From a virus, in IMG/VR virus record IMGVR_UViG_3300017751_000018, positions 1 to 56,864 of that record: a DNA stretch of 56,864 nt. The stretch is one strand, 5' to 3'. Each line of letters opens with the position of its first letter. Positions within the stretch are counted from its first letter, which is position 1. Below, piece after piece: positions 1-56,864 of the stretch. The notes beneath the pieces were generated by a model. It saw only the letters and a list, made by a program, of their open reading frames with translations. It made no database searches and was not told the origin of the DNA. The translations under genes and the position numbers were made by a program.

Positions 1-6
1 AGAAAG

Positions 7-336
7 ATGTCAGATTTTTTCGACTCAGAACTCGTTCAAGAGGAATTACAGGAAATTAATGAACTTCAGGAAGAAATCTATACTGAAGTGTTTTCTTTTG
101 GCGAATTAGATCGTGAAGAGAAAATCGAGCATATTGATAAACTCGATAAATTACTAGAAAAACAGAGAATTCTGTATACAAGGATGTCACTGTCTGACGA
201 TCCTCGCGCACAAGAGATGCGTGAGAGTGTCCGCAAATCAGCTATCATGATGGGGTTCCCCAAGGATGTTGATTGTGCGGTTCTTTTCGGCAACATGCAG
301 AAAACCTTAACAAAAGTCAGAGAGCAGATCTCTTGA
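7..336 (+). CDS. DUF1825-like conserved cyanobacterial/cyanophage protein
   Basis: This 109-aa acidic, mostly helical protein opens with FFDSELVQEE and carries a GELDREEK segment followed by a long charged helix (about residues 34-60). It ends with an MGF...NMQKTL tail. From memory this pattern matches the small cyanobacterial DUF1825 family, whose function is unknown. It sits directly before gp32, where T4 has gene 33 (late-transcription co-activator, 112 aa), and its size is similar. A gp33-type role is therefore possible but only inferred from position. Its TGA stop lies inside the -35 box of the gp32 promoter. The ATG at 7 is preceded by a purine-rich AGAAAG. Confidence 0.7.
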   Translation: MSDFFDSELVQEELQEINELQEEIYTEVFSFGELDREEKIEHIDKLDKLLEKQRILYTRMSLSDDPRAQEMRESVRKSAIMMGFPKDVDCAVLFGNMQKTLTKVREQIS

Positions 337-362
337 CAATGGGAGCACTGTCGCCCTATAAT
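333..362 (+). promoter_or_regulatory. Sigma70-type promoter for gp32
   Basis: A perfect TTGACA (333-338) is separated by 18 bp from a perfect TATAAT (357-362), 40 bp before the gp32 ATG. The -35 box overlaps the stop codon of the preceding gene. This is the best consensus host-type promoter in the window and suggests early expression of the ssDNA-binding protein by unmodified host RNA polymerase. Confidence 0.8.
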
Positions 363-402
363 AGACCAGTAACAAGCCAAATCCAATTACAGGCCAAATC
401 TA

Positions 403-1287
403 ATGTCATTCGCATCACTTAAAAAACAGTCCTCCCTTGGTTCACTAACCGCTAAACTGGTTAAGGAAGTAGAGAAAACCAATAAGGGTGGTAACTCAGC
501 TGACGAGCGTCTCTGGAAACCAGAGGTCGATAAAGCTGGCAATGGATATGCTGTTGTCCGTTTCCTTCCTGCCCCTGATGGTGAAGACCTGCCATGGGCA
601 AAGATGTACTCCCATGCCTTCCAAGGTCCTGGTGGTTGGTACATTGAAAACTCTTTGACCACTAGCGGTGCCAAAGATCCTGTTTCTGAACTTAATTCAA
701 GTCTTTGGAACAGTGGTAACGATGCTGATAAAGAAACTGCTCGTAAGCAGAAGCGTAAGCTTTCCTACTACTCCAACATCTATGTTGTAAAAGATCCTGC
801 AAACCCTGATAACGAGGGTAGGGTCTTCCTCTATAAGTTTGGTAAGAAGATCTTTGATAAGGTCATGTCTGCCATGCAACCCGAGTTTGAAGACGAAGAA
901 CCAATCAACCCATTCGACTTCTGGCAGGGTGCTGACTTTAAGATCAAGATCAAGAAAGTTGCAGGATACTGGAATTATGATTCTAGTGAGTTTGCTCGTC
1001 AAGCACCTCTCCTGGATGATGATGATGCTATGGAAGCAATCTGGAAGAAGGAATATTCTCTTGCAGAATTAGTTGACCCCTCTCAGTTTAAGTCTTATGA
1101 TGAACTGAAGACTCGTCTGAACTATGTCCTAGGAGCTTCTACTCCTAAGGCTCCTGATCCTGAAGTTATTGATGAAGAGTCTAACTTCAACTCTCCTGAC
1201 ATCATGGCATCTTCTACAACGCAAATGTCTCCTCAAGAGAGTGAAGATGACGCTCTGTCCTATTTCCAGCGTCTTGCAGAAGAATGA
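403..1287 (+). CDS. 32: gp32 single-stranded DNA-binding protein
   Basis: This 294-aa protein coats single-stranded DNA during replication, recombination and repair. It follows T4 gp32 along its length: a basic N-terminal tail for cooperative binding (SLKKQSSLGSLTAKL), a WKP...DKAGNGYAVVRFLPAP core start, GGWYIE, SYYSNIYVVKDPANPDNEG, FGKKIFDKV, GYWNYDSS, and an acidic C-terminal tail for protein contacts. The T4 zinc ligands are absent: His71 remains, but no cysteine occurs anywhere in the protein, and the T4 Cys77/87/90 region reads as ENSLTTSGAKDPVSELN. It has its own sigma70-type promoter and is followed by a late promoter and a hairpin. Identity is very secure. Confidence 0.96.
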   Translation: MSFASLKKQSSLGSLTAKLVKEVEKTNKGGNSADERLWKPEVDKAGNGYAVVRFLPAPDGEDLPWAKMYSHAFQGPGGWYIENSLTTSGAKDPVSELNSSLWNSGNDADKETARKQKRKLSYYSNIYVVKDPANPDNEGRVFLYKFGKKIFDKVMSAMQPEFEDEEPINPFDFWQGADFKIKIKKVAGYWNYDSSEFARQAPLLDDDDAMEAIWKKEYSLAELVDPSQFKSYDELKTRLNYVLGASTPKAPDPEVIDEESNFNSPDIMASSTTQMSPQESEDDALSYFQRLAEE

Positions 1288-1295
1288 TATAAATA
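1288..1295 (+). promoter_or_regulatory. T4-type late promoter TATAAATA
   Basis: An exact match to the T4 late consensus TATAAATA starts one base after the gp32 stop codon. Transcription would begin near 1300 and read the two small genes at 1338 and 1499. The start would fall at or just inside the hairpin at 1297-1314. Confidence 0.7.
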
Positions 1296-1296
1296 T

Positions 1297-1316
1297 AGGG
1301 AGGGAGACCTCCCTTT
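1297..1316 (+). terminator. Hairpin after gp32 (possible intrinsic terminator)
   Basis: A perfect 7-bp stem (AGGGAGG at 1297-1303 with CCTCCCT at 1308-1314) has a GAGA tetraloop. TT and, after a short gap, a run of six T follow. It would terminate gp32 transcripts or cap the 5' end of late transcripts starting at the overlapping late promoter. Confidence 0.6.
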
Positions 1317-1337
1317 CGTAGTTTTTTCCTATCTAAA

Positions 1338-1496
1338 ATGTCTTTCTCCGGTAATAGATATATTGTCACATATGATGACGGTGACAATGCAAATACTCAA
1401 AGACTCGAAGTAATTGCTGAGTCCGCTACTATGGCAGAAACAAGAGTAACACAACTCTTCCCAACTGCTCAGAATATTGTAGTCGCTTCTGCCTGA
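1338..1496 (+). CDS. Small hypothetical protein (52 aa)
   Basis: This ATG-initiated ORF begins MSFSGNRYIVTYDDGDN and ends QNIVVASA. No family is recognised. The composition suggests a small alpha/beta fold (RYIVTYDDG strand, then an ATMAETRVTQLFP helix). It lies between the late promoter at 1288 and the next gene, which begins 2 bases after its stop, so the two are probably co-expressed late. Confidence 0.6.
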   Translation: MSFSGNRYIVTYDDGDNANTQRLEVIAESATMAETRVTQLFPTAQNIVVASA

Positions 1497-1498
1497 TA

Positions 1499-1903
1499 AT
1501 GTCACGCACTCAAGTAATTGTTTATAATGGTCCTGACGGATTTTGCAATGTCGTCATTCCATCAGATCAGTGTGTTCTCTCTGATGTAGATATCATCTCT
1601 AAGGATGTACCTACATCAGAGTATTCGATGATCTCTCATACCGAATTGCCCTCTACAGTATTCAGAAACGCATGGAAATACAACCACTCAAATTCAGCTG
1701 TGGATGTGGATCTTGTAAGTGCAAAGAATCTGTGTCAGAAAGAGCTGGAAAGTCGGTATCTACAGATCAGAACCGAGAACCAAGAGATTACAGCACTAGC
1801 AGAAATGAAGGGAGAATCTCCAGTACTGAAAGATAATCCTGTCGTACCATATTCTGATATTAATTCTGCAACTACGGCATTACAACTAGAAGCACTTCTT
1901 TAG
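1499..1903 (+). CDS. Conserved hypothetical protein, possible tail/fibre accessory
   Basis: This 134-aa protein has an FRNAWKYNHSNSAVDVDLVSAKNL segment (about residues 56-79). It resembles the 'FRNAW...vD...AKei...R' motif found in small phage tail-fibre-associated proteins. That likeness is from memory and is weak. It is convergent with gp53 and overlaps its 3' end by 4 bp. Its transcript probably ends at the hairpin at 1981-2031 inside the gp53 gene. Confidence 0.55.
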   Translation: MSRTQVIVYNGPDGFCNVVIPSDQCVLSDVDIISKDVPTSEYSMISHTELPSTVFRNAWKYNHSNSAVDVDLVSAKNLCQKELESRYLQIRTENQEITALAEMKGESPVLKDNPVVPYSDINSATTALQLEALL

Positions 1904-2541
1904 TCAGAAGCAATTTTAATTCCAGTCTGAGGATCAAACTGAGAAGATTCTTGATATTCTAGAAAATCTCTAAATTCATTAACGAACGATGTTAAGTATT
2001 CACTTCTGAGTACTCTTATCGTTCGTTTTTTATTGTTTTTTCTTACTTCTACTAGCCAATTAGAAACTCCAACAGTTGGGTTAATCTCTTGACCAAAAGA
2101 GTCTGGGTTTGGAATTCTAAATGTAGAATCAACAACCTGACCACCAGGAATTAAAAGCCTTCCTTGAGAATCTCTTGTTTCTTTTGTTTCATAGTGGCGA
2201 GTAGAATTTAGATTTTCCTCATACTTGTCATACATGATATCATATAATTGTCTAGATGATAATGGCCATTCATCTCTAACATTGATGATATTGGAAGTCA
2301 ATAAAACTACCCAATCATAGTGCGGATCACCATATAATTCATTAGCGACATCATCAGGTCGTTGATTTTCAGCAACACTGTATTTTGTCAGGTTAGTTGC
2401 AAACTCAGAAACAGAGTCTCTGATCTTCATTCGCGTAAAAAGATTCTTTACCTCCACATATTGCTTCTTTCTACCACCAGATTGATTGGGGTTGAGGTAT
2501 TGGAAGTTTGGTAAAAGATTGAAGTATGAGTGACTAGCCAT
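1900..2541 (-). CDS. 53: gp53 baseplate wedge protein
   Basis: This 213-aa protein is a structural component of the baseplate wedge. It matches T4 gp53 in length (196 aa) and in its core: RPDDVANELYGDPHYDWVVLL corresponds to T4 RPEELANAIYGNPQLYWVLL. A later IRVLRSEYLTSFVNEFRDFL corresponds to the C-terminal helix of the T4 protein. It is the last gene of the minus-strand operon gp4 - 115 aa - gp48 - gp53 and starts through a TAATG overlap with the gp48 stop. Part of its 3' half also encodes a plus-strand terminator hairpin, which constrains its codons there. Confidence 0.9.
   Translation of the reverse strand: MASHSYFNLLPNFQYLNPNQSGGRKKQYVEVKNLFTRMKIRDSVSEFATNLTKYSVAENQRPDDVANELYGDPHYDWVVLLTSNIINVRDEWPLSSRQLYDIMYDKYEENLNSTRHYETKETRDSQGRLLIPGGQVVDSTFRIPNPDSFGQEINPTVGVSNWLVEVRKNNKKRTIRVLRSEYLTSFVNEFRDFLEYQESSQFDPQTGIKIASD
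1981..2031 (+). terminator. Rho-independent terminator embedded antisense in gp53
   Basis: A perfect 10-bp stem (AACGAACGAT at 1981-1990 with ATCGTTCGTT at 2018-2027) is followed on the plus strand by TTT and further T-rich sequence. It lies 78 bp beyond the plus-strand ORF ending at 1903 but inside the gp53 coding sequence. Read in the minus direction the U-tract precedes the stem, so gp53 transcription should not be stopped. Confidence 0.6.
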
Positions 2542-3452
2542 TAGAATCCTGCGTCGTTGTAGTTATCGTCATAATCTTCGGCATATACTGGTTCAAGCTC
2601 AGTAAATGATAAATTCAACCTATAATGAATCGGCGTCCCATCATTATATGTTGCGTGAATACCAGAACCCGTGTAATCTACTCCAACACTTGTTAGGGCA
2701 CATAATTTAAATTTATTCAGATATTTTTGATCTGCAGTTCCTTTCTTATAGCTGAGTCTAAAAACATCCGGTGCTTGTAAGAATGCGTTTGCACCTTTTG
2801 CTGACTTTGCTGCAGATGTCCTTTTAAGAGTTTTTATGATTTGTAGGACTGATTTTGATTCTTTTATATTTCTAGGAGTCAAATCCCAGTTGAATCCAAA
2901 AGGTCTAATAGACACACTATTAAACAGTAGTTCTACATTTTGATTTATAATCTGACCAGCTTGTCTACCAAGAACATCATTTAATCCAATCGAAGTTCCT
3001 GCAACTGCATTAACAATCGCTCTCTGAGCTTGTGTTTTAAAATATTTTCTATACAAATCAAATCCACCACCAGCGCCATCCAACCCTTGAAGTTCTCTGG
3101 AGGCAAAATTAACAGCTGATCCACCTAAATCATCAACCCTACCCGTAGCTGCATCAACTGCCAATCCTGCTGCTTTAAGTCCTGCACCAGCAAGTGCGGA
3201 TATTTTACTTTCTCCCCAACCAGTTCTATTTACTGATGCGATAGAATTTGGTATTGGTAAGATAATACTTTGTTTTGCTTTCGTACCTGCCGATGCAAAA
3301 ACATCAGTTCCTGTTCCCGGTTTTCTTTTACCACTACCTGCAGCAAAAGTAGGTAGTTGTGAAGGCACATATTCCATAACCTCTAAAAACATATAGTCTG
3401 TTGTAGAGTCTATAATATCGAGAGGGTATCTAAGTAGTTGTGGATGAGCCAT
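2541..3452 (-). CDS. 48: gp48 baseplate tail-tube-associated (cap) protein
   Basis: This 303-aa protein caps the central baseplate where the tail tube starts. The diagnostic segment is FNWDLTPRNIKESKSVLQIIKTL, matching T4 gp48 VFTWDLTPRSTEDLMAIINI, followed by a C-terminal beta-rich domain (LNLSFTELEPVYAEDYDD). The N-terminus contains FLEVMEYVPSQLP and an Ala/Gly-rich linker. It is 60 aa shorter than T4 gp48. It lies in the minus-strand operon upstream of gp53 and 18 bp downstream of the 115-aa gene. Confidence 0.85.
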   Translation of the reverse strand: MAHPQLLRYPLDIIDSTTDYMFLEVMEYVPSQLPTFAAGSGKRKPGTGTDVFASAGTKAKQSIILPIPNSIASVNRTGWGESKISALAGAGLKAAGLAVDAATGRVDDLGGSAVNFASRELQGLDGAGGGFDLYRKYFKTQAQRAIVNAVAGTSIGLNDVLGRQAGQIINQNVELLFNSVSIRPFGFNWDLTPRNIKESKSVLQIIKTLKRTSAAKSAKGANAFLQAPDVFRLSYKKGTADQKYLNKFKLCALTSVGVDYTGSGIHATYNDGTPIHYRLNLSFTELEPVYAEDYDDNYNDAGF

Positions 3453-3470
3453 CCGTTTTTTATTAGTTAT

Positions 3471-3818
3471 TTATGTGGACATTTTGAATTTTGCATATGA
3501 TAAAGATCTAGCATCCTCAAGTTCGTTGGAGTTGATGACATATAATTGACTTTGTACTTCTTGCCAAGTATAATTCCTAGATTCAGCCCAGTGAAAATTG
3601 AAACCAGTGAATCCCCATCTATCTACACTAGTACAGGCAATTAATGGAAACTCATCATATCTTATGTTTGGTGTCTTTGCTTGATATATGAATGTATAGA
3701 ATTTTCCAGGTTCTGGAATAACTTCTAAGTCATCTAGAACTTCCATAAGTTTAATAAAAATATCTTCTGGTTGTTCTAAACCGATAAATTCATCTATTAC
3801 GGGTTGTAACCTGCTCAT
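3471..3818 (-). CDS. Conserved small T4-like structural/assembly protein (unknown)
   Basis: This 115-aa protein has the motif RYDEFPLIACTSVDRWGFTGFNFHW (about residues 53-77). It resembles the 'YDxYPLV...GFLGLNFHYL' signature of small proteins found next to baseplate or head genes in many marine myoviruses. The function is unknown to me. Its start overlaps the gp4 stop by 4 bp, so translation is probably coupled. It is unlikely to be enzymatic because no nuclease or ATPase motif is visible. Confidence 0.65.
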   Translation of the reverse strand: MSRLQPVIDEFIGLEQPEDIFIKLMEVLDDLEVIPEPGKFYTFIYQAKTPNIRYDEFPLIACTSVDRWGFTGFNFHWAESRNYTWQEVQSQLYVINSNELEDARSLSYAKFKMST

Positions 3819-4249
3819 ACACCTAAATTGTCCTCTGTTAAGATTTTAAATTGAAATAATCTATCCTTGCAATATTCAGTAGCAGCTTTCCACTTCGCTT
3901 GATTTTTAGCATACTCAGCAACTTCACGGATGTATGTTTTAGTTCGTTGCTTTTGTACCTTTGGTTCAATACACTGCTTTTTTGGTTTCACTTCTATAAT
4001 ATATCTTTTAATATTTCCCGTGTTTTCGCGAACTTTGATATAGAAATCTGGAAAATATCTATGAATTCTTCCATCTAGAGGAGAGCGATATGGGATAACA
4101 ATCTCCTCACTGCCCCATTCAAGAATGTTTTCATTTCTATCACAGTAAACCATGAACTTTCGTTCCCATAAACTGCGATAAATAATAGAGCGATGGTCTC
4201 CTCGATATTTTTCAATATTGCTAGGTTGAAATCTACCTTTATACGCCAT
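3815..4249 (-). CDS. 4: gp4 head completion protein
   Basis: This 144-aa protein is T4 gp4 (also called gp50/gp65), needed to complete packaged heads before tail joining. The match spans the whole protein: IYRSLWERKFMVYCDRN, LEWGSEEIVIPY, SPLDGRIHRYFPDFYIKV, YIIEVKPKKQC, KNQAKWKAATEYCK and FKILTEDNLG. The spacing E...D(FYIKV)...E-V-K resembles a PD-(D/E)XK nuclease core (Asp near residue 82, Glu-Val-Lys near 98-100), which would fit trimming of DNA ends; that is inference. It is the first gene of the minus-strand operon, with a late box about 20 bp upstream. Confidence 0.93.
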   Translation of the reverse strand: MAYKGRFQPSNIEKYRGDHRSIIYRSLWERKFMVYCDRNENILEWGSEEIVIPYRSPLDGRIHRYFPDFYIKVRENTGNIKRYIIEVKPKKQCIEPKVQKQRTKTYIREVAEYAKNQAKWKAATEYCKDRLFQFKILTEDNLGV

Positions 4250-4269
4250 TATAAACAGTTAACCTAAGG

Positions 4270-4276
4270 TATTTAG
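4270..4276 (-). promoter_or_regulatory. Late promoter variant CTAAATA for the gp4-gp53 operon
   Basis: On the minus strand CTAAATA lies 21 bp upstream of the gp4 ATG, in the 28-bp gap between divergent gp4 and gp54. The same 7-mer precedes other late genes here (14582, 18072, 29783), which supports its use as a cyanophage form of the T4 late box. Confidence 0.55.
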
Positions 4277-4277
4277 T

Positions 4278-5102
4278 GTGCCTAGACGAAATTACCCCAG
4301 GAAAAGAACCACAACAGAAATAAAATCGTTGTTTACGAATGTAGCTACAACGAATCATTTTGAGTTTCAACTTCTGGCTTTTCCAACCGGTTTATTAAAT
4401 TATGTTCAAGCGAAGGAACCTTTACTTTCTCGGTATTTTCTTACCAGGGAGTTAAATTTGTTGTGTAAGGGAGCAGAACTTCCTGGGGCTGCTTTTGCTA
4501 CCGCACAAATAAAAGGCAATTACATGGGAATTGTCCAAAAGTATGCCCACACAAGAGTCTTTACCGATAGTTCATTCACTTTTATTGTTGATAAGAACTA
4601 TCTTGTGTTAAAGTTCTTCCAACTATGGCAAGAATTTATTGCAAGTGGTGGAGAAGTAAGTCAAGATAAAAAAGCCTATTACAGTAGAATGTTGTTTCCC
4701 GACAACTATAAGTGTAGTCAAATGGGTGTAAGTAAATTTGACAAAGATCACTTCCAGAAGATAGACTATACCTTCATCAATGCGTTCCCAGTTAATATCG
4801 TCCCATCTGCAGTAGATTATGGAACTAATCGAGTTCTAGAAATTACTGTGACTTTCAGTTATGATAGATATGTTCTTGGAAGTATTGATAGTCTAGATAC
4901 CCGTTCAGATCAGAGAGATGTTGCAACTAAATGGTCTGTGGATGATAATAGAGACCTTGCTCAAAATGATATGTTATATGACTATATGACGGGGGGAGAA
5001 TACACCAGTGATCCTAATGGAGATAGTGGACTAGCTGCAAAAACTGATCAGAATAACTCTCCTAGGGCTCAACCTCTTGAGGTAATACCTTTTAGACCCT
5101 AA
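4278..5102 (+). CDS. 54: gp54 baseplate tail-tube initiator
   Basis: This 274-aa protein has the fold and motifs of tube-type proteins: ELPGAAFATAQIKGNYMGIVQKYAHTRVFTDSSFTFIVDKNY in the first half and VLEITVTFSYDRYVLGS near the end. In T4, gp54 binds gp48 and nucleates gp19 tube polymerisation. The gene uses a GTG start (4278), preceded by TAAGG at suitable spacing. No ATG lies in frame upstream. It is divergent from gp4, with an overlapping promoter region. The basic N-terminus (RRNYPRKRTTTE) is notable. A gp19-like tube protein is the main alternative. Confidence 0.8.
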   Translation: MPRRNYPRKRTTTEIKSLFTNVATTNHFEFQLLAFPTGLLNYVQAKEPLLSRYFLTRELNLLCKGAELPGAAFATAQIKGNYMGIVQKYAHTRVFTDSSFTFIVDKNYLVLKFFQLWQEFIASGGEVSQDKKAYYSRMLFPDNYKCSQMGVSKFDKDHFQKIDYTFINAFPVNIVPSAVDYGTNRVLEITVTFSYDRYVLGSIDSLDTRSDQRDVATKWSVDDNRDLAQNDMLYDYMTGGEYTSDPNGDSGLAAKTDQNNSPRAQPLEVIPFRP

Positions 5103-5108
5103 TAAATA
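5101..5108 (+). promoter_or_regulatory. Late promoter AATAAATA before gp26
   Basis: AATAAATA directly follows the gp54 stop and lies 20 bp before the gp26 ATG. It fits the NATAAATA late form known in cyanophages and could drive the long baseplate/tail operon from 5128 to 14306. Confidence 0.55.
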
Positions 5109-5127
5109 AAATTACTGAACAATTATT

Positions 5128-5841
5128 ATGTCTTTACCAAAGATTGCAACTCCGACATTTGAGTTGGTTATTCCGTCCACAAAGAAAAAAATTAAGTATC
5201 GCCCATTCCTAGTCAAAGAAGAAAAAGTTCTTGTTTTGGCTATGGAGAGCGAGGACATTGAACAGATTGCGAGAGCTATTAAAGATGTTCTCACCGCATG
5301 TATCATCACTCGTGGTGTGAAAGTAAATGAACTCTCTACTTTTGATATTGAATATCTATTTTTGAATGTTCGTGGCAAGTCAGTTGGAGAATCTATTGAT
5401 GTTATTGTTACCTGTCAGGATGATGGAGAAACTAAAGTTCCCTTGACAGTCTATATTGATGAAATTCAGGTTATTGATTATCCTGAACATAATCGAGATA
5501 TCAAATTAGACGATACTTTAACTCTGAGGATGAAGTATCCATCTCTTGGAGAGTTCATTAGTCAAAACTTTGGTGCCGGTCTTGATCTCAATGCATCATT
5601 CGATGTCATTGCATCTTGTGTTGATATGATTTACTCTGATGATGAGACTTGGGAGTCAAAGGATACACCTAAGAAGGAATGGATTGAATTTATTGAGGGT
5701 TTGAATTCTTCTCAGTTCAAACAAATCGAATCATTCTTTAATACTATGCCTAAGCTTTCTCATACTGTTAAATTTGAGAACCCAAATACTAATGTAGAAA
5801 ATGAGATCGTACTTGAGGGATTAGCATCTTTTTTCAGCTAG
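5128..5841 (+). CDS. 26: gp26 baseplate hub / tail assembly protein (T4_baseplate family)
   Basis: This 237-aa protein starts MSLPKIATPTFELVIPSTKKKIKYRPFLVKEEKVLVLAMES. That opening is typical of the T4 gp26 family (needed for baseplate hub assembly): a beta-strand, then RPFLVKEEK, then a helical region. Later GESIDVIVTC and LRMKYPSLGEF match the conserved core. It precedes a small ORF and a tape-measure-like gene, the place occupied by tail assembly chaperones in other phages. The last sense codons read TCT TTT TTC AGC TAG and contain a canonical T TTT TTC slippery heptamer, so a longer -1 frameshift product of about 298 aa is possible. Confidence 0.87.
   Translation: MSLPKIATPTFELVIPSTKKKIKYRPFLVKEEKVLVLAMESEDIEQIARAIKDVLTACIITRGVKVNELSTFDIEYLFLNVRGKSVGESIDVIVTCQDDGETKVPLTVYIDEIQVIDYPEHNRDIKLDDTLTLRMKYPSLGEFISQNFGAGLDLNASFDVIASCVDMIYSDDETWESKDTPKKEWIEFIEGLNSSQFKQIESFFNTMPKLSHTVKFENPNTNVENEIVLEGLASFFS
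5829..5835 (+). promoter_or_regulatory. Slippery heptamer T TTT TTC (candidate -1 programmed frameshift)
   Basis: The heptamer is phased exactly as X XXY YYZ in the gp26 frame, two codons before the gp26 stop. A -1 slip reads CAG CTA GCG and then enters the ATG of the 59-aa ORF at 5844 in frame, with no stop between. No Shine-Dalgarno sequence precedes that ATG, which favours expression by frameshift. Confidence 0.6.
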
Positions 5842-5843
5842 CG

Positions 5844-6023
5844 ATGTTACATGAGGATATTGTAGCTTACTACAAAGTTAATTTCGCCCTCATGCAGCAT
5901 CATAAATACTCCTTGAGTGATATTGAAAATATGATCCCTTGGGAAAGGGACATTTACCTTAGTTTATTAGAAACATTTATTGAAGAGCAGAATTTAAAGG
6001 CACAACAATCTAATGGTTATTGA
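5844..6023 (+). CDS. gp51-like tail/hub assembly protein, possibly a frameshift extension of gp26
   Basis: This 59-aa product begins MLHEDIVAYYKVNFALMQHH and has the helix SLSDIENMIPWERDIYLSLL. The 'ENMIPWERDIY' motif is shared by short proteins encoded after gp26 in T4-like phages (T4 gene 51 occupies this place). It lacks an upstream ribosome binding site, while the -1 frame from gp26 runs straight into it. The resulting layout (chaperone, frameshifted extension, then tape measure) mirrors lambda G/GT/H. Its stop lies 8 bases inside the next gene. An independently initiated protein remains possible. Confidence 0.7.
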   Translation: MLHEDIVAYYKVNFALMQHHKYSLSDIENMIPWERDIYLSLLETFIEEQNLKAQQSNGY

Positions 6024-7683
6024 CCCTACAAAGCTACTTCCACCAGGTCAGAAGGGAACTCCCGAGGGTAATGTTGACAACCCAGGAGTTCCTGAGGGGA
6101 ATTTAACTGTCAAGCAATATAATTCGTTAAACAAAAATATCTTTGCAATCCAAAGAAATTTGGGTGCAATTGCAGATTTAATTGGTGGTAGAAACGCTCA
6201 AGATGCAGAAGAAGATAAGAAAGAGATAAAGCAAAAGAGAGAATCCGCAGATAGTCTTAAAAAAGGTACAAAAGAGAACTTTATTGAATCTGCCATTAAG
6301 AATGGTTTAGTCAAACCAATTGAAGCTTTAAAGAAACGGGCAATGGGACCTTTTGGTCGCTTTATGAAAGCACTTGAGGCATTGTTCTTAGGGTGGTTAG
6401 GGATAAAAGGATTGGATGCTTTAGAAGCATGGTCAGAGGGTGATAATGATGCTTTTGAAAAGATAAAGGATGATCTTATTAAGGGATTAGCAATTGCTGG
6501 TGGTGTTGCACTTGCTCTGAATGGTGGCATTGGTGCAATCACTGGAGCAATTAGTGGTGTTCTTACATCAATGCTGTTCAACATTCCAAAGATCTTAGGG
6601 TTATTAGCAAACCCATATCTACTGCTAGGTGCCGTGGCGGTAGGACTTGGGATGAAACTTTACGATATTCTTGATAGATCTGGTCCAGATGGTACTGGTC
6701 GTGGTAGTTATGAGGAGTATACTAAGGGAGTTATTGATATCGTTTCGGATAAAGGTAAAGACGCAGCTCTTGAAGAGATGCGAAGAAGGAGAGAAAAGTT
6801 ACTAGAAAAAAATCCTGGATTGGAGAATAACCCAATTGCTAGAACTTTCTCTAATGTAGGATCAGAACTTAATGAAATTGAGCAAAATATAAGGTCAATT
6901 GAATCAGGAGAATTTGACAAGTATACTGCAGAATCTCTCTCTGATGCAGAGAAGAAGGTTATGAACGATGTTTCTGCTGCTCTTGGCACATTGTCAGGTT
7001 ATCAAAGGGAACATGAAATAGAACAGAGAAAACTTGATATGATGCTTCGTGGTGGTAAGTTATATGGAGACTTATCTGCGGAAGATAAGTTAAAGTATGA
7101 TGCTTTAGAAGATAATGTGGATAATCTTCATTCAAAAATGACGAAAACTATGAAGTATATCCAAAATCTGCGAAATGGTTTGGATAATGATGCGAGATCT
7201 TATCTTGATGCAAGAATATCGCGAGTAGATCATGATATGTTTAGAAATACTGGAGCTCTTAGACAGGGACCCCCAGATCCTGAAAGATTAAAGGGACTGG
7301 ACGCTATTAAACAGATGTTGGATATGTCTTTAGGTAGATATACACCACCTTCTCCACCTACTAGTAGTGCTCCTCCTGCATCTACTGTTGCTCCTCCTGT
7401 GCAACAGATGCCACAATCGAAGCAACCAACAAATATAACAAAGCCGCAAGTTATACCACTTCCTCCAGGTCTTTCACTTGAACCAGTACCGATCTCACAA
7501 CGGAATGTAGAAGGCAAGGTAGCATCGGTGCCACTTGTAGTTGTACAACCACAAGGAGAACTTGGTGGTACTAAGGGCGAACCCGTTTCATCCACTCCAT
7601 CTGGAACTGCATTGCCTAATATTAATACAACTAATCCAAATAATGAATGGGCTATGTTTGCAAGATCAGTATATGAAGCATAA
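6013..7683 (+). CDS. Probable tape-measure / hub protein (gp29 position)
   Basis: This 556-aa protein has a mixed-charge helical N-terminus (residues 60-110), a strongly hydrophobic stretch (about 155-215, GLAIAGGVALALNGGIGAI and following), a long coiled-coil-like section (about 240-400) and a Pro/Thr/Gln-rich C-terminus (from about 435). A hydrophobic segment embedded in helical sequence is typical of tape measures, and the length is close to T4 gp29 (590 aa). It follows gp26 and the gp51-like ORF, the usual tape-measure position after the chaperones. I do not see direct residue-level identity to gp29, so the call rests on architecture and order. Confidence 0.55.
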   Translation: MVIDPTKLLPPGQKGTPEGNVDNPGVPEGNLTVKQYNSLNKNIFAIQRNLGAIADLIGGRNAQDAEEDKKEIKQKRESADSLKKGTKENFIESAIKNGLVKPIEALKKRAMGPFGRFMKALEALFLGWLGIKGLDALEAWSEGDNDAFEKIKDDLIKGLAIAGGVALALNGGIGAITGAISGVLTSMLFNIPKILGLLANPYLLLGAVAVGLGMKLYDILDRSGPDGTGRGSYEEYTKGVIDIVSDKGKDAALEEMRRRREKLLEKNPGLENNPIARTFSNVGSELNEIEQNIRSIESGEFDKYTAESLSDAEKKVMNDVSAALGTLSGYQREHEIEQRKLDMMLRGGKLYGDLSAEDKLKYDALEDNVDNLHSKMTKTMKYIQNLRNGLDNDARSYLDARISRVDHDMFRNTGALRQGPPDPERLKGLDAIKQMLDMSLGRYTPPSPPTSSAPPASTVAPPVQQMPQSKQPTNITKPQVIPLPPGLSLEPVPISQRNVEGKVASVPLVVVQPQGELGGTKGEPVSSTPSGTALPNINTTNPNNEWAMFARSVYEA

Positions 7684-7686
7684 ATT

Positions 7687-9219
7687 ATGAAATTAATTCC
7701 AACCAACGAAGCTTTAAATATTGTTGATGTAGGTCTGCTTTCTATTAGGCAGACCACTCAAGGTCTTAGGAAGTCTTTAGGTAAGGAGATTAGAAAAGAT
7801 AAGCAAAGAGAAACGACTAAGTTAAGTCTTGATAGATTAGAAGTTGACACTGCAAGAACAAGAGATGCAGAAAAAATTGTAGAAGCAAAAAAACCTCAGA
7901 ATTTTATTAAAGGCGGAATTTCTTCTGCTATTAAAGGATCTAAGAGTATATTCTCTGGGTTACTGAAAGCAGCTGGTTGGATTCTTCTTGATTGGTTATT
8001 GGCAAATCTCCCAAGAATTATTGTAATTGTTGAGGATGTAACTCAGTTCGTTAAGAATTTGTATGATAATATTGTTAGAGTTTTCAATAGTTTCGGAAAT
8101 GTCTTCCGAGGCATTATGGATACAGCTGCTGCACTAGGCAGAGATTTAATATCTGGAAAAATATTTACAAGTGAAAGAGAAGTTACACAAGAGTTTGAAG
8201 AGTTAAGTAAAGATTTCTCACAACTTCAACTAGATGTTGACAAAACATTTAAAGATACAATTAAAGATCTAGAGGATTTAACAACACAGAGTGAAGCAGA
8301 AATTGCTGATGCTAGACAAAAACTAGGATTAGATCCTTTGCCAACAACATCTGCAATACCTACTGGACGAAGTGTTAAACAGCAGACTCAAATTGCAGAA
8401 GCTAAGGAAAGACTAGACAGTGGAGAAATTACTCAACAAGAGTACAATCAGCAAGTAGAGACCATTATGCAGCCTCCAACTACTCTTCCTCCTTCACCTC
8501 CTGCTCAATCTAGACCCGCACCTACTCCTGGAGTAGAACCACAAACATCTGGATTAATATTCCAAGATACTGGCAAAAAACCTCCTGGATATGCTATAGG
8601 AGATGGTATTGGTGCTGGGCGAGGTCATATGGGATTAGATATTCCTGCGGAGTCTGGTTCTGCGCTCACGGTTCCCTCAGATTCTACTATCACTGATAAG
8701 GGGTTTGAAAAGAACTATGGTAACTATGTTGTGTTCATGGATGCAAATGGACTGGAGCATTTTTATGGACACATGTTGGAACAGTCTCCATATCAGAAGA
8801 ATGATAAAGTAAAACCAGGCGATATTATTGGTAGAGTAGGATCAACTGGAAAATCTAGTGGACCACACTTGCATTGGGAACTCGGTAAAGCAGAGGGTGT
8901 TACCGGATATCCTAGAAAGAATGCAATTAATCCCATGGACTATGGATTCCCTGGCACTGCCCCTTTTACTGGAGAAGTTGTTGCTGCTCCTCAGAGGCTT
9001 GTCTCATCTTTAGAGGGAGTAAAAAGATCATCAAAGGTAGCATCTGCCGGAGATTTACAAGAACCTATAGTAGTTCCATTTGATCTTGCATCTCTAAATA
9101 TTAGTAGTGGTCAAGCTTCAAGTGATATGGGATCTGATTCGGGAACCCTAGAAAGTTTTGGTCAAAGTTCCAACTCTAATATAATCACTGATATCCAAAG
9201 AGTAGTGAGGTTGGGATAA
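7687..9219 (+). CDS. Virion hub protein with M23-family peptidase domain
   Basis: This 510-aa protein probably degrades peptidoglycan locally during DNA entry. The N-terminal half (about 1-220) is helical with a hydrophobic segment near 92-115 (GLLKAAGWILLDWLLANLP). A Pro-rich linker follows (about 255-285), then an M23 metallopeptidase domain (about 305-415). The expected zinc/catalytic pattern is visible: His314...Asp318 in GHMGLD, and HLH at 394-396 in SGPHLHWE, with the usual NYGNYVVF, FYGHM and VKPGDIIGRVGSTG between. A C-terminal tail of about 90 aa lacks a recognised domain. It starts 3 bp after the tape-measure candidate and overlaps the next start codon by 1 bp. Confidence 0.82.
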   Translation: MKLIPTNEALNIVDVGLLSIRQTTQGLRKSLGKEIRKDKQRETTKLSLDRLEVDTARTRDAEKIVEAKKPQNFIKGGISSAIKGSKSIFSGLLKAAGWILLDWLLANLPRIIVIVEDVTQFVKNLYDNIVRVFNSFGNVFRGIMDTAAALGRDLISGKIFTSEREVTQEFEELSKDFSQLQLDVDKTFKDTIKDLEDLTTQSEAEIADARQKLGLDPLPTTSAIPTGRSVKQQTQIAEAKERLDSGEITQQEYNQQVETIMQPPTTLPPSPPAQSRPAPTPGVEPQTSGLIFQDTGKKPPGYAIGDGIGAGRGHMGLDIPAESGSALTVPSDSTITDKGFEKNYGNYVVFMDANGLEHFYGHMLEQSPYQKNDKVKPGDIIGRVGSTGKSSGPHLHWELGKAEGVTGYPRKNAINPMDYGFPGTAPFTGEVVAAPQRLVSSLEGVKRSSKVASAGDLQEPIVVPFDLASLNISSGQASSDMGSDSGTLESFGQSSNSNIITDIQRVVRLG

Positions 9220-10511
9220 TGTCTGCATCAACTGGAGCATCAATCTATGAGAAATTTGAGATTACATCAAAAGAACAGGATAAGACTGTATCTATTATTA
9301 ATGGTGTGATTGATTTTCAATATTTTGAGGATCTATATTCACCAGTTGTAACAGCACTGGCGATAATTTCAAATACTGGTAATACTATCGATGGTCAAGG
9401 GCTATATCATGGATTACCTATAATTGGTGGAGAACAGGTAAATATTAAGATCAAAACTCCATTTGATGCGATTTTTGAAAAACCCGGATCATTTGAGTAT
9501 ACAATGGTTGTCGATAAAGTCACTAATTATATTAGTAATCGACAGATGGAGGGATTTGTTTTACATTTAACTTCAAGAGAAGCAATTTCTGCAAGACAAA
9601 TCAGGGTAAGTAGAAAATACACCGGTATGACAATTGATAAAACTCTGTCAAAAATTATTGGATTAGTGCAACCAACACAACCAGTTGATTTTGAGCAAAC
9701 AGAAACTGTATGGCCTTTTACTGGCAATATGAAACTACCTTTTTGGTGGGCTATTAAGTTAGCAGCTAGAGCAGTTCCTGTAGGTGCTAAAAGTAATTCT
9801 GCAGGATTTTTCTTTTGGCAGACAAAGAGAGGATTTAACTTTAAATCCATGGACGGATTATCTAAAAATGCGATAAAAAACAAAAAAAATGTTCAGAGGT
9901 ATTACTATAGGCAAACTTTTGAAGATGGTCATAGAAATCCCAGATACCAAGCTACATCAATGCTTGATTTTCGGGTAAATAAAACTATTGATCTTTCAGA
10001 GTCGATATCTAGAGGAGAGTACTCTTCAAATCGTATTTTTATCGATCCATATAATTATGAGACTACTCCACGAACAGTATCTAAATTTGAACCAAAAGGT
10101 GGGACCAAATTAGGGGAAGAAAGTCCTATACCAAAAATTGTCGATCCAAAACAAAGTCCCCCAAATAACTCCAGAACCTTCGTTGGGATGTATAATGTAG
10201 GTACTCTAGATGTAGGAGTATCTACTAGCAGAGCTTACAATCCTTTAGATTCTGTTGGTCAATCAGCTGCTAGATATAGCTCTTTTACGACTATTGATTG
10301 CCATATCCTGGTTCCTGTCAACACTAATTTATGTGCTGGGGATGCTGTACATCTAGAGTTCCCAAAAGTATCAAGTGAATCTCCTGACATTGACCGTAGG
10401 CAAAGCGGTCTATATATTATTAAGGAAATTACCCATAAGTTTTTCCCTAATAAATCATATACGGCTATGCGGTTGGTTAAAGACAATCCCGGAATTAAAA
10501 CAAAAAGTTAA
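9219..10511 (+). CDS. 27: gp27-like baseplate hub protein
   Basis: This 430-aa protein is a likely equivalent of T4 gp27, which forms the hub ring that binds the gp5 needle. It starts with beta-rich tube-like sequence (SIINGVIDFQYFEDLYSPVV, LPIIGGEQVNIKI). It contains the FFFWQTKRGFNFKSMDGL segment typical of hub proteins and ends with VHLEFP...SGLYIIKEITHKF. Length is close to T4 gp27 (391 aa). Gene order (after the tape measure and before the OB-fold gp5-like gene) supports the call. It starts by a TAATG overlap and ends directly before CP12. Confidence 0.7.
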   Translation: MSASTGASIYEKFEITSKEQDKTVSIINGVIDFQYFEDLYSPVVTALAIISNTGNTIDGQGLYHGLPIIGGEQVNIKIKTPFDAIFEKPGSFEYTMVVDKVTNYISNRQMEGFVLHLTSREAISARQIRVSRKYTGMTIDKTLSKIIGLVQPTQPVDFEQTETVWPFTGNMKLPFWWAIKLAARAVPVGAKSNSAGFFFWQTKRGFNFKSMDGLSKNAIKNKKNVQRYYYRQTFEDGHRNPRYQATSMLDFRVNKTIDLSESISRGEYSSNRIFIDPYNYETTPRTVSKFEPKGGTKLGEESPIPKIVDPKQSPPNNSRTFVGMYNVGTLDVGVSTSRAYNPLDSVGQSAARYSSFTTIDCHILVPVNTNLCAGDAVHLEFPKVSSESPDIDRRQSGLYIIKEITHKFFPNKSYTAMRLVKDNPGIKTKS

Positions 10512-10739
10512 ATGAAAAACATCGAAACTCACATTGCAAAGGACAAAGAAATCCTTGATAATCCTCTTATTTCTCCAAATCAACGGAGGCACATTGAGGG
10601 AGAACTTCATGAGCTAGAAGTCTATGCAGAAAACCATAAAAAAGAAATTGAGGCAGGAGATCATCATGATCCTACTGCATTAGAACTTTTTTGTGAGATG
10701 GAACCAGATGCAGATGAATGTAGGATCTACGAGGACTGA
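10512..10739 (+). CDS. cp12: CP12-like Calvin-cycle inhibitor
   Basis: This 75-aa protein ends with the CP12 signature: Cys61, a PDADEC step with Cys70, then RIYED. This matches cyanobacterial CP12 C-termini. A preceding charged helix (RRHIEGELHELEVYAENH) corresponds to the CP12 AWDAVEEL helix. CP12 ties GAPDH and phosphoribulokinase into an inactive complex. Phage CP12 is known to redirect carbon toward the pentose phosphate pathway. The N-terminal Cys pair of plant-type CP12 is missing, leaving one redox pair. It lies inside the baseplate hub operon, abutting the hub gene and overlapping the next start, so it should be co-transcribed with virion genes. Confidence 0.87.
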   Translation: MKNIETHIAKDKEILDNPLISPNQRRHIEGELHELEVYAENHKKEIEAGDHHDPTALELFCEMEPDADECRIYED

Positions 10740-12829
10740 TGACAGACGCTAGCAATTTCTTTTACAACTATACTACTAAATTACCATTTAAACCCTTTAT
10801 TGCAAGAGTTGCTCCTATTAGTGCTCAAGAAGAGCAACTAGTTAATGGTAAGGGACTTAGTAATAGGTATAAAATCAGAGTCTGTGGTCTTCATGATAAT
10901 GAGGGTGACATACCTGATAAAGAATTGCCGTATGCATGTGCAATCTTACCAACAACTTCTGGTGCCGGTGGTGCAAATTATGCCCAGTCCACTGTAATTC
11001 AGCAGAATGATTTAGTTTTTGGATTTTTTCTTGATGATGAAGAACAAATCCCAATGATTCTAGGACAATTTCCTAGAACTTCACTCGTGGAGGAACTGTT
11101 TGGATCATACACAAAATCTACCCCTGAAAGTGCTAGAGTACCCAGATCACAAACAAACGAACAGAACGAAGAATCACAACCAACTCCCAATACATCACCA
11201 AAAACTGCAAAACCAGACAATGTTGCTGCAGCAAAAATAAAAGTTCTAACTGCTGATACTTGCCAAACTAATCCTATTAGTGAGATTGCAAATGTAGTAG
11301 AAAATCTTGCTGGTAAAGTAGAAAGTCTTGCTCTTGCTGGTACTAACTTATCTAATGAAGTTAGGTTAGCAGCTGATCTTATTGAAGTTCAAGCCAACAG
11401 ATTTGTTGGCACAATGATCGAAAAGTTATTTGATAAATTAGAAGGTTTAGGGCAACAAGGTCTTAAAGCGTTATATGCTGCAGTTTACGCTAAAGTTCTT
11501 GCTGCAACTCAATCTGCAATTATCGCTCATGCTGCTGGTGTTGCTGCACAAACTGCACTGTTGTCTCCAGTTCAGTTTTTACAAACAGCGATTGGATGTG
11601 CTGCAAATAAAGCTGTAGAAGGTTTAGCAGGTACTATCGAAGATTTACTTTTTGATATCATTGATAGTGGAAGAAACTATGCTGGATGTATGGGAGCACA
11701 ATTTACTGGTGCTTTTGTTGGAGCAATTCTGGATGAAATTGAAGATGCTATGTCGGGACCTCTTGATGCTGTATCTAAGATTATCGCTCCGGGATTTAAA
11801 GTTGCAGATTTCTTATCAAGCGTTAGTAGTAATTTAAACACCGTTGCATCATTCCTTGATTGTAATCAATCAAACGGTGGTAAGTGTCCACAAGATAAAG
11901 AATATATTGTTGGTGGTAGCAGTAAAGAGAAAGGAGAAGATCCTTTTGAATATGTAATGAATGCCCTCAAACTATCAAAAGGTGCTGCTAATCTAACCAA
12001 TGATTTTGAACGACAGTGGGGTAAGTGGGATATATTTGATGATGGTGGATTGTTAAGCGACTCTAGTAATAATGTTATATCTGGTGGATGCTATGGTGGT
12101 CCATCTCGAAACTGTACTGGTCCTTATGTTGAAATCTTTGGTGGAGGTGGATTAGGTGCAGCAGGTGAAGTTATCATGGGTTATTTTGTAGATAATGTTG
12201 GACTTGGTGGTGTCACTGCTGGTATTCAAAGAACAGCTAGTATCATCGGCGTTCAGATGAAAAATAGGGGATCAGGATATAGATATCCCCCCATGGTAAA
12301 CTTTAGAGATAAGTGTAGTTTTGGATATGGTGCTACCGGTCAAGCTATTCTTGGCAAGGGAGAAGATAGTGATAAAGTTGTCGCAATTGTTATAATTACT
12401 CCCGGAGAAAACTATCCAGAAACTGTTCCTTCAGACCCGAGAGGTTCTGAGGGTATTACAAATGTTATTGTTACCAATCCCGGAGGCGGATACAGACCTG
12501 GAGATTCCGTCTCAATTCCGGGAGTTTCTGAAGATGGCAATTTTGTAATTAATCTTCCCGAAGGTCCTGATATTGTATTTGATGGTGATGATCCCAATGG
12601 TCCTCCTGGTGTGGGTATCGGATCTTCAGCACCAATCTATGAAATTGTTGTTGGTGATCAGGGAGAAATCCTTGATGTTAAGGTTCTAAATATTTTGAGA
12701 TATGATGAAACCTTACCTGAACTAAAAGTTTTAAGTGAAACTGGAAGTGGGGCTATTCTTAGACCCGTATTTGGTTCGTTCCCAACAGATCGTCAAGTTG
12801 GTATTATTTCTGCAATCGATTGTGTGTAA
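10739..12829 (+). CDS. gp5-like baseplate hub protein (OB-fold, no lysozyme domain)
   Basis: This 696-aa protein has an N-terminal gp5/VgrG-like OB domain: NRYKIRVCGLHDNEG, LPYACAILPTTSGAGG, QQNDLVFGFFLDDEEQIPMILGQFP (residues about 38-120). It then has a polar linker, an Ala-rich helical domain (about 165-330) and a C-terminal region with repeats of the type GSGYRYPP and GGGYRPGD. The T4 gp5 lysozyme domain is not present. The same GSGY repeats occur in the giant protein at 45550. It probably forms the hub that carries the needle encoded by the next gene, which starts within its stop codon (TAATG). Confidence 0.72.
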   Translation: MTDASNFFYNYTTKLPFKPFIARVAPISAQEEQLVNGKGLSNRYKIRVCGLHDNEGDIPDKELPYACAILPTTSGAGGANYAQSTVIQQNDLVFGFFLDDEEQIPMILGQFPRTSLVEELFGSYTKSTPESARVPRSQTNEQNEESQPTPNTSPKTAKPDNVAAAKIKVLTADTCQTNPISEIANVVENLAGKVESLALAGTNLSNEVRLAADLIEVQANRFVGTMIEKLFDKLEGLGQQGLKALYAAVYAKVLAATQSAIIAHAAGVAAQTALLSPVQFLQTAIGCAANKAVEGLAGTIEDLLFDIIDSGRNYAGCMGAQFTGAFVGAILDEIEDAMSGPLDAVSKIIAPGFKVADFLSSVSSNLNTVASFLDCNQSNGGKCPQDKEYIVGGSSKEKGEDPFEYVMNALKLSKGAANLTNDFERQWGKWDIFDDGGLLSDSSNNVISGGCYGGPSRNCTGPYVEIFGGGGLGAAGEVIMGYFVDNVGLGGVTAGIQRTASIIGVQMKNRGSGYRYPPMVNFRDKCSFGYGATGQAILGKGEDSDKVVAIVIITPGENYPETVPSDPRGSEGITNVIVTNPGGGYRPGDSVSIPGVSEDGNFVINLPEGPDIVFDGDDPNGPPGVGIGSSAPIYEIVVGDQGEILDVKVLNILRYDETLPELKVLSETGSGAILRPVFGSFPTDRQVGIISAIDCV

Positions 12830-13506
12830 TGGCTGCTAAACCAAAAAATTATAATAGAAGAGTTATTGATTCTAGAGGAGCTCACTTTAGGATTGTTTCT
12901 GGTGATCCTTTGGTGGGATCAACTGGTGCTGAGGTATGTAAAGTATATGCCGTAAATGATAATGATGACTCATTTCTAATCTCTCATAGTCAAGGTGGAT
13001 TAAGTAGAATTGCAGCAGAAAAAACTTTAGAAGTTCGTGCTGGTGACAAAAACACTCCCCACATTATTGATATTAGAGTTAGTGCTGCTAATGGAGATGT
13101 CACTATTACTGCTACTAACGGATCTGTTAGAGTCAACGCTAAAAATATTATGATGCAGGCATCTCAAGATATTGATCTTCATGCAGGAAGAAATGTCAAT
13201 GTTACTGCTGGTCAGAGAATCTTATATAAAGCAAATACTGTTAATGTTGAGGGTAAGAGGGGCAATGGCATTGTTAATACTTTTGGTATGAAGATGTTTG
13301 CAGGATCATTTGTCCCTGGAGACTTAGTTGAATCTGCATTAGGTCCATTTGCATCCCCAAGCATTCTTGGCATCGGTAAGGCAGCATTTGGTGCTGCTAC
13401 GGGTGGTAATCTAGGTGGATTTGTTGCTGATAGTGTTATTTCTTCTACAGGTATTGGTGGGGTAGCTGGTGGTGCTGTTAAATCTGTTCTTGGAGGGTTC
13501 TTCTAA
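12829..13506 (+). CDS. Beta-helix needle candidate (gp5 C-terminal-like)
   Basis: This 225-aa protein contains a repetitive beta stretch (about residues 70-140: SAANGDVTITATNGSVRVNA, NIMMQAS, DIDLHAG, NVNVTAG, NTVNVEG). The 8-residue periodicity recalls the triple-stranded beta-helix of the T4 gp5 C-terminus. A Gly/Ala-rich C-terminal tail follows. I place the start at the ATG at 12829 (TAATG overlap with the previous stop) rather than at the upstream TTG. T4 gp5 carries OB-fold, lysozyme and beta-helix in one chain; here the beta-helix is a separate gene. A PAAR-like tip is not recognised. Confidence 0.65.
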   Translation: MAAKPKNYNRRVIDSRGAHFRIVSGDPLVGSTGAEVCKVYAVNDNDDSFLISHSQGGLSRIAAEKTLEVRAGDKNTPHIIDIRVSAANGDVTITATNGSVRVNAKNIMMQASQDIDLHAGRNVNVTAGQRILYKANTVNVEGKRGNGIVNTFGMKMFAGSFVPGDLVESALGPFASPSILGIGKAAFGAATGGNLGGFVADSVISSTGIGGVAGGAVKSVLGGFF

Positions 13507-14306
13507 TGACTAATAATGCAATTACTACAACCTTAAGAAATGGTTCTCAAGGAACTGTACATGGACTTCCAGCATCATTTTCACAAAGCCTTGAATGTCA
13601 AGCAGGAGCAGTAGTTACTGGTCCTATTTTAGGAACGAGTGAGATTTTAATCACTGGTAATGTTGTCATTCTCATCGATCCCTTAGAGAAAAAGAAACCA
13701 TCAGGAACATTGACTGTTGCTGGTGCAACTACACTTAATGGAATAGTTAAAATTAATGCTGCTACAACTATTGTTGGTGCGGTGGGTGTTACTGGAGTTG
13801 TAAGTGCAACATCATTTGTTGGACCGTTGACTGGAAATGTCAATGGAGTTGCAAGTGGTAATAAATTAATTGCTAACTTTGATCTTCCTCATGTAAAAAA
13901 GAAAGGAAAACGAATTCGTCATATTATTACTGAAGGACCAGAAGCAGGTATATACATTCGTGGAAGACTTAAAGATAGTAATGTAATAGAATTGCCAGAG
14001 TATTGGGAGGGTCTGGTAGATTATGATAGTATCAGTGTGCAATTACAACCTATTGGTGATAGACATTTCCATTTAAATGTAACGGAAATTGATAATGAAA
14101 AGATAGTTGTGAAGGAAGCAGATGATAAACCAATTGATTGTTTTTATCATGTATGGGTCGCAAGATGGTTGAACCCAATGGATCATGATGAAAAGCTTAC
14201 TGTTGTTTACGATGGAAAAGATCCTGATGATTATCCTGGTGGCAATCACAACTTCTTAGTTGGTGGGTGGGACTACGACAGAAGAAATCCAGAATGGACA
14301 GCTTAG
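13506..14306 (+). CDS. Virion/tail-fibre-type structural protein
   Basis: This 266-aa protein has a repetitive, valine/threonine/glycine-rich N-terminal half (residues 25-125, GTLTVAGATTLNGIVKI, VGVTGVVSATSFVG) like fibre shafts. The C-terminal domain starts FDLPHVKKKGKRIRHIITEGPEAGIYIRGRL and continues NVIELPEYWEGLVDYDSISVQLQPIG. That domain is common at the ends of phage fibre and spike proteins and resembles the conserved core near intramolecular chaperone regions, but no S74 catalytic motif is present. It ends the baseplate operon, and a new promoter follows. Confidence 0.65.
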   Translation: MTNNAITTTLRNGSQGTVHGLPASFSQSLECQAGAVVTGPILGTSEILITGNVVILIDPLEKKKPSGTLTVAGATTLNGIVKINAATTIVGAVGVTGVVSATSFVGPLTGNVNGVASGNKLIANFDLPHVKKKGKRIRHIITEGPEAGIYIRGRLKDSNVIELPEYWEGLVDYDSISVQLQPIGDRHFHLNVTEIDNEKIVVKEADDKPIDCFYHVWVARWLNPMDHDEKLTVVYDGKDPDDYPGGNHNFLVGGWDYDRRNPEWTA

Positions 14307-14343
14307 AAACTGGAGCTGTGCTCTTCCCAACCTGAGAACACTC

Positions 14344-14352
14344 TGCTATAAT
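14344..14352 (+). promoter_or_regulatory. Extended -10 promoter TGC-TATAAT
   Basis: TGC directly before a perfect TATAAT (14347-14352) lies 25 bp upstream of the ATG at 14377. No good -35 box is seen at 16-18 bp, so recognition would depend on the extended -10, as at 33002 and 28397. Confidence 0.6.
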
Positions 14353-14376
14353 ATACAGGTAACCAAGGGTATTCTA

Positions 14377-14589
14377 ATGACAGACGAGTACAGTAACGAT
14401 GAATACATCGAGTGTGTTGTTGTTGACATGTGCAAGCGTCAGTTTTCTTGTGTATCAGATAGGGATAATTCAAAAACTCTAGAGTGTGACACTCCTGATG
14501 AGTTTATGCGTGTACTTGAAATGTGCCAAGCATTTCTTCCTGAAGACGCAATTCTTTGGGTAGACCCCAGTGTCACTGCCGCTAAATAA
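14377..14589 (+). CDS. Small acidic conserved hypothetical protein (70 aa)
   Basis: The protein starts MTDEYSNDEYIECVVVDMCK and ends DAILWVDPSVTAAK. The ATG at 14377 is chosen because it lies just downstream of the promoter at 14344; the frame is open further upstream only into the previous gene. Four cysteines are spread through the chain. The FMRVLEMCQAFLPEDAILWV segment looks like a helix plus strand. No family recognised. Its stop overlaps the CTAAATA late box of talC. Confidence 0.6.
   Translation: MTDEYSNDEYIECVVVDMCKRQFSCVSDRDNSKTLECDTPDEFMRVLEMCQAFLPEDAILWVDPSVTAAK
14582..14588 (+). promoter_or_regulatory. Late box CTAAATA upstream of talC
   Basis: CTAAATA lies 19 bp before the talC ATG and overlaps the stop codon of the preceding gene. 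It matches the late-box variant seen at 4270 (minus), 18072 and 29783. Confidence 0.45.
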
Positions 14590-14607
14590 ACCAGTATTTA
14601 CCATATC

Positions 14608-15261
14608 ATGAAGATCTTTCTTGACACAGCTGATACAAAAGTAATCCAAAAACACCATCTTACAGGTCTGATCGATGGTGTAACAACTAATCCATCTCTC
14701 ATTATGAAGAGTGGTCGCGATCCTGAAAAGGTTTACGAAGAGCTTCGTGATATTGGTATCAAAGATATCAGTATGGAGGTTGTTGGTACTCAAGAAGAGA
14801 TGACTTCTGAGGCACTGCGTCTTTCTCAAAAGTTTGGTGATTGTTGCACTATTAAACTACCCTGTACTCCAGAGGGTCTTTTGATTTGCAATTATCTTTC
14901 TGGTAAAGGTATCAGGACAAATATTACTTTAATCTTTAATGCTGCTCAAGGTATCCTTGCAGCTAAAGCAGGAGCAACTTATGTCTCTCCTTTTGTTGGT
15001 CGTTTGGATGATCAATCTATTGCTGGTCTTGAAGTTGTTCGTTCAATTTCAGAGTTGTATTGTATTCATGGTATGAAGACCCAAGTTCTTGCTGCTTCTA
15101 TCCGTGAAGTTCATCGTGCAGTTCGGTCTTGGTATAATGGTGCTGATGTTGTAACAATGCCACCATCAGTGTTTGAAAAAATGTATAATCATATTCTGAC
15201 TGACAAAGGTTTAGAAATTTTTGATAAAGATTGGGAGGCTGTACAAAATGCAAGAACCTGA
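14608..15261 (+). CDS. talC: TalC transaldolase
   Basis: This 217-aa class I aldolase-type transaldolase transfers dihydroxyacetone units in the pentose phosphate pathway. Recognisable elements are MKIFLDTADT at the start, IDGVTTNPSLI, the Schiff-base lysine Lys83 in TIKLPCTPEG, IRTNITLIFNAAQ, GATYVSPFVGRLDD and a C-terminal VLAASIREVHR plus DVVTMPP. Length is normal for the small TalC/FSA group. It is a common cyanophage auxiliary gene that acts with CP12 to feed NADPH and ribose for phage DNA synthesis. It has a CTAAATA box upstream. The next small ORF overlaps its 3' end. Confidence 0.96.
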   Translation: MKIFLDTADTKVIQKHHLTGLIDGVTTNPSLIMKSGRDPEKVYEELRDIGIKDISMEVVGTQEEMTSEALRLSQKFGDCCTIKLPCTPEGLLICNYLSGKGIRTNITLIFNAAQGILAAKAGATYVSPFVGRLDDQSIAGLEVVRSISELYCIHGMKTQVLAASIREVHRAVRSWYNGADVVTMPPSVFEKMYNHILTDKGLEIFDKDWEAVQNART

Positions 15262-15370
15262 AGAGAAGAAAGAAATTCCACCTACAGATGATGCAACAGG
15301 AATCTTTGAGTTTCCTGAAGATGATAAGGATCTAAAAGAAATGTACACTAATCACGAAGAAGGTTCTTGA
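15248..15370 (+). CDS. Small acidic hypothetical protein (40 aa)
   Basis: An ATG ORF overlaps the talC 3' end by 14 bp. It encodes a very acidic peptide (MQEPEEKKEIPPTDD..., FEFPEDDKDLKEM). The overlap suggests translation coupled to talC. No family is recognised, and the reading is supported only by position and composition. It ends 6 bp before the tRNA gene. Confidence 0.45.
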   Translation: MQEPEEKKEIPPTDDATGIFEFPEDDKDLKEMYTNHEEGS

Positions 15371-15376
15371 TTTTTG

Positions 15377-15460
15377 GGGAGTGTGGCGGAATCGGTAGAC
15401 GCACCAGACTTAAAATCTGTTGAGAGTAATCTCGTGGGAGTTCAAGTCTCCCTACTCCTA
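15377..15460 (+). tRNA. tRNA-Leu (anticodon UAA)
   Basis: An 84-nt cloverleaf is visible. The acceptor GGGAGTG pairs with TACTCCT (two G-U pairs) and has an A discriminator. The D-arm is GCGGAATCGGTAGACGC. The anticodon loop is CTTAAAA with UAA at 15411-15413. A long variable arm (GAGAGTAATCTC) is typical of leucine tRNAs, and the T-arm is GGGAG-TTCAAGT-CTCCC. No CCA is encoded. It reads UUA, a frequent codon in this AT-rich phage but less used in GC-richer Synechococcus hosts (inference). Confidence 0.95.
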
Positions 15461-15489
15461 TATAATGTAGGTCTCCTACGATAAAAAAA
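15461..15489 (+). promoter_or_regulatory. TATAAT box and small hairpin after the tRNA
   Basis: A TATAAT hexamer (15461-15466) abuts the tRNA 3' end. It is followed by a 5-bp hairpin GTAGG-TCT-CCTAC (15467-15479) and an A-rich run before the next ATG. It may be a -10 element for the exported-protein gene or a 3' processing signal for the tRNA. No -35 was found because the upstream sequence is tRNA. Confidence 0.35.
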
Positions 15490-15993
15490 ATGAAGAAAGC
15501 TTTATTAGCTTTTGGAATGTTAATGATGACTGCTAGCGCAGCAAATGCTGGCGGATTAGTTCATAAAATGTCTTCTAGTGTCCAACTAACTGTTGATTCT
15601 GCTAGAAGTTCAGCAACAAGATTAGGGTCTCAGTATAGTGTCTCTGGTTCTAATGTCGCAACCTCTGATGGCACAACTTCTGGTGTTCTTTCAAGTGGCA
15701 CAATCACCAGTGGGGTATATTCTCCTGGCGCTATTTCAGCAAGTCAAATTTCGGCAACAAACGGAGAAGCATTCTCCTTTAGTACCTCTTATCTTCAAGG
15801 CGATGCAGTTCCAACTGCTGCTCCTACTGTAGGTGATGTTCCTAATTTCTCTAGTGTAACTTCTTACACTGCTGGTACTGCTGGAACATTAGCTGGTACT
15901 GTAGATACTTCGGGTGCTCTAACCGTGACGGCTGGTGGAGCTGGCAGTACGGCAATTGGTCAATTTGTAAGTGAAATCACGGTAATTGATTGA
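15490..15993 (+). CDS. Exported protein A with signal peptide
   Basis: This 167-aa protein starts with a classical signal peptide (MKKALLAFGMLMMTASAANA, cleavage after ANA) and continues as a Ser/Thr/Gly/Val-rich, cysteine-free chain. Three segments recur in the next gene: SQYSVSGSNV / WQYSVSGTNV, NGEAFSFSTSY / PGEAFQFTQTY, and FVSEITVID / RVTEVISVTD. The two are therefore diverged paralogs from a tandem duplication. Composition suggests a beta-rich periplasmic or surface protein. No family recognised. It lies between tRNA-Leu and paralog B. Confidence 0.72.
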   Translation: MKKALLAFGMLMMTASAANAGGLVHKMSSSVQLTVDSARSSATRLGSQYSVSGSNVATSDGTTSGVLSSGTITSGVYSPGAISASQISATNGEAFSFSTSYLQGDAVPTAAPTVGDVPNFSSVTSYTAGTAGTLAGTVDTSGALTVTAGGAGSTAIGQFVSEITVID

Positions 15994-16005
15994 TGGAACT
16001 TAGTT

Positions 16006-16500
16006 ATGGATTTCCTAATCAAAAGGGATGTCGCTGCTCAAATTGTAAAGGCACCTCTTTTTGCCGTTGTTGTACTCATTGCGATGTCTTCTGGGCAAGC
16101 AAAAGCAGTTCCAGTGGTGCCAAACTTCACACAAGGCTCAATGACGAGTCACACTGAGACAACATCAAAGGTGACTGAAACGATTAACTCTATAGACTAT
16201 GCAACAGGATGGCAATACTCAGTAAGTGGAACGAATGTGGACAGTGGTGGTCAATCATTAAGTCCAACACCAACAACAAATTCTGTAATAGTGAATCCTT
16301 TAGGGGGCACAGAGGGGCAAATAACGAGTACCAACTCGGCTCTAAATCTATCCAATCAGAATTTCCAGATAACAACTCCTGGAGAGGCTTTTCAGTTCAC
16401 CCAGACTTACAGCGGTCCAGGAGTATCAAATCAAACTGTGATTCAAAGAGTCACAGAGGTCATAAGCGTAACCGACACCACAAGTATCTTTACCCAGTAA
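16006..16500 (+). CDS. Exported protein B, paralog of protein A
   Basis: This 164-aa protein has an N-terminal hydrophobic signal (APLFAVVVLIAMSSGQAKA, cleavage likely before VPVVPN) preceded by MDFLIKRDVAAQIVK. It shares with protein A the blocks YSVSGTNV, GEAFQFTQTY and RVTEVISVTD. It is Ser/Thr/Asn/Gln-rich without cysteine, so probably an exported beta-rich protein. Its TAA stop touches the beginning of the third exported protein, whose frame is -1 relative to this one. Confidence 0.7.
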   Translation: MDFLIKRDVAAQIVKAPLFAVVVLIAMSSGQAKAVPVVPNFTQGSMTSHTETTSKVTETINSIDYATGWQYSVSGTNVDSGGQSLSPTPTTNSVIVNPLGGTEGQITSTNSALNLSNQNFQITTPGEAFQFTQTYSGPGVSNQTVIQRVTEVISVTDTTSIFTQ

Positions 16501-17486
16501 TATCACTTCTTATCGCCTCTCCTGTCAGTGCTGCTGATGTGGGAGGTGTTTCTGCGACTGCAAACCCAATCGCGAATAGCTCAGGCTCAGTGACCAACCA
16601 AGCTATTCAGGTATTACAAGGACCATATATTACGAATCAATATGGTGGTGGTATCGCATGTCAAGGACCTACTGCTAATATCACACCATTCATTACTCAT
16701 GCTCGTAATGAAAAGGATCCATTTGAGACACATTATTATGAACCACAGTATGATAACAGAGATTTTGAAGGTCGAATGGTAGAAACTCAAAAGAATGTGA
16801 AGAACTGGCCCTGGGAGCCACATTATGATGATAGAACATATACAAACTCAGACGGCGAAACTGTTCGTGCCTTTGAAGATGGTCAAGATATGACTATCAC
16901 GGTCATGGAAATGTCTGGTGATGGTGTTCCTGATAATCCAGGATCGAAATTATGGGATAAACCAGTAAGAACTGGTGATACTAGAAATTATAGTACAAGT
17001 ATTGGATTATCAGCAACAATTTCCTTCCCACTTGATGGTGGATTACAAGAACGATGTAAAGCAGCAGCAGATACTCAAACTGCTTTGATGAAACAGCAAC
17101 TTGCTAACAAAAGATTAGACTTTGAACTTGCGAGACTTAAAAATTGTGGAGAATTAATGAAGGCAGGGATTTCTTTCCATCCCAGGAGCCCTTATAAAAA
17201 AATATGTGCTGATGTTGTAGTTATGAATGTCAATGCAATTCCACAACATCGACATTCTATCCCTTCGGTTTCAGTGCCGACCGTAAGATCTTTATCGCCC
17301 GGTTCCGATCCCGTTGCTCCGCCTTCCTCTCAGTCACAGACAATACCGGGGGCTTCTTACCCCGTAAGGTCGCAATCTTCTTTATCACCTTCTTCACAGT
17401 CGGTTTCACAACCTTTAACAAAAGATCAGCAAGAGGCTTTGCGAGCAGTGCAGAAGTCGTCGCAACTACAGCAATTGAGGCGGTAA
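16500..17486 (+). CDS. Exported protein C (start codon uncertain)
   Basis: The clear coding part starts near a signal-like segment (ISLLIASPVSA, then ADVGGVSATANP). It includes FETHYYEPQYDNRDFEGR, SIGLSATISFPLDGGLQERC, a helix rich in Lys/Leu/Ala (MKQQLANKRLDFELARLKNC) and SPYKKICADVVV. No ATG, GTG or TTG occurs in this frame between 16212 and 16500. The only upstream ATG (16209) would require 97 residues read out of frame through protein B. An ATA at 16500 overlaps the previous TAA. The last 77 residues (Ser/Pro/Gln-rich) overlap the convergent minus-strand gene. Function unknown. Confidence 0.6.
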   Translation: MSLLIASPVSAADVGGVSATANPIANSSGSVTNQAIQVLQGPYITNQYGGGIACQGPTANITPFITHARNEKDPFETHYYEPQYDNRDFEGRMVETQKNVKNWPWEPHYDDRTYTNSDGETVRAFEDGQDMTITVMEMSGDGVPDNPGSKLWDKPVRTGDTRNYSTSIGLSATISFPLDGGLQERCKAAADTQTALMKQQLANKRLDFELARLKNCGELMKAGISFHPRSPYKKICADVVVMNVNAIPQHRHSIPSVSVPTVRSLSPGSDPVAPPSSQSQTIPGASYPVRSQSSLSPSSQSVSQPLTKDQQEALRAVQKSSQLQQLRR

Positions 17487-18060
17487 CAGTTACGGCACCT
17501 GGTGATGGTAGGTTAGCAACAATTTGATCTGGTATATTTAAATTTTCAAATACAGGGAGACATTCTTTTCCTACTGTCTCATACTTGACTATCTTTTTAT
17601 TGTTTTGTAATACTTTTCCTACAGGGTTCTTTAACTGCTGCTCTCTTGTAGGACACTCTGCCTTTGCTGGTGGAGGTGGTGGTGTATCTGTTTTGGTATC
17701 TGTTTTGGTATCATCCTTTTTTTCAGGAGATTTCATAGGTGGAGGTGGCGGTGCCTCTTGAGTAAGATCCAACTTGTTTGGATCATAATCAATAGGATTA
17801 AAGCTGGGAGTTCCGGCATCACAGAATATTTGAACGCCATCACTGTCCTCATCTCTTAAAGTTTGATTTTCACTACTGTCTCTATGTGATTCAACGCATC
17901 CAGGCATATTGACAATTGGTATTCCTATCTGTGTGGTTACCGGCGGATAGATAGGCAATGCTGTCGGTGGATCCGATGTCAACCAAGACGGTGCTTCGGG
18001 AATATTAATCTCTTGTATTCTTATTGGTTGTATATCCACAATAGAACATAACAAGACCAA
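17257..18060 (-). CDS. Proline-rich membrane-anchored protein
   Basis: This protein of up to 267 aa has a soluble N-terminal part with two or three Cys. A spacer follows with APPPPPMKSPEKKDD, a KTDTKTD repeat and PPPPPAK. Then comes a hydrophobic segment (about residues 195-225, VTVTASIAVVATTSALLAKPLADLLLKV) and a very basic C-terminus (KKVIKKIATLRGKK). This is a single-pass membrane layout with a TonB-like proline spacer. No ATG start exists in frame; TTG (18060) or GTG (18039) must be used. It converges on and overlaps the exported protein C gene by 230 bp. Function unknown; a cell-envelope role is inferred. Confidence 0.6.
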   Translation of the reverse strand: MVLLCSIVDIQPIRIQEINIPEAPSWLTSDPPTALPIYPPVTTQIGIPIVNMPGCVESHRDSSENQTLRDEDSDGVQIFCDAGTPSFNPIDYDPNKLDLTQEAPPPPPMKSPEKKDDTKTDTKTDTPPPPPAKAECPTREQQLKNPVGKVLQNNKKIVKYETVGKECLPVFENLNIPDQIVANLPSPGAVTVTASIAVVATTSALLAKPLADLLLKVVKPTVKKVIKKIATLRGKKPPVLSVTERKAEQRDRNRAIKILRSALKPKG

Positions 18061-18063
18061 TCA

Positions 18064-18078
18064 TATTTAGTCTAAATA
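18064..18078. promoter_or_regulatory. Back-to-back late boxes (TATTTAG-T-CTAAATA)
   Basis: CTAAATA lies on the plus strand at 18072-18078 (32 bp before the fibre gene ATG). Its reverse complement TATTTAG is at 18064-18070 facing the minus-strand gene. They form a near-perfect 15-bp palindrome between divergent genes and suggest one bidirectional late promoter element. The minus-direction start would fall inside the longest reading of the minus gene, favouring the GTG at 18039. Confidence 0.5.
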
Positions 18079-18109
18079 GTCAGAGCAAACAGTTCTCAGT
18101 TGAAGAGAG

Positions 18110-21100
18110 ATGCCACTTAATAAGTTAGAGAATTTCATCAAGAATACTGAAGGTAAAATTCTTTATGTTAACCCTAACGATCTTGATGCTACAGATAGCA
18201 TCACGAACCAGGGTAACTCATTAACGAAACCCTTCAAGACTATTCAGCGAGCATTATTAGAATCAGCACGATTCTCATATCAGACTGGATTTGATAACGA
18301 TATTACCGATAAGACAACTATTCTTTTGTTCCCAGGTGATCACTTTATTGACAATCGTCCTGGGTTTGCTATTAAAAAAGATCCTAGTGATTCAACTAGA
18401 GCTGTAGGTGTATCTCCTATTGGTGCAGAAACTTTAGGAACAACTGAATTCGCATTATCTTTAACAAGTGAATTTGACTTAACTGTAGAAAATAATCAGC
18501 TTTATAGATTCAACTCGGTCAATGGTGGTGTTATTATCCCCAGGGGCACATCTCTGGTTGGTCTTGACCTTCGTAAAACTAAGATTAGACCATTATATGT
18601 TCCCAACCCAACAGATGACGATGTTCCTAATAGCGCCATCTTTAGAATTACTGGTAACTGCTACATGTGGCAGTTCTCTCTGTTTGATGGAGTAGGTGAC
18701 CGGTTAGTATTTACCGATCATCAACAATTTACTGATGATAATAGATCTTTCCCAACATTTTCTCACCACAAACTGACATGCTTTGAGTATGCTGATGGTA
18801 AGAATGATGTCAAGGGTTACAATATCACTGACCTCAGCATGTATTATTACAAGCTGACATATGCTTTCCAAGAAGCTTCTGGTCGTGCTATTTCATACGA
18901 ATGGCCTGAAAATCAAGGCGACTTTGAAGCAGTTCGTCAAGAAAATGAAATTGTTGGTGCTCTTGGTACTGACCCTCTTGAGATTGCGAGTATTATTGCT
19001 GGTGACGGATTAAATCCTACAGCTCAGATTACTGTTACCACAGAACAAGCACATGGACTAAGTTCTGGTACTCCAATTAAAATCAGTGGAGTTAATGTAT
19101 CTCAGTATAATATTTCTACTCTTGTTCAGTCTATTGTAGACTCAACAACATTTACATATTCTCTTTCCGTCTTCCCTAATAATCTACCAGCGACACCATC
19201 TAACATTACAAGTGCTGTTGTTACCATTGAATCTGATACTGTAACTGGTGCATCTCCTTATATCTTTAACATCTCATTGCGTTCTGTTTATGGCATGAAC
19301 GGTATGCACACGGATGGTAGTAAAGCTACTGGTTTCCGTTCAATGGTTGTGGCTCAATTCACTGGGATTAGTCTACAAAAAGATGACCGTGCATTTGTTA
19401 AGTATAATCCTCAGTCAAGACTTTATGAAGGTATTACATATCTGAAAGTCTCTGGATCTCAACTGGCAGCAGAATCTTCATCTACAGATGCTACTACTGT
19501 CTATCACTTAGACTCTGGTGCAGTTTATAGGCAAGGATGGGAACAATCTCATATTAAGATCTCAGAAAACGCCGTTGTTCAAGTCGTTTCTGTTTTTGCT
19601 ATTGGTTATAATGCTCACTTTGTTGGCGAAAGTGGTGCTGACGCATCTATCACGAACTCTAACTCTAACTTCGGTCAATTTGCACTTCTAGCAGATGGAT
19701 TTAGGGATGCAGCATTCCCAAGAGATGATCAAGGATATATTACACATATCACCACACCTCAGCATGTAGATACATCAGCATCTAAAATTGATACTGTAAG
19801 TTTCTATCAGTTAGATGTAAGTAAGACAAAGAATGTTGGTCTGTCTAGTCACTTATACATTTTTGGTTTTGATCGTCAGGATGAACCACCTTTAGCACTC
19901 TCTCAAGGTTTCAGAATTGGTGCTAATAAGCAAGAGAAATTATATGTCTCCATTGGGGGTACAGAATATGATGCTGATGTTCGTATGTCGGATAATGTTC
20001 TGACTGGTGTAGCAACAGCTATTCTGGGAGATCAAACTGGTAGCAAGGAAAGTAAACTTAGTGTACCAAATACTAATTTTGCAATGACAACGGATGCCAT
20101 TGGATTGGTAACTGGTGAGAAGATCAGAATCTTTAGTGATAATGGAGATCTTTCGGAAGGTCTTCAGTTCAATAAAATTTATTATGCTATTGTAAACTCT
20201 CCCACAGAGATTAAAATTGCTACAACATTCTCTAACGCTATTAATAATGTACCACTAGAAATATATGGTGGGCAAGATCTAAGAGTTAAGAGTACAGTAT
20301 CTGATAAGCAGACTGGTGAAATTGGACATCCAATTCAGTGGGATATTAACCAAGAACAGTGGTTCTTGCATGTTGAGGATGGTAACACAATCTATCCTCA
20401 GATTCAAACTAATATCAATGTAGAAGATGGATCTGGAACTAACATTGGTTTCATCAAGAGATTTGAAGATAAAAGAAGTATTGAAGACAAATTATATAAA
20501 GTAAGATATGTTATTCCTAAGGAGGCAGGGAACTCTAGAGACCCTGTAAATGGTTTTATCATTCAAAGCTCTAGTCTCACTGGATTTGCTAAGACTGGTG
20601 ATCCTACATCCACTACAATTACCCTGGAAGATAATAACTTTAGAAGGAATCATCAGTTTATTTCTAGTGTTAGTGAGGTCGGTGGTGTTGTTACTGTTAC
20701 AACTGAACTTCCTCATCAAGTCGAAGTTGGGGATATTGTTTTCGTTGAAAATGTTCAAGATTCAAACAACACTGGTGGACTTGCCAATAAGGGATATAAT
20801 GGATTTTTTGCTGTAACTGGTTTAATTAACGCATATCAGTTCAATCATTCTAAGACTGACACCGCTGGTGTAGAGAGAAATACTGGTACTCATGTAGATA
20901 CCAGTAACACTAGGAATCTATTCTTACCTAGATTCTCAATCAACAACAATAATAAAAACTTCTCACTATATCGTAGTACCGTTGTTGAACCATATCTTAA
21001 TGGACAAGAAGACGGTGTTTACATCTTAGAACTTCTTTCTGCTGATTATGCTCCACCGCAGGAATTTACTCCCAAGAAGTACGAACAGAATGTTACTTAC

Positions 21101-23344
21101 TATTATCCACAACAAGATAGAGACAATATTCTAATCAACGCACCTGCTTCAAAATCATTTGCAAGGCGCTCACCTTTAGGTAAAGTTGATGTTAATGATT
21201 TGACAAATTCATTAACAAGAGAGACAGTTGACAAGTTCCTAAAAACATTTAATGTTGGTTACGCAGTATCTAGTGTCACCAGTATCTCTGCTGGTATTTG
21301 TACAATTACTTTTGAAAATCAGCATGATCTGAGTGGACTCAAAATTCATGAGAATTTAGTCACTGCCTCAGGATATGCTGAAACTAGCAGATATAATGTA
21401 AAGTTACTCGATGGTAGTGATTGGAACGGTGCTACAGCTACAGTCACAGTTGGTGTTGGATCTACCACTATTACTGGTCTAGAAGTATTTGCACCTGGAT
21501 CTGCATATTCTGGTGGAGAAACACTAACCATTGATACTTTCCCAGGATCTTCAATTGGTGTTCCTACAACAGGTATTACTTCTTGTATTGGTGATGTTGT
21601 AAATATCACTGGCATTGGTACAACTAGCGACGGACTATTCAGAATTACCAGCGTACCTGATAAGAATAGTATTGCTATCGCAGTAACATCTGGAGATCCT
21701 ATTGTTATTGCAGGTCAATATGCTTATAGAGTTACTCCATCCGTCTCTATTGCATCTACTCATTTTGATATTGCCACAGGATTGACCACAATCACTACAT
21801 CAGTTCCACATGGTTTGAGGAGAGGATCTAAGTTTAAAGTTGTTGATACTAGTAGCAATAAAGTTGGTGAGTTTATTGTCAATACCGTTGCAGGTATCAC
21901 TACATTTACATCTACAACAGTTAATGATATTAACTTTGCTCCTGGGCACAGATTATATAAATTTGCATTTGATGGAAACAACCAATCTGTACCTTTATCA
22001 GAAGCTATTGGAGCAAGATATACTAATTTGTATGCTGGAGAACATGCAGTAACTAAAGATGCGCTAGACAATACCACAACAACTGTAAGATTACAAGTTC
22101 CCAATTTGGGTATTGGTACTGATCTAAGATTCAAACTTGGTGATTACATTGAGATTGATGCTGAGATCATGAGAGTATCTGAGCAAGGTCTAATTGGTGG
22201 TGGTAATGATGGTCTCCGTGTTATTCGTGGTTCACTTGGTACTCTACCAGCAGAACATTATTCTGGTTCCTTGATTAGAAAGATTGATCCGTTGCCTATC
22301 GAGTTGCGTCGTCCTTCTATTCTTCGTGCATCTGGACATACATTTGTGTATCTTGGATATGGTCCAGGTAACTATTCAACCGGTCTTCCTCAAGTACAGA
22401 ACAGAACACTGACTGATGATGAGGAGTATCTATCTCAGGCACAGGAAAGAGCAGCTGGTTCAATTGTATATACCGGTCTGAATAACGAGGGTGACTTCTA
22501 CATTGGTAACAAGAGAATCTCTTCTTCTAGTGGTGAAGAATCATCCTTTGGTATTCCTATTCCTACTGTAACAGGTGAATCTGCATCTAGTAACTCCGTC
22601 GTATTTGACGAAGTTATTGTTAGACAGAGAATCATTATTGAAGGTGGTCCTCAACAGAATATCCTGTCTCAGTTTGATGGTCCAGTAACATTCTCTAATG
22701 ATGTTAACTTCACCGATGATTTAATTACAAGTGGAACTGTAGAGCTTGGTGGTGATATTGAAATTACTGGTGATTTCGCCAATGGTGCTAAGTTAAACAA
22801 TGTCTTAGTTGGTGTTGGTACTCAGAAGACTGAAATTACAACAGTTCCTGGATCTGGTGATCTTGTTCTTAATGCTGCAACTGGATTTGCTGTTGCTATT
22901 GCAACCGATACTAAGTACACTGCATCAGTAACATTTGAGAAACAGGTTAACTTCAATGGTTTCACCACATTCTCTGGTGATGTATACATGAGTGGTGCTG
23001 GATTTACATATTGTGGTGGTCCTCTCCATGTATGTGATGATATTGTTGCATTCTACGGTCAGACTTCTGACATTGCTATGAAAGAAAATGTATCCACACT
23101 TGAAGATCCTCTTGCTAAGGTTCTCCAGATCCGTGGTACTGAATATGACTGGAAGAAAGGCAACAAGAGCTATACTGGTCATGATGTTGGCGTTATCGCT
23201 CAAGATGTTGAAAAAGTTCTTCCTGAAGCAGTATCTACCAAACCTGACGGCACTAAAGGTGTCCACTATAACAAACTAATTCCTCTTCTCATTGAAGCAG
23301 TCAAAGACCTTAGTTCACAAGTCGATGACCTAAAGGATAAATAA
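18110..23344 (+). CDS. Long tail fibre/spike protein with C-terminal S74 chaperone domain
   Basis: This 1744-aa virion fibre begins with a pectate-lyase-like beta-helix start (KILYVNPNDLDATDS, SLTKPFKTIQRALLESARFS, TTILLFPGDHFIDN). A long beta-rich body includes GLSSGTPIKISGV-type and APGSAYSGGETL-type repeats. It ends in a Peptidase_S74 intramolecular chaperone (about residues 1648-1744): QTSDIAMKENVS, EYDWKK, HDVGVIAQDVEKVLPEAV, then a coiled-coil end. The catalytic Ser/Lys dyad is visible as Ser1653 and Lys1658, with the usual 5-residue spacing. Auto-cleavage before Ser1653 would release the chaperone after trimerisation. It probably contacts the host surface. Confidence 0.85.
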   Translation: MPLNKLENFIKNTEGKILYVNPNDLDATDSITNQGNSLTKPFKTIQRALLESARFSYQTGFDNDITDKTTILLFPGDHFIDNRPGFAIKKDPSDSTRAVGVSPIGAETLGTTEFALSLTSEFDLTVENNQLYRFNSVNGGVIIPRGTSLVGLDLRKTKIRPLYVPNPTDDDVPNSAIFRITGNCYMWQFSLFDGVGDRLVFTDHQQFTDDNRSFPTFSHHKLTCFEYADGKNDVKGYNITDLSMYYYKLTYAFQEASGRAISYEWPENQGDFEAVRQENEIVGALGTDPLEIASIIAGDGLNPTAQITVTTEQAHGLSSGTPIKISGVNVSQYNISTLVQSIVDSTTFTYSLSVFPNNLPATPSNITSAVVTIESDTVTGASPYIFNISLRSVYGMNGMHTDGSKATGFRSMVVAQFTGISLQKDDRAFVKYNPQSRLYEGITYLKVSGSQLAAESSSTDATTVYHLDSGAVYRQGWEQSHIKISENAVVQVVSVFAIGYNAHFVGESGADASITNSNSNFGQFALLADGFRDAAFPRDDQGYITHITTPQHVDTSASKIDTVSFYQLDVSKTKNVGLSSHLYIFGFDRQDEPPLALSQGFRIGANKQEKLYVSIGGTEYDADVRMSDNVLTGVATAILGDQTGSKESKLSVPNTNFAMTTDAIGLVTGEKIRIFSDNGDLSEGLQFNKIYYAIVNSPTEIKIATTFSNAINNVPLEIYGGQDLRVKSTVSDKQTGEIGHPIQWDINQEQWFLHVEDGNTIYPQIQTNINVEDGSGTNIGFIKRFEDKRSIEDKLYKVRYVIPKEAGNSRDPVNGFIIQSSSLTGFAKTGDPTSTTITLEDNNFRRNHQFISSVSEVGGVVTVTTELPHQVEVGDIVFVENVQDSNNTGGLANKGYNGFFAVTGLINAYQFNHSKTDTAGVERNTGTHVDTSNTRNLFLPRFSINNNNKNFSLYRSTVVEPYLNGQEDGVYILELLSADYAPPQEFTPKKYEQNVTYYYPQQDRDNILINAPASKSFARRSPLGKVDVNDLTNSLTRETVDKFLKTFNVGYAVSSVTSISAGICTITFENQHDLSGLKIHENLVTASGYAETSRYNVKLLDGSDWNGATATVTVGVGSTTITGLEVFAPGSAYSGGETLTIDTFPGSSIGVPTTGITSCIGDVVNITGIGTTSDGLFRITSVPDKNSIAIAVTSGDPIVIAGQYAYRVTPSVSIASTHFDIATGLTTITTSVPHGLRRGSKFKVVDTSSNKVGEFIVNTVAGITTFTSTTVNDINFAPGHRLYKFAFDGNNQSVPLSEAIGARYTNLYAGEHAVTKDALDNTTTTVRLQVPNLGIGTDLRFKLGDYIEIDAEIMRVSEQGLIGGGNDGLRVIRGSLGTLPAEHYSGSLIRKIDPLPIELRRPSILRASGHTFVYLGYGPGNYSTGLPQVQNRTLTDDEEYLSQAQERAAGSIVYTGLNNEGDFYIGNKRISSSSGEESSFGIPIPTVTGESASSNSVVFDEVIVRQRIIIEGGPQQNILSQFDGPVTFSNDVNFTDDLITSGTVELGGDIEITGDFANGAKLNNVLVGVGTQKTEITTVPGSGDLVLNAATGFAVAIATDTKYTASVTFEKQVNFNGFTTFSGDVYMSGAGFTYCGGPLHVCDDIVAFYGQTSDIAMKENVSTLEDPLAKVLQIRGTEYDWKKGNKSYTGHDVGVIAQDVEKVLPEAVSTKPDGTKGVHYNKLIPLLIEAVKDLSSQVDDLKDK

Positions 23345-23371
23345 GTAAAAAGGTCTTGCCACTAAAAGATA

Positions 23372-26095
23372 ATGCCTAATAATTACAAGACAATTATCAA
23401 CTTCAGAGATGGCATTCAAGTTGATGCAGATGATCTAATCTCTAATAATGGTCTAGTCGGTATCGGCACGACCATTCCTAGAGAGGAACTGGACATTCGT
23501 GGAAACTTGATTGTCGAAGATCAAGCTAATTTTAGAGATGTCAATGTAATTGGATATCAGACACATTATGGCAATATCAATGTTGCTGTAGGATATTCAG
23601 TTGGAATTGGTACAACAGTACCTGAAGCAGAATTTCAGGTTGGTGTAGGAACGACAGGTGTCACAATTTCAGTTGCAGGTACTATAACAGCTGTTAAATT
23701 TGAAGGTGATGGATCTGGATTGATTAATCTTCCTACATCTGTGTGGGATAATGATAATCCTGGAGCAGGATCAACAATCTATGCGTTTAGACCTGTTGGT
23801 GTTGCGGTAACATTCCCACAGGCAGATTTTGCTGTTGGTGATCTTATTAAAGTTGATGCTACTAGTGGTGTCGGTACATTTGAAGGACTGAGTGCAAAGA
23901 ACATTACATTGACTGGTAATGCCCAGCAAGGTAACATCAACATGGTTGGTGATATTGTTGGTGTTCAAACTGTCAGTGGTAGTGGTAACATTGAACTGAC
24001 TGGTATTGGTTCATTCGTTGGTGGATTAAATATCGCATCAGGTGCCATGATTGGTACTGATCGTGGACTAACATTCACTAATGATGAGAATACTATTACT
24101 TTCATTGGAACTGTAGCCAACACAGATAGTCGTCATGGCATCAGGTTTATTGAAACAAGTGGTGCTATTCCAAGACAAGCAATTCTTTTCAACGGTGCTG
24201 TAACTGGTGTAGGCAATACTACCATTGGACAAGTTGAGTTCTGGGGACAAGATGATTTAGATCCAGATGCTGTTAAGAATAAGCCTCGTGTAGTTGTTAC
24301 TAGTGAAGGTAAGATTGGTGTTGGTAAATCTAGAGTTGATCCCGATTTTAATCTTGATGTGGTCGGCACAGGTACATTTAGCGGTTCGGTTGGTGCTGCT
24401 GGTGGATTCATTGGTGATGTTATCGGTGATATTACTGGTGTCGCAGGTCTGGCACAGGGATTAACTGGAACACCTGATATTAGCGTTGATCAGATTGATT
24501 CTCTTGGAATTAACAGCATCTATATTAGAAACACTGGCATATCTACATTTGGTGGTGAGCTCAGTGTTGGTAACTTTGTTGGTGTAGGCACTACAAGCTC
24601 TGCACTTGGTAAAGGTCTTGGTGTTAGAGGTGATGCTGATATTGATGGTGATGGTACATTTGCTGGTAATTTATCTATTGGTGGCGATCTTTCAATCGGT
24701 GGTACATTTGGTGGATCTGTAAATATTACTGATGTTACTGCTACTGAGTTAGTTGTACTTGGTATTGTTTCTGGTGCTCCCGGATCGAGTGCAATTCTTG
24801 ATGACACAACATTTACCGGTGATATTGTTCAAACTGGTGGAGACTCTGCAACATTTAAGCAAGTCAACATTGGTGGTACATGTAGAATTCTCACAGATAC
24901 TTTAATCTTTGGTGATGTATCAACAGTAGTTTCTGCATCTGGTTCAGTATTTGCTAATCTAAGTGGTATTATCACAACTAATACTGTCAATACAGATGTT
25001 ATTAACATCACCACTACTTTTAACTTTACTGGTGGTGGTATTTGCACCTTTGGAGCTGTTACATTAAATGCTACTTCTGGTCTTGTCACATGTGGCAGTC
25101 TTCAAGCTGCCGAAAGTATTGAATGCCAATTCATGGTTGCAAATGCAGGTGTTACCACAGTTGCAAACTTAGATATTACTGATGGTGCAGGAACAAACCT
25201 GCTGATTACTAGAATTGGATTCAATACTTCTATCGCAGGTATTCCTGTTGCCGAAGGAATTGCATTATTTGATAATGCCGAGATTGCCATGCTTGGTGAA
25301 GCAGGTATTGGTATTGGATCAACTTCCGGTAAGAGAGATCCTAATGTAGATTTCTATGTTGGATTAAGAAGAGAATCTGACGGTGACTTTATTGGTGGAG
25401 AATCTATCTTTGAGTCTGGTATTGGTATTGGTACTAAATTTAGTCTCAATGATAGTAATGCAGTTGAGATTTATAAAAACACAAAATTCTTTAGTAATTA
25501 CACAGGCACTGGTGGTACTGATGGTGGACCAATTAGAGTTGGATTTGATACGGCATTTCCAGACTCTACTATTGACCTAGGAGAATCTCCCGGTAGTATT
25601 ATTCTTTCTAGACAAGATGATACTAGTCCAGATGGTTCAAGACCCGGATGTCTGTGGCTTGATGTTAACTCAGGTGTCAACCAATTATTCTATGAAGATA
25701 GATTAGGCAACGCTGTTGGTGTTGCTTCAGTTGTCAATGAAACTCATAATCCTATTGCTTATCTTGAGGAACTTGGATTTATCGGCGGTATTGTTAACAA
25801 CGATGCTGATCGTGCCAATCAGATTAATAACAATGTTGACAATGTTATTCAACCTGGATCAGAGTTCGGTGTAACTGCTACTGGATTTGGTACTGCACAT
25901 ATGACCTATAACAAGGCATACAATAAGCACCAATATGCAACTCAACAGGGTTCCAGTGCAACTGATGCGAGTATCTTTAGGTCATATGTTTCGTCTGCGA
26001 CTTCAGCCCTAAATATTGAGCAGGACGCAAATGATCCGACTAAAGTATACATCACTGTTGCTGGTATTGGTTCGGTTACCTTCACACTTTCCTAG
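23372..26095 (+). CDS. Tail fibre-like structural protein with VGIGTT repeats
   Basis: This 907-aa protein starts NYKTIINFRDGIQVDADDLIS and has many copies of short blocks such as GLVGIGTTIPREELDIRGNL, SVGIGTTVPEAEFQVG and KIGVGKSRVDPDFNLDV. Each is followed by Gly/Asp/Ile-rich strands (GDVIGDITGVAG). This is the 'VGIGTxxPxxxLdV' repeat common in phage and bacterial adhesins carrying triple-helical shafts. No S74 domain is seen; the C-terminus reads ITVAGIGSVTFTLS. It sits between the S74 fibre and the glycine-rich adhesin, so it may form a shaft for the latter. Confidence 0.75.
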   Translation: MPNNYKTIINFRDGIQVDADDLISNNGLVGIGTTIPREELDIRGNLIVEDQANFRDVNVIGYQTHYGNINVAVGYSVGIGTTVPEAEFQVGVGTTGVTISVAGTITAVKFEGDGSGLINLPTSVWDNDNPGAGSTIYAFRPVGVAVTFPQADFAVGDLIKVDATSGVGTFEGLSAKNITLTGNAQQGNINMVGDIVGVQTVSGSGNIELTGIGSFVGGLNIASGAMIGTDRGLTFTNDENTITFIGTVANTDSRHGIRFIETSGAIPRQAILFNGAVTGVGNTTIGQVEFWGQDDLDPDAVKNKPRVVVTSEGKIGVGKSRVDPDFNLDVVGTGTFSGSVGAAGGFIGDVIGDITGVAGLAQGLTGTPDISVDQIDSLGINSIYIRNTGISTFGGELSVGNFVGVGTTSSALGKGLGVRGDADIDGDGTFAGNLSIGGDLSIGGTFGGSVNITDVTATELVVLGIVSGAPGSSAILDDTTFTGDIVQTGGDSATFKQVNIGGTCRILTDTLIFGDVSTVVSASGSVFANLSGIITTNTVNTDVINITTTFNFTGGGICTFGAVTLNATSGLVTCGSLQAAESIECQFMVANAGVTTVANLDITDGAGTNLLITRIGFNTSIAGIPVAEGIALFDNAEIAMLGEAGIGIGSTSGKRDPNVDFYVGLRRESDGDFIGGESIFESGIGIGTKFSLNDSNAVEIYKNTKFFSNYTGTGGTDGGPIRVGFDTAFPDSTIDLGESPGSIILSRQDDTSPDGSRPGCLWLDVNSGVNQLFYEDRLGNAVGVASVVNETHNPIAYLEELGFIGGIVNNDADRANQINNNVDNVIQPGSEFGVTATGFGTAHMTYNKAYNKHQYATQQGSSATDASIFRSYVSSATSALNIEQDANDPTKVYITVAGIGSVTFTLS

Positions 26096-26105
26096 GAATT
26101 GATAT

Positions 26106-27749
26106 ATGGCTTACGGAGATTGGAGCACAAAAACTCAACAACTCCTTACGGGTACACCTGGAACACAAATATCCTATGGTGAGATTAGGGCAGCAGTGGG
26201 TGATCCCAATGCCTCAATCTCTGCATCTGAATTACATCGAGTCACAGATCTTGATGCACCGTATGATTTCAATCAGGGAAAATATGCTACTTCTACAGGA
26301 ACACCACACTTACCTTATGTTTTAGACGCAGTTGAAAATGTAGGCGTTGGTACGACTGGAGCTATTACACCTCAAGATCTTAGAGGTATTATTGATGAGT
26401 ATGTGATTGAACAGGCACCAAACTCAGAGGAAGAGAACTTTAATGTTACTAATCTGAGTAGTCCTTCTACTCCCAGTGTTAATGCAACTTGGGGTGGTAA
26501 TCTTAATAGAAATATCTCAAAATATTTAAGATTGAAGGGTAGGGTTATTAGCACAAATGTTAGTAACCCTGCTGTTGTTGCTGATGATCCGTCATCAAAT
26601 CTCAACATCTATGTAAATAATAGTCCACCATCTTATGGCGTTTATTCTGCTGGCGGTGCATTAGGTGGTCAACCTGGCGGTGATGCTGTTCAAGTATCTA
26701 ATCCTGGAGCTCCTTCACTTCGTAAGGTATTTGTAGAGTGCGAAGGATCAGACTCTCGCATTTATGCTGGTGGTGGTGGTGGAAAAACTGGATCTAATGG
26801 ATCTGGTGGTGGTAACGGAAGTGGCGCATCTAGTGGTCAACCTGGAAGCGGTGGTAGTTCTGGCGGTAGCGGTGGAAATGGTAGCAATGGATCACCCGGT
26901 GGAAATGGGCAACCTGGATCACCTGGATCTGGTGGTCAGCAAAGGTCAACATATCAAGCAAGACAATCTTTTCAGAATAGGAGAAGTGAAAGAAATAGGA
27001 GAACTAGAAGGAAGAGATATGGTGGTTGGCCGAGGAGTAGAAGGGGACCAAAACAGGATAGGCAAGGTTATCAGAATAGGAGAACTGAAAGAAGAAGGAG
27101 AACTGAAAGAAACCGGAGGCATTGTGCTGGCGGATCTGGTGGTGCCGGTGGTGCTGGTGGTTTCGGCGGCGGTCGTGGATATGGTGGTTCTGGTGGCAGC
27201 GGTGGCAGCGGTGGTGCCGGTGGTCCAGCTGGTTACAACGGCACTGGAGGCAGTGGTGGTCAACTCGGTGTAGGAGCTCCCGGTCGCGGTTGGAACTACA
27301 AAACAGGCAATACCACTGGACAACCTGGCACTCCTGGAACACCCGGCACCCCTGGCGGTGGTGGTGGTCCTGGAACACCCGGCGGTAGCGGTGGATCTGG
27401 TCAACCTGGAACACCTGGACAGGGTGGTGGTAGTGGAAAAGGTGGTGGAAGTGGAACTCCTGCAGCTTGTGGTGCTGGACAACCAGGACAACCTGGTGGT
27501 AGCGGTTCACCTGGTCAACCTGGGACACCGGGTGGTAGAGGTGCGAACGGACAACCAGGACAACCTGGAACACCTGGAAGTGCTGGTACTCCGGGGCAAC
27601 CAGGACAACCAGGACAACCAGGAGGATCTGGAGGTACTTGGGGACAACCTGCATTTGGTGGTGCTGCTGGCGGTTCTGGCGGTCGCGCTGTTGCTGGTGA
27701 TAAGTATCAAGTTATTCCCAACGGTGGAGATATTAAAGTAATTTACTAA
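26106..27749 (+). CDS. Collagen-like / polyglycine adhesin (tail fibre tip candidate)
   Basis: This 547-aa protein has a non-repetitive N-terminal domain (1-215; DWSTKTQQLLTGTPGTQISYGEIRAAVG is typical of phage fibre-linked proteins). Gly/Ser/Asn repeats follow (about 220-278), then a 63-residue Arg-rich island (about 279-341). Next come polyglycine runs (342-385), a GWNYKT interruption, and collagen-like GQPGTPGTPG repeats (about 405-520). It closes with AVAGDKYQVIPNGGDIKVIY. Glycine-rich tips recall gp38-type adhesins of T4-like phages, where polyglycine helices present host-range loops. About twenty X-Pro-Gly triplets are visible, the consensus for collagen prolyl hydroxylation. The next gene encodes a hydroxylase of that general class. 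Confidence 0.72.
   Translation: MAYGDWSTKTQQLLTGTPGTQISYGEIRAAVGDPNASISASELHRVTDLDAPYDFNQGKYATSTGTPHLPYVLDAVENVGVGTTGAITPQDLRGIIDEYVIEQAPNSEEENFNVTNLSSPSTPSVNATWGGNLNRNISKYLRLKGRVISTNVSNPAVVADDPSSNLNIYVNNSPPSYGVYSAGGALGGQPGGDAVQVSNPGAPSLRKVFVECEGSDSRIYAGGGGGKTGSNGSGGGNGSGASSGQPGSGGSSGGSGGNGSNGSPGGNGQPGSPGSGGQQRSTYQARQSFQNRRSERNRRTRRKRYGGWPRSRRGPKQDRQGYQNRRTERRRRTERNRRHCAGGSGGAGGAGGFGGGRGYGGSGGSGGSGGAGGPAGYNGTGGSGGQLGVGAPGRGWNYKTGNTTGQPGTPGTPGTPGGGGGPGTPGGSGGSGQPGTPGQGGGSGKGGGSGTPAACGAGQPGQPGGSGSPGQPGTPGGRGANGQPGQPGTPGSAGTPGQPGQPGQPGGSGGTWGQPAFGGAAGGSGGRAVAGDKYQVIPNGGDIKVIY
26941..27124 (+). repeat. Purine-rich imperfect repeat island inside the adhesin gene
   Basis: This stretch is rich in A and G, with recurring ATAGGAGAA, GAACTGAAAGAA and AGAAGGA blocks. 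It differs sharply from the GGT/CCT codons on both sides. In the gene frame it gives many AGG/AGA arginine codons. In the +1 frame it stays open and gives ordinary GAA/GGA/ATA/AAA codons (IGELKEEGELKET), while the third frame has stops. It may be an inserted or slipped segment. Confidence 0.55.
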
Positions 27750-27756
27750 TTTTATT

Positions 27757-28359
27757 ATGTCAGTTTATCGTCTATCTCCCCCACCAAATTTTGGTATGGG
27801 AGAGATATTATATGAGTCTTGGGAAGATGGATTTACATCTGAAGAATGTGATAGGATCATTAGATATGGTGAGTCATTAAATCCTCATGACTCAGTTGTA
27901 GGGCAGGATGAAGAGTCCCACGAGGTAGAAACAAGTATTAGAAAGTCAAAGAACTCATGGATTGAGTTGAATGATGATACTGAGTGGTTCTACGACAGAT
28001 TGGGAAATATCCTTAGATGTATGAATGGTATGCATTGGAGATTTGATATTCATGGATTTCATGAACATCTACAATATACTGTTTACAATGATGATGAGTC
28101 ATTTTATCGTTGGCATGTAGATAATATGGTTCTGGGTGATATGCCACCCAGAAAGTTAAGTATGACTGTGCAGCTATCTGATCCTGATGATTATGATGGT
28201 GGTGAGTTGCAGTTACATAATGGTGTCATTCATACAGCAGCAAATGATAGAGGCATAGTTACAGTATTTCCTAGCTATGTTGTTCATCGTGTGACACCTG
28301 TCACAAGGGGCACCAGACGCTCTCTGGTAGTCTGGGCAAACGGTCCTGGGTTCAGATGA
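27757..28359 (+). CDS. 2OG-Fe(II) dioxygenase, PKHD-type prolyl hydroxylase-like
   Basis: This 200-aa enzyme has the double-stranded beta-helix signature of Fe(II)/2-oxoglutarate oxygenases. Iron ligands are His120 and Asp122 (WHVDN) and His177 (VVHRVTPV). A 2OG-binding Arg follows at 187/188 (GTRRSL). The hallmark LSDPDDYDGGELQL (about 140-153) is that of the PiuC/YbiX PKHD-type group, related to prolyl 4-hydroxylases. It starts 7 bp after the collagen-like adhesin gene and must be co-transcribed with it. Hydroxylation of the adhesin's X-Pro-Gly repeats is an attractive inference; a DNA, small-molecule or host-protein substrate is possible. Confidence 0.9.
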   Translation: MSVYRLSPPPNFGMGEILYESWEDGFTSEECDRIIRYGESLNPHDSVVGQDEESHEVETSIRKSKNSWIELNDDTEWFYDRLGNILRCMNGMHWRFDIHGFHEHLQYTVYNDDESFYRWHVDNMVLGDMPPRKLSMTVQLSDPDDYDGGELQLHNGVIHTAANDRGIVTVFPSYVVHRVTPVTRGTRRSLVVWANGPGFR

Positions 28360-28396
28360 AGAACTGTCCACTAACGCCCCCACAGCGCCCCACAGA

Positions 28397-28405
28397 CGCT
28401 ATAAT
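28397..28405 (+). promoter_or_regulatory. Promoter -10 TATAAT upstream of the KxDG protein
   Basis: A perfect TATAAT (28400-28405) sits 6 bp before the ATG at 28412 in a C-rich leader (CCCCCACAGCGCCCC). No -35 match is seen at normal spacing. The very short leader suggests an almost leaderless transcript or use of a downstream start. Confidence 0.45.
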
Positions 28406-28411
28406 AAGGAC

Positions 28412-29590
28412 ATGAAGAACACACACCTTGAGCACCTAGAAGACGAGATCCTGAACAGCGGCACCGCTGGCGGTTTCAATGTTGTCACTTTCCTCCGACA
28501 GTTCAGTGATATGTTATCTGGCAAGTCCAGTGACTTAAATATCACTACCAAGTGGGATGGTGCCCCAGCTATTATTTGTGGCACTGAACCTGTCAGTGGT
28601 CGTTTCTTTGTCGGTACTAAATCAGTATTCAACAAAGTCAATCCCAAAATTTGTTTCGATGACACTGATGTAGATCGTTTTTACAATGGTCAACTTGCAT
28701 CAAAGCTCAAAGATTGTCTAGCATATCTTCCTCAACTTAATATCTCAGGTATCGTTCAAGGTGACTTATTATTCACTGCGGAAGATAAGAGAAGCGGCAT
28801 TGTCGGTGGAAACAGAGTTATTTGTTTCACTCCTAATACTATTACTTACGCTGTTGATCGTCATTCCCGTACAGGTTCTGTCGTTCATCTTTCCAAACTT
28901 GGAATCGTATTTCATACAAAGTACAAGGGCGATACTCTGCAGACTGCGGAAGTTGTACCTCTCAAAAAAGCCCCTAAGTATCACTCTACTGAGGATGTTT
29001 TTGTTGCCAGTGCGAATTTTATTGATGCCACTGGTTCTTCTTTGTTTGATCAAGGAGATCTGTATACCTTCAATGCTCACATCAATCGCGCACAAGGTGC
29101 GCTAAAGCAATCTTCTAAGTTTCTTGACATCCTACAGGGTCAAGGTAAATCTAACCTAATGATGCACCTTCTTCTCAAAAAGTTCTTCAATCAGCGCATT
29201 CGTGCTGGTCGTGGTATTGTCAATGCCAAGACAATGGTCGCTGAGTTTGCACAATTCTACAGAGTTGCTATTCAAACTGAGAGAGGTAAGAAGAAAACTG
29301 CTGCAACTCAGAAAAAATACGAAAACATGGAGAATGATGGTCTCATGTTCATCGCCATGTATCGTCGTGAGTTGTACTTCTTGATTGCAGCGTATATTTC
29401 TATTCGTAGTGCTAAGAAAATGGTCATTGACCAACTCAACAAAGTTGGCACTATCAAGACATTTATCGGTCAAACTCCCACAAGTCCTGAGGGATATGTT
29501 GTCCACAATGACAAGTCAATGATGAAGTTTGTTGACGATGAGTTCCGTCTTGCTAACATTACGGTTGACAAGTCATGGAATTCCAAGTAG
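28412..29590 (+). CDS. Ligase-like nucleotidyltransferase-fold protein (KxDG motif)
   Basis: This 392-aa protein shows a plausible order of motifs of the ATP-dependent ligase/capping superfamily. Motif I is Lys47-Trp-Asp-Gly50 (TTKWDGAPA). A motif III-like VQGDLLF is at about 115-121. A motif IV-like PEGYVV is at 359-364, and a motif V-like lysine region MMKF is at 370-373. From memory, cyanophage homologs are catalogued as conserved proteins of unknown function. Marine T4-like phages generally lack the T4 gene 30 DNA ligase, so this could be a functional substitute; that is inference. The unusually long gap between motifs III and IV (about 240 aa) weakens the case. Confidence 0.6.
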   Translation: MKNTHLEHLEDEILNSGTAGGFNVVTFLRQFSDMLSGKSSDLNITTKWDGAPAIICGTEPVSGRFFVGTKSVFNKVNPKICFDDTDVDRFYNGQLASKLKDCLAYLPQLNISGIVQGDLLFTAEDKRSGIVGGNRVICFTPNTITYAVDRHSRTGSVVHLSKLGIVFHTKYKGDTLQTAEVVPLKKAPKYHSTEDVFVASANFIDATGSSLFDQGDLYTFNAHINRAQGALKQSSKFLDILQGQGKSNLMMHLLLKKFFNQRIRAGRGIVNAKTMVAEFAQFYRVAIQTERGKKKTAATQKKYENMENDGLMFIAMYRRELYFLIAAYISIRSAKKMVIDQLNKVGTIKTFIGQTPTSPEGYVVHNDKSMMKFVDDEFRLANITVDKSWNSK

Positions 29591-29624
29591 AGTAACTTTG
29601 TCGAAGTTCAGAACAATTGTAGCT

Positions 29625-29786
29625 ATGAGTACATTGAAATTCGCTCTTCATTGGAAGCGCCCAAAGAAAGGATACTATTCATTTCAGAAGGCAGTATTCT
29701 ACAGACAAGAAGATGTAATTTGGTACATTAATGTGCTAAAAGATCAAGGAATTGAAGACTATGATATTCTACCTGTTCTTAACTAA
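29625..29786 (+). CDS. Small basic/aromatic hypothetical protein (53 aa)
   Basis: The ATG at 29625 gives MSTLKFALHWKRPKKGYYSFQ... ending GIEDYDILPVLN. The frame is open upstream into the previous gene, but the upstream residues look out-of-frame. The aromatic-rich middle (KAVFYRQEDVIWYINVL) suggests a compact alpha/beta protein. No family recognised. Its stop overlaps the CTAAATA late box at 29783. Confidence 0.55.
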   Translation: MSTLKFALHWKRPKKGYYSFQKAVFYRQEDVIWYINVLKDQGIEDYDILPVLN

Positions 29787-29789
29787 ATA
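29783..29789 (+). promoter_or_regulatory. Late box CTAAATA (with nearby TATAAT) before the FAD protein
   Basis: CTAAATA (29783-29789) lies 23 bp before the ATG at 29813. A TATAAT at 29798-29803 lies in the same leader but is only 9 bp from the start codon. The first element matches the late-box family described above. Confidence 0.4.
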
Positions 29790-29812
29790 AACGAAGATAT
29801 AATTCTAGACGC

Positions 29813-31231
29813 ATGAGTAGGAAAATTGCTGTTATCGGCGCAGGGGCAGATGCAGTATCGACTGTTGCTCAACTTATCTCGCGAAGAGACCAACAAGATA
29901 GTGAATATCAGGATGACGAAATTACATGGATACGGGATTGCTCGCATAAAATTGACAACTTCGGAGTGCAAGTCAATACACTTTGGCTTACTGTTATTGC
30001 TACCAACACCACAATTAGTACACTCGATTTTCATAAAAGATTTGATGCGACTCAAAAACTTGGGTTAAAGTTTATTGGGTTTGGCAATAGAATTGACAAG
30101 AACTTCTTTGTCATGTTTGATCCTACCGAGATCTCAATGCACATCGATGAGGGTAAGTTTGTTGAGTTCTATTGGGAAAATGTCCAGAATCAACACTTTA
30201 ACATCAACTTAGTTGATAAAAGAGTTGAAACTATTGGGTTCTCACAAGAAGATAAAAAAGCATACATTGATGGTGAAGAGTTTGATTTTATTGTTGATTG
30301 TGTGAGAGGTGGATTGTGGGATAAAGAGTCATATAAGGATGCATTGTATAATCCAACTGATACAAAGCTAACGGTTAATCGTAAGATTCCTGGTGATTGG
30401 GATTACACTGCATATATTGCTACTGAGCATGGATATTTGACCGGTGTTCCTACACAAGATGCACAGACATGGATTTATTCATATGATAGTGACATTACAA
30501 CTGAAGAAGAAGCAGTAGAAGATTTTAATATTCATTGTGCTGTTAAAAAGCACTGTTCTTATAAGAAAACTGAATCAGATCATAAAGTATCTGTCTATTG
30601 TATTAATAAAAATAAAATGTACGCCCGTTGTGGTCGTGCGTTAGGTATGAATGATGATCTAACTGGGTTCCGTAATTATGTTGAGACTGATTTAGGTGAA
30701 GCATTAGGAGAATTTATCTTTGGTGATGATGAAAATCCATTGAACAATATGCAGCGTCTTGAGATAGAAGATAGGTGGAGAGATGGTCAGATTGATCAAG
30801 CAGCAGTTATGGCATTTTACTTGCAGTTTGGATCAAAGTATCGTCATTCTGACTTCTGGGTTCAAAGTAGAGAGGCAGCATGTAGACTGCTAGAAGATAA
30901 AGATCTTCACTCAACTGAGCGTAGAGAAGTATATGAAAAATTAGATGATATTCCTGAGGAAGAAAACATTAGACTTGATTATTTCAGATATCAAGCAGAA
31001 GCAGATGACAAATACTTTCTGCGTCAGAGAATGACAGATGAGTCAGATGAACCATATAGAATGTTAGGTCCGTACCAAAGTTTCTGTCAAGCTGTATATG
31101 GTTTAGGTGCTCCATATGCACACAAATATCCTCTTATGTCACCATTATGGGAACCAAGTGAGAAATCTGGTGAAATTGTATTAGATTCGATGATGGATGG
31201 ACACTTTAAGAAGCGGACCAAGAAGAAGTGA
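29813..31231 (+). CDS. FAD-dependent oxidoreductase, tryptophan-halogenase-like
   Basis: This 472-aa protein starts with an FAD-binding Rossmann strand-turn (KIAVIGAGADAVSTVAQLISRR; GxGxxA rather than GxGxxG/A). It continues with features recalling flavin-dependent tryptophan halogenases, which are annotated in several cyanophages: FDFIVDCVRG (second dinucleotide-site strand), GYLTGVPTQDAQTWIYSYDSDITTEEEAVEDF, and NPLNNMQRLEIEDRWRDG. The classic WxWxIP halogenase signature is not found, so chlorination is unproven. A monooxygenase or dehydrogenase role is possible. It has its own late box. Function in infection unknown. Confidence 0.6.
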   Translation: MSRKIAVIGAGADAVSTVAQLISRRDQQDSEYQDDEITWIRDCSHKIDNFGVQVNTLWLTVIATNTTISTLDFHKRFDATQKLGLKFIGFGNRIDKNFFVMFDPTEISMHIDEGKFVEFYWENVQNQHFNINLVDKRVETIGFSQEDKKAYIDGEEFDFIVDCVRGGLWDKESYKDALYNPTDTKLTVNRKIPGDWDYTAYIATEHGYLTGVPTQDAQTWIYSYDSDITTEEEAVEDFNIHCAVKKHCSYKKTESDHKVSVYCINKNKMYARCGRALGMNDDLTGFRNYVETDLGEALGEFIFGDDENPLNNMQRLEIEDRWRDGQIDQAAVMAFYLQFGSKYRHSDFWVQSREAACRLLEDKDLHSTERREVYEKLDDIPEEENIRLDYFRYQAEADDKYFLRQRMTDESDEPYRMLGPYQSFCQAVYGLGAPYAHKYPLMSPLWEPSEKSGEIVLDSMMDGHFKKRTKKK

Positions 31232-31255
31232 CAGCGTGGTTCTACTTGCTATAAT
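31228..31255 (+). promoter_or_regulatory. Sigma70-type promoter GTGACA-16-TATAAT
   Basis: GTGACA (31228-31233), 16 bp and TATAAT (31250-31255) with an extended TGC lie 21 bp before the ATG at 31277. The -35 overlaps the stop codon of the FAD gene. It should drive the 31277-33009 cluster of small proteins. Confidence 0.7.
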
Positions 31256-31276
31256 ATAGGCATAAGACAGGGAACC

Positions 31277-31981
31277 ATGAACGCAACTGAAGCAGGACGA
31301 CTTGCTAAAGCTGAGGGTCACAAGTTTGAGAACAGTTTGCCTGAGTATCTAAATGAGATATTTGGTGGTGATCATGTTGTCAACGGTCGCCCAGATACTA
31401 AAGTTGATGTTTATGACAACGATTCTGGTATTGCATACTCTGTCAAGAATGTAAGTAAGAACCATACTCAAGTAGCATTATTATCCTCTCGTAAATTCAT
31501 TGAGTATTTTGGACTTCAAGAGACTTTTCCAGCTCTGTTTATTAGGTTGTTCTTTGGTGTTCCTAATAACTTTGGTATGTCTACTGTTTGTTTACGCCAT
31601 AAGGATCTCGTTCTAAGTGACGCTGAGATCCGTCAAAATCGTGTGTACGCTGACAATATCCCTCAGGGTATTAAAGACGCCTTCATGACCTTCATGAACG
31701 CCAATAAGATGGCAATTTTTGATGTGATTGTTCGTACAGGTCTTAATCATGGTTATCCTGTGAGTCAGATGATATGGCGCAACAAGAAAAGTAATGAAAT
31801 GCGCTTCATTGACATTGCAAAACTTGAAGAGCTATGTGAGGGTGGAGAGTGGGTTCTAAATAATACGACACTGCATTTTTATACCGCTGAAGGAGTTAAA
31901 CTGTTCCATCTGCAAATGAAGGGATCAGGTAAAAAATATAACTCTGGATATCACGGTATGATGTTTCACATCTATCAATAA
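31277..31981 (+). CDS. PD-(D/E)XK nuclease-like protein
   Basis: This 234-aa protein has a probable PD-(D/E)XK core at the N-terminus: helix Glu18 (GHKFENSLPEYL), then Asp44 in RPDTKVDVYD, then the strand YSVKN with Lys57. The D...(V)xK spacing matches restriction-endonuclease-fold enzymes that act on DNA. The remainder (RFIDIAKLEEL, FHLQMKGSGKKYNSGYHGM) could be a DNA-binding or accessory part. It starts a cluster of overlapping small genes leading to the SF2 helicase. A role in degrading host DNA or processing phage DNA is inferred only from fold. Confidence 0.55.
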   Translation: MNATEAGRLAKAEGHKFENSLPEYLNEIFGGDHVVNGRPDTKVDVYDNDSGIAYSVKNVSKNHTQVALLSSRKFIEYFGLQETFPALFIRLFFGVPNNFGMSTVCLRHKDLVLSDAEIRQNRVYADNIPQGIKDAFMTFMNANKMAIFDVIVRTGLNHGYPVSQMIWRNKKSNEMRFIDIAKLEELCEGGEWVLNNTTLHFYTAEGVKLFHLQMKGSGKKYNSGYHGMMFHIYQ

Positions 31982-31982
31982 C

Positions 31983-32330
31983 ATGGGCATGTTTGACACT
32001 CTAAGATCTTCTTATGATCTTGGTGCTGGGTTTCATAAAGAATTACAGACCAAGGACTTAGAGTGTTGCATGTTTCAGTATTGGATAGATCCTGCCGGTA
32101 GATTGTGGGATATTAATTATCAAGGAACGCAAAATCTTATTATTAATGAGAACGCAGAGAATGTATGGGAGAGAGTAAAACCAGTTCCAAATGGTAGTCA
32201 TGGTAAAGTTAGTCCCGTATTCATAGATAAGGAAATAGAAGTATATCCTGCAAAATGGGATGCACATTATGCAGCACTTCCGCGACGATATCTAACATTT
32301 AAAAATGGGGTCTTATATGGTGTTGGGTAA
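31983..32330 (+). CDS. Conserved hypothetical protein (MGMFDTLR family, 115 aa)
   Basis: The protein opens MGMFDTLRSSYDLGAGFHKELQTKDLECCMFQYWIDPAGRLW. From memory this opening (MGMFDTI..., FQTKDLxC) is shared by many phage and bacterial conserved proteins of unknown function. It is followed by a beta-rich C-terminal half. It starts 1 bp after the preceding stop and overlaps the next gene, so it is part of the same transcript. Confidence 0.7.
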   Translation: MGMFDTLRSSYDLGAGFHKELQTKDLECCMFQYWIDPAGRLWDINYQGTQNLIINENAENVWERVKPVPNGSHGKVSPVFIDKEIEVYPAKWDAHYAALPRRYLTFKNGVLYGVG

Positions 32331-32514
32331 GTATGAATTTGGTGGACAGGAGAGATGTTCTGCTAATTATGCAAGACTAATCAGTGAGCTAGAGGGGTCA
32401 TATCAGATGCTTAAATACTTAGGATTTGAAGAAGATATGCTCAAGATTGAATCTATAAAGAAAAACTATTATAAACTATATTTCAAGCAAATACGGGCAG
32501 AGAAACATGTCTAA
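32317..32514 (+). CDS. Small hypothetical protein (65 aa)
   Basis: The ATG at 32317 follows GGGGT at suitable spacing; an ATG at 32305 in the same frame is an alternative. The protein reads MVLGKYEFGGQERCSANYARL..., then a basic helical C-terminus (KIESIKKNYYKLYFKQIRAEK). No family recognised. It overlaps both neighbours by a few bases. Confidence 0.5.
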   Translation: MVLGKYEFGGQERCSANYARLISELEGSYQMLKYLGFEEDMLKIESIKKNYYKLYFKQIRAEKHV

Positions 32515-32671
32515 GGATAATGAAATTGCATGGGCTCTACATAGTGCTGCTAGATTGCTTTCTGACAAGTATAAGATCACTTATAGAACTGTCACAACAG
32601 ACTACACAGAACACAATGAAGTTGTGATAGAATACGAACATCGATCAAGATCGGATGACCCAACTAATTGA
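32507..32671 (+). CDS. Small hypothetical protein (54 aa)
   Basis: It begins MSKDNEIAWALHSAARLLSD and continues KITYRTVTTDYTEHNEVVIEY, so a helix followed by two strands. It overlaps the previous gene by 8 bp and the next by 17 bp, in line with the tightly coupled cluster. No family recognised. Confidence 0.5.
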   Translation: MSKDNEIAWALHSAARLLSDKYKITYRTVTTDYTEHNEVVIEYEHRSRSDDPTN

Positions 32672-32855
32672 TCCCAGTGATCCTCGTTATTTCACTCATT
32701 CTAGTGATGAACCATACGATAGACATAATTACAAAGTTGTGCTAGCTAATGGTGAATCAGTGAATACTGATGCTTGGGATATAGCACAATCAATATGGTT
32801 TCAATACCCTGCCTCATTCCTATCACACATTGAAGTATTAGACAAAAATGACTGA
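32655..32855 (+). CDS. Small hypothetical protein (66 aa)
   Basis: It starts MTQLIDPSDPRYFTHSSDEPYD and has a strand-like YKVVLANGESVNTDAWDIAQSIWFQYP, then SFLSHIEVLDK. The NTDAWDIAQSIWFQ segment looks like a short helix packed on a strand. No family is recognised. Its end overlaps the next start by 8 bp. Confidence 0.5.
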   Translation: MTQLIDPSDPRYFTHSSDEPYDRHNYKVVLANGESVNTDAWDIAQSIWFQYPASFLSHIEVLDKND

Positions 32856-33009
32856 AGAAGCACTAATTTGGAAAGAGAGATATGAATCTCTTAAAAGATG
32901 GGTAGAAAGTAATATGAATCAACCCTATGAACATCCATGGTACGAACATACTAGGACAGTTAACAAAGTGGACGCGGGACACAGGCGAAAGGACATGGAT
33001 CTGCTATAA
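32848..33009 (+). CDS. Small hypothetical protein (53 aa)
   Basis: It reads MTEEALIWKERYESLKRWVES..., Trp- and Glu/Arg-rich, and probably one long helix. The C-terminal 15 residues (NKVDAGHRRKDMDLL) are encoded by the helicase promoter region, and its TAA is inside the TATAAT box at 33005-33010. No family recognised. Confidence 0.45.
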   Translation: MTEEALIWKERYESLKRWVESNMNQPYEHPWYEHTRTVNKVDAGHRRKDMDLL

Positions 33010-33010
33010 T
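33002..33010 (+). promoter_or_regulatory. Extended -10 promoter TGC-TATAAT for the helicase
   Basis: TGC precedes a perfect TATAAT (33005-33010), 22 bp upstream of the helicase ATG. A -35 match is not evident at 16-18 bp. It has the same shape as the promoters at 14344 and 31250. Confidence 0.6.
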
Positions 33011-33032
33011 TAATTCATACGACAGAACTCCG

Positions 33033-34298
33033 ATGCAACTGCGACCACATCAGCAACGCGCTCTCACTGCCCTTGCTGATAATAACAAAGGTTGCGTTTA
33101 TGTTCCTACTGGTGGCGGTAAGACTGTCATCATGATGGAAAATTGTGTTCGCAGACTTGATGCAGCTAATGTTGCTCAGACTATCGTAGTCGTTGCCCCT
33201 CGTATTCTGCTTGCCTCGCAACTTTGTAGTGAGTTCATGCAGTATCTTGACAATGTTGATGGTTATGAGTACAACAACAATTTCACTGTGATGCACATTC
33301 ATAGTGGTGAGACTTCTCATTTCAAGACTACCAAAGTCGATCAAATTCAGCGTCATGATGATGTTTGCATGAATGTAAATGTTCATCAACTGATCTTCAC
33401 CACTTATCATAGTTTGCACAAAGTTGTTGACAGCGGCATCAAAGTCGATGTTATGTATTGTGATGAGGCACACAATGCAACTCAAAGAAATCACTTTGTT
33501 GGTGTTGCTGCTACTTCACAACTAGCATCTAATGCTTATTTCTTTACTGCAACTCCCAAATACTCACGCAATCCGTATGCTGCTGGGATGAACAATAAAG
33601 TTGTCTTCGGTGATACTCTGGAGATTGTTCCTGCTCCTGAACTTATCAACAATGGCAGCATTATCCCTCCTGAGCTTGTTGTTCATGAGACAGAACTTGT
33701 GCGTAACAAGCACAATGCACATGATGTAGATCGTGAGATGGTACTAGACATTATTGATGACCTTGGTGATGATGATGCTGCAAAGATTCTAGTTGCTGCA
33801 CCTAACACCCGTGTATTGTGGGCAATGCTTTCTCGTACAGATATTCTCGATACTTTGAATGAGATGGGTTATGATATTATGCACATCACATCTAAGCATG
33901 GTGCATACATCAATCGCAACAAAGTAGGTCGTGATAAGTTCTTCGAGACTCTTCAAGAATGGGGTGCTGATGATCAGAAAAAGTTCATCGTCTTTCATTA
34001 TTCTATTCTGTCAGAGGGTATCAATGTGCCAGGTCTGACGCATACTATCTTACTGCGTAATCTGCCTGTGATTGAGATGGCACAGACAATCGGTCGTGTC
34101 ATTCGTCTACATAAGGATGACGCAAAAGATATTGCTGAAGGCAGGATTATTCCTGGCAAGCTCTCACAATATCGTAAATCTCACGGTGTTGTGACTGTCC
34201 CCCTGTGTGGCAAAGCATCACAAGCAACGCGCAATCGTTTGCAAAAAGTCATTGATCTCATCTTTGTTGATGGTCTTCCCGCTCACTCATTCGCATAA
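33033..34298 (+). CDS. SF2 DNA/RNA helicase (UvsW / type I R-subunit-like)
   Basis: This 421-aa ATPase opens with a Q-motif-like LRPHQQRAL. It has Walker A PTGGGKT (25-31), motif Ia VVVAPRILLASQ, motif II DEAH (144-147), motif III FTATP and a second RecA domain with ILVAAPNTR, SEGINVPGLTHTILLR and motif VI QTIGRVIRLHKDD. The arrangement fits UvsW-type helicases, which rewind or remodel branched DNA and recombination intermediates. T4 UvsW is 503 aa and carries an extra N-terminal domain missing here. Cyanophages also encode a separate UvsW, so this may be an additional SF2 helicase. It has its own promoter. Confidence 0.85.
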   Translation: MQLRPHQQRALTALADNNKGCVYVPTGGGKTVIMMENCVRRLDAANVAQTIVVVAPRILLASQLCSEFMQYLDNVDGYEYNNNFTVMHIHSGETSHFKTTKVDQIQRHDDVCMNVNVHQLIFTTYHSLHKVVDSGIKVDVMYCDEAHNATQRNHFVGVAATSQLASNAYFFTATPKYSRNPYAAGMNNKVVFGDTLEIVPAPELINNGSIIPPELVVHETELVRNKHNAHDVDREMVLDIIDDLGDDDAAKILVAAPNTRVLWAMLSRTDILDTLNEMGYDIMHITSKHGAYINRNKVGRDKFFETLQEWGADDQKKFIVFHYSILSEGINVPGLTHTILLRNLPVIEMAQTIGRVIRLHKDDAKDIAEGRIIPGKLSQYRKSHGVVTVPLCGKASQATRNRLQKVIDLIFVDGLPAHSFA

Positions 34299-34300
34299 AA

Positions 34301-34465
34301 ATGGCAAAGTTCAAGCATACAATCTCTTACAAAGTCAATGGTTCTGGACCTCTATTGGAGGCAGTAATCATAGCAGATACTGTTGACTCTGCTAAGAATC
34401 AGTTTACAACTGATGTTCCCAATGGTAGAATAGAAAGCGTTCTAACTACTGTTCCATCTACTTAA
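34301..34465 (+). CDS. Small hypothetical protein (54 aa)
   Basis: It starts MAKFKHTISYKVNGSGPLLEAVIIADTVDSAKNQF and ends VLTTVPST. The pattern (strand, loop, strand, helix DTVDSAKNQF) resembles small phage proteins of alpha/beta type such as the 52-aa protein at 1338 and the next gene. It starts 3 bp after the helicase stop. Function unknown. Confidence 0.55.
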   Translation: MAKFKHTISYKVNGSGPLLEAVIIADTVDSAKNQFTTDVPNGRIESVLTTVPST

Positions 34466-34480
34466 TTCTCTCTTTTTATT

Positions 34481-34642
34481 ATGTTCGGAAACAACAACCG
34501 CTCTGCTGAAGTCACATTCTACTCTGCTAGGACTGGAATGCAAACTGTCAATGTTCAGTGCCAAGATCAACAAGGTGCTGAACAAATCGTTGAATCTCAG
34601 TATGGTGATGTGCAAATCATGCGTGTGAATATGAATGTCTGA
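34481..34642 (+). CDS. Small hypothetical protein (53 aa), similar layout to its neighbour
   Basis: It reads MFGNNNRSAEVTFYSARTGMQTVNVQCQDQQGAEQIVESQ and ends VQIMRVNMNV: strand, strand, helix, strand. The same order is seen in the preceding gene, so the two may be distant paralogs. Its stop overlaps the following start by 8 bp. No family is recognised. Confidence 0.5.
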   Translation: MFGNNNRSAEVTFYSARTGMQTVNVQCQDQQGAEQIVESQYGDVQIMRVNMNV

Positions 34643-34886
34643 TAACTATCAGTCCTTCTATCATACAAATACTCACATTCTTGATGCACAACTAAGATAT
34701 TCTGGATATGTGAGCAAAAACGGGTTAGTGGCGGCGATCCCGCTTGGAAATAGCAAAAAATTCATAGTTGTATATCAAGGCAGACAATACAAGGTCTGCC
34801 GTAACTATCAGTCTGCCTTAAATCTCTGTAAAAGGTTAGAGAAATCAACCAGTTCGCGAACCGGACTAGCTATCTTGCCCCTCTAG
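34635..34886 (+). CDS. Small hypothetical protein (83 aa), possible AP2/CRISPR-unrelated beta-beta-alpha fold
   Basis: The core reads RYSGYVSKNGLVAAIPLGNSKKFIVVYQGRQYKVCRNYQSALNLCKRLEK: three strands then a helix ending in basic residues. The order (K..V.Y.G..Y.VC.....AL..C..LE) recalls small AP2-like beta-beta-beta-alpha DNA-binding folds, but no family is confidently recognised. The gene ends in a segment carrying the palindrome GTTCGCGAAC and the -35 of the next promoter. Confidence 0.5.
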   Translation: MSDNYQSFYHTNTHILDAQLRYSGYVSKNGLVAAIPLGNSKKFIVVYQGRQYKVCRNYQSALNLCKRLEKSTSSRTGLAILPL

Positions 34887-34903
34887 GGGTTCAGTGCTAG
34901 AAT
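34875..34903 (+). promoter_or_regulatory. Promoter TTGCCC-17-TAGAAT with spacer palindrome
   Basis: TTGCCC (34875-34880) and an extended TGC-TAGAAT (34898-34903) are 17 bp apart and precede the HicA-like gene at 34925. CCCC-TCTA-GGGG, starting in the -35 box and running into the spacer, forms a small inverted repeat. GTTCGCGAAC (34852-34861), just upstream, is a perfect palindrome. Either could be an operator. Confidence 0.6.
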
Positions 34904-34924
34904 ATGTGAGGTTAAGACACCTCC

Positions 34925-35113
34925 ATGACAACCAAGATCCCCAAAGAACTGCGAAAATTAATGAAATCTTACGATTTCACATTGTATCGCATCGGCAAAC
35001 ACTACACTTGGCACGGTCCTAACGGCGCTGTGGTTGTTACATCGATGACACCAGGCAAAGCAAGATATCTAAAAGAGATTGAAAAAAATATCAAACGAGA
35101 GACTATTGTATGA
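34925..35113 (+). CDS. HicA-like small protein (62 aa)
   Basis: The sequence starts MTTKIPKELRKLMKSYDFTLYRIGKHYTWHGPNGAVVV and ends in a helix (KARYLKEIEKNIKR). The 'G(S/K)HxxxxxPNGxxVxV' step and size match HicA-type double-stranded-RNA-binding-fold mRNA interferases (His27 would be the catalytic candidate). No HicB-like antitoxin gene lies next to it. It could be a phage RNase or an inactive binding protein. It begins a three-gene run with the membrane protein and lysozyme that follow; the ATGA-type overlap implies coupled translation. Confidence 0.5.
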   Translation: MTTKIPKELRKLMKSYDFTLYRIGKHYTWHGPNGAVVVTSMTPGKARYLKEIEKNIKRETIV

Positions 35114-35322
35114 AAATTGATATTGTTGCCAGAATTATTGGCAGTGTCCTAGCTATCATCTCATACTTCATTGTTCTCCATATGAGTGCAACTCTAGGTG
35201 CTATGATGATGTTGGTAGCTGATGCAATATCAGTGCCATACTTTGTAAGAACTAAATCGTGGGATGTGGTTCTTATGTTATCATTCTTGCTCTGCATTTC
35301 TTCTTCTAAATTATTCTTATGA
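35110..35322 (+). CDS. Small membrane protein, holin candidate
   Basis: This 70-aa protein has two or three hydrophobic segments (about 8-27, 29-45 and 53-69) with a short charged loop (FVRTKSWD). Size and topology fit small holins. It starts within the previous stop (TATGA) and its own stop overlaps the start of a lysozyme-family gene, as in many holin-endolysin pairs. No holin family signature was recognised, so the call rests on topology and context. Confidence 0.5.
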   Translation: MKIDIVARIIGSVLAIISYFIVLHMSATLGAMMMLVADAISVPYFVRTKSWDVVLMLSFLLCISSSKLFL

Positions 35323-35825
35323 TTACTTACGATCAACCTCCTGCACCAATTGTAGTGTGTTTTGACTGCACTACAAACGAACAAAAAACACTTGAGTTTC
35401 TTCAGAAACGAGGAATTCGCAATCAAAATGCACTCGCTGTCGTGTTGGGTAACATTAAACAAGAGTCTAAATTTGACACGCTAATTTGTGAGGGTGGCGC
35501 AAGAACTGGTTATCATGGATGTAAATCAGGTGGATTCGGTTTAATTCAATGGACCTCTCCCAATCGTTATTATGGGTTAGGAGCTTTTGCTTCTAAGTTT
35601 GGTGGCAATGTTGATACTATTGAAACACAATTGCGTTACATGGTAAACGAACCTCAATGGAATCGTTATGAACTTTATCTCAGAAGTGAGGATCAATCAG
35701 TAGATTTCTATATGAAACATGCTTACAATTGGTTGGGGTGGGGTATCCATGGCAATCGTACTCGGTTTGCATACAATTATCAATCACGCTTCTCCGTCAT
35801 CCAACCACTTCCCGAAGTGGCATAG
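35319..35825 (+). CDS. Phage lysozyme-type muralytic enzyme (endolysin candidate)
   Basis: This 168-aa protein looks like the Phage_lysozyme2-type fold. Helix ALAVVLGNIKQESKFDT carries candidate catalytic Glu49. It is followed by GGARTGYHGCKSGGFGLIQWTSPNRYYGL (the GxGLxQWT signature of lysozyme/transglycosylase-like domains), then YMVNEPQ and FYMKHAYNWLGWG. No signal peptide is present, so it needs a holin, and a small membrane protein gene overlaps its start. Release of phage by host wall lysis is the likely role. A tail-associated lysozyme is the alternative, but it is far from the baseplate operon. Confidence 0.75.
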   Translation: MITYDQPPAPIVVCFDCTTNEQKTLEFLQKRGIRNQNALAVVLGNIKQESKFDTLICEGGARTGYHGCKSGGFGLIQWTSPNRYYGLGAFASKFGGNVDTIETQLRYMVNEPQWNRYELYLRSEDQSVDFYMKHAYNWLGWGIHGNRTRFAYNYQSRFSVIQPLPEVA

Positions 35826-35831
35826 CCCTGG

Positions 35832-35881
35832 TTGATCGGTCTCCGATTTCGTGTATTATAAGAGAGTCAAAGGAACACACC
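35832..35881 (+). promoter_or_regulatory. Promoter cassette copy 1 (TTGATC-16-TATTAT plus leader)
   Basis: TTGATC (35832-35837), 16 bp and TATTAT (35854-35859) are followed by a leader. A 35-bp stretch from 35847 to 35881, covering the -10 and leader, is identical to 37366-37400. The leader holds AAAGGA, a good ribosome binding site, before the ATG at 35889. Confidence 0.7.
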
Positions 35882-35888
35882 TCACAGC

Positions 35889-36143
35889 ATGCAACTCACA
35901 GCAAACGGCGCTCACATGGTTGTTGACTTCTATCCCGTCAAGTATGCTGATGGAACTATCAGCGAGCGCCTAATGTACAAGACGGTTACATTCTGCGACA
36001 AAATGCAGTCTAAGTCTTACATCAACAAATGTATGTTTGAGAAAGAGGTTGAGAATCGTGTTGAGGGTTATAAGTATGAAGTGACTGATATGCACACAGA
36101 ACCACAACTTTTCAACTCTGCACTGATTCAAACTCGCTGGTGA
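35889..36143 (+). CDS. Hypothetical protein (84 aa) in transcription cassette 1
   Basis: It starts MQLTANGAHMVVDFYPVKYADGTISERLMYKTVTF and continues KSYINKCMFEKEVENRVEGYKYE. It is strand-rich then helical, with two cysteines. No family recognised. The gene is neatly bracketed by a promoter whose leader is duplicated at 37366 and a terminator whose stem is duplicated at 37589, so it is a single-gene transcription unit. Confidence 0.6.
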   Translation: MQLTANGAHMVVDFYPVKYADGTISERLMYKTVTFCDKMQSKSYINKCMFEKEVENRVEGYKYEVTDMHTEPQLFNSALIQTRW

Positions 36144-36144
36144 A

Positions 36145-36174
36145 TGAAGCGATTAACTCACTCTAATCGCTTCA
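36145..36174 (+). terminator. Hairpin terminator copy 1
   Basis: A perfect 11-bp stem TGAAGCGATTA / TAATCGCTTCA has an 8-nt loop and is followed by TTTG. The stem is identical to that at 37589-37618; only the loop differs (ACTCACTC here). It directly follows the preceding stop codon. Confidence 0.75.
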
Positions 36175-36189
36175 TTTGTATTCTAAATT

Positions 36190-36336
36190 ATGAGTAAGTC
36201 AAACCTCGTTCAATACTCACTCGCATTTGTGATCACGATCTTTGCAATGTCATCTTATTTGATGTTCCTTGCTCATCGTGATACACAAATGATGAATTAT
36301 TATGATTCGACAATTCAAAAAAACTTGATTAAATAG
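36190..36336 (+). CDS. Small single-pass membrane protein (48 aa)
   Basis: It reads MSKSNLVQYSLAFVITIFAM..., with one membrane helix (about residues 6-27) and a polar C-terminus (HRDTQMMNYYDSTIQKNL). It is too short for enzyme activity; it may act at the host membrane. No family recognised. Confidence 0.55.
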   Translation: MSKSNLVQYSLAFVITIFAMSSYLMFLAHRDTQMMNYYDSTIQKNLIK

Positions 36337-36358
36337 TAAAGTCTACTTTCACAAAACA

Positions 36359-36511
36359 ATGACAACCTCAACATTCAATACAATTGAAATTACTAAAGCG
36401 CAAGCAGATGTAATTCTTTGGTGTATTGAACAAATGTATATTGATTTGAGTGATGCTGAAGAGCATGATCTTAAACCTGTTATGGATAAATTAGTTGAGA
36501 TTGTCCAATGA
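36359..36511 (+). CDS. Small hypothetical protein (50 aa)
   Basis: It begins MTTSTFNTIEITKAQADVIL and ends EEHDLKPVMDKLVEIVQ. Helical and acidic; no family recognised. It is coupled to the next gene through an ATGA overlap. Confidence 0.5.
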   Translation: MTTSTFNTIEITKAQADVILWCIEQMYIDLSDAEEHDLKPVMDKLVEIVQ

Positions 36512-36651
36512 TAGCTTTTAGACTTACTCTCGTCTGTTCTGTTTGTCTTTTTGGAGCATTGCTTTGTATTGAACTTGCCAACAATATGCAGAATGTTGTT
36601 GATAAGAGAAATGATAGATTGTGTCAAATTGAAGCATCTTACTGCAAATGA
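36508..36651 (+). CDS. Small exported or membrane peptide (47 aa)
   Basis: A hydrophobic N-terminus (IAFRLTLVCSVCLFGALLCI) is followed by a polar tail (NNMQNVVDKRNDRLCQIEASYCK) with cysteines. This could be a signal anchor or an exported Cys-containing peptide. It overlaps both neighbours by ATGA, so translation is coupled. Confidence 0.5.
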   Translation: MIAFRLTLVCSVCLFGALLCIELANNMQNVVDKRNDRLCQIEASYCK

Positions 36652-36764
36652 ATAATATTGAAGATGTAACAAACTCACCCCACGATTGGCACGATTTCTG
36701 GTATAATGAAGACACCTCTGATGATGAATCAACTGATGGAATTACCTCCGAGTTTCTATCATGA
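36648..36764 (+). CDS. Tiny acidic hypothetical protein (38 aa)
   Basis: It reads MNNIEDVTNSPHDWHDFWYNEDTS..., acidic and Trp/His-rich. It starts through an ATGA overlap with the previous stop. Part of it (FWYNE) is encoded by the TATAAT box of the next gene's promoter, so its reality is moderately uncertain. Confidence 0.4.
   Translation: MNNIEDVTNSPHDWHDFWYNEDTSDDESTDGITSEFLS
36699..36707 (+). promoter_or_regulatory. Extended -10 promoter TGG-TATAAT
   Basis: TGG-TATAAT (TATAAT at 36702-36707) lies 13 bp before the ATG at 36721 and has no clear -35. It fits the extended -10 pattern that recurs in this region. Confidence 0.45.
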
Positions 36765-37020
36765 AGCCCCAGACGGATACCACTACGAATGTGAAGATTA
36801 CAAGCGCAATCTACTTCGTATTTGGTTATGCCATCCAGATGTCTATTCTTACACTACTGATCGTGTTCGGACTATTTGGGGATTCTATAATCCCAAGAAA
36901 GATCAATATCACTCCCCCATCAATTCAATTAAAAAAGGTGACTTGGTAGATATTAATGATACCAGACCATTTACATCAATGCAAATCAAATACAAAGGAT
37001 TAGAGGCATTCTTTATATAA
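36721..37020 (+). CDS. Conserved hypothetical protein (99 aa)
   Basis: It starts MMNQLMELPPSFYHEAPDGYHYECEDYKR. The ATG at 36721 is preferred over 36706 because the earlier one lies inside the -10 box. The body has IWLCHPDVYSYTTDRVRTIWGFYNPKKDQYHSPINSIKKGDLVDIND. It is aromatic-rich with alternating charges, so probably a globular beta protein. No family recognised. Confidence 0.55.
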   Translation: MMNQLMELPPSFYHEAPDGYHYECEDYKRNLLRIWLCHPDVYSYTTDRVRTIWGFYNPKKDQYHSPINSIKKGDLVDINDTRPFTSMQIKYKGLEAFFI

Positions 37021-37117
37021 ATTGATTTTTCCATAACGAGAGCGACAGGGATGACCAATGATGCGAAGCAGGCGAAAATATGAAAAAAACAGGTCTTTGC
37101 TCTAGTGGTGGTAAACT

Positions 37118-37318
37118 ATGACTTACACTAAAGAACAACTCATCGATGCACTTGTTCATGAATGGGACTATCTTTGTCATGACGATCCTGATCCTGATGA
37201 TGATACTCCCGAAGAGTATCGTTTGAAATTAGAATGTTATTCATTGGATGAATTGATAGAAGAAACATCAACTGGAGAAGGTTACACATTAGAGGATTTT
37301 ATGGAGAATCACGGATGA
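37118..37318 (+). CDS. Small acidic hypothetical protein (66 aa)
   Basis: A very acidic, mostly helical protein: MTYTKEQLIDALVHEWDYLCHDDPD, then TPEEYRLKLECYSLDELIEE and EDFMENHG. Net charge is strongly negative, as in DNA-mimic inhibitors, but that is only a thought. It is preceded by about 97 bp with no gene. No family recognised. Confidence 0.5.
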   Translation: MTYTKEQLIDALVHEWDYLCHDDPDPDDDTPEEYRLKLECYSLDELIEETSTGEGYTLEDFMENHG

Positions 37319-37350
37319 GTGTGCCAGTCAGGGAACTGGTCTAGCTCTGG

Positions 37351-37400
37351 TTGTGGTGGGTCTGTTTTCGTGTATTATAAGAGAGTCAAAGGAACACACC
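37351..37400 (+). promoter_or_regulatory. Promoter cassette copy 2 (TTGTGG-16-TATTAT plus leader)
   Basis: TTGTGG (37351-37356), 16 bp and TATTAT (37373-37378) are followed by the same leader as copy 1. The 35 bp at 37366-37400 are identical to 35847-35881. The geometry is the same although the -35 and spacer differ, which suggests selection on the -10 and leader or recent copying. Confidence 0.7.
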
Positions 37401-37402
37401 CC

Positions 37403-37591
37403 ATGCGATCCATCACCAAAGCACAAGCACTAGAGCAATTCCGTTACAATTGGAAATGTGATACTAAGGGCACAAAAATGGCGACTGATGCCATTGCCAA
37501 GCGTTTGGAGTGGTCATACTATACTGATGCACTTTGCAAGGAAGGTTACATCACCATGAAAAAGTATGAGTCATGGTCCAACCCTTTCTGA
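37403..37591 (+). CDS. Hypothetical protein (62 aa) in transcription cassette 2
   Basis: The ATG at 37403 is used; the frame is open upstream only through the promoter. The protein reads MRSITKAQALEQFRYNWKCDTKG, MATDAIAKRLEWSYYTDALCK and EGYITMKKYESW. It is a helical basic protein that could be a small DNA- or RNA-binding fold. It is unrelated in sequence to the cassette 1 protein although its promoter leader and terminator are nearly the same. Confidence 0.6.
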   Translation: MRSITKAQALEQFRYNWKCDTKGTKMATDAIAKRLEWSYYTDALCKEGYITMKKYESWSNPF

Positions 37592-37618
37592 AGCGATTAA
37601 TTCGCTCTAATCGCTTCA
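37589..37618 (+). terminator. Hairpin terminator copy 2
   Basis: The 11-bp stem TGAAGCGATTA / TAATCGCTTCA is the same as at 36145-36174, with loop ATTCGCTC. It overlaps the preceding stop codon. The tail is TCATTC, poor in T, so it may be a weaker terminator or an mRNA 3' stabiliser. Confidence 0.65.
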
Positions 37619-37642
37619 TCATTCATCCTTCTATCTTACATC

Positions 37643-37810
37643 ATGCTCAAAGGTCAAGTTCTCAGAGTCGTCGGACAAACTTCAAGGGGCATTGATGCTA
37701 ACCTGACACGATTAGAGAAGTTTGAGGTATTCTGTCAGGTATGTGATGGATTACTCAAAGATGGTAGGATTAGCTCTGCTAAACATCAAGCATGGACCAA
37801 TGTATTTTAA
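37643..37810 (+). CDS. Small hypothetical protein (55 aa)
   Basis: It starts MLKGQVLRVVGQTSRGIDANL and continues RLEKFEVFCQVCDGLLKDGRISSAKHQAWTNVF. Mostly helical with a CQVC pair. No family recognised. It is followed by the repeated element at 37827. Confidence 0.5.
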   Translation: MLKGQVLRVVGQTSRGIDANLTRLEKFEVFCQVCDGLLKDGRISSAKHQAWTNVF

Positions 37811-37852
37811 CTTATGGTGGAGTGTGCCAGTTGACCTAGTGTCCACCATCGC

Positions 37853-37881
37853 TTGCAATTCGCTCCCAAACCTGCCATAAT
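37853..37881 (+). promoter_or_regulatory. Promoter TTGCAA-17-CATAAT
   Basis: TTGCAA (37853-37858) and CATAAT (37876-37881), preceded by TGC, are 17 bp apart. CATAAT ends 6 bp before the ATG at 37888, so the leader is very short. A 15-bp repeated element (37827-37841) lies just upstream. Confidence 0.55.
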
Positions 37882-37887
37882 AACAGC

Positions 37888-38088
37888 ATGAACAAAACCA
37901 CAATGCTTCTCAACAATTCTGCTTTCATCGGTGCTCTTCAAGGTCTGCAATCCTTTGTGATGGAGACCGGCGCAGATATCGATATGGCATACGATTGGGT
38001 CGCTGATCAGACTGGAATCTCTTCATTCTGTCATGATCCTGCTGCATTTGATTGCTTCTACGATGTATTCATGGAGGCATCAAACTGA
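37888..38088 (+). CDS. Small hypothetical protein (66 aa)
   Basis: It reads MNKTTMLLNNSAFIGALQGLQSFVMETGADIDMAYDWVADQTGISSFCHDPAAFDCFYDVFME. Helical and acidic, with two cysteines near the end. No family recognised. It is the first gene after the promoter at 37853 and is probably co-transcribed with the next three genes. Confidence 0.55.
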   Translation: MNKTTMLLNNSAFIGALQGLQSFVMETGADIDMAYDWVADQTGISSFCHDPAAFDCFYDVFMEASN

Positions 38089-38129
38089 ACATCAAAGATC
38101 AACTCAATTCACTCTCTATTTTCAAACAA

Positions 38130-38282
38130 ATGCGTTACACAACTCCATCCGGTCGTGAGTATTACTTCCCTGAGTCAATCTCTCGCGAAGAGGCACTCGA
38201 ACGCATGGCACAATATGCAAAGAAAGCAGAGCAAGATGAGCGTTCTGGACAACAGCTTTTTGATGACATGTTCGGAGGTTGA
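38130..38282 (+). CDS. Small hypothetical protein (50 aa)
   Basis: The ATG at 38130 is chosen since upstream residues in this frame look non-coding. The protein is MRYTTPSGREYYFPESISREE..., then a charged helix (ALERMAQYAKKAEQDERSGQQL). No family recognised. An SD-like GGAGG near its end serves the next gene. Confidence 0.5.
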   Translation: MRYTTPSGREYYFPESISREEALERMAQYAKKAEQDERSGQQLFDDMFGG

Positions 38283-38287
38283 TTAAC

Positions 38288-38536
38288 ATGAGAGATTTCA
38301 TTTGTGCTTACTTTGGCAAAGATTGGACCATCACTGCGAGAGGTTTCGCTAATAGTCAAGAGGCAGAAAAGCATGGTCTGTTTATGATGCCAACACCAGG
38401 ATGTTTTGGTTTCGCTGTTATCGCTGAGAATGATATTGTAGAAGGTTGGCAATTACGACTAGAGCGTAGTTTGCTATCACCAATCAACAGAGTTATCAAA
38501 GATGATCTCAATAATTACAAAATAGTTTCTTACTAA
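38288..38536 (+). CDS. Hypothetical protein (82 aa)
   Basis: The ATG at 38288 follows a strong GGAGG (38274-38278) at 9-bp spacing, which decides the start over the TTG at 38279. The protein is MRDFICAYFGKDWTITARGFANSQEAEKHGLFMMPTPGCFGFAVIAENDIVEGWQLRLER, an alpha/beta layout. No family recognised. Confidence 0.55.
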   Translation: MRDFICAYFGKDWTITARGFANSQEAEKHGLFMMPTPGCFGFAVIAENDIVEGWQLRLERSLLSPINRVIKDDLNNYKIVSY

Positions 38537-38560
38537 TTCACACTCACTCGCTCATCAATT

Positions 38561-38785
38561 ATGTCACTCATGAAAGAACATCTCCATAATATCATGATAG
38601 CAAGAGAACAACTCATGCAAGACATTGAATGTATTATAGAGAAAAAGTATGGTCACACAGCAGATGGAGCAGAGGATCTAATCGTATCGCTATGTGATGC
38701 TGTTGTTGATAACTTTCCAACAACGATGTATAGTATTTCTGAACTAGAGGCAACGGCAGACGATCCCATGGGAATTGGCAAATAA
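38561..38785 (+). CDS. Small helical protein (74 aa), possible paralog of the 39325 gene
   Basis: It reads MSLMKEHLHNIMIAREQLMQDIECII..., with a LIVSLCDAVVDNFPTTMYSIS segment. The pattern (M)xD...I...SLxDAxxxxFP also occurs in the 51-aa protein at 39325, so the two are possibly diverged duplicates. Function unknown. Confidence 0.5.
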   Translation: MSLMKEHLHNIMIAREQLMQDIECIIEKKYGHTADGAEDLIVSLCDAVVDNFPTTMYSISELEATADDPMGIGK

Positions 38786-38787
38786 AA

Positions 38788-38802
38788 CCAGTTGAGCTAG
38801 TG
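38788..38802 (+). repeat. 15-bp intergenic repeat, copy 2 (CCAGTTGAGCTAGTG)
   Basis: This 15-mer differs by one base from CCAGTTGACCTAGTG at 37827-37841. Both lie in gaps immediately after a stop codon and before the next transcription unit (ATGs at 38901 and 37888). A third, looser relative lies near 37335-37350. They may be operator-like or processing elements. Confidence 0.4.
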
Positions 38803-38900
38803 GCACAAGGTGACGGCACAGACCCCCAAAATCGTGTATCTTATAGGAGTGGAGGGGACAACACCCGCCACGCCTCTTAAACCTCTTCTCTTCTCTCATC

Positions 38901-39248
38901 ATGCGTAAGATCGAAACTCAAATGAACGCCGCCATCCAGTCTAACCGCAATTGGAGTTCAGGCAACACAGCAGTTTATTTTGATGAGACGACAAACACCT
39001 CTGTGGTTCGCCTGCATGGCAATAAGATCGCAGAAGTGACAGACGACACCATGACGATTTTCGACGGCGGTTGGCAGTCTGTAACCACAAAATCACGCCT
39101 CAATGCACTTTGTGATGAGTTCTGCATCGCTGGTGAGGGAGTATTTCAAAAGGATTTCGTTTGGTATGTCCGCAAGTTCGTCGGACAAGCAGGACAAAGC
39201 AAAGTCTTTAACGCTGATGACTTTGTAAACGGTTACACCTTCGCATGA
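38901..39248 (+). CDS. Conserved hypothetical protein (115 aa)
   Basis: It starts MRKIETQMNAAIQSNRNWSSGNTAVYFDETTNTSVVRLHGNKIAEV and continues MTIFDGGWQSVTTKSRLNALCDEFC. The 'NTxVxxxxxxSxVxLHGNxIAxxxxxxxxxxxxGWxSxTTKxRLNAL' pattern is familiar from small proteins of many cyanophages and other phages; function unknown. A GC-richer leader with GGAGGGG precedes it (38851-38856). It is coupled to the next tiny ORF by an ATGA overlap. Confidence 0.7.
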   Translation: MRKIETQMNAAIQSNRNWSSGNTAVYFDETTNTSVVRLHGNKIAEVTDDTMTIFDGGWQSVTTKSRLNALCDEFCIAGEGVFQKDFVWYVRKFVGQAGQSKVFNADDFVNGYTFA

Positions 39249-39322
39249 TTAAAACTAAAAAAGAATGGGCATCATGTTATGCCCGCTTCTATTCAATCGT
39301 TCTCATTCTCATCCTTCTCTAA
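39245..39322 (+). CDS. Tiny membrane peptide (25 aa)
   Basis: An ATG overlapping the previous TGA encodes a 25-residue peptide (MIKTKKEWASCYARFYSIVL, then ILILL). A basic N-terminus is followed by one short hydrophobic helix. It may be only a translational spacer; the call rests on ATGA coupling. Confidence 0.35.
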   Translation: MIKTKKEWASCYARFYSIVLILILL

Positions 39323-39324
39323 TC

Positions 39325-39480
39325 ATGACAGATCTCGAACTCAAAGCACTTGAAGTATTGGAATTGATGGAAGATAATGTAGAGTATATTTGTGATCAAG
39401 AGAAAATGTCTGGTGAGATGGTATGGACTATGATTGCATCTCTCGCTGATGCAAAACTCGCTCAATTCCCTTCTAACTGA
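39325..39480 (+). CDS. Small helical protein (51 aa)
   Basis: It reads MTDLELKALEVLELMEDNVEY..., ending MIASLADAKLAQFPSN. The upstream in-frame extension looks out-of-frame, so ATG 39325 is used. It shares the SLxDAxxxxFP ending with the 38561 protein. Function unknown. Confidence 0.5.
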   Translation: MTDLELKALEVLELMEDNVEYICDQEKMSGEMVWTMIASLADAKLAQFPSN

Positions 39481-39481
39481 T

Positions 39482-39790
39482 ATGCCAAACTCTCACATGA
39501 TTATTATGGCAAATAGCAACAAACTTTCAATCGAAAGACTTGCACAGGGCATCGAGTTTCATTCTGAAGCTATTGCTGAAATCGCCCTCGATCTCATTGA
39601 TGGTTCACATCGTACAATTGCTAATTTCATCGCTAAATATGAAGAGTTCGTCAATCTACAACTTATAAGGATTGACAACAATCAGCATATCTTCAGACTT
39701 GGTGCATCATCTCAAAAGGAAATCGCCCGGATCTGTGATATAATGTTAGAGGATATCGATGTTATCGATTTAGAAATTCTTACTGATTAA
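39482..39790 (+). CDS. Hypothetical protein (102 aa)
   Basis: ATG 39482 begins 1 bp after the previous stop (39506 is an alternative). The core is LSIERLAQGIEFHSEAIAEIALDLIDGSHRTIANFIAKYEEFVNLQLIRIDNNQHIFRLG, helical then beta. No family recognised. Codon use matches its neighbours. Confidence 0.55.
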   Translation: MPNSHMIIMANSNKLSIERLAQGIEFHSEAIAEIALDLIDGSHRTIANFIAKYEEFVNLQLIRIDNNQHIFRLGASSQKEIARICDIMLEDIDVIDLEILTD

Positions 39791-39802
39791 GGGTGACAAT
39801 CA

Positions 39803-39970
39803 ATGGCAAAACTAGATTTCATTTTCGACCACATGATTGATTCAATTATGGATGACATTCCTGATGATATGTGGTATAATAAAGATGGACAACAATTCCC
39901 ACAAGATGATACAACAGTGGATGAATCTGTCCCCTCTTACATTAAACTTGAATGCCTCTCTAAATGGTAA
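39803..39970 (+). CDS. Small acidic hypothetical protein (55 aa)
   Basis: It reads MAKLDFIFDHMIDSIMDDIPDDMWYNKDGQQFPQDDTTVDES..., very acidic. The codons TGG TAT AAT inside it also form a TGG-TATAAT extended -10, so it may overlap a promoter for the next genes. No family recognised. Confidence 0.5.
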   Translation: MAKLDFIFDHMIDSIMDDIPDDMWYNKDGQQFPQDDTTVDESVPSYIKLECLSKW

Positions 39971-40140
39971 ACTATGATGATAATCTCTATAAAGAGATTG
40001 TTACTTACTATGCTTACAATGATACCATCGCCGCCCTAAAAATTGATGACTCAACAATCAATCAGTACAGTACAATTATCACATCAACAACTCTCCCTGT
40101 TAGTGTCATTAATCGTACAGTACAAAATGACATGGAATGA
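39964..40140 (+). CDS. Small hypothetical protein (58 aa), overlapping the next ORF
   Basis: The ATG at 39964 overlaps the previous stop. It gives MVNYDDNLYKEIVTYYAYNDTIAALKIDD..., a convincing start, but the last 30 residues overlap the next ORF in another frame. Either both are used or one frame has drifted. No family recognised. Confidence 0.4.
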   Translation: MVNYDDNLYKEIVTYYAYNDTIAALKIDDSTINQYSTIITSTTLPVSVINRTVQNDME

Positions 40141-40228
40141 TAAGGGACAGTTACCAACACATGTTACAGACTTATTAGATACCACACACTATCAACTTAC
40201 AACATCATGTTCACCCAAGGAGAGTTAG
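40046..40228 (+). CDS. Small hypothetical protein (60 aa)
   Basis: It reads MTQQSISTVQLSHQQLSLLVSLI..., then VQYKMTWNDKGQLPTHVTDLLDTTHYQL. The helix-loop-helix pattern looks protein-like, with sense codon use. It overlaps the 39964 ORF by 95 bp and the next gene by 22 bp. Function unknown. Confidence 0.5.
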   Translation: MTQQSISTVQLSHQQLSLLVSLIVQYKMTWNDKGQLPTHVTDLLDTTHYQLTTSCSPKES

Positions 40229-40395
40229 TTAAAATAGGTAATACTCAGGGCTATGTGAACTTCGTAGACCCATCATATATTACCGTTTGTTTTAATTCTT
40301 ATCCTGCTCCTGGTAGTAAGTATGGCGAGACTAAATGTTGCCTCTGTGTGTACCCTCACCAATGGGATGATGTGATTAGATTAGAGAGTAAGTAA
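40207..40395 (+). CDS. Small beta-rich conserved protein (62 aa)
   Basis: It reads MFTQGELVKIGNTQGYVNFVDPSYITVCFNSYPAPG..., ending CLCVYPHQWDDVIRLES. It looks like a small SH3-like beta-barrel (GELVKIGNTQGYV), a form common in T4-like phages for unknown small proteins. Cysteines are grouped as CCLC. It is the last gene before the 520-bp non-coding stretch. Confidence 0.6.
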   Translation: MFTQGELVKIGNTQGYVNFVDPSYITVCFNSYPAPGSKYGETKCCLCVYPHQWDDVIRLESK

Positions 40396-40918
40396 GTGTT
40401 AATTAAGTCTTCTCTGAGGGTCTCTGAGTGCCCTCTGAGTAAGTATGCGGAAAGTTATTAAATACCTTTTTAAATATACTTGCGTGTTTTCTTTAAGTGT
40501 TAGATAAGTCTTATAAATGGTCTCTCACGATGTTAGCTAAGCGAGCGTACCATGAGACTCGCAGTTTGTCAAGTATCAGGATTTTTATGTTACAGACAGG
40601 ACACAATTGCATTATGGCAGTCATCATGGTATAATATGGAGGCATCACACCAAGAACACCAATCACATGCCAGCTGACTCACAATCACATGCAGTCACTA
40701 TGTAATAGCTCTGAGGCATTCTGAGGTATTCTGAGTATCATTGAGGGGGACCTACATCATGATGCTGTGAGTATCAATGAGTACGCACACAGTTATTATA
40801 AAACAGTGGTTTAAATTCGATGGGTCCTTGTAACCTACAACGAACCGAATTCGCGATCGATATATCAATGGAATAAAAAAAAATTCTGATATATAAGAAT
40901 GACTCCCAGGTTCGCTTA
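40396..40918. other. 523-bp stretch without a credible gene
   Basis: No convincing ORF is present; the longest plus-strand one noted is 34 codons (40530-40634). It holds clustered CTGAG repeats (40414-40442 and 40710-40737), an 11-bp direct repeat CAATCACATGC at 40660 and 40682, and a strong promoter at 40607. Near its end GATATATCA and TGATATAT (about 40859-40892) can pair around an A-rich loop. It may encode a regulatory RNA or a long leader, or hold an origin-like or recombination site. Confidence 0.6.
40607..40635 (+). promoter_or_regulatory. Promoter TTGCAT-17-TGG-TATAAT in the non-coding stretch
   Basis: TTGCAT (40607-40612) and TATAAT (40630-40635, with TGG extension) are 17 bp apart. 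Transcription from about 40642 would run 277 nt before any gene (ATG 40919). This implies a long leader or a separate non-coding RNA. Confidence 0.65.
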
Positions 40919-41098
40919 ATGGAAAAAAAATCTCACAGAATTATATCGACTGTAAGGATCGACCCTGTGACTGATGAATACATCGTGAGTTTGCCAGAGT
41001 CTTTCTGTAATGAATTAGATTGGTACGAGGGTACAGAGGTTGCGATGAATCTTGATGTAGATGGTATCTTCCTAGAAGAAAAATATGATGAAGACTGA
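40919..41098 (+). CDS. AbrB/MazE-like swapped-hairpin protein (59 aa)
   Basis: It reads MEKKSHRIISTVRIDPVTDEYIVSLPESFCNELDWYEGTEVAMN..., then VDGIFLEE. The order strand, 'h-P-ESFCNELDWYEGTEV', strand matches the AbrB/SpoVT/MazE domain used by small DNA-binding regulators and antitoxins. No toxin partner is obvious next to it. It could regulate phage or host transcription. It follows the long leader and overlaps the next gene. Confidence 0.6.
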   Translation: MEKKSHRIISTVRIDPVTDEYIVSLPESFCNELDWYEGTEVAMNLDVDGIFLEEKYDED

Positions 41099-41252
41099 GA
41101 CTATCTTTCATGTCTATGAGGGAGAGAAATGTATCTTTGCAAATCTCACCCCAGATGAATTAAAAGAGAAAATCAAGGGTAATGAAATCGACCTGACAGA
41201 CCACGAAGTTGAGATGGTACGGGGTGATGTTGACCCAGATTCGTCTTATTGA
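41088..41252 (+). CDS. Small acidic hypothetical protein (54 aa)
   Basis: It reads MKTETIFHVYEGEKCIFANLTPDELKEKIKGNEIDLTDHEVEMVRG... and overlaps the previous gene by 11 bp. Two strands then a helix (TPDELKEKI). This 'YxGexcixanLTxdEL...' layout looks like small cyanophage proteins seen beside the preceding gene; function unknown. An in-frame ATG one codon earlier (41085) is also possible. Confidence 0.55.
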   Translation: MKTETIFHVYEGEKCIFANLTPDELKEKIKGNEIDLTDHEVEMVRGDVDPDSSY

Positions 41253-41297
41253 CGGATCATATATAAACTGTTAGAATGAATTGCCTCATTAATCATT

Positions 41298-42056
41298 ATG
41301 GCTAAAGGATTTACTGTTAAAGCAAAAGCGCCCCAAGCAAAGGATAAAGAACCAGAATGGGATTATGATGCTGCCCGTGAGATGCTTAGGGGTAAAGCAA
41401 TTGTATTCTGTCTTCCTGGTAGGGGTTGTTCATATCAATTCATGAAGTCGTTCCTGCAGCTAAGTTTCGACTTAGTACAGATGGGAGCGAGTATTCAGAT
41501 TTCACAAGACTACAGCAGCATGGTAAACTTTGCTCGTTGTAAGTGTCTTGGAGCAAATGTATTGCGTGGACCGGACCAGATTCCCTGGGATGGTAAACTG
41601 AAGTATGACTATCAGTTGTGGATCGACTCAGATATTACATTTAACACTGAGAAGTTTCTACAGCTTGTTCTGATGGATCAGGACATTGCTGCTGGTTGGT
41701 ACATGACTGAAGATGGTCGTACTACATCTGTTGCACATTGGTTGGATGAAGGAGACTTCCGTAACAACGGTGGTGTCATGAATCATGAGACTGGTGAAAC
41801 AATGACAAAGCGTAAGAAGCCTTTCACGGTAGACTACACTGGTTTCGGATGGGTACTCATCAAGCACGGCGTCTTTGAGCATGCTGAAATGAAGTATCCA
41901 TGGTTTGCACCCAAGATGCAAGTCTTTGAGTCTGGGGATGTCCAGGACATGTGTGGAGAGGATGTGAGTTTCTGTCTGGATGCAATCGAAGCTGGATTCG
42001 ATATTTGGTGCGACCCTCGTATCAGAGTTGGTCACGAGAAGATGCGTGTCATCTGA
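41298..42056 (+). CDS. Glycosyltransferase-like protein (GT-A, DxD)
   Basis: This 252-aa protein has GKAIVFCLPGRGCSYQFMKSF, SMVNFARCKCLGANVLRG and the metal-site motif LWIDSDITF (Asp110-Ser-Asp112). These match the GT-A glycosyltransferase fold, with a later EDVSFCLDAIEAGFDIWCDPRIRVGH (the Glu-Asp...H end common to family 2-like enzymes). An acceptor is not evident; sugar addition to virion or host surface or to DNA is speculative. It precedes gp25/gp6 and small conserved genes. Start context 'CATTATG' lacks a strong SD. Confidence 0.7.
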   Translation: MAKGFTVKAKAPQAKDKEPEWDYDAAREMLRGKAIVFCLPGRGCSYQFMKSFLQLSFDLVQMGASIQISQDYSSMVNFARCKCLGANVLRGPDQIPWDGKLKYDYQLWIDSDITFNTEKFLQLVLMDQDIAAGWYMTEDGRTTSVAHWLDEGDFRNNGGVMNHETGETMTKRKKPFTVDYTGFGWVLIKHGVFEHAEMKYPWFAPKMQVFESGDVQDMCGEDVSFCLDAIEAGFDIWCDPRIRVGHEKMRVI

Positions 42057-42226
42057 TGGAACGGACAGTCTACACAATCTATGTTGATGGGTCTGAGAGG
42101 CACACCGATGTAAGTGAAGACGAGTTCATGTATATCATGGAGGGGTATGCTCTCTCATTTTATGAGACAGGTGCCCCTGCTCCTCACAGAATTTCACATA
42201 TTATGAAGGAACTTAATTATGGCTAA
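42056..42226 (+). CDS. Small conserved hypothetical protein (56 aa)
   Basis: The ATG at 42056 overlaps the glycosyltransferase stop (TGATG). The protein is MERTVYTIYVDGSERHTDVSEDEFMYIMEGYALSFYETG..., and ends HRISHIMKELNYG. Strands then helices. It is coupled to the next gene by an 8-bp overlap. Function unknown. Confidence 0.6.
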   Translation: MERTVYTIYVDGSERHTDVSEDEFMYIMEGYALSFYETGAPAPHRISHIMKELNYG

Positions 42227-42365
42227 GGTAAAAAAATCGTTGCTCGGTAATACATTTATCGAAGCGACCCCCAAAAAAACTCGTCAAGGGATGGGTAAGC
42301 ATACAAAACTTAGCGCGACGAGCGCGAACGCTCGTAAGAAGCGTTATCGTGGACAAGGCAAATGA
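42219..42365 (+). CDS. Small highly basic conserved protein (48 aa)
   Basis: It reads MAKVKKSLLGNTFIEATPKK, TRQGMGKHTKLSATSANARK and KRYRGQGK, strongly basic. From memory this 'KKTRQG.GK.TK...(A)RKRYRGQGR' protein is conserved beside baseplate genes in many T4-like and marine phages. Nucleic-acid binding is likely from charge. GC-rich codons (GCG ACG AGC GCG) in the middle contrast with the AT-rich surroundings. Confidence 0.7.
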   Translation: MAKVKKSLLGNTFIEATPKKTRQGMGKHTKLSATSANARKKRYRGQGK

Positions 42366-43015
42366 GTCAATTAATCATCAATCTTCCACCGCAGAAAGTC
42401 TGGGTTCGTAAAGAATACCTTAGAGATTTCCAAGATGGATTTGGTGAGTTTGTAGAGGGCGTTTGGGTATCGGTTAAGTCGATACCTGGACGCGCTTTTT
42501 ATTTTGAGACATACTTACCGAAGTATGCTGCAATGTTTGACAAGCTTCCAATTTCTGCCTTTTGCTCGCGCCCCGAAACGCCCGACCCAGATTTAGATCT
42601 ACCCAACCTTCAGTTCTGGAACTGTATGGACTATGGGGTTAGATGCCTTGAGAAGCAGTTTATCGGGTCAATGGACTTCCAAGTACGCACACGCAACTTC
42701 GGCACCCTTAACGGCGAATACTGCTTCACCTTAGATAACTTTCATCCAGACACAGATACGACAAATACTAATGTAAGCGAAATTCCTGACGAACATAAAT
42801 CACATAACTGTATTGAGCTTGAGAATGGTCAATTTTGTTTGTATCCTAATAACCGAACACGAATCTTTGACTTGTCTATTACACCTGAAGAACCACTTAT
42901 ACCAGACTTCAAAGTAAGTACACATTACTTCCAAGTAGAGAATGGTATTAGATGGGGTAGACTAGGAGATACTGATGAATATTTCTGGGAAACAGAATCA
43001 GAGAAGACGGAATAA
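42362..43015 (+). CDS. Conserved cyanophage hypothetical protein (217 aa)
   Basis: It reads MSQLIINLPPQKVWVRKEYLRDFQDGFGEFVEGVWVSVKSIPGRAFYFETYLPKY..., then LPISAFCSRPETPDPDLDLPNLQFWNCMDYGVRCLEKQF and a C-terminal FTLDNFHPDTDTTNTNVSEIPDEHKSHNCIELENGQFCLYPNNRTRI. This is a well-conserved cyanophage protein as I recall, with unknown function. The location beside gp25 and gp6 hints at assembly or virion relevance. It overlaps the previous gene by 4 bp. Confidence 0.65.
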   Translation: MSQLIINLPPQKVWVRKEYLRDFQDGFGEFVEGVWVSVKSIPGRAFYFETYLPKYAAMFDKLPISAFCSRPETPDPDLDLPNLQFWNCMDYGVRCLEKQFIGSMDFQVRTRNFGTLNGEYCFTLDNFHPDTDTTNTNVSEIPDEHKSHNCIELENGQFCLYPNNRTRIFDLSITPEEPLIPDFKVSTHYFQVENGIRWGRLGDTDEYFWETESEKTE

Positions 43016-43018
43016 ATA
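43011..43018 (+). promoter_or_regulatory. Late box AATAAATA before the 49-aa gene
   Basis: AATAAATA overlaps the stop codon of the 217-aa gene and lies 25 bp before the ATG at 43044. A TATAAT-like TATTATAAT run (about 43028-43036) also lies in the leader. Confidence 0.45.
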
Positions 43019-43043
43019 ATCTTACAATATTATAATAAAGAAA

Positions 43044-43193
43044 ATGGATGACGATCTCATTGTAAATATGGACGGCGGCGTTGGTGGTTCATGGGGAGTT
43101 AAGACTGATCGTAAAAAATCAGACAAAATTCTTCGTGAAGTAGCAGGTGATTATAAAAATGATGATACTGAACCAGATCTTCTTCAAGAGTGA
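43044..43193 (+). CDS. Small acidic hypothetical protein (49 aa)
   Basis: It begins MDDDLIVNMDGGVGGSWGVKTDRKKSDKILREVAGDY. The Gly-rich centre and acidic ends have no recognised family. It has late boxes on both sides, so it may be expressed late with the baseplate genes. Confidence 0.5.
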   Translation: MDDDLIVNMDGGVGGSWGVKTDRKKSDKILREVAGDYKNDDTEPDLLQE

Positions 43194-43194
43194 C

Positions 43195-43202
43195 TATAAA
43201 TA
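43195..43202 (+). promoter_or_regulatory. T4-type late promoter TATAAATA before gp25
   Basis: An exact TATAAATA lies 23 bp before the GTG start of gp25. The gp25 - gp6 - giant protein operon follows directly, so this is the best supported late promoter in the window. Confidence 0.75.
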
Positions 43203-43225
43203 AGCTTGATATTTAGTGTCATTTA

Positions 43226-43624
43226 GTGGCTGAAACCAACTCACTGGCATTTCAGGATATTAGTTTATCCTTTAACGCACACCCTGTTACTGGTGATATA
43301 CAAGTTCTCAGGAATGAGGACGCGATTAAGCGTGCTGTGAGGAACTTAGTCCAAACAATTCCTGGAGAGAGACCGTTTCAGTCTTCGGTTGGTACTGATA
43401 TTAGTAGTTCACTGTTCGATTTCGTTGATTTTGGTACAGCAAATCTAATTTCTCAGCAAGTTTTTGATGTTCTATCAAATTTTGAAGGTAGAATTGCAAA
43501 CATCAAGGTTGTGGTAACACCAAATCCCGATGGAAATGCATTTGATATCATAATTAACTACGATATTGTTGGTGAAGATTTCCCAAGACAAGAATTTGAG
43601 TTTCTTTTAGAGCCAACTAGGTAA
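43226..43624 (+). CDS. 25: gp25 baseplate wedge protein
   Basis: This 132-aa protein has exactly the T4 gp25 length. It is a lysozyme-superfamily-derived wedge protein (GPW/gp25 family). Recognisable parts are DISLSFNAHPVTGDIQVL, a conserved NEDAIKRAVRNLVQTIPGERPFQSSVGTDISSSLFD with the 'RP(F)' step, and the C-terminal IIINYDIVGEDFPRQEFEFLLE. The start is GTG (43226); no ATG lies nearby in frame. It follows a perfect late promoter and precedes gp6 by 4 bp, as in the T4 baseplate clusters. Confidence 0.93.
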   Translation: MAETNSLAFQDISLSFNAHPVTGDIQVLRNEDAIKRAVRNLVQTIPGERPFQSSVGTDISSSLFDFVDFGTANLISQQVFDVLSNFEGRIANIKVVVTPNPDGNAFDIIINYDIVGEDFPRQEFEFLLEPTR

Positions 43625-43628
43625 GAAA

Positions 43629-45548
43629 ATGCCATCATTTAAGTATACCAACCTAAATTTCGATCAAATTAAAGATTCGATTAAGGATTATCTGAGATCT
43701 AACTCAGAATTTTCTGATTTTGACTTTGACGGATCAAATATTTCGCTGCTGATTGATGTTTTAGCGTATAATACTTATATTACAGCATTCAATAGTAATA
43801 TGGTTGCTAATGAATCCTTCTTGGATTCAGCAACTCTACGAGAAAATGTAGTTTCTCTTGCAAGAAACATTGGATATGTTCCTAGATCGCGAAAAGCAGC
43901 AGAAGCAATCATTAGCTTTCCGTTTAAATTCGATGGAAATAGCACAACTGTTACTCTGAAGAAGGGTTTAGTATTAGTTGGTGGTATTGATAATACTTCT
44001 TATGTCTTTTCTATCCCAGAAGACATCATTGCATCCAGTCCAATTGATGCTGGTGGTGTTGTAGGAGCAAATCCTCCAAGGACAGCAACCTTTTCTAACA
44101 TAAAAGTTTATCAAGGATCACTTTTAACAAAATCTTGGGGAGTAAATGGTAGCTCAGACCAAAGATTTATCATTGAAAACTCAAATGTCGATATTGATAC
44201 TCTCAGAGTAGATGTTAAGAAGTCTGGTGCGACTGCAGGATTATCTTTTTCAAAGGTTGACAATATTATTGACATTACAAAGGACTCAAATATCTACTTA
44301 ATTCAAGAAGCTCCTAATGAGACTTATGAATTACTATTTGGAGATGGTCTTTTTGGTACAAAGTTAGAACAGGGTGATGAAATTAGTATTAGTTACATTA
44401 TTACTGACGGAAAATTTGGTAACGAAGGAAAAAATTTCACTTTTTCCGGCGATATAAGAAATGATGCTAATAATTCTATCACATCCACTAATGTTATTAG
44501 CGTTAGTACCTCTCAACCCGCCCGTAATGGTTCTGAGATCGAGCCAATTGACTCTATACGATACTTTGCACCTAGAATGTACTCCGCACAAAACAGAGCG
44601 GTTACACCTAAGGACTATGAATCTATTATTCAGAGGATTTATCCAAATACAGAGTCGGTTTCTGTTGTTGGTGGGGAAGAATTAGACCCTCCAGAGTTTG
44701 GAACTGTCGTTTTAAGTATTAAACCTGTAAATGGCACATTTTTATCTGACTTTACTAAGCAAAATATTTTAAATGATCTAAAAAATTACTCAATCGCTGG
44801 TATTAACCAAAGAATTGAAGATTTGAGAGTTTTGTATATTGAATTAGACACTTCTGTTTATTATAACAACAATGTTTTTGATGATGCGAACGAATTAAAA
44901 GCACAAATTACCGAATCTTTGACAACTTACGGAAAATCTACTAATTTGAACAAATTTGGTGGTAGATTTAAGTATTCTGAATCTCAGAATATTATTGATA
45001 GGACAAATTCTGCTATTACATCTAATATTACAAAAGTTACAATTCGTAGAGACTTAAAAGTAATTAAAGATGCTACAGCTCAATACGAATTATGCTTTGG
45101 TAACCAGTTTAATATCCTATCTGGAGGCGGTACGATCAAATCGACCGGATTTACAATTTCAGGCGACCCAGAAATTGTATATTTGACTGATATTCCTAGA
45201 GATGATGGTAGATATGGGGATATCGCTATATTTAAACCAGCAAAACTACAAGGTGAGTCTGCAGAAGTTGTAGTTAAGTCCGCAGGTACTGTTGATTACC
45301 TAAAAGGTGAGATTTTACTCAATGCAGTTACCATTAGCTCTACAGCGATTGGTGACAATATTGTTGAAGTTCAAGCATATCCTGAGTCAAACGATATTAT
45401 CGGATTGAAGGATATCTATCTAAGTCTAGATCTCTCAAATTCTGAGATAAATATCGTGAGAGACACGATTTCCTCTGGCCAGCAAATTTCTGGTATTGGA
45501 TATCAAATCACATCCAGTTACTCCAACGGATCGCTAATCAGACAGTAG
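43629..45548 (+). CDS. 6: gp6 baseplate wedge protein
   Basis: This 639-aa protein matches T4 gp6 (660 aa), the backbone of the wedge ring. Its N-terminus is typical of the baseplate J/gp6 family: FDFDGSNISLLIDVLAYNTYITAFNSNMVANESFLDSATLRENVVSLARNIGYVPRS. Then come RYFAPRMYSAQNRAVTPKDYESIIQRIYP (baseplate J-like) and a C-terminal part with NSEINIVRDTI. It starts 4 bp after gp25 and is followed 1 bp later by the giant protein. Confidence 0.93.
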   Translation: MPSFKYTNLNFDQIKDSIKDYLRSNSEFSDFDFDGSNISLLIDVLAYNTYITAFNSNMVANESFLDSATLRENVVSLARNIGYVPRSRKAAEAIISFPFKFDGNSTTVTLKKGLVLVGGIDNTSYVFSIPEDIIASSPIDAGGVVGANPPRTATFSNIKVYQGSLLTKSWGVNGSSDQRFIIENSNVDIDTLRVDVKKSGATAGLSFSKVDNIIDITKDSNIYLIQEAPNETYELLFGDGLFGTKLEQGDEISISYIITDGKFGNEGKNFTFSGDIRNDANNSITSTNVISVSTSQPARNGSEIEPIDSIRYFAPRMYSAQNRAVTPKDYESIIQRIYPNTESVSVVGGEELDPPEFGTVVLSIKPVNGTFLSDFTKQNILNDLKNYSIAGINQRIEDLRVLYIELDTSVYYNNNVFDDANELKAQITESLTTYGKSTNLNKFGGRFKYSESQNIIDRTNSAITSNITKVTIRRDLKVIKDATAQYELCFGNQFNILSGGGTIKSTGFTISGDPEIVYLTDIPRDDGRYGDIAIFKPAKLQGESAEVVVKSAGTVDYLKGEILLNAVTISSTAIGDNIVEVQAYPESNDIIGLKDIYLSLDLSNSEINIVRDTISSGQQISGIGYQITSSYSNGSLIRQ

Positions 45549-45549
45549 G

Positions 45550-48500
45550 ATGATAGAGACAAACTCCCCGCTAAGCCCAAGAGTAAAGACTTATCAGATT
45601 GTTTCTGAATCTATACCCGAATTTGCGGTCTCAGAAAACCCAAAATTTGCCGAGTTTCTAAAACAGTATTATATCTCCCAAGACTATCAAGGTGGTCCGG
45701 CAGATATTGCTGAGAATATTGACGCATACATTAAGGTTGATAAGCTTACTGTAGATGTCATCAAAGGAGGTACAAATCTTGCTAGTGATATCTCAGATAG
45801 TGATGATACCATCTCGGTAACAAGTACGGATGGGTATCCCGCAAAACATGGTCTTATTAAGATTGATAGTGAGATTATAACTTATGCAGACAAGACTCAA
45901 ACTAGTTTTACTGGATGTACGAGAGGGTTCAGCGGGATTAGTTCCTATATTGCACCTAATAATAATGAAGATCTAGTATGGGAATCAACAGTTGCTTCCT
46001 CACATACTGCAGGATCAATTGTTCAAAATGTTAGTGCTCTTTTCTTAAAAGAGTTCTATAAAAAATTGAAGGCGATGTATACTCCTGGATTAGAGGGAGT
46101 AAACCTATCACCACAGCTGGATATTAATAATTTTATCAAAGAGGCAAGAAGTCTCTATGAATCGAAGGGTACAGAAGATTCATTTAAGATTCTATTCAAA
46201 GCTTTATTTGGAATCGATCCAAAAATCAATGATCTTGAAAAGTATCTGATCAAACCATCATATGCAAATTATGTAAGAAGAAAAACACTTTCTCTTGAGT
46301 TGATTTCCGGTAATCCCGCAAATTTGGTTGGCGAAACATTATATCAAGATAATGATCCCACAAATGACAAAGTTAATATAGCTTCTGGTCCGATTTCAGA
46401 AGTTAGTAACCTCAGAGATAATTACTTCAAAATCTCTCTATTCACTGGTTTTGATGAGAGATCATTAACTGATGGCACATTTGTCGTTCCTGGTAAAACT
46501 CGTAATATTGGTGATATTGGGATTGGTGCATCTGTAATTACGGTTGACTCCACAATTGGATTTTCTAGCGTTGGAACTTTATCGATTGGATCAACCATAT
46601 ACAACTACGATACTAAAAGTATTAATCAGTTTTTTGATGTTACTCCATTAGTATCGACAGAGATCAAAAACAACACAGATATCTCTGCTCCTAACATTGT
46701 TTATGGGTTTGAGAATGGCGATTCTTCTAAGAGAGTAGAATTTAAGGTTACTGGTGTTCTTAGCAAGTTCTTATCTAACGCAGATCTTAAAAATCTAGAT
46801 CAAGACTCTTCTATTAGAATTAGAAACCTGGGGAGATTGATTGAGAACTCAGAGATTAATAGAGGATATGAAGAAATCTTCTTTAATTCTTGGATTTATA
46901 ATACATCTACAAGATATGAAGTTTCTGCCTTTTCTGGATCTGGTTTTGTATTAGATGGAAACATTGATAAGAGTAGTATCCGAAAGGGTGACATTGTTGA
47001 TATTGTTAACAGAAATTCTGAGTTAGTAGCTGCCACATCTTTAACTATATCGTCTGTAAATACATCTACAAATACTGTCACTCTTAGTGGTAGTATTCCT
47101 ACTTTAGATTCGTCACTTTCTTATGATTTAAGAAGAGTACAGAAAAAAGCAAATTCTAGTATTGTACCAATTAGAGGTGGTCAAAACCAATTACTATCGG
47201 ACATTAATAATACTTATATTGAGACGGAAAATGAGTCTAGCACTGGTAAAAGAGAAGGTTATGTAGCATCTAGCTCTTTACCTAGTTATTTGATTACTGT
47301 AGATAAAGTAAGATCTACATTAGTTAACCCTACCGTTGGTCTAGGAAACTTTGATGGATATGATAGCACAGAAGATGCATATACTGTTCTAGCGTTTACA
47401 GACAATGTTCCATTTAAAACTGGCGAAGAAGTTGTATATGTTCCATCCGAAGGAACTATCGGAATTCTTGGTCTTGAGCAAAAGGGATATTTTGTAAAAG
47501 TTTTAAGTCCTGCTAATAGGATTCAATTATATACATCTAGAGCTTTCATCAAAGCAAATCTTCCAGAATATTTCAATCCTACTGGTATTGCTGGAACACA
47601 TGATTTCATTCTTGCTAGTCAGGGTAAGCGGGAAATTTTCCCATCCAGACCTATTCGTAGATTTACTCTAGAACAAGAACTTAGAAGTGGTAAAGAATCA
47701 GCAACTACATCAGAAATTACTGCTGACGGCAACACAGGTATGCTTGTCAATGGTCTTGAAGTATTAAATTACAAAGGTGAAAATCAAATATACTATGGTC
47801 CATTAAAACAAATCAATGTTCTTAATGGTGGTGTTGGATATGATGTCCAAAATCCTCCTAATGTTACTATCTCCGACGCATTAGTCAGTGTAGCTAATAC
47901 TGCTGGATCTATTGTCAGTCTTGCTGGAACAGTCACTTCTGTCTATGTTGACCCTGTAGAATTCGATATTGATAAAGTTGTTAGTGTTGAGATCTTTGGC
48001 GGTAATGGCACTGGAGCATTCGGAAGAGCACTACTTGAGGAAAGATACCGGGAGATATCTTTTAGTGGCGTCAGCACCCTTTCTGGTGGTGCTGTAGAAG
48101 CAGTGAACGATAGGTTCACTTTCACTTCAGATCATAACTTAGTATCTGGTAGTAGAATTGTTTACAATAACAATGGAAACAATAATTTAGGTATCGCAAC
48201 TACCGGAGCTTCAAATGAAGAATTGACCCTAATGAGTGGTCAAGACTACTATGTAAGATCTTCTGGTGATAGATCCATCTACTTACATTATACAAAACAA
48301 GATTCTGTTACTGGTATTAATACCATATCAATTTCTGAGAACGCAGCTGGATCTAATACTGGTCAACACATTTTCAGAACTTTTGAAAAGAAAACCACTA
48401 TCGGTAGAATTAGTATAGAAAATGCCGGTAGTGGATATGCCAGCAGAAATATTTTAGTGAATCCAACAGGTATTAATACTTTTAGAGATTATGTGAGCTT

Positions 48501-51500
48501 TGAAGATCATGGATTTAGGGATGGAGATGTTGTAAATTATTCATATGATACTACTACTATTACAGGACTTAGTTCTACTAAGCAGTATCAAGTATTAAAA
48601 ATCAGTGACGATGCATTCAGATTAGCAGAAGTTGGCAATAAGGGGGATACAAAACCATCTGGTGATAATTACAATAAAAAAATCCATGCATTCCTAGATT
48701 CTCAGGGATCAGGATTTCAAAGATTTACTTATCCTAAAATTGAATGTACTGTAAAAGTACTCACAGAAGATCAGAAAGAACAAGATCTTGTAGCTACTCC
48801 AATTGTTAGAGGTCAAGTAGTTGACGCACCTTTATATTCTAGAGGTAGAAATTATGGATCTACTGTTGTTGATTTCCGAAACCCACCAACAATTTCAATT
48901 GAGAGCGGTCAATTGGGTCAAATTGGACTCATTTTTTCCAATGGTAGGATTATCTCAGCATTTGTCCAATCTGGGGGATCTGGATATTCTGGTCCACCAG
49001 ATATTGTAGTTTCTAGTGCCAGTTCAGAAGCAAATGGAGCTATTCTTAGATCAGTAGTAGAAAATGGATCTATTACTGAAGTAAAGGTTATTTCCGGTGG
49101 AGTTGGATACGCTGCTAGTACAACAACCACCAGTATCGTTAACCCAGGTTCAAGTCTTAAACTTGAAGCTCAATTAAGACCTTTGGTAATTAATAAGGCA
49201 TTTGGTCTGAATGATACTGAATTGGATTATCTCTCTCCCTTCACGGGAGGTGTTGCTGTAAATTATATTGGATACGGAAATTCTATTAGAGACTTCTTTG
49301 GAGATGATGGTTCCAGTCATTCTTCAATTATTGGATGGGCGTATGATGGTAACCCAATATACGGTCCATATGGATTAACTGACCCTAATAATATTCAGTC
49401 TGATGTTAAGAGGCAAGAATCTAGTTACGATATTGTCTCAACCAACATTACAAATAGACCTCCAATATCAGAATTTCCATATGGATCTTTAGTTGAAGAT
49501 TATTCCTATATTGGATCTGGCGATTTAGATGAACATAATGGTAAGTTCACAAAAACTCCAGATTTTCCTGCAGGAGTTTATGCTTACTTTGCAACCGTAG
49601 ATATTAATAATAAGCCAGTATTTCCATACTTTATTGGAGACACTTTCCGCAGTTTTGCAATTCCCGAAAATACAGTTAGGGGATTGGTCATCGATCAAAC
49701 CAATTTTGACTTTGAATCTTCAAAACTAGTCAGAAATACTTTTCCATACAATATGTTTGGCGATGGCAAATCATATGATTATGTTTTCCAACCATATAAA
49801 GAAAATAATCAAGAATCTGTTCCAGACAATCTTGGAGTAGGTTCAATTACTGATATACAGATCAATTTTAAAGGATCTGGTTACAGTGTCAATGATAATA
49901 TCGTTTTTGACGATAGTGAAACAACTGGGGGTGGTTTATCTGCGGAAGTCAGTAGAATTTTTGGATCTGATATCACTCAGGTAAGTAGTAATACTGTATC
50001 TTTCTTAAATGTACCTTTTACAATAGGTAGAGAAACCGCAGAATTTAAAGTTTCTCCATATCACGAGTTTAGTGACAATCATGTTATTAGAGTTAGTGGT
50101 ATCTCCACTTATGTTAAAGGACTTGAGACTTATCACAAAATTTCAGTACAAACATTTAACGCAACCCTAGATCAAGACGGGTACACTGGTATCATTACAG
50201 ACTTGAAGGTTAGTCTTGTTCCTCCAAATGTTTCTGCTGGAGATTCTATTGGTATTGGAACAGAAACTGTTCGTATTTTGAATGCTTTCCCATCTGAAAA
50301 AATTGTTAGAGTAGAAAGATCCGCTGGATTTGCTACAGCTTCTGTTGGAGCAGCCGTTACTTATTTTACAAGTAAATTTACTCTACCACTTTCAGAATCA
50401 TTTACTATTGATTCTAAATTCCAAGATTTATACTATTTTAATCCAAAAGAATCAGTTGGAGTTGGCACTACTGTAGGTTTTTCAACATCTGTTAATGTTT
50501 CATTAAATGGAGTAACTAAAACAAGATCAATTCTTTCTCAATCCATCTTTATTGAGGGGCATGATCTAAAAACCAATGATTTAGTCACCTTTGATACAAA
50601 TGGAAATAGTGTTATTAATGCAACTGCTTCGATCGATCCATACATTGCTCCCAGTGCCCTTCCAGCAAGTCTTTATGTAGTTCGCAAGACTATCAACACA
50701 ATTGGTCTTAAAACTTCTCCTGATGGTTCTGAGTTGTTCTTTACAACGACTGGAGACGATAGCTCAAACTATTATTTCCAAACGAATTACACACAACAGA
50801 TAGCTAATATTGAAAGAAGCGAGTTAACTGTAGAGACATCTAATCCTCATGACTTAAGCATTAACGATAGGGTATCTCTTGTAGTAAAACCCGGAATTAC
50901 AACTGGTATTCTCCAGGCAGAAGATGTTACAGTAAAACTACTAGATGGAAACTTAGTTTTAAATCCGATAGAAATTGCTACAACAGGAATCAATACGGTT
51001 ACTAGCATCTTTACCGCTAATAAGCATGGTCTTGAAACTGGATTTAAAGTTTTAGCTTATGGTCCTTTTGGTGATGAAAATAGCCTTCCTGACAATTTGT
51101 TCCAAAGAACATATTTTGTCTTGAAAATTGATAATGATACATTCCAATTATCAGATTCTAGATCTCAACTATTTCTCGATCCTCCTGAAGTTGTCAGTGT
51201 AACTGGTGTTGGATCTACTGGACAAACTATAAATCCAATCAACCCACCAATTAAAGTAACTAAAAATAACAATATAGTATTCAATTTAAACGACGCATCT
51301 TTACTTGACGGTAAATTAAAGATTTTTTATGACAGCAACTTCTTTAATGAATTTGTTGGAACAGGAGATACTTCTAGTTTAGAAGTTGTTGGAGTCAATA
51401 CTGTTGGTCTAGGAACAACAGTTGCAGAAGATATGTCCAAATTGACAATTAATTATAATGACAATATTAAAACTGAGTTATATTATGGATTTGAAAAGGG

Positions 51501-54500
51501 TGGATATATGTCAACCTCTGATACTGAGGTTGTTGGATTTACTAAAATTAGTTTTATTGACAGTACATATACCGGATCATATAGTATTACCGGTGTAGGG
51601 TCAACTACTTTTACTGCGATCCTTGCAACTGAAGCAGAGCAAACAAAATACTCAGCAGAAGACTGTGAAGAGCTTTACTACACTACAACATCTATTGGAG
51701 CAACTGGTGGAATTGCAAAAGTTCGCATCATTAATAATGGATTTGGATACAATAAAATTCCTGCAGTTGCATCTATTGGGAATAGTGGAATTAGTGGAAA
51801 TCTTAATCTGATCGGACCCACCATCAATCTGTTGAAAGATGTAACAGTCCCCACTGATGTTTTTGGATATCCCTCAGACAATACTTTAAAACCAGATGCA
51901 TTCTTACCCAGATCTGTACAGGTTAAGAACGCAAATAGAGTACTCGATGTAGAGGTTACTTTTGGTGGGAAATCTTACATCAATGCACCTTCCCTTGTCC
52001 TTTATGATAAAACTACCGGAATTATTGTTGATAATGGTTTGATTACTTGTGAACTTAGTGATTCCGCTGTAAACAGTGCCGAGGTTGTTGTTCAACCTAG
52101 AGGTTTGACTGCAAATGCTTATGGCATTGCTCCACTAAGAAACAGTAATGGTATTTCTATTATTGAAGCTTTCTCTGATGTTGGTGTTGTTACCTGTAAA
52201 ATTACTACTCCAATTCTTGGATATGTTCAAGAACCTTTTGTTCCAGGAGAAGAAGTATATCTTGAAGGAATTGAATTTAACAATGATGGAGATGGATTTA
52301 ACTCTGGCGACTATTTGTTCACTAATTTTACAATTGATACCTACAACTCAGCAGTAAATCCACGAGAAGTATCATTTAAGTATACTGGATTAACTACAAA
52401 TGTTGGTACTGGAGCAACTGTAGTTCCTGGTTTTGGTCAAATTGTTAAAGCAGGTGACCTTGCAAAATTCTCAACTACAATATCTTTCTCACCATTTGCT
52501 AAGAACGAACCTTTAAGAAGAAACAACGATAATGAAACTGATCTAATTTTAAGATCTATTGATACAAATACTGGGATTATGGTCATTGAAGGTTCTTTAC
52601 CTTTAGAGGCTGACGATAATCTTGTAGGTACTAATAGCGGTGATCGTGCAGTAGTAGACTCAGTTACAGTATTTGATGGATATTATGATATCGATTCCAC
52701 CATTGATACTAATGTTGGATGGTCTGATAATATTGGATTAATTGGTGATAGTAATCAATTCTTGCCTGATAATGATTATTATCAGAATATGTCTTATGCT
52801 ATCGAAAGTGATAAGACATTTGACGAAATTATTACTTATGTAAATGATATTGTTCATCCATCTGGGATGAAGAATTTTGCAAATACTCAAATTTTATCTG
52901 TTGGTGATGCTGGAGAATCAATACAACCTGCTGATGATGCTGGTGGATTTGTTCTCGACTTTATCAGTGATCCATTGAGAGTTGATGGAATTTATAATTT
53001 TGATCTCTCTAGAGATGTTAATGCTAACAACAATACATCTAAGTTCCTAGAGCTTAAATCTACAAGACTTGCAGATTTCATTCTTAATAAAACTAATAGA
53101 GTTCTTATTCATGATGATATCAGTCCAAACTTCGTTAGTAACGAATCTAACGATTTAAGTGATGATAGAACTATTGCTGGAGTTGTTGCTGGAAGAAATT
53201 TCTCAAGATATCTTATTCAAACGACTCATCAAGCAGAAAATCCTCTGAATAATCAATATCAATTCAATGAGGTTATTCTAGTCACAATTGATGAGAATAC
53301 TTATCTTTTACAAAAGTCACATGTCAACAATAATAACAATGTTGGTCTTTCGACTGGATATGCAGAGTTCTTCGCATTTTACAATGTTGATGACGATCTT
53401 ACTGAAATAAGAATTAAACCTTATGAAACTTTTGATACTGATTTCGATATTAAGACATTCCAGCAAGGTTTTTCTGCTGATGTGGGAATCGGATCTACCA
53501 ATACTGGTAATGTTGTAAACTCATCTGCTAATGTTCTTGTAGGATCTGGGTCTACCGAACAAATTATCGGATTTAGTACTACTACATTTGTTGGTGGTAT
53601 TGGTCATTTTGTTGTAGTAGATACTGCTGCAAATAGTATTGATTATGTCGAGTTAGCTCTCCAACATGATGGTACAGATACTTACCTAACAGAACTTGCA
53701 TCGTTTAATACTCGCCAAAGTCTCGGTGGTATTTCAAGTCCCAACTACATGGGCACATTTACTTCGTCTATTGAAAGTGGAGTTGTTAAAATTGACTATA
53801 TTCACAATGAGAGTTCTACCCTTGCAGTTAGAAGTAAATTTGTATCATTTGAGAATGTTGGACTTGGTACAACTTCAATAAGACACCTCAACCTCAAATT
53901 TACTCCAGAAGGTACTGAGAGAACAGCTAGAGTTATTGTTGGTGCATCTGCTACTACTGGAATTTCTACAGTTGTTGGTGTCAGTAGCTTTACTAACTTA
54001 TCATTCAAATCAACCGTACATGTTTCTTACGGATCAACTCAGACACTACATCAAATTTATGTATTGTCAGATCCAGAAAAAGCTGATACTTATATTTCAC
54101 AGCAACCAATCGCAGCTATTGGCACTACTACTGGTATCGGCACATTTGGAGCAGAATTTAGTGGAAGCAATGTAAATCTGGAATTCTATCCAGACTCTGG
54201 AGTAACAGGAATTGTAAGCATCTATTCTTACAACGAAGTTCTGTATAAAGACGCAGATCCAAACGGAACACTTGCAGGTATCGGTTCATTTGACTATGGC
54301 AAGGTATTTGAAAATGTTACTCAAAATACTTACTTAGGAATCAATAATAGAAACATTAGATCATTCGATCTGAAATATGAAGGAACACCAATTTATGAAA
54401 GAGATTTAAACCCACAAAACCCAGATCAAATTGATTTTGGAACAGGTCTTATTAGTTTCAAGCATTTCTTCTCTAATGCAGAACCAGTTACATATGAACC

Positions 54501-56864
54501 AGATTCTAATATTGTTGGTGTTGCTGCTAGTGCTCTTCAATATGTTACTGGATATGGACATACATCTCTCCCATCCACAGTCTTTGTCATTAAAAATAAC
54601 AATGATCAATTCTTTATCTCAACCAATCTTACTGATGCAAGATCTGGCATAGCTGTTACTTTCCAACCAGGAACCGCTGCTGGGAACAAGCATAGATTTA
54701 CTATGGATAAGAGAGATGAAAAAACGGTCATCGCTCTTAATGGAATTGTTCAAAAACCAATTTCGTACACTCAAATCATTTACGATCTTGATGTTGCAGT
54801 AAACGGTATTGTTACTTCTTTTGCACTTAGTGGACTAAGCACAATTACTTCTGGTGATTTGTTAAAACTTGGTGATGAGTATTCAATTGTAAGAACTGTT
54901 GGTTTTGCTACTCAACCAACTGGACCTATTACAGGGATCGGCACTTGGAGTATCGTTGAGGTTGAAAGGGGTGCTGTTGGATCTGCAGCTACTGATCATG
55001 CTGCTGGTTCTATTGCAAGAATCCATAGAGGATCTTTCCAAATTCTTAATAGTCAAATTCACTTTACAGAAGCTCCTCTTGGTGGTGACCTAGGAGTTAT
55101 TGACCCACAGAACTTACCATACCCTAGAGCATCTTTTGGTGGCAGAACTTATTTAAGAAATGATTACAGAACTAATGAACTATTTGATGATTTCTCGGAC
55201 AAGTTTGATGGACTTGAAAATACCTTCCCACTAACTGCTACTGGCGCTGCTGTAACTGGTATTGGTTCTACTGGTGGTAATGGCGTTCTGTTCATTAACG
55301 GTATTTTCCAAGCACCATTTGGAGAAAATAACGAAGGAGTTTCTAACTTTAAAATTATTGAAGATCCCGTTTCTACAGCTGCTAGTGTTCAATTTAGTGG
55401 CATCACATCAGTTGGATTCACCGATTTAATTATCGATATAGATGATATCAACCAGAACCAACTCCCTAGAGGCGGTGTTATCGTTTCTATTGCGTCTACT
55501 CCAGGAAATGGTTATGCACCGTTTATAGGAGCTGATGTCCGTCTTGATGTTGGTGCTGGCGGTACTATCACTGGTATTGTCGGGATCTCCACCACAGGTC
55601 CTTCTGTATCTCTTAGTAACGCTGTTTATGATAAGAGAACGGGCATCATGACCGTTACTACTTCAGCGAACCATGGTCTTCTCATCGAAGATCAAGTAAA
55701 ACTGACTGGCATTGCATTTACTTGTGGTGCAGCTCATGCTGGCGTTACGACTACTATTTTCCCAGAGCATAATGATCCATTCTCTGTTGCTGGTATTATT
55801 TCTGCTACTCAATTCAAAGTTCAAGTTGGTCCGTCTACAATCCCACACACTTATGTGAGTGGTGGTACTGCTGCACAGTTCTTCCCACTTACTTTTGGAT
55901 CTGGATATAATAGCAATCTTGGTACTATTGGTATCGCAGTTACTTGTGCTACAGGTACAGGAGCTACTGTTACTGCTGTTGTGGGTGCTGGTGGATCTCT
56001 GGTATTCAGTGTTACTGGACCAGGTACAAATTACACAACAAATTCTACTGTTATTACTCCAGAACCCAATGGAGAAAACCTCCCAATTGTTGGTGTTTCT
56101 AGAATTGGACTTGGAAATACAACTCTAACTGGTGTTGGTTGTTCAGTAACTGTTCAAATTGCAGGGGTAAGTACAGCAACTGGAATTGGATCAACATTGT
56201 TTGAAGTATCCGAATTCAAATTTAGCAAGAAGGGGTATGGATTCAAACGCGGTGATAAGTTTACTGTAACTGGTCTTTCCACTGATCCTTATGCTGGGGA
56301 CAAGTTCAGACCATTTGAGTTAGAAGTTGTTGATGTATTTACTGACCAAGTTTCTTCTTGGCAGTTTGGTAACATTGATTACCTCGATAACATTCGACAA
56401 TTCCAAGATGGTAATCAGAAGAGATTCCTTCTCTACTATCAGCAATCGCTAGTCAGTTTTGAGATTGATAGAGGAGATCGAGATTCTAAAGAAATTGATC
56501 TTTCTGCAGTTCTTCTCATCTTTATTAATGGTGTTATTCAAGAACCCGGAATCAACTACACATTTGATGGTGGTTCCGTTATTGAATTTACGAGTGCTCC
56601 TACTACTGAAGATAATGTCGTTATTTTCTTCTACAGAGGAACAATCGGGCAAGATAGCTTCTTATTTGATGTAAATGAGGTTATCAAAGTCGGTGATAAT
56701 CTCAGACTGAGAAAGAGCGCCCAGATTGAGTTAAATCAAGTCAATCAAAGCACTGCAAATCTTGCCCAAAGTGCTAATAGAATTGTTAAGAGAATTGACA
56801 GTGCAGCTACCGTAGAAACTGCATTCTATCAGGGTGTAGGTATCAGCAATGATAACTACAAACC
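45550..56864 (+). CDS. Giant virion structural protein, partial (at least 3771 aa)
   Basis: One open frame runs from ATG 45550 to the window end with no stop (still in frame at NDNYKP). The N-terminus has a baseplate-linked start: IPEFAVSENPKFAEFLKQYYISQ. Then come many Ig/beta modules with GGSGYSGPP-type, GSGYASRN-type and APGNGYAPF-type repeats. A YHYH-like domain occurs near residues 1257-1370: GWAYDGNPIYGPYG, DEHNGKFTKTPDFPAGVYAYF, PYFIG. Gene order (gp25, gp6, then this) suggests the gp7/gp8 wedge or a fibre-linked role, but the size far exceeds T4 gp7 (1032 aa). GSGY repeats are shared with the gp5-like protein. Identity as gp7 is not established. Confidence 0.75.
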   Translation, partial: MIETNSPLSPRVKTYQIVSESIPEFAVSENPKFAEFLKQYYISQDYQGGPADIAENIDAYIKVDKLTVDVIKGGTNLASDISDSDDTISVTSTDGYPAKHGLIKIDSEIITYADKTQTSFTGCTRGFSGISSYIAPNNNEDLVWESTVASSHTAGSIVQNVSALFLKEFYKKLKAMYTPGLEGVNLSPQLDINNFIKEARSLYESKGTEDSFKILFKALFGIDPKINDLEKYLIKPSYANYVRRKTLSLELISGNPANLVGETLYQDNDPTNDKVNIASGPISEVSNLRDNYFKISLFTGFDERSLTDGTFVVPGKTRNIGDIGIGASVITVDSTIGFSSVGTLSIGSTIYNYDTKSINQFFDVTPLVSTEIKNNTDISAPNIVYGFENGDSSKRVEFKVTGVLSKFLSNADLKNLDQDSSIRIRNLGRLIENSEINRGYEEIFFNSWIYNTSTRYEVSAFSGSGFVLDGNIDKSSIRKGDIVDIVNRNSELVAATSLTISSVNTSTNTVTLSGSIPTLDSSLSYDLRRVQKKANSSIVPIRGGQNQLLSDINNTYIETENESSTGKREGYVASSSLPSYLITVDKVRSTLVNPTVGLGNFDGYDSTEDAYTVLAFTDNVPFKTGEEVVYVPSEGTIGILGLEQKGYFVKVLSPANRIQLYTSRAFIKANLPEYFNPTGIAGTHDFILASQGKREIFPSRPIRRFTLEQELRSGKESATTSEITADGNTGMLVNGLEVLNYKGENQIYYGPLKQINVLNGGVGYDVQNPPNVTISDALVSVANTAGSIVSLAGTVTSVYVDPVEFDIDKVVSVEIFGGNGTGAFGRALLEERYREISFSGVSTLSGGAVEAVNDRFTFTSDHNLVSGSRIVYNNNGNNNLGIATTGASNEELTLMSGQDYYVRSSGDRSIYLHYTKQDSVTGINTISISENAAGSNTGQHIFRTFEKKTTIGRISIENAGSGYASRNILVNPTGINTFRDYVSFEDHGFRDGDVVNYSYDTTTITGLSSTKQYQVLKISDDAFRLAEVGNKGDTKPSGDNYNKKIHAFLDSQGSGFQRFTYPKIECTVKVLTEDQKEQDLVATPIVRGQVVDAPLYSRGRNYGSTVVDFRNPPTISIESGQLGQIGLIFSNGRIISAFVQSGGSGYSGPPDIVVSSASSEANGAILRSVVENGSITEVKVISGGVGYAASTTTTSIVNPGSSLKLEAQLRPLVINKAFGLNDTELDYLSPFTGGVAVNYIGYGNSIRDFFGDDGSSHSSIIGWAYDGNPIYGPYGLTDPNNIQSDVKRQESSYDIVSTNITNRPPISEFPYGSLVEDYSYIGSGDLDEHNGKFTKTPDFPAGVYAYFATVDINNKPVFPYFIGDTFRSFAIPENTVRGLVIDQTNFDFESSKLVRNTFPYNMFGDGKSYDYVFQPYKENNQESVPDNLGVGSITDIQINFKGSGYSVNDNIVFDDSETTGGGLSAEVSRIFGSDITQVSSNTVSFLNVPFTIGRETAEFKVSPYHEFSDNHVIRVSGISTYVKGLETYHKISVQTFNATLDQDGYTGIITDLKVSLVPPNVSAGDSIGIGTETVRILNAFPSEKIVRVERSAGFATASVGAAVTYFTSKFTLPLSESFTIDSKFQDLYYFNPKESVGVGTTVGFSTSVNVSLNGVTKTRSILSQSIFIEGHDLKTNDLVTFDTNGNSVINATASIDPYIAPSALPASLYVVRKTINTIGLKTSPDGSELFFTTTGDDSSNYYFQTNYTQQIANIERSELTVETSNPHDLSINDRVSLVVKPGITTGILQAEDVTVKLLDGNLVLNPIEIATTGINTVTSIFTANKHGLETGFKVLAYGPFGDENSLPDNLFQRTYFVLKIDNDTFQLSDSRSQLFLDPPEVVSVTGVGSTGQTINPINPPIKVTKNNNIVFNLNDASLLDGKLKIFYDSNFFNEFVGTGDTSSLEVVGVNTVGLGTTVAEDMSKLTINYNDNIKTELYYGFEKGGYMSTSDTEVVGFTKISFIDSTYTGSYSITGVGSTTFTAILATEAEQTKYSAEDCEELYYTTTSIGATGGIAKVRIINNGFGYNKIPAVASIGNSGISGNLNLIGPTINLLKDVTVPTDVFGYPSDNTLKPDAFLPRSVQVKNANRVLDVEVTFGGKSYINAPSLVLYDKTTGIIVDNGLITCELSDSAVNSAEVVVQPRGLTANAYGIAPLRNSNGISIIEAFSDVGVVTCKITTPILGYVQEPFVPGEEVYLEGIEFNNDGDGFNSGDYLFTNFTIDTYNSAVNPREVSFKYTGLTTNVGTGATVVPGFGQIVKAGDLAKFSTTISFSPFAKNEPLRRNNDNETDLILRSIDTNTGIMVIEGSLPLEADDNLVGTNSGDRAVVDSVTVFDGYYDIDSTIDTNVGWSDNIGLIGDSNQFLPDNDYYQNMSYAIESDKTFDEIITYVNDIVHPSGMKNFANTQILSVGDAGESIQPADDAGGFVLDFISDPLRVDGIYNFDLSRDVNANNNTSKFLELKSTRLADFILNKTNRVLIHDDISPNFVSNESNDLSDDRTIAGVVAGRNFSRYLIQTTHQAENPLNNQYQFNEVILVTIDENTYLLQKSHVNNNNNVGLSTGYAEFFAFYNVDDDLTEIRIKPYETFDTDFDIKTFQQGFSADVGIGSTNTGNVVNSSANVLVGSGSTEQIIGFSTTTFVGGIGHFVVVDTAANSIDYVELALQHDGTDTYLTELASFNTRQSLGGISSPNYMGTFTSSIESGVVKIDYIHNESSTLAVRSKFVSFENVGLGTTSIRHLNLKFTPEGTERTARVIVGASATTGISTVVGVSSFTNLSFKSTVHVSYGSTQTLHQIYVLSDPEKADTYISQQPIAAIGTTTGIGTFGAEFSGSNVNLEFYPDSGVTGIVSIYSYNEVLYKDADPNGTLAGIGSFDYGKVFENVTQNTYLGINNRNIRSFDLKYEGTPIYERDLNPQNPDQIDFGTGLISFKHFFSNAEPVTYEPDSNIVGVAASALQYVTGYGHTSLPSTVFVIKNNNDQFFISTNLTDARSGIAVTFQPGTAAGNKHRFTMDKRDEKTVIALNGIVQKPISYTQIIYDLDVAVNGIVTSFALSGLSTITSGDLLKLGDEYSIVRTVGFATQPTGPITGIGTWSIVEVERGAVGSAATDHAAGSIARIHRGSFQILNSQIHFTEAPLGGDLGVIDPQNLPYPRASFGGRTYLRNDYRTNELFDDFSDKFDGLENTFPLTATGAAVTGIGSTGGNGVLFINGIFQAPFGENNEGVSNFKIIEDPVSTAASVQFSGITSVGFTDLIIDIDDINQNQLPRGGVIVSIASTPGNGYAPFIGADVRLDVGAGGTITGIVGISTTGPSVSLSNAVYDKRTGIMTVTTSANHGLLIEDQVKLTGIAFTCGAAHAGVTTTIFPEHNDPFSVAGIISATQFKVQVGPSTIPHTYVSGGTAAQFFPLTFGSGYNSNLGTIGIAVTCATGTGATVTAVVGAGGSLVFSVTGPGTNYTTNSTVITPEPNGENLPIVGVSRIGLGNTTLTGVGCSVTVQIAGVSTATGIGSTLFEVSEFKFSKKGYGFKRGDKFTVTGLSTDPYAGDKFRPFELEVVDVFTDQVSSWQFGNIDYLDNIRQFQDGNQKRFLLYYQQSLVSFEIDRGDRDSKEIDLSAVLLIFINGVIQEPGINYTFDGGSVIEFTSAPTTEDNVVIFFYRGTIGQDSFLFDVNEVIKVGDNLRLRKSAQIELNQVNQSTANLAQSANRIVKRIDSAATVETAFYQGVGISNDNYK

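Follow-up and report, generated by a model that had tools for sequence, protein, structure and literature searches.

The 56,864-base virus record IMGVR_UViG_3300017751_000018 of IMG/VR, analysed here at its full length and referred to as the window, contains T4-like baseplate genes, tail-fibre genes and a transaldolase gene. An earlier note had placed it among cyanophages; in spite of the baseplate genes and the transaldolase this is not confirmed, as DNA similar to the window is absent from the 50,697 phage records searched. Two tail or fibre genes, recognised by PHROG profiles that do not single out the distal fibre subunit, precede a gene for a Gly-rich tail protein with x-Pro-Gly repeats, and this is followed after 7 bp by a 2OG-Fe(II) oxygenase gene (Table 1); the ORF coordinates, gene sizes and intergenic gap reported previously for this pair are all correct. 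Directly 3' of the oxygenase gene is one for a DUF6267 protein (28412-29590; PF19782, 6e-115), and ORFs of equal length recur there in relatives. Two to three ORFs beyond the oxygenase there is a flavin-dependent tryptophan-halogenase-like gene (29813-31231; PHROG 2928, 1e-16), near whose place ORFs of like length are found in the relatives L028, L032 and L037; a halogenase gene also adjoins a 2OG oxygenase gene in pelagiphage HTVC008M.

Table 1. Features of the tail protein and oxygenase genes and of the genes upstream.
Feature	Coordinates	Strand	Basis
Tail fibre protein upstream (context)	18110..23344	+	PHROG 529
Tail protein upstream (context)	23372..26095	+	PHROG 3269
Gly-rich x-Pro-Gly tail protein, candidate fibre-tip protein, 547 aa	26106..27749	+	ORF list; 24 IMG/VR homologues
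N-terminal non-repetitive domain, aa 1-222, kept in relatives	26106..26771	+	Homologue comparison
Gly-every-third segment 1, aa 223-277	26772..26936	+	Repeat analysis
Arg/Gln/aromatic-rich insert, aa 278-340, frameshift-like yet kept in relatives	26937..27125	+	Homologue comparison
Gly-every-third segment 2, aa 343-388, nearly pure GGx, polyglycine-like	27132..27269	+	Repeat analysis
Gly-every-third segment 3, aa 405-450 (Pro: 8 in Y, 0 in X)	27318..27455	+	Repeat analysis
Gly-every-third segment 4, aa 458-509 (Pro: 12 in Y, 0 in X)	27477..27632	+	Repeat analysis
C-terminal strand (...DKYQVIPNGGDIKVIY)	27693..27746	+	Resembles YPVxVGSGGFVxISWNxQ strand of other paired proteins
2OG-Fe(II) oxygenase, prolyl-hydroxylase-type, 200 aa	27757..28359	+	PF13640, PHROG 61, active-site alignment, fold model
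Fe ligands H120 and D122 (HVD)	28114..28122	+	Alignment of relatives
Fe ligand H177 to 2OG-binding R187	28285..28317	+	Alignment of relatives

The oxygenase matches PF13640 with 54.8 bits (cut-off 27) and is a member of PHROG 61 by profile (3e-39). A profile search against solved structures returns PiuC and PKHD enzymes first, followed by vCPH of Chlorella virus PBCV-1 (1.9e-8) and the Pseudomonas putida prolyl 4-hydroxylase PPHD, and the earlier assignment as a PKHD-type 2OG-Fe(II) oxygenase is upheld. The His-Asp-His/Arg site described for it is likewise complete, with H120, D122, H177 and R187, which make up the HxD...H facial triad and the basic 2OG-binding residue, invariant among 25 aligned relatives. 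Foldseek comparison of an AlphaFold model (pLDDT 83) with the PDB gives P. putida PPHD, PKHD enzymes and PHD2 with a HIF peptide as top matches and PBCV-1 vCPH lower in the list, and the fold as modelled finds its best match among solved structures in the prolyl hydroxylases. Collagen-type prolyl 4-hydroxylases are characterised by a Lys that binds the 2OG C5-carboxylate, a place taken here by R187; Arg at this position is of the PHD2/PiuC type, as opposed to the Lys of the collagen enzymes, and the oxygenase is therefore prolyl-hydroxylase-like without being a canonical collagen prolyl 4-hydroxylase.

The x-Pro-Gly repeats of the tail protein are present as described, but the previous count of about twenty triplets was too low, as the 547-residue protein has 27 G-x-P-G motifs. 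Its Gly-rich part contains 25 of them, compared with 9.2 +/- 2.4 (maximum 18) in 5000 shuffles in which the non-Gly residues were permuted over their own positions and Gly was held fixed. Within the segments having Gly at every third residue 24 prolines are in the Y position and one is in X, in agreement with the claim that Pro occupies the position hydroxylated in animal collagen. Pfam and PHROG profile searches yield no match for the protein as a whole, and its N-terminal domain belongs to no family known to these profiles; the term adhesin is thus not confirmed as it was stated, such a role being suggested by gene order. A double compensating frameshift was considered for the insert at 26937-27125 and rejected, as relatives keep the insert (YQxR...GGWPRSRRG...C). 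The two most distant relatives have a different sequence at its place, and for both reasons we regard the insert as real.

A profile search of PDB sequences matches the tail protein to collagens by composition and, together with the triplet periodicity and the Y-position prolines, this would fit a homotrimeric collagen triple helix forming a fibre shaft and stabilised by hydroxyproline as in animals, which is an alternative for the fold and not for the enzyme. We think such a shaft unlikely, however, because the G-x-x runs, five in number with 5-17 triplets each, are short and interrupted by turns and the insert, and because the second segment is nearly pure GGx, features in keeping with a folded polyglycine-II bundle such as gp38 of Salmonella phage S16 has (PMC6851490). 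With its short segments of like length and the turns between them, the tail protein probably folds into an intramolecular polyglycine-II bundle similar to that of gp38 rather than into a continuous triple helix; the AlphaFold model (pLDDT 35) is too poor to decide the fold. The T-even gp38 adhesins with their polyglycine sandwich (S16, PDB 6f45; PMC6851490) resemble the window protein in having Gly-rich motifs with variable loops between them and a gene that follows the fibre genes, but the window protein has no sequence match to gp38, is far richer in Pro, and is set apart by its oxygenase partner and by strict x-Pro-Gly triplets. Pfam, PHROG and PDB profile searches reveal no gp38-family homology, and S16 gp38 is absent from the PDB matches.

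Among the IMG/VR members of the tail protein's own family the pairing is invariable. The 24 IMG/VR relatives, which are 54-100% identical to the window protein over the N-terminal domain, all have the oxygenase (confirmed by profile) as the next ORF, 3-9 bp downstream, and their G-x-P-G count stays at 25-46 while the repeats themselves turn over. No cultured phage with the same pair was found, the cultured relatives of the oxygenase being about 40% identical or less, and in bacterial genomes the pair occurs on one MAG contig (Rhodobiaceae CPC66, L508) that is probably phage DNA.

The wider oxygenase family was sampled through the 80 best IMG/VR relatives of the window enzyme, picked for their likeness to it, and clustering at 80% identity divided them into 54 clusters. 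In 42 of these the oxygenase has a Gly-rich ORF no more than three genes away (17.2 under the null, p=5e-5), and in 27 it has such an ORF with at least four G-x-P-G motifs (10.1 expected, p=5e-5). The expected values are for genes drawn at random from the same loci, most of which are tail modules. By offset, x-Pro-Gly neighbours are nearly confined to positions -4 to +3 and are close to zero beyond four genes. A tree of 92 oxygenases, built by a quick method with SH-aLRT as its only support measure, places the window enzyme in a clade of 44 (SH-aLRT 97), and 23 of the 38 distinct members of this clade have a Gly-rich, x-Pro-Gly-rich ORF within four genes (null 10.3, p=5e-5). Outside the clade the enrichment of such neighbours is not significant (2/16 vs 0.9), Gly-Pro-x neighbours amount to 4/16 (vs 1.7, p=0.03), and Gly-rich neighbours low in Pro are still common (13/16 vs 6.2), so that Gly-rich segments, and not Pro, could be the common factor. 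When neighbours with at least eight triplets are counted, the clade has 19 of x-Pro-Gly and 2 of Gly-Pro-x type and the remainder 0 and 4 (Fisher p=0.001, which overstates independence because the sequences are related). By DNA pattern the clade A members L323, L328, L333 and L345, whose records may be incomplete, have neither repeat type, and L327 and L337 show the Gly-Pro-x pattern instead, as the control with the backward pattern brought out.

Gene order and spacing differ among the pairs, the two genes being adjacent, separated by one to three genes, or placed with the partner downstream, and most of the paired proteins are built to one plan, in which the repeats stand between an N-terminal strand (TFNxxGTFxxPxGVxxVxIxGxG) and a C-terminal one (YPVxVGSGGFVxISWNxQ). 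A divergent oxygenase abuts an x-Pro-Gly gene on its other side in L168, and in L130 a divergent PF13640 gene is four genes downstream of a 2299-aa virus ORF (L130:1-6900) with 373 G-x-P-G motifs and a run of 264 triplets (GISGIPGVSGTP...). These two had been taken for x-Pro-Gly proteins without a partner, a reading that was withdrawn when the PF13640 search found an oxygenase near each, narrower profiles having missed one or both.

It might be argued that the neighbourhood is incidental, a tail-module hot spot having picked up the oxygenase as an ordinary accessory gene whose product acts on a small molecule, a nucleic acid or a host protein. Cultured cyanophages do have several different 2OG oxygenases clustered by their tail genes, PHROG 61 enzymes are frequent in them with no x-Pro-Gly protein nearby (S-H38, Syn30, P-SSM7, ACG-2014a), and the solved relative P. 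putida PPHD was crystallised with EF-Tu. Against this are the immediate adjacency in all 24 relatives, the enrichment relative to random genes of the same loci, the clade specificity and the recurrence with different gene orders, and we find an incidental neighbourhood quite improbable. The outcome that the earlier note had named as counting against its reading, an oxygenase equally common where collagen repeats are lacking, is seen in part: members of the broad PHROG 61 are common without such repeats, whereas the window's clade is strongly tied to them (23/38 vs 10.3).

Phage collagen-like ORFs, sampled by the patterns (GxP)4 and (GPx)4, provide a second starting point. With a loose definition of collagen-like and the first oxygenase profile, pairing is rare and about equal for x-Pro-Gly (3/40) and Gly-Pro-x (7/132) proteins. 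In a stricter set of Gly-rich ORFs with at least eight triplets, to which PF13640 searches of whole records were added, an oxygenase is nearby for 5 of 9 x-Pro-Gly and 6 of 60 Gly-Pro-x proteins (p=0.004), a difference that we treat as supporting only because the criterion was set after a first look and the numbers are small; with the window's own family left out the x-Pro-Gly figure is 4/8 (p=0.013), and proteins with mixed repeats have an oxygenase nearby in about 3 of 24. The PF13640 search of whole records detected no such gene in four of the nine x-Pro-Gly records. A partner oxygenase for every phage collagen was considered and rejected, as most of the Gly-Pro-x and mixed ones are without it. 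A control sample of ORFs that are Gly-rich regardless of Pro has an oxygenase nearby in 11 of 64 cases, and the oxygenase family thus has a background presence beside Gly-rich tail genes.

A virus-encoded prolyl 4-hydroxylase has a precedent in PBCV-1, where it is associated with hydroxyproline (Eriksson 1999, as cited in PMC9301287). Its vCPH (PDB 5c5t) has a prolyl-hydroxylase fold and the profile match covers residues 17-171, including the R-x-S...W stretch, but PBCV-1 infects algae and the window enzyme belongs to a tailed phage, is paired in gene order with one Gly-rich tail protein, and has Arg rather than Lys at the 2OG site. The PHROG 61 oxygenases of cyanophages, with which the window enzyme groups by profile, have been noted for their likeness to human EGLN3 (PMC12774648) and are classed as auxiliary metabolic genes to which no substrate is assigned; the window's clade differs in its link to x-Pro-Gly proteins. 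According to a 2022 survey, Baltic viruses have a prolyl 4-hydroxylase gene (P4HA) as one of their more abundant accessory genes, and its use by viruses 'remains cryptic' (PMC9301287). On the side of the substrate, phage collagen-like fibre proteins such as EPclA of an Escherichia coli prophage (PMC3368898) also have G-x-x triplets in tail proteins, but they show no preference for Pro in Y, where the window protein has 24:1 and an enzyme next door; the same 2012 study reports viral collagens as having no Y-position Pro preference and bacteria and viruses as lacking the prolyl hydroxylase needed (PMC3368898). In the open-licence PMC literature, which may miss subscription papers, we found no description of such a pairing between tail protein and prolyl hydroxylase in a phage, and in the same literature no report of hydroxyproline in a phage virion. 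The window locus and its relatives break both published statements in a correlated way, and they offer a concrete candidate substrate for a viral prolyl hydroxylase.

As a genetic link, the proposed hydroxylation of the tail protein by the neighbouring enzyme is well supported at the level of sequence. The earlier reading of a hydroxyproline-modified fibre is borne out in part: the pairing, conserved and recurring in unrelated phages, the position of the prolines and the enzyme fold favour it more strongly than the one locus could, but a polyglycine-II bundle is likelier than the collagen triple helix. We consider it reasonably probable that the phage prolyl hydroxylase modifies the Y-position prolines of the adjoining tail protein and so stiffens polyproline/polyglycine-II segments at or near the fibre tip. 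Inside the infected cell the oxygenase would hydroxylate its freshly synthesised Gly-rich neighbour at the Y-position prolines of the x-Pro-Gly triplets. So modified, the triplets would give stiffness to left-handed polyproline/polyglycine-II segments, which would be packed into a bundle located at the tail-fibre tip or close to it.

Asn, Asp, His and Arg are hydroxylation targets of many 2OG oxygenases, and the window enzyme could modify the tail protein at a residue other than Pro, such as Asn, Gln or Arg, or make a handle for a decoration such as glycosylation. GN and GNPG repeats abound in paired proteins elsewhere, the window protein has its conserved Arg/Gln-rich insert, and several cyanophage oxygenases adjoin Gly-rich proteins low in Pro. 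However, the Y-position Pro before Gly is the residue common to the paired clade while the one preceding it varies (Q, T, S or N), and prolyl hydroxylases give the closest matches in fold and profile, so we regard a non-Pro target as unlikely and favour hydroxylation of proline. If this is true, phages would have in post-translational hydroxylation a way of stabilising their fibres. More tentatively, and with slightly less than even confidence, we suggest that tailed phages own a prolyl-hydroxylation system for virion proteins, in which the window's clade of PHROG 61 and x-Pro-Gly tail proteins of the polyglycine-II type would have evolved together, with Gly-rich proteins of the Gly-Pro-x or low-Pro kind as possible substrates of other clades, and that hydroxyproline fibres may be widespread in water and elsewhere.

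Two further arrangements were observed near 2OG oxygenases. In S-CAM8 and S-SSM5 (L062:6337-7947; L500:6294-7958) an antisense carbamoyltransferase gene is located between a gene for a Gly-rich protein with five G-x-P-G motifs and the oxygenase gene. Giant phage proteins made of Ser/Thr-rich (GTSGSS)n or (SGYSGFSG)n triplets (L376:10838-20523; L349:469-7392) have up to about 638 uninterrupted G-x-x triplets with almost no Pro, and a 2OG oxygenase is encoded at most four genes away.
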